Source of the DNA: Candidatus Mcinerneyibacteriota bacterium
GTDB taxonomy: Bacteria; AUK180; JAQVHJ01
Reading direction: 5' to 3'
Assembly: GCA_030630935.1 (NCBI GenBank)
Contig: DAOVMD010000060.1
Span: 1-11,082, forward strand
Length of the DNA: 11,082 nucleotides
The notes under the pieces were generated by a model. That model saw only the letters and a list, made by a program, of their open reading frames with translations, searched no databases and was not told where the DNA came from. Both the position numbers and the translations under genes were made by a program. Of the stretch, positions 1-11,082 are shown in pieces. How positions within the stretch are numbered: position 1 is the first letter of the stretch; each line of letters starts with the position of its first letter.

Positions 1-72
1 GTGTAAGTGCTATATTCCCTATATTACAGGATTTACAGTAATTAGGTTAAAAATAGATATTGGGGTATTTTA

Positions 73-279
73 ATGAAAGACTATGTCGCTATTTCGCCTT
101 GCAAGAATCGGTGTTTAATGTTAACAGGAGGAATTTCATTTTTATTATTAATGATTGAAAAATCTGTTGAAAATAAAGCAAAAAAACATTCGTTAATATC
201 ACTGATTGTAGGAGGAATTCTTTTTTCAATTGAGCTATGTCTTTTTATAGATTTGATTAAAAATCCAATGGACTTATAA
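73..279 (+). pseudogene. Truncated copy of a small hydrophobic membrane protein
   Basis: A 68-codon ORF of unknown function. From about residue 17 it aligns with the ORF at 401-619 and with residues ~82-130 of the full-length protein at 6941-7465. Shared features are an LT-x-x-G start, an I-E-K-S / G-K-S-S basic stretch, then SLIVGGILFSIELCLF matching SLIVGVIICSVELCFF and SLVIGVIIFSIALYIY. It therefore covers only the third and fourth hydrophobic segments; the N-terminal and C-terminal segments are absent. The first ~16 residues do not match the family, and the start lacks a convincing Shine-Dalgarno. I read it as a decayed fragment, although a short two-helix protein is possible. Part of the missing N-terminus could lie beyond the left window edge in another frame. 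Confidence 0.5.
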
Positions 280-298
280 TCATATCAAGGAGTCTGGT

Positions 299-619
299 AT
301 GAGGAAATATAGTAATAATAAAATTTTAATATTGTCTTTTACATACAGACTATCAATTTTCAGTTTAATTCTTTTTAGTGGTTAAGGAAGGGCACTTATT
401 ATGATTTTGCTCTTAATAATAAACTTTGTTATACTTAACTTAGGATTCTATTTAACGTATAGAGGAAGTTCCTTATTAATAGAATTAATAGTTGAAAAAT
501 CTTCTGATAATCGAAGTAAAATGCTTGGATTAATATCACTAATTGTAGGAGTAATTATCTGTTCGGTTGAGCTGTGCTTTTTCTACTTTCTTATTAATAA
601 TTTTACTTGGGATTGTTAA
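299..619 (+). pseudogene. Second, broken copy of the same membrane protein (in-frame stop plus internal deletion)
   Basis: An ATG at 299 behind AAGGAG opens a 28-codon ORF (to 383-385). After that TAA the same frame continues to 619. Read through the stop, both halves match the intact protein at 6941-7465. TYRLSIFSLILFSG matches residues ~20-44 (NYWLSIFSAVLF), and the segment from ATG 401 matches residues ~63-132, including LT-x-x-G-x-x-LLI and SLIVGVIICSVELCFF. About 14-18 residues between the halves are missing and replaced by the stop and a few unrelated codons. The simplest reading is one gene broken by a deletion and a nonsense codon. The 72-codon ORF at 401-619 could still be translated alone, but I see no good ribosome-binding site before it. 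Confidence 0.6.
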
Positions 620-668
620 ATGAAAAATGAATGCAACAGTATTGATGTAAAGATATCAAGGAGTCGGA

Positions 669-776
669 ATGAGGAAATGCATTATTTTAAAAATTTTAAT
701 CTTGTTATTAGTTTCTTTTTTGTATTTCTCTGCGCTCTCTGCGTCCGGAGTTTACCCCGTTTTTTCGGGGCGGTGA
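669..776 (+). CDS. Small ORF with signal-peptide-like sequence, probably a truncated secreted-protein gene
   Basis: ATG 669 follows AAGGAG (658-663) at a 5-base distance and gives a 35-residue peptide. It begins MRKCIILKILILLLVSFLYF and continues SALSASGVYPVFSGR: a basic N-terminus, a long hydrophobic core and small residues typical of a signal-peptide end. Almost nothing follows the would-be cleavage region. The gene appears to run straight into a repeat-like tract (about 726-778), so I read it as the 5' remnant of an exported-protein gene cut off by that sequence. Its ribosome-binding site and first codons closely resemble those at 282-330. A 60-codon ORF in another frame from ATG 620 overlaps it but has no comparable start signal. 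Confidence 0.35.
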   Translation: MRKCIILKILILLLVSFLYFSALSASGVYPVFSGR

Positions 777-780
777 AAAT
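726..780 (+). repeat. 'ctctgcg' dispersed-repeat-like tract with a C4G/T6/CG4 hairpin
   Basis: CTCTGCG occurs twice here (about 728-741), followed by a hairpin, CCCCG (755-759), six T (760-765), CGGGG (766-770), then GCGGTGAAAAT. The 'ctctgcg ... gcggtgaaaa' wording resembles a short intergenic sequence I remember from many unrelated bacterial genomes. That is recollection, not a search result. It is GC-richer than its surroundings and replaces the end of the small ORF at 669. Confidence 0.35.
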
Positions 781-934
781 TTCTACATTCGATTGCTTAT
801 AAGTATCTCTCGCTCTAAAATTTATATCGTAATCAAATAATAAATACAAGTCTTTTTAAAGTCTCCTGTCGGTCTTTTCTTTGTTTTGGTTTTTTCTCTT
901 TTTTTATCGAATGGGTGTCTTATTTCTTATGGTC

Positions 935-957
935 AGGGCGCCCGGCCGGTCGCCCCT
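935..957. repeat. GC-rich imperfect palindrome
   Basis: AGGGCG and CGCCCCT flank a perfect CCGGCCGG core, with one unpaired position on each side, inside DNA that is otherwise strongly AT-rich. Similar 'ggggcgaccggccggtcgcccct' style elements are familiar to me from intergenic regions of diverse bacteria (recollection only). It is not followed by a T-run, so it does not look like an intrinsic terminator. Confidence 0.5.
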
Positions 958-960
958 ACT

Positions 961-1031
961 GCATTGTCATAAATAAAGCAAAAACATTCTTACTTATTCA
1001 TTTTTCATTTTTACTTTTTCATTGCGAAGTG
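961..1031 (-). repeat. Dispersed repeat, copy A (inverted relative to copy B at 6231-6305)
   Basis: The reverse complement aligns over its whole 71 bases with 6231-6305, apart from a 4-base gap. By eye there are about 8 mismatches in the 63 bases after CTTCGC. Both share AATGAATAAGTAAGAAT followed by TTTTTGC and end in ACAATGC. It lies between the GC-rich palindrome and the promoter of the cyclase operon. Confidence 0.65.
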
Positions 1032-1045
1032 ATTGGTAAAACATA

Positions 1046-1074
1046 TTGACAAGTTTATTTAATTCTGATAGAAT
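1046..1074 (+). promoter_or_regulatory. Sigma70-type promoter of the phosphoesterase-cyclase-VOC operon
   Basis: TTGACA at 1046-1051, a 17-base spacer, and TAGAAT at 1069-1074, one base from consensus. Transcription would start near 1081, giving a leader of only ~14 bases that holds AGGAGG (1085-1090) four bases before the ATG at 1095. So short a leader leaves little room for RNA-based control. Confidence 0.8.
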
Positions 1075-1094
1075 AAAGATAAACAGGAGGTTCT

Positions 1095-1907
1095 ATGTCT
1101 CTTTCTTATTCAATAACTCAAATCACTTCAACTATTTGTGAATTAATGGATCTGCCTTTCCCTAAGGATGCGGATATTGATTTCATCGATAGTGTAATGA
1201 AAGTTTTCAATGATAAAAACATAGATAAGATTGATAAGTTTCTTTTCTATGCTCCTGATGCAATAGGGAAAAGTTTGGTTAAAAAATTTCCAAACGAATT
1301 TGATAAGATAAGGAAATTGGCATCTACTGAAGTTGAAATGATTTCTGTATATCCCACTAAAACTCCGGTATGTTTTGCTTCCATGTTAACCGGAACCCTT
1401 CCCGAGGTTCACGGTATTCAGTCATACAAAAAAAATGTTCTCTATCAACTATCCCTCTTTGATTCCTTGGTTCTGGGTTGTAATCCGGATAACGTTGTCA
1501 ATGTTGCTGTCAAAGACTCCACCCTTGACCTCATCTTCAGGGATCGCCCAATGGAATATTATTCTGAAAAATACGATAAACAAGTTAACGACCGTGCAAT
1601 TCAACTTATTGAAAATAAAGACTTTGACTTTATCCTGGTTTATAACCAGGAATATGATGATTCCCTGCATAGTACGGGGATTGAGTCGCCTCAATCAATC
1701 GCAGCAATGAAGAATCACGTACAAAGTTTTATTAAATTAGTTAAGGTTTGTGAAACAAATTGGTCTGGTTATAATAGAGCATATTTATTTGCTCCTGATC
1801 ATGGTGCACATGATGACCCGGAAACCGGCAAAGGAACACACGGGGAAAAAATTCCTGATGATATGGAGATCGTTCATTTTTGGGGAATCTACAAAAAGAG
1901 AGACTGA
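1095..1907 (+). CDS. Alkaline-phosphatase-superfamily phosphodiesterase / nucleotide pyrophosphatase-like protein
   Basis: This 270-residue protein has the metal-dependent phosphoesterase motifs of the alkaline phosphatase/NPP superfamily. They appear in order: an aspartate in F-Y-A-P-D-A-I-G (D55, first metal ligand); Y-P-T-K-T-P-V-C-F-A-S with T90 as likely nucleophile, followed by M-L-T-G-T-L-P-E-V-H-G; Y-D-D-S-L-H-S-T-G (D188/D189, H192); A-P-D-H-G-A-H-D (D235, H236); and G-T-H-G (H249). Two-zinc hydrolysis of a phosphodiester or phosphomonoester follows from the family; the substrate is unknown. There is no signal peptide or membrane segment, so it should be cytosolic, unlike many relatives, and it is short for the superfamily. 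It starts at an ATG four bases after AGGAGG. It ends two bases before the cyclase ATG, so the two are almost certainly co-transcribed, which makes cyclic or other nucleotides attractive substrates (inference). Confidence 0.75.
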   Translation: MSLSYSITQITSTICELMDLPFPKDADIDFIDSVMKVFNDKNIDKIDKFLFYAPDAIGKSLVKKFPNEFDKIRKLASTEVEMISVYPTKTPVCFASMLTGTLPEVHGIQSYKKNVLYQLSLFDSLVLGCNPDNVVNVAVKDSTLDLIFRDRPMEYYSEKYDKQVNDRAIQLIENKDFDFILVYNQEYDDSLHSTGIESPQSIAAMKNHVQSFIKLVKVCETNWSGYNRAYLFAPDHGAHDDPETGKGTHGEKIPDDMEIVHFWGIYKKRD

Positions 1908-1909
1908 TA

Positions 1910-4900
1910 ATGAATAAATATCTACCTGATTTTATTATTAATAGATTTAAGGAGCATAAATATAAAGGCTTCTTTAAAGGAACCATCCTAATGATTGATA
2001 TTGTTGGTTTTACAGAAATAACCGAGAGGCTAATTACTCATGGAAAAGAAGGCTCAGAGATTTTATCGGATATAATTAATCAGATATTTGAACCTACAAT
2101 AAATGAAATCTATAAAAAAGATGGATGGATCTCTTCATTTGCAGGGGATGCATTTACTGCGATTTTTGAAACGCCGGCTTCTTTATCTGCCATTTCGGCA
2201 TCAGAAAGGATACAAAAATTATTCAGGAAGTTTAATGTAAAAACTAAGTTTGGAAAATTTAATTTAACAGTAAGAATAGGTTTATCTTGTGGTAAAATTG
2301 ACTGGGGAATAATTAAAAATGAAAACCAGAACACCTATTTCTTCCGTGGTGCTGGCATAGATACCTGTGCTTTGACCATGCATCACAGTAAATCGGGGGA
2401 GATAATACTTCATAAAAATCTTTTTCAATTAATTAGTAAGAAAGTTACAGCAAAACGAATGAAAGCCGGTTTTTATATTTACCAGGAACACATTACCCAG
2501 GAAGAACCAAATAGGATTAAGGTTAAAAAACTAATAAAAAAGATTGCTTCCAGTTTTTTCCCCGAGTCGATTGTTAAATTTAAGGGACTTGGTGAGTTCA
2601 GGAACATCATACCTGTTTTTATTTCGTTTAAGGAGAGATCAGGCGAGCTTCATAATTTTTTAAAAATCGTGATTGATAAAACATATCAATATAATGGTTA
2701 TTTTAATAAAGTAGATTTTGGTGATAAGGGCGGAGTTATTGTTGTTTTATTTGGAGCACCTCGAGGAATAGAAAATATTCATAGACATGCAGTAGAATTT
2801 ATTCTTGATTTAAAGGATTCTGTTTCATCATTAGCAGATATAAAAGCGGGATTAACTGAGGGACTGGTTTTTGTTGGAATAATCGGGAGTAAATTCCGTT
2901 CTGAATATACTGCTTTGGGAAAGGTTGTCAATCTCTCTGCGAGATTAATGGAGACTACTAAAAAGAACGGAATATATATAGATGAAAAGCTTGCCAGGGA
3001 GATTACCGGGAGGTATAAAATTGAAAAGAAGAGAGCAAAAAAGGTAAAAGGATTCAAGGGTTTAATTTCAATATATAAATTATCTGGAAAAGTAAGTTCA
3101 TTTGATTTTTTCTATTCAGGAGAAATGTTCGGACGCAAAGAAAAATTAAAAAGGCTATTGAAATTTATTAGTCCAATCTATAAATTTAAATTTGGAGGGA
3201 TAGTATATATTGACGGTCCTGCAGGGATAGGTAAGAGCAGGCTGGTGCATGAACTTCAACAGAGAATTGATCTTAATAAAACGAGCTGGTTTTATTTTCA
3301 AACGAATGAAATTCTCAAGGAAAGTTTCAATCCGATTATATATTTTCTAAAGAATTACTTTAATCAATTAGAAGAAAATTTAGAAGAAGAGAATAAAAAG
3401 AATTTTGAAAAGAAATTGAAAGGTCTTCTTAAAAAAGTTAATGATCCAGCTATTAAGAATGAATTAATCAGGACAAAGGTTTTTCTCGGGGCATTGATAA
3501 ATTTATTCTGGCCGGGATCTCTTTATGATCAGGTTGGTTCTCAGATGAAACTGGAAAATACTTTCTTTGCACTTAAAACATTAATAAAAGCAGAAAGTCT
3601 GGTAAACCCGGTTATAATTGAGATTGAAGACGGTCATTGGCTTTATCCTATGACTATACGTTTTTTAAAAACCCTAACCATGAATGTCAAAAAATTTCCT
3701 TTTATCATTATATCAGCATGTCGATTTAATGATGATGGAACTTCCTTCAGAATTCCACTTGAAGAAGTTCCCATGAATTCAATTAAGTTGGAGAAATTAG
3801 ATAAGGAATTAACCAAAGAAATTATTATAGAAAAACTTGGAAATGAAGTAACGACCAAACTATCAAACTTAGTATTTAAAAAAAGTGAAGGAAATCCTTT
3901 TTATGTAGAGCAGATTTTGATGTATTTGAAAGAATCAAATTTTTTAACTTTCTTTAATGAAAAGTATGATATTAAAAAAGAGAAATTTGAGATTCCGGGA
4001 AAAATCAGCACGATTATAATCTCACGTTTAGATAAACTGTCCCATGACTTGAAAGATCTTGTGAAAACGGCTTCTGTCCTGGGGAGAGAATTCTCTATAA
4101 GTGTTTTATCGGGAATGTTAAGGTGGCAGGTAATTAAGAAAGAAGTGAAAAGGATTGAAGATGAAAACATCTGGAGTGCAATCTCTGAAATCAATTATAT
4201 CTTCAAGCACGCGTTAATACGTGAAACCATTTATGAAATGCAGCTGAAAAAGCGGTTGAGAAAATTACATAAATTAGCAGGCGATATTATAGAGAGATTT
4301 TATAAGGATGATTTAGTTCCCCATTATGGCGAACTTGCGTATCACTTTGATAATGCAGAAGTTAAGAGAAAAGCAAAATCTTACTTACTTTTAGCAGGGA
4401 GCTTAGCGAAAGAAGCTTATAAAAACGAAGAAGTTTTACAGTTATTTGATACAGCAGAGAAATATCTAACTAATCGGGAGAAAGTTTTTTATAATCATCA
4501 AAAAGCTGAAATCTATTATCATATTGGAGATTGGAAAAAAACAGAAACTATCCTTAAGGGGAATCTCTTAAGGGCAAAGAGACTTAAGTATAAAAGATTA
4601 GAATTGAAAATTAAAAATTTTCTTGGTGCACTTTATAATACAAAAGGAGATTATGTAAAGAGCTCTAAAATATTATTAAAATTATATAAAGATACGAGTA
4701 AACTAAAGAGTAAAGAATTATTTTCAAGTGTTCTAAATAATCTAGGAAATTTATATGTCAACAAAGGAGAGATAATTAAGGCAATTGATTATTATAAAAA
4801 AGCCATAAGGATCAGTAAACGATTAAAAAGTATTAAAAATATCCCTGGTTTTTATAGTAATCTGGGAGATTCTTACAGGTTCATAGGAAAACCTAAAAAG

Positions 4901-5797
4901 GCAGAGAAATATTTTGAAAAAGGTTTAAAAATAGCAGAGAAGACAAATGATAAATTTGTAAAAGACATTATTCTTGGAAATCTCGCAATCTTATATTTTC
5001 AAAGGGGAGACTTAGAATTATCTTCTGAAACTTTTCAGAAACAGTTACAAGTAGCAATTGAACTGGGAGATAAATTTGGGGAAGCATTAGCGTATGGAAA
5101 CATTGCAACAATCCATTGGGGTGAAGGAGAATTTGAAAAATCACAGGATTTATTATTGAGAAAAATGGAGATAGTGAAAGAACTGGGAAACAAAAGAAGC
5201 TTAAATATAATCTATGGTAACTTAGGTAGTTTATATCTATCTTCAGGTGACCTTACAAACGCAGAAAAATGCTTCATGAAAAAATTGAAAGATGCGGAAA
5301 AGATGAAAGATGAATATAATATTGCGATTTCTTTTGGATATTTAGGATGGTTATCAAAACGGAAAAAACAATATAATAAAGAAATGAAATATTTTACAAA
5401 AGCAATTTCCTTATGTAGGAAGTTAAAAGAAAAAGATTTCCTTTGTGAGTATTTATGTGAAAAAGCAAACCTTCTCTTTTCCATGAAAAAGTATAAAGAA
5501 TCCAAAAAACTAAATATGCAGGCATCAAAAATTGCAAATGAATTGAAGTTCCATGAAAAAATTACATTTACTAAAATCCTTGAATTAAAACTGTTTGGTC
5601 TAAAGGATATCCAAAAATCAGAATCAGGAATGCTTAAATTATTATCAAAAAAGGTAGATATTAATGCTCAAATATATTTTGAATTGTGGAAACTGACAAA
5701 AAAAGAGAATTACAAAAAAGAAGCAAAGAAGTTATTAAAACAGATTTCCAATAAAACAAAAAAGCTTGAATATAAAGAATTATTAAAGGAACTTTAG
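1910..5797 (+). CDS. Soluble-adenylyl-cyclase-like protein: two class III cyclase domains, STAND-type ATPase, TPR repeats
   Basis: This 1295-residue cytosolic protein has the domain order of mammalian soluble adenylyl cyclase (sAC). Cyclase domain 1 (~24-175) keeps both metal-binding aspartates, D30 (MIDIVGFT) and D80 (FAGDAF), but has lost the usual catalytic N/R motif. Cyclase domain 2 (~233-390) lacks the metal residues but supplies K267 (FNKV), T334 (YTALG), N341 and R345 (VNLSARLM), with sAC-like spacing. One composite active site is therefore expected, and the K/T pair predicts ATP rather than GTP (family knowledge). The ATPase has a Walker A (GPAGIGKS, 436-443), a Walker-B-like IEIEDGHW (570-576), SEGNPFYVEQ (658-667) and FKHALIRETIY (764-774), typical of STAND regulators. 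From ~855 to the end come about ten TPR-like ~40-residue repeats, probably a sensing or partner surface. I chose ATG 1910, two bases after the upstream stop; an in-frame TTG lies at 1880. The start has only a weak purine tract, suggesting translational coupling. Confidence 0.88.
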   Translation: MNKYLPDFIINRFKEHKYKGFFKGTILMIDIVGFTEITERLITHGKEGSEILSDIINQIFEPTINEIYKKDGWISSFAGDAFTAIFETPASLSAISASERIQKLFRKFNVKTKFGKFNLTVRIGLSCGKIDWGIIKNENQNTYFFRGAGIDTCALTMHHSKSGEIILHKNLFQLISKKVTAKRMKAGFYIYQEHITQEEPNRIKVKKLIKKIASSFFPESIVKFKGLGEFRNIIPVFISFKERSGELHNFLKIVIDKTYQYNGYFNKVDFGDKGGVIVVLFGAPRGIENIHRHAVEFILDLKDSVSSLADIKAGLTEGLVFVGIIGSKFRSEYTALGKVVNLSARLMETTKKNGIYIDEKLAREITGRYKIEKKRAKKVKGFKGLISIYKLSGKVSSFDFFYSGEMFGRKEKLKRLLKFISPIYKFKFGGIVYIDGPAGIGKSRLVHELQQRIDLNKTSWFYFQTNEILKESFNPIIYFLKNYFNQLEENLEEENKKNFEKKLKGLLKKVNDPAIKNELIRTKVFLGALINLFWPGSLYDQVGSQMKLENTFFALKTLIKAESLVNPVIIEIEDGHWLYPMTIRFLKTLTMNVKKFPFIIISACRFNDDGTSFRIPLEEVPMNSIKLEKLDKELTKEIIIEKLGNEVTTKLSNLVFKKSEGNPFYVEQILMYLKESNFLTFFNEKYDIKKEKFEIPGKISTIIISRLDKLSHDLKDLVKTASVLGREFSISVLSGMLRWQVIKKEVKRIEDENIWSAISEINYIFKHALIRETIYEMQLKKRLRKLHKLAGDIIERFYKDDLVPHYGELAYHFDNAEVKRKAKSYLLLAGSLAKEAYKNEEVLQLFDTAEKYLTNREKVFYNHQKAEIYYHIGDWKKTETILKGNLLRAKRLKYKRLELKIKNFLGALYNTKGDYVKSSKILLKLYKDTSKLKSKELFSSVLNNLGNLYVNKGEIIKAIDYYKKAIRISKRLKSIKNIPGFYSNLGDSYRFIGKPKKAEKYFEKGLKIAEKTNDKFVKDIILGNLAILYFQRGDLELSSETFQKQLQVAIELGDKFGEALAYGNIATIHWGEGEFEKSQDLLLRKMEIVKELGNKRSLNIIYGNLGSLYLSSGDLTNAEKCFMKKLKDAEKMKDEYNIAISFGYLGWLSKRKKQYNKEMKYFTKAISLCRKLKEKDFLCEYLCEKANLLFSMKKYKESKKLNMQASKIANELKFHEKITFTKILELKLFGLKDIQKSESGMLKLLSKKVDINAQIYFELWKLTKKENYKKEAKKLLKQISNKTKKLEYKELLKEL

Positions 5798-5821
5798 AAT
5801 AAAAATTTTTAGGAGATTGAA

Positions 5822-6244
5822 ATGGGAGATAACTTGATTTCAGGATGTGGAGTCCATCATATTTCAATTAAGGCACGAAATTTTGATAAGTCATTGGAAT
5901 TTTACAGGGATGTTTTGGGGTTTAAACAGAAACATCTCTGGGACCATGAGACTGGTCCGGTAGCCTTACTTGACCTGGGTGACGGTAATTACCTGGAAAT
6001 CTGGTCAGGAAGCCATGGTTCAGCATCTGAAAAGACCGGAATAATACATTTTGCATTAAGGACAGATGACCTTGACGGTTCAGTAGAGAAATTAAGGTCA
6101 ATCGGAGTTAATATTACACTGGAACCCTTGGATATAATCATACCCGGAACTCCTGAACTAAATGCCCGAATCGCCTTCTTCCATGGTCCCGATGGAGAGT
6201 CAATTGAACTATTCATGGAATATACTGCTGCGCTTCGCTTATAA
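5822..6244 (+). CDS. VOC/glyoxalase-fold metalloprotein
   Basis: The protein has 140 residues, a normal length for a single-chain vicinal-oxygen-chelate protein with two beta-alpha-beta-beta-beta modules. Likely metal ligands are H13 (HHISI), E59 (YLEIW), H76 (IIHFAL) and E129 (ESIEL), the usual H/E/H/E set, and FDKSLEFYRDVLGF (21-34) is the classic first-helix motif. Lactoylglutathione lyase, methylmalonyl-CoA epimerase, dioxygenases and resistance proteins share this fold, and nothing visible fixes the substrate. The ATG has AGGAGA five bases upstream and lies 24 bases after the cyclase stop, so it is probably the third gene of that operon. The last codons (A-A-L-R-L-stop) fall in dispersed repeat copy B, so the C-terminus may have been reshaped by repeat insertion. 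Confidence 0.8.
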   Translation: MGDNLISGCGVHHISIKARNFDKSLEFYRDVLGFKQKHLWDHETGPVALLDLGDGNYLEIWSGSHGSASEKTGIIHFALRTDDLDGSVEKLRSIGVNITLEPLDIIIPGTPELNARIAFFHGPDGESIELFMEYTAALRL

Positions 6245-6305
6245 TGAATAAGTAATAATGAAGAATGAATAAGTAAGAATATTTTTGCATTAATAATTAC
6301 AATGC
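6231..6305 (+). repeat. Dispersed repeat, copy B, overlapping the VOC gene's stop codon
   Basis: Direct partner of the inverted copy at 961-1031: CGCTTCGC, AATGAATAAGTAA, AATGAATAAGTAAGAAT, TTTTTGC, ending in ACAATGC. The first 14 bases encode the last residues (L-R-L) and stop codon of the VOC protein. A partial third relative with CGCTTCGCTTTGCATTGAAG begins at 10954. The remaining intergenic DNA (6306-6437) is AT-rich, and I see no clear terminator or gene in it. Confidence 0.65.
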
Positions 6306-6437
6306 TTTTGTTTAGAGCAATATTCATTAATATAAAGTTTTAATTATCCTTTAATTAACCAACAAAAAGAAATTGTTTTCTATTCACGACTTTCTTTTCT
6401 CTGAGCTCGACAGTAAAATTGTTTTTATCATTTCAAT

Positions 6438-6466
6438 TTGACAAACGGTAACATTTATAGTATAAT
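6438..6466 (+). promoter_or_regulatory. Perfect-consensus promoter for the pseudopilin-like gene
   Basis: TTGACA at 6438-6443, a 17-base spacer, TATAAT at 6461-6466. The DNA from here through the first codons of the following gene is clearly related to 6891-6962. The two share TTGACAAA, TAACAT, GTATAAT, ATTG-AAAAGCA-GG and ATGAATGATAT, so the promoter, leader and start were duplicated ahead of two unrelated genes. Confidence 0.85.
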
Positions 6467-6490
6467 AATATTGTAAAAGCAAGGTTAACG

Positions 6491-6904
6491 ATGAATGATA
6501 TTGCAGCAGAGAAAAGAAAAAAGGCAGCAAAAAATCTAATGTTTTTTATTTCAGTTTTAATAATATATATTATTTGCATTGTTATTTTAAAATTTTGGGT
6601 ATTGCCATGGAGAAGGGATGTAAGAAGGGAGAAGTGTATTGAAAAGATATTAATTCTAAAGGATGTGGTTAAAGAATTTAAAAAAGATTTTAAAAGATAT
6701 CCCGATGATTGGACAGAACTCGTTTCAAAGGGATATCTTAAATGTATTCCACGTTGTCCTTGGGCTTCTAATGCTTACATATATATAAATGAAGGGGATT
6801 CTTTTCGCATTGAATATTTTAGCCCCAGAAGCCATAAAGGAAGTCGTTTGAAAGAATTGTATTATGACTCAGAAAAGGGCTTAGTTATAGTTGACAAAGA
6901 TTAA
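6491..6904 (+). CDS. Membrane-anchored pseudopilin-like protein of unknown function
   Basis: The protein has 137 residues. A short basic N-terminus (EKRKKAAKN) leads into one membrane helix (~17-37), then an outward or periplasmic domain. That domain reads like the C-terminal half of major pseudopilins (GspG type): a helix with I-L-K-D-V-V-K-E-F, then R-Y-P-D-D-W-T-E-L-V-S-K-G-Y-L (69-83), then C-P-W-A-S-N-A-Y-I-Y (89-98). The prepilin-peptidase G-F-T-L-I-E motif is missing, and the helix is preceded by lysines, so it is probably a permanently anchored relative rather than a pilin. Cysteines 85 and 89 (and 49) could form a disulfide. It has its own promoter; the start has only a weak AAGG. 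Its last codons (V-D-K-D) contain the -35 box of the next promoter. Confidence 0.6.
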   Translation: MNDIAAEKRKKAAKNLMFFISVLIIYIICIVILKFWVLPWRRDVRREKCIEKILILKDVVKEFKKDFKRYPDDWTELVSKGYLKCIPRCPWASNAYIYINEGDSFRIEYFSPRSHKGSRLKELYYDSEKGLVIVDKD

Positions 6905-6919
6905 CATCTGTTGTATAAT
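6891..6919 (+). promoter_or_regulatory. Perfect-consensus promoter inside the end of the preceding gene
   Basis: TTGACA at 6891-6896, a 17-base spacer, TATAAT at 6914-6919. The -35 box encodes residues V-D-K of the upstream protein and the stop codon lies in the spacer. The expected transcription start (~6926) leaves a ~15-base leader before ATG 6941. A TTG within the -10 box (6911) is in frame but too far upstream to be the start. Confidence 0.8.
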
Positions 6920-6940
6920 ATTGCAAAAGCAGGGATAATA

Positions 6941-7465
6941 ATGAATGATATAAGAGAAAAGAAAATAACATGGATTTCGAAGTTTTGTCTTTTTAATTAT
7001 TGGTTATCTATTTTCAGTGCCGTTCTTTTTTTATTTTGCTTAGTATTTTATATTCTCGCTATATTGAGCGGGAAGCTGAACATTCACGGAACATGGATTG
7101 AATTGCCTTTGATAAGCTTGCTATGGATGGGAATGATCTTCTGGATCCTTTCATACTTTATTTTATTCGCCAACGGAGCCCACTTAACGTTTAGCGGAGT
7201 TATCTTATTAATAGCATTAATATTTGGAAAATCTTCAAAAAACCGAGATAAAAAACATTTATTAACATCTCTGGTTATAGGAGTAATTATTTTTTCGATT
7301 GCGCTGTATATTTACCCCTTTGTCATTAATTTGGGAATTACTAGAAAAATAATTGAAGAATTTTTGAACATTTTTTATAATCTCTTTCTTTATATTTTGC
7401 TTATATTTTCTTTTACCGGCTTGTTTTTTTGTAATAAAAAAATGAATTTAAGACCCAAAAAGTAA
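6941..7465 (+). CDS. Multi-pass integral membrane protein, full-length member of a local family
   Basis: The protein has 174 residues, very hydrophobic, with about five membrane segments (~20-42, ~58-78, ~80-96, ~106-130, ~143-164). A basic loop at ~97-107 (K-S-S-K-N-R-D-K-K-H) should face the cytosol. I recognise no family. It is the only intact copy of a protein whose broken relatives lie at 73-279 and 299-619. Residues ~63-132 are best conserved, so a functional core may lie there. The start is ATG 6941 (M-N-D-I), preceded by a weak AGGG. The upstream gene also begins M-N-D-I because the two start regions are duplicates. Nine bases separate its stop from the next promoter's -35 box, and there is no terminator between them. 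Confidence 0.7.
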   Translation: MNDIREKKITWISKFCLFNYWLSIFSAVLFLFCLVFYILAILSGKLNIHGTWIELPLISLLWMGMIFWILSYFILFANGAHLTFSGVILLIALIFGKSSKNRDKKHLLTSLVIGVIIFSIALYIYPFVINLGITRKIIEEFLNIFYNLFLYILLIFSFTGLFFCNKKMNLRPKK

Positions 7466-7474
7466 AGTTATTCC

Positions 7475-7503
7475 TTGACAAACTTAATAAATTATTTTAT
7501 AAT
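7475..7503 (+). promoter_or_regulatory. Perfect-consensus promoter for the repeat lipoprotein
   Basis: TTGACA at 7475-7480, a 17-base spacer, TATAAT at 7498-7503. The start would fall at ~7510. The leader carries AGGAGG at 7531-7536, ten bases before ATG 7547. An in-frame ATG at 7511 sits at the transcription start itself and lacks a ribosome-binding site, so it is not the start. Confidence 0.85.
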
Positions 7504-7546
7504 ATAGATTATGTATAATCTTAAAAAAACAGGAGGAAGCAAACTT

Positions 7547-8956
7547 ATGAAGAAGTTAATCAGTTTGACTTTAGTGTTAGTTTTCCTGGGTGTGTTTATT
7601 GTAGGATGTGGTAAGCCACAACCGCCCGCACCGGCACCTACCCCCACACCGGCGCCAACCCCGGCACCGACCCCAGCCCCAACACCCGTACCGGATACTC
7701 AAGCTTCACTTAAACTTGACAAGACCACATTTGCACCGGGAGAGGAGATCAATCTTACATTTTTTGCATCTGCAAAATGTGAGAAAAATGCTTGGATAGG
7801 TATCATCCCGTCTACTATTTCTCATGGCAGCGAGTCAGAGAATGATAAACATGACGTGAGCTATAAATATCTTAAAGGGCAAAAATCAGGCGTTTTAAAA
7901 TTTAAAGCCCCTACCAAACCCGGAAATTACGATTTCAGGTTGAATAGTACTGACAGTAACGGCGTAGAGCTTACCTATATTGCTTTTACCGTTGGCACAA
8001 CAACCCCAACCCCAACCCCGACTCCAACCGGTACGGCTTCAATTAAGCTTGAGAAGACCACATTTGCACCGGGCGAAGAGATCAAGGTTACATTTGTTGC
8101 ATCAGCTGATTGCAAGAGCAATGCCTGGCTTGGAATTGTCCCGTCAAGAATTGCTCATGGCAGTGAAGCGGAGAATGATAAGCATGATTTAAGATACAAA
8201 TACCTTAAAGGTAAAAAATCAGGTGTTTTAATTTTCAAAGCCCCTACCAAACCCGGTAATTATGATTTCAGATTAAATAATACCGATAGTAATGGTAAGG
8301 AAGTTGCATATACTTCTTTCGTAGTAGGTTCAAAAACCACTGTCCCTTCAGGAGCAGCAACACTTAAGTTGGACAAGAAGGTTTTTAATCCTATGGAAGT
8401 TATGACAATAAAGTATACTACCCCAACAGGTTTCAAATCAACCGCATGGATCGGGATTATTCCTTCAAGGATTCCACACGGTAATGAAGCAACGAATGAT
8501 AAGCACGATATTCGCTATAGATATCTCAAGGGCAAAACCTCGGGTGTTTTAACCCTTAAAGCCCCGAACAAACCAGGTAATTGGGATGTTAGAATGAATA
8601 ATGCAGGTAAGGAATATACTTCTATTTCATTTGTAGTTCGTGGTTCAGACCCTAAAGGCCCGACACTTAAATTGGATAAAACAGTATATGCTCCCGGTGA
8701 AGAGATCACGATTACATATACTGCTCCGGGACACTATCCACAGAATGCTTGGATTGGAATTATTCCATCACATATTAATCATGGTAACGAATCTGAGAAC
8801 GATAAGCATGATGTTAGATATAGATACCTGAAGAAGAAAACTTCCGGCGTTATCAAGTTCAAAGCACCCACAAAAAAAGGTAAGTGGGATGTTAGAATGA
8901 ATGATTCAGATAACAACGGCAAAGAAGTTGCTTACGTTACATTTGAAGTAAAATAA
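7547..8956 (+). CDS. Lipoprotein with a Pro-rich linker and four ~95-residue beta-rich repeat domains
   Basis: The protein has 469 residues. MKKLISLTLVLVFLG begins a lipoprotein signal ending in the lipobox I-V-G-C with C21 as the lipidated residue, so it is anchored to a membrane and exported. A Pro/Ala/Thr linker (24-50) follows, then four homologous domains at about 53-150, 164-261, 270-364 and 372-469. Each begins L-K-L-D-K/E-x-x-(F/Y)-x-P and ends in F-x-V. Each holds A-W-(I/L)-G-I-(I/V)-P-S, H-G-(S/N)-E, an invariant N-D-K-H-D, Y-(K/R)-Y-L-K and S-G-V. A second P-T linker joins domains 1 and 2. The pattern suggests an Ig-like or carbohydrate-binding beta-sandwich. The invariant H, E, D and H could bind metal or ligand (inference). 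I cannot name the domain. Function may be surface adhesion or binding. The gene has its own promoter, AGGAGG and terminator, so it is a single-gene transcription unit. Confidence 0.8.
   Translation: MKKLISLTLVLVFLGVFIVGCGKPQPPAPAPTPTPAPTPAPTPAPTPVPDTQASLKLDKTTFAPGEEINLTFFASAKCEKNAWIGIIPSTISHGSESENDKHDVSYKYLKGQKSGVLKFKAPTKPGNYDFRLNSTDSNGVELTYIAFTVGTTTPTPTPTPTGTASIKLEKTTFAPGEEIKVTFVASADCKSNAWLGIVPSRIAHGSEAENDKHDLRYKYLKGKKSGVLIFKAPTKPGNYDFRLNNTDSNGKEVAYTSFVVGSKTTVPSGAATLKLDKKVFNPMEVMTIKYTTPTGFKSTAWIGIIPSRIPHGNEATNDKHDIRYRYLKGKTSGVLTLKAPNKPGNWDVRMNNAGKEYTSISFVVRGSDPKGPTLKLDKTVYAPGEEITITYTAPGHYPQNAWIGIIPSHINHGNESENDKHDVRYRYLKKKTSGVIKFKAPTKKGKWDVRMNDSDNNGKEVAYVTFEVK
7703..8953 (+). repeat. Four tandem domain-length repeats within the lipoprotein gene
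   Basis: Units at about 7703-7996, 8036-8329, 8354-8638 and 8660-8953. Units 1 and 2 resemble each other most (both K-T-T-F-A-P-G-E-E-I and F-K-A-P-T-K-P-G-N-Y-D-F-R-L). Units 3 and 4 share W-D-V-R-M-N and Y-R-Y-L-K. Unit 3 is slightly shorter because it lacks the D-S-N-G turn. This suggests domain duplication within the gene, probably in more than one step. Confidence 0.8.
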
Positions 8957-8987
8957 CTTCTTAGTTTTTAATTATTAATAACTTAAG

Positions 8988-9025
8988 CAGACCTCGTTTC
9001 TTGTAGACGGGGTCTGTTTCTTTTT
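8988..9025 (+). terminator. Intrinsic terminator of the lipoprotein gene
   Basis: CAGACCTCGT (8988-8997) pairs with ACGGGGTCTG (9007-9016) over ten positions, one of them a T-G wobble, across a nine-base loop, and is followed directly by TTTCTTTTT (9017-9025). It is about 30 bases after the stop codon and correctly oriented for the plus strand. Confidence 0.9.
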
Positions 9026-9060
9026 GTCTAATTGTTCCCTGTTAATTAATACATTTATTG

Positions 9061-9092
9061 TTGCACGATTGGTCAATTGGCCAATCGTGCAA
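9061..9092. repeat. Near-perfect 32-base palindrome between convergent genes
   Basis: TTGCACGATTGG (9061-9072) is the reverse complement of CCAATCGTGCAA (9081-9092), and the centre also pairs except for one T-G position. There is no T-run on either side, so it is not a standard intrinsic terminator. It could be a protein-binding operator or a mobile REP-like sequence; its neighbours do not tell. Confidence 0.6.
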
Positions 9093-9152
9093 CTGAAAAC
9101 AATGTTTTTAATAACGATTTATAGATACGTCCATATCCGGCTTGCTTCCGAA

Positions 9153-9174
9153 TAATAGCCTCTCTATGCTATTA
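9153..9174. other. Hairpin overlapping the rsgA stop codon
   Basis: TAATAGC (9153-9159) pairs with GCTATTA (9168-9174) across an eight-base loop; the right arm includes the rsgA stop codon. On the minus strand no T-run follows, so it could stabilise or weakly terminate the rsgA transcript, but I do not call it a terminator. Confidence 0.3.
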
Positions 9175-10278
9175 CCATTTCTGTCTGCGCTTCTTCTTGT
9201 TTCTCTTTGCGATCTCTTTTTTCATATCCTTTTTTCTCTGGACAAAAGCACGGTGTTTCTTTCTTCTTTCAAAGAAATGGATTTCTTTCTGTAATTTGAG
9301 ATAGCTTCTGTACCTTCCTTCATCAAGAGTTCCATCTTCAAGAGCTGAGTTTACTGCGCAGCCAGGTTCATTATTATGCCGACAGTTTTTAAATTTACAC
9401 TGTCTGATAATCTTTTCAATTTCATCAAAGACAACAGAGATTGATCCTGAAATATCTTCGCTAACCTGTAACCCCCGGATTCCTGGAGTGTCGATAATTA
9501 TTCCACCAGCGGGAAGAAAGTGCATTGACTTGGTAGAAGTTGTATGACGGCCTTTTCCGTCTTCTCTGATACTCTTAACAGCAATTTTGTTATTTTGCAG
9601 AAGAGTATTTATTAAAGTAGACTTACCTACTCCAGATGATCCGACAATAACGGAAGTCTTGCCAAACGTGAAATAATTCTGAAGTTCTTCAATTCCTTGT
9701 CCTGAAATTGAACTGACAATATGTATCTCCACATTATGAAACGCTTGATAGACCATAGAGATGTACCCCTGAATCTTAGAACATAAATCGGCCTTACTAA
9801 GGATCACGACCGGAACCGCATTGCTATTAAGAATCATCGTGATGTATCTCTCAAGACGTCTCGGATTAAACTCCTGGTTTAAGGATGTTATTAAAAACAC
9901 AGTATCAACGTTCGCAGCAATAGGCTGACTGTCACTTGAAACACTACTTGACCGGTGACCATCAACGGACTTTCGAGTAAGAAGACTCTTTCTCGGTAGG
10001 ACCTTCTCGATGATCGCATGATTCCCTGAAACCAAGTCTTTTATGGTTGCGCTTCTAATTAGAACCCAATCCCCGACGGTAGGGAAATCAATTGATTTTG
10101 TAGTTTTAAATCGGAATTTTCCTGAAATGATTGCAGAGAATTCTCCTAATTCGTTCCGGATATGAAACTCACTTCTTTGCTCTTCAGTTACACGGGCAAC
10201 TGAAAATTCGGAAAACTCTTCCTCAGAAACAGAGCTCTGAAAAAAAGTATTCCAACCTATTTTTATTAATGAATTCAT
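9172..10278 (-). CDS. rsgA: Ribosome small-subunit-dependent GTPase A
   Basis: The 368-residue protein is a circularly permuted GTPase acting in late 30S subunit maturation (family knowledge). An N-terminal OB-fold (~25-100, with F-P-T-V-G-D-W-V) precedes the permuted G domain. That domain runs G4 S-K-A-D (161-164; S in place of the usual N), S-S-I-S-G (189-193), G1 GSSGVGKST (213-221), G2 G-R-H-T-T (243-247) and G3 D-T-P-G (263-266). The zinc knuckle is C294, C299, H301, C307. The C-terminal ~30 residues are very rich in Lys/Arg, likely for rRNA contact. It is longer than B. subtilis-type RsgA but fits the ~350-residue subtype. I chose ATG 10278 because family homology begins there and AAAGGAG lies upstream, although with a long 12-base spacing. 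In-frame upstream codons (TTG 10398, ATG 10383) would add 35-40 atypical residues. A small ORF overlaps its start. Confidence 0.9.
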   Translation of the reverse strand: MNSLIKIGWNTFFQSSVSEEEFSEFSVARVTEEQRSEFHIRNELGEFSAIISGKFRFKTTKSIDFPTVGDWVLIRSATIKDLVSGNHAIIEKVLPRKSLLTRKSVDGHRSSSVSSDSQPIAANVDTVFLITSLNQEFNPRRLERYITMILNSNAVPVVILSKADLCSKIQGYISMVYQAFHNVEIHIVSSISGQGIEELQNYFTFGKTSVIVGSSGVGKSTLINTLLQNNKIAVKSIREDGKGRHTTSTKSMHFLPAGGIIIDTPGIRGLQVSEDISGSISVVFDEIEKIIRQCKFKNCRHNNEPGCAVNSALEDGTLDEGRYRSYLKLQKEIHFFERRKKHRAFVQRKKDMKKEIAKRNKKKRRQKW

Positions 10279-10450
10279 TTTCTTTATTAACTCCTTTGTT
10301 ATTATTTGTGGAACCTCTAATTTTTTGGTTCCAATGAAATTTCTTGGAGACATATTGTAAAATGTCCCTACTATTATCAGCATTTTTAAAGTTTTCAAAC
10401 ATAATATTTCCTCCTTTAATTGATTTTTGTGTTAAATGAAACGCTTTCAT
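10223..10450 (-). CDS. Small ORF with strong ribosome-binding sites overlapping the rsgA start
   Basis: ATG 10450 follows AGGAGG (10460-10455) by four bases. A second ATG in the same frame at 10402 follows AAAGGAGG (10417-10410) by seven. They give 75 or 59 residues (starts MKAFHLTQKS or MFENFKNADN), polar, Asn/Lys-rich, with no signal or domain I recognise. The frame runs 56 bases into rsgA in another frame, so its last ~18 residues are a by-product of rsgA coding. Two good ribosome-binding sites argue that ribosomes load here. It may be a leader peptide coupling translation to rsgA, a remnant of a displaced gene, or a real small protein. Confidence 0.35.
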   Translation of the reverse strand: MKAFHLTQKSIKGGNIMFENFKNADNSRDILQYVSKKFHWNQKIRGSTNNNKGVNKENEFINKNRLEYFFSELCF

Positions 10451-10497
10451 TTTTCCTCCTTTTGTTTTAATTCCGGTTAATGTAAATTAGATGATTA

Positions 10498-10680
10498 GGT
10501 TGGTTCTTATTCTATTGAGATGTGCTATGATATGGCTCTACAATAAACTATACCATTTAAATCCTTTTGATTTTTTTAAATATTCTTTTGAATGTCTCTA
10601 TTGTGGTGTGAAAAAAACTTAATTAACCTCAAAAGAGGCATAACTTTTTATGTCTTCTGAACTAGCAGAAAGAACCAACC
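10498..10680. repeat. 11-base perfect inverted repeat in the rsgA upstream region
   Basis: GGTTGGTTCTT (10498-10508) and AAGAACCAACC (10670-10680) are exact reverse complements 161 bases apart. One arm lies inside the 31-codon ORF and the other downstream of the T-run, so in a read-through RNA they could pair across it. The DNA between (10509-10610) is AT-rich, and I see no gene in it. Confidence 0.45.
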
Positions 10681-10750
10681 CGCAGTATTCTACTGCAATG
10701 GCAATGTCTAACATAAAAGCCTCCTTTAAGATTTTAAGGTTAATTAATTA
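10611..10750 (-). ncRNA. Predicted ~140-nt structured RNA (small RNA or attenuating leader)
   Basis: Transcribed right to left from the promoter at 10785-10757. Its first bases (10747-10737, TTAATTAACCT) pair with its last (10629-10619). Inside, 10730-10719 pairs with 10639-10628 (twelve positions, two wobbles; the innermost three compete with the outer stem), and 10718-10710 pairs with 10654-10646 (one wobble). A small hairpin, GCAGTA/TACTGC with a three-base loop, sits at 10696-10682. Seven T (10617-10611) follow the closing stem after one base, as in an intrinsic terminator. An alternative local hairpin (CCTC-TTTT-GAGG, 10638-10627) would release the inner arm. The stem contains the Shine-Dalgarno and start codon of the 31-codon ORF. 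6S-like regulator, attenuator and dual-function RNA are all possible; I do not recognise a known family. Confidence 0.5.
10619..10714 (-). CDS. 31-residue small ORF with ideal ribosome-binding site
   Basis: ATG 10714 follows a full AAAGGAGG (10727-10720) by five bases. The peptide starts MLDIAIAVEYCGLVLSAS and ends DIKSYASFEVN: a moderately hydrophobic N-terminal half, one Cys and an acidic/polar tail, with no match I know. The TAA stop lies in the closing stem next to the T-run, so the ORF fills nearly the whole predicted RNA. Such a fit argues for a genuine small-protein gene or leader peptide, but composition alone cannot prove translation. Confidence 0.45.
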   Translation of the reverse strand: MLDIAIAVEYCGLVLSASSEDIKSYASFEVN

Positions 10751-10756
10751 CAGGTA

Positions 10757-10785
10757 ATTATAACACGAGATAATTTTATTGTCAA
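10757..10785 (-). promoter_or_regulatory. Perfect-consensus promoter for the minus-strand small-RNA / rsgA region
   Basis: On the minus strand TTGACA is at 10785-10780, the spacer is 17 bases and TATAAT is at 10762-10757. Transcription should begin at about 10750, just before the first arm of the long stem. I see no other comparable promoter between here and rsgA, so rsgA may depend on read-through from this one. Confidence 0.85.
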
Positions 10786-11082
10786 GAAATTTTACAGAAT
10801 TGATCTAACAATATCAAAACCGTGGACAGAAAAAAGCAAAGGAAAAAAACAAAAGAAAAATCTTTTAACTCTTTAGCAGGTCGACGACCGGAGAGAGGAG
10901 ATCCCGCATTTTACATCGGGAGACGACAAAGAGACTTGTAATGAACTATAGCATCGCTTCGCTTTGCATTGAAGAAGGAATAATTAACAATGACCTTCCT
11001 GCAAAAACAAGGTATCAAAAAAGTGTTTTGATAGCGAGTTTAGGTAAAAAAACAAAATTTTGAAAATTTATTTTTAGGTTCA
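10786..11082. other. Non-coding right end with repeat-like elements
   Basis: I see no credible gene on either strand. Positions ~10820-10945 resemble the reverse strand of 839-910 (shared A-rich tract, GACCGGAGAG/GACCGACAGG-like core, AGACTTGTA end). TCCCG and CGGGA form a 5-bp stem near 10904-10922. CGCTTCGCTTTGCATTGAAG (10954-10973) echoes the 6231 repeat. TATCAAAA (11013-11020) pairs with TTTTGATA (11026-11033) across a five-base loop, with no T-run after it. Confidence 0.4.

Follow-up and report, generated by a model that had tools for sequence, protein, structure and literature searches.

Our analysis identified, on the minus strand upstream of rsgA in an 11-kb window (the whole stretch of DNA analyzed, 11,082 nt, whose positions are used throughout), a genuine and well-formed orphan element that combines an ordinary promoter with an unusual, predicted self-closing RNA. 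The reading that we favor, with a confidence that stops a little short of even, is that the element is a real short transcription unit, giving rise to an mRNA of about 140 nt that closes on itself once it is finished. An initial annotation had proposed a self-contained unit with a locked ribosome-binding site. Promoter statistics and folding both speak for this proposal, but they do not distinguish among the options that it had placed side by side, namely, a regulatory RNA, a small-protein gene, and an attenuator of rsgA.

The perfect minus-strand TTGACA-N17-TATAAT promoter claimed in that annotation is present at 10757-10785 and matches the consensus at 12 of 12 positions, with the -35 hexamer TTGACA at 10785-10780, a spacer of 17 nt, the -10 hexamer TATAAT at 10762-10757, and a TG extension at 10765-10764. 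Transcription is predicted to start at about 10750 on the minus strand. In the genome assembly, the perfect arrangement occurs at 163 sites, compared with 1 site for the reversed control, and this excess indicates that TTGACA-N17-TATAAT serves as the organism's consensus promoter and that its promoters can be read directly from the sequence. We sampled 101 perfect sites, the element's own promoter included, and found an open reading frame (ORF) preceded by a Shine-Dalgarno (SD) sequence downstream of 86 of them (at least 20 codons, with the start within 300 nt), at a median distance of about 33 nt from the predicted transcription start site (TSS). The start of the element's own frame, ORF1, lies 36 nt from its predicted TSS. 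Taken together, the genomic enrichment, the 86 SD-preceded ORFs, and this typical distance mean that both the promoter and a translatable start are well supported. They resemble those of an ordinary gene of this organism, and the unusual part of the element is its strong fold. The contig shows no sign of mis-binning, since the G+C contents of the window and of the sampled loci agree (33.1% and 33.2%, respectively).

Sequences similar to the window promoter (88 to 90% identity over 31 to 34 nt) were seen at 7321-7354 of locus L003, from the same genome, and at about 1501-1531 of locus L005, from a genome of the same family. The look-alike in L003 precedes a gene resembling an anaerobic ribonucleotide reductase and has near it a sequence that we take to be similar to an NrdR box. 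One match, C329, was considered as a second copy of the element and rejected, as it is similar in the promoter only and stands before an apparent ribonucleotide reductase gene.

The RNA expected from this promoter, 10750-10611 on the minus strand, folds at -40.9 kcal/mol, whereas 200 dinucleotide shuffles averaged -25.4 ± 3.25 kcal/mol (z = -4.8) and none of them did as well; the thermodynamic check suggested at the outset thus returned a strong fold with paired ends. The minus strand folds more strongly than the plus strand (-32.8 kcal/mol), and among the 101 sampled promoters, the element's RNA had the lowest z score (-3.9, from a run using 60 shuffles). The complementary ends that had been described do lie at the predicted ends of the RNA, the terminal arms at 10747-10732 and 10634-10619 being 94% complementary over 16 nt. 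In the resulting end-to-end stem, the 5' arm (10733-10747) begins about 3 nt past the predicted TSS, and the 3' arm (10619-10633), which holds the ORF1 stop codon, ends 1 nt before a run of seven U residues (U7, 10617-10611). This run, which the annotation had also pointed out behind the closing stem, is the predicted 3' end.

Within this fold, the SD AAAGGAGG (10720-10727) pairs with a 3' anti-SD, GCCUCU (10634-10639), and an internal hairpin, GCAGUA-GAA-UACUGC, is predicted at 10680-10698. In the ensemble of the full RNA, the SD and the AUG have unpaired probabilities of 0.02 and 0.00, respectively, in agreement with the earlier view that both are locked in helices. What did not stand is the long SD stem as a separate helix. 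The outer stem (10747-10733 with 10633-10619) and the long SD stem (10730-10719 with 10639-10628) share bases and are therefore two overlapping registers of one helix rather than two stacked helices; the minimum free energy structure consists of the outer stem and a shortened SD stem. We disfavor an RNA thermometer, as the SD was modeled as paired up to 70°C.

ORF1 (10619-10714, minus strand; MLDIAIAVEYCGLVLSASSEDIKSYASFEVN) comprises 31 codons, from an ATG at 10714-10712 to a UAA stop at 10621-10619, and with the SD at 10727-10720, it has the ideal start signals and the length previously ascribed to it. Its codon score is above those of 95% of stop-free shuffles. On the plus strand, an open frame of 35 codons (MSSELAERTNPQYSTAMAMSNIKASFKILRLINYR) runs antisense to ORF1 at 10650-10757, and because its codon score is similar to that of ORF1 or higher, the coding statistics do not single out ORF1 as coding. 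Better evidence that it may be coding comes from its start signals. GGAGG-plus-start sites occur only five times on both strands of the 11-kb window, one of them opening just 8 codons. The frame contains no regulatory codon run, and no homologue of ORF1 was found in protein-family searches, in phage tblastn searches, or among relatives.

The same observations bear on a noncoding explanation, in which the element is a structured RNA, either a regulatory small RNA or a ligand-binding RNA, and the 31-codon frame is incidental. We judge this improbable. The strong structure, the paired ends, and the two internal hairpins would suit such an RNA, as would the lack of ORF1 conservation in everything searched, and in the rsgA leader, an exact 11-nt complement offers it a possible target, in cis or in trans. 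However, the SD and ATG are ideal and stand at the spacing usual for the genes of this genome, and the scarcity of GGAGG-plus-start sites in the window likewise argues against an incidental frame.

Three mutually exclusive folds are predicted for the element, and we followed them along the path of synthesis with models that assume equilibrium and use standard parameters. As long as the nascent RNA stops short of 10645, the 5' arm is in weak pairing with GGUUGGUU inside ORF1; transient pairing with the 5' arm is also assigned to GGUUGGUUCUU (10670-10680, minus strand), again inside ORF1. With the 3' end at 10661, the unpaired probabilities of the SD and the AUG are about 0.3 and 0.5, respectively. 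Opening the start region is modeled to cost about 5 to 6 kcal/mol in nascent RNA and about 8 to 13 kcal/mol once 10640-10625 has been made, with 10 to 13 kcal/mol modeled for RNA whose 3' end has emerged. A local 3' hairpin (10621-10645, minus strand; -8.0 kcal/mol), which ends 3 nt before U7, competes with both the outer stem and the long SD stem. It is a weak candidate for an intrinsic terminator, and its formation would release the SD from the anti-SD. Such a competitor had been anticipated at 10638-10627; the one predicted here is longer and would indeed free the SD, but the closed form is favored over it by about 11 kcal/mol at equilibrium (-40.9 kcal/mol for the whole RNA, versus -29.4 kcal/mol with the hairpin enforced). 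A terminator scan did not call the U7 end. Termination may be incomplete, since the U-run is preceded by a stem base rich in A/U or, in the case of the local hairpin, by a gap of 3 nt.

Considering these data, we propose the following model for the self-closing mRNA. First, a strong housekeeping promoter would produce an mRNA of about 140 nt with a normal start for the 31-codon ORF1. During synthesis, the start region would be only weakly folded, giving ribosomes a brief chance to load. Once the 3' end appears, pairing of its anti-SD and terminal arm with the 5' end would lock the SD and the AUG. The locked product would be a closed, probably stable, and silent RNA ending at U7, with most transcripts presumably stopping before rsgA. 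Any later translation of ORF1 would require a ribosome that had loaded early, trimming of the 3' end, or another factor.

The gene downstream of the element, rsgA (9172-10281, minus strand), encodes ribosome small subunit-dependent GTPase A (PF03193, E = 9e-46; TIGR00157, 173.6 bits with a cutoff of 100). Its start is overlapped by ORF2 (10223-10450, minus strand), a frame of 75 codons, or 59 if counted from the second of its two strong SD/ATG starts (10450 and 10402), which covers the first 20 or so codons of rsgA in another frame and has no credible homologue. An rsgA of this type occurs in none of the six other genomes of the class that were searched, suggesting gain from outside or loss elsewhere. 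The gene may thus have been horizontally acquired; the nearest RsgA proteins found are at most 44% identical.

The main rival of the self-closing mRNA is a translation-coupled attenuator, with ORF1 as a leader peptide and the terminal stem and U7 as a conditional terminator for ORF2 and rsgA. A ribosome reaching the ORF1 stop codon would keep the stem open, allowing polymerase to read into ORF2 and rsgA. We consider this possible but doubtful. It fits the gene order, ORF1, ORF2, and rsgA all being co-oriented, as well as the position of the ORF1 stop codon inside the 3' arm: in constrained folds mimicking ribosomes, the terminal stem was abolished only with a ribosome at that codon and not with one further upstream. 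The three mutually exclusive folds are also what an attenuator would use, and ribosome-mediated attenuation upstream of bmrCD provides a precedent (PMC4191407). Nevertheless, the terminator is weak by consensus, and ORF1 is devoid of a regulatory codon run. In favor of an attenuator, the minus strand between U7 and ORF2 has no sigma-70-like site of at least 9/12, the only one lying inside ORF2, but a weak extended -10 (TGGTATAGT), read from the sequence near 10552, could supply a separate promoter for rsgA. Furthermore, the covariance model found no such element at the RsgA loci searched, and the two papers retrieved that name both RsgA and a leader peptide do not, judging by title or abstract, describe such a leader.

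A further tie between ORF1 and the ORF2 leader, also in line with attenuation, is AAGAACCAACC (10498-10508, minus strand), located upstream of ORF2, which is the exact 11-nt complement of 10680-10670. In shuffles, a complement of any 11-mer arose in 7% of cases and one with at least five G/C in 0.2%, the latter threshold having been picked after the match was seen. When a duplex of the unit with the rsgA leader was predicted, the pairing came out diffuse and spread over long stretches, and we did not draw on it. The self-closing mRNA and the attenuator overlap, since neither can do without the terminal stem, and what separates them is whether read-through has a role. It is unlikely, in our estimate, that both roles are joined in one small nontoxin mRNA, the end-to-end stem both locking translation of the leader ORF and terminating conditionally ahead of rsgA; in that case, how much of a ribosome maturation factor is produced would depend on whether ribosomes load before the RNA closes.

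Our searches returned the element as a single occurrence. The search covered 7 genomes of the class, the source included, in a sparsely sequenced lineage, and the element was found in 0 of the 6 others by sequence, peptide, or covariance model, so that comparative evidence is absent rather than contrary. In a set of 60 genomes, searches by DNA, peptide, and covariance model yielded no credible copy or homologue, and the covariance model, built from a single sequence, had no match in 52 other loci, mostly RsgA loci. Searches of phages and plasmids and pattern scans of viral contigs likewise revealed no relatives, and there is no second copy in the element's own genome (assembly about 80% complete). 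Among the candidates set aside, a weak covariance-model match (E = 0.004) in G028, an unrelated genome, was judged to be chance, the sequence around it being densely coding and, by eye, phage-like; a second match in the own genome (E = 6) is an ordinary terminator-like hairpin; and the peptide and DNA search matches are short and attributable to chance only.

A single occurrence without conservation, together with the long near-palindromic arms, would also be compatible with a functionless element, either an imperfect inverted repeat derived from a mobile (MITE-like) sequence or a structure that arose by chance beside an ordinary promoter. We give this the least credence of the explanations considered here. 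A mobile repeat would be expected to have other genomic copies, and none was found in the roughly 80% of the genome that is assembled; moreover, the fold stands out from its shuffles (z = -4.8), and the positions of its arms match those of the predicted TSS and the U-run.

Elsewhere in the window, small membrane-like ORFs at 73-279, 401-619, and 6911-7465 share a similar stretch (SLISLIVGGILFSIELC, GLISLIVGVIICSVELC, and LLTSLVIGVIIFSIALY, respectively) and perhaps form a local paralogous family. The protein encoded at 7511-8956 resembles a lipoprotein; it contains a Pro-Thr linker and several repeats that are similar to one another and about 105 residues long (TLKLDKTTFAPGEEI...).

Type I toxins are small hydrophobic or amphipathic, typically basic, membrane peptides. 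The peptide encoded by ORF1 is instead acidic (net charge of -4, GRAVY of 0.65) and, as judged from its sequence, lacks a clear membrane helix, although the SD is, as in type I systems, predicted to be sequestered in the primary transcript (unpaired probability of 0.02). No good antisense promoter was found inside the unit, and a plus-strand promoter-like site at 10515-10544 (10/12) is near the chance rate. In view of its acidic peptide, and with neither a convincing antisense promoter nor an antisense RNA in evidence, we do not file the element as a type I toxin mRNA. Rfam returned 0 matches at gathering thresholds, a permissive search giving only matches far below threshold.

Among known systems, two kinds come closest. 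In the short type I toxin mRNAs aapA3 of H. pylori and hok, the SD is sequestered by a 3' anti-SD through paired ends, and weaker alternative folds form during transcription (PMC6733600). The element is likewise short, with a small ORF, an SD predicted to be held by a 3' anti-SD, and weaker predicted nascent folds; it differs in its peptide, and no sequence relation was found. In bmrB-bmrCD, where attenuation is mediated by ribosomes on a leader ORF, the bmrB terminator lies inside the ORF (PMC4191407). With bmrB-bmrCD and vmlR, the element shares a small ORF, predicted folds that exclude one another, and an end resembling a terminator ahead of a gene; unlike in these systems, its own SD and AUG lie in the stem, and the downstream gene is rsgA. 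If expressed as predicted, the element would extend the 5'-3' lock of type I toxin mRNAs to a peptide without a toxin-like appearance, next to a ribosome assembly gene and in a lineage with few sequenced relatives, and with it one could test in a simple way whether rsgA output is set by the availability of ribosomes.
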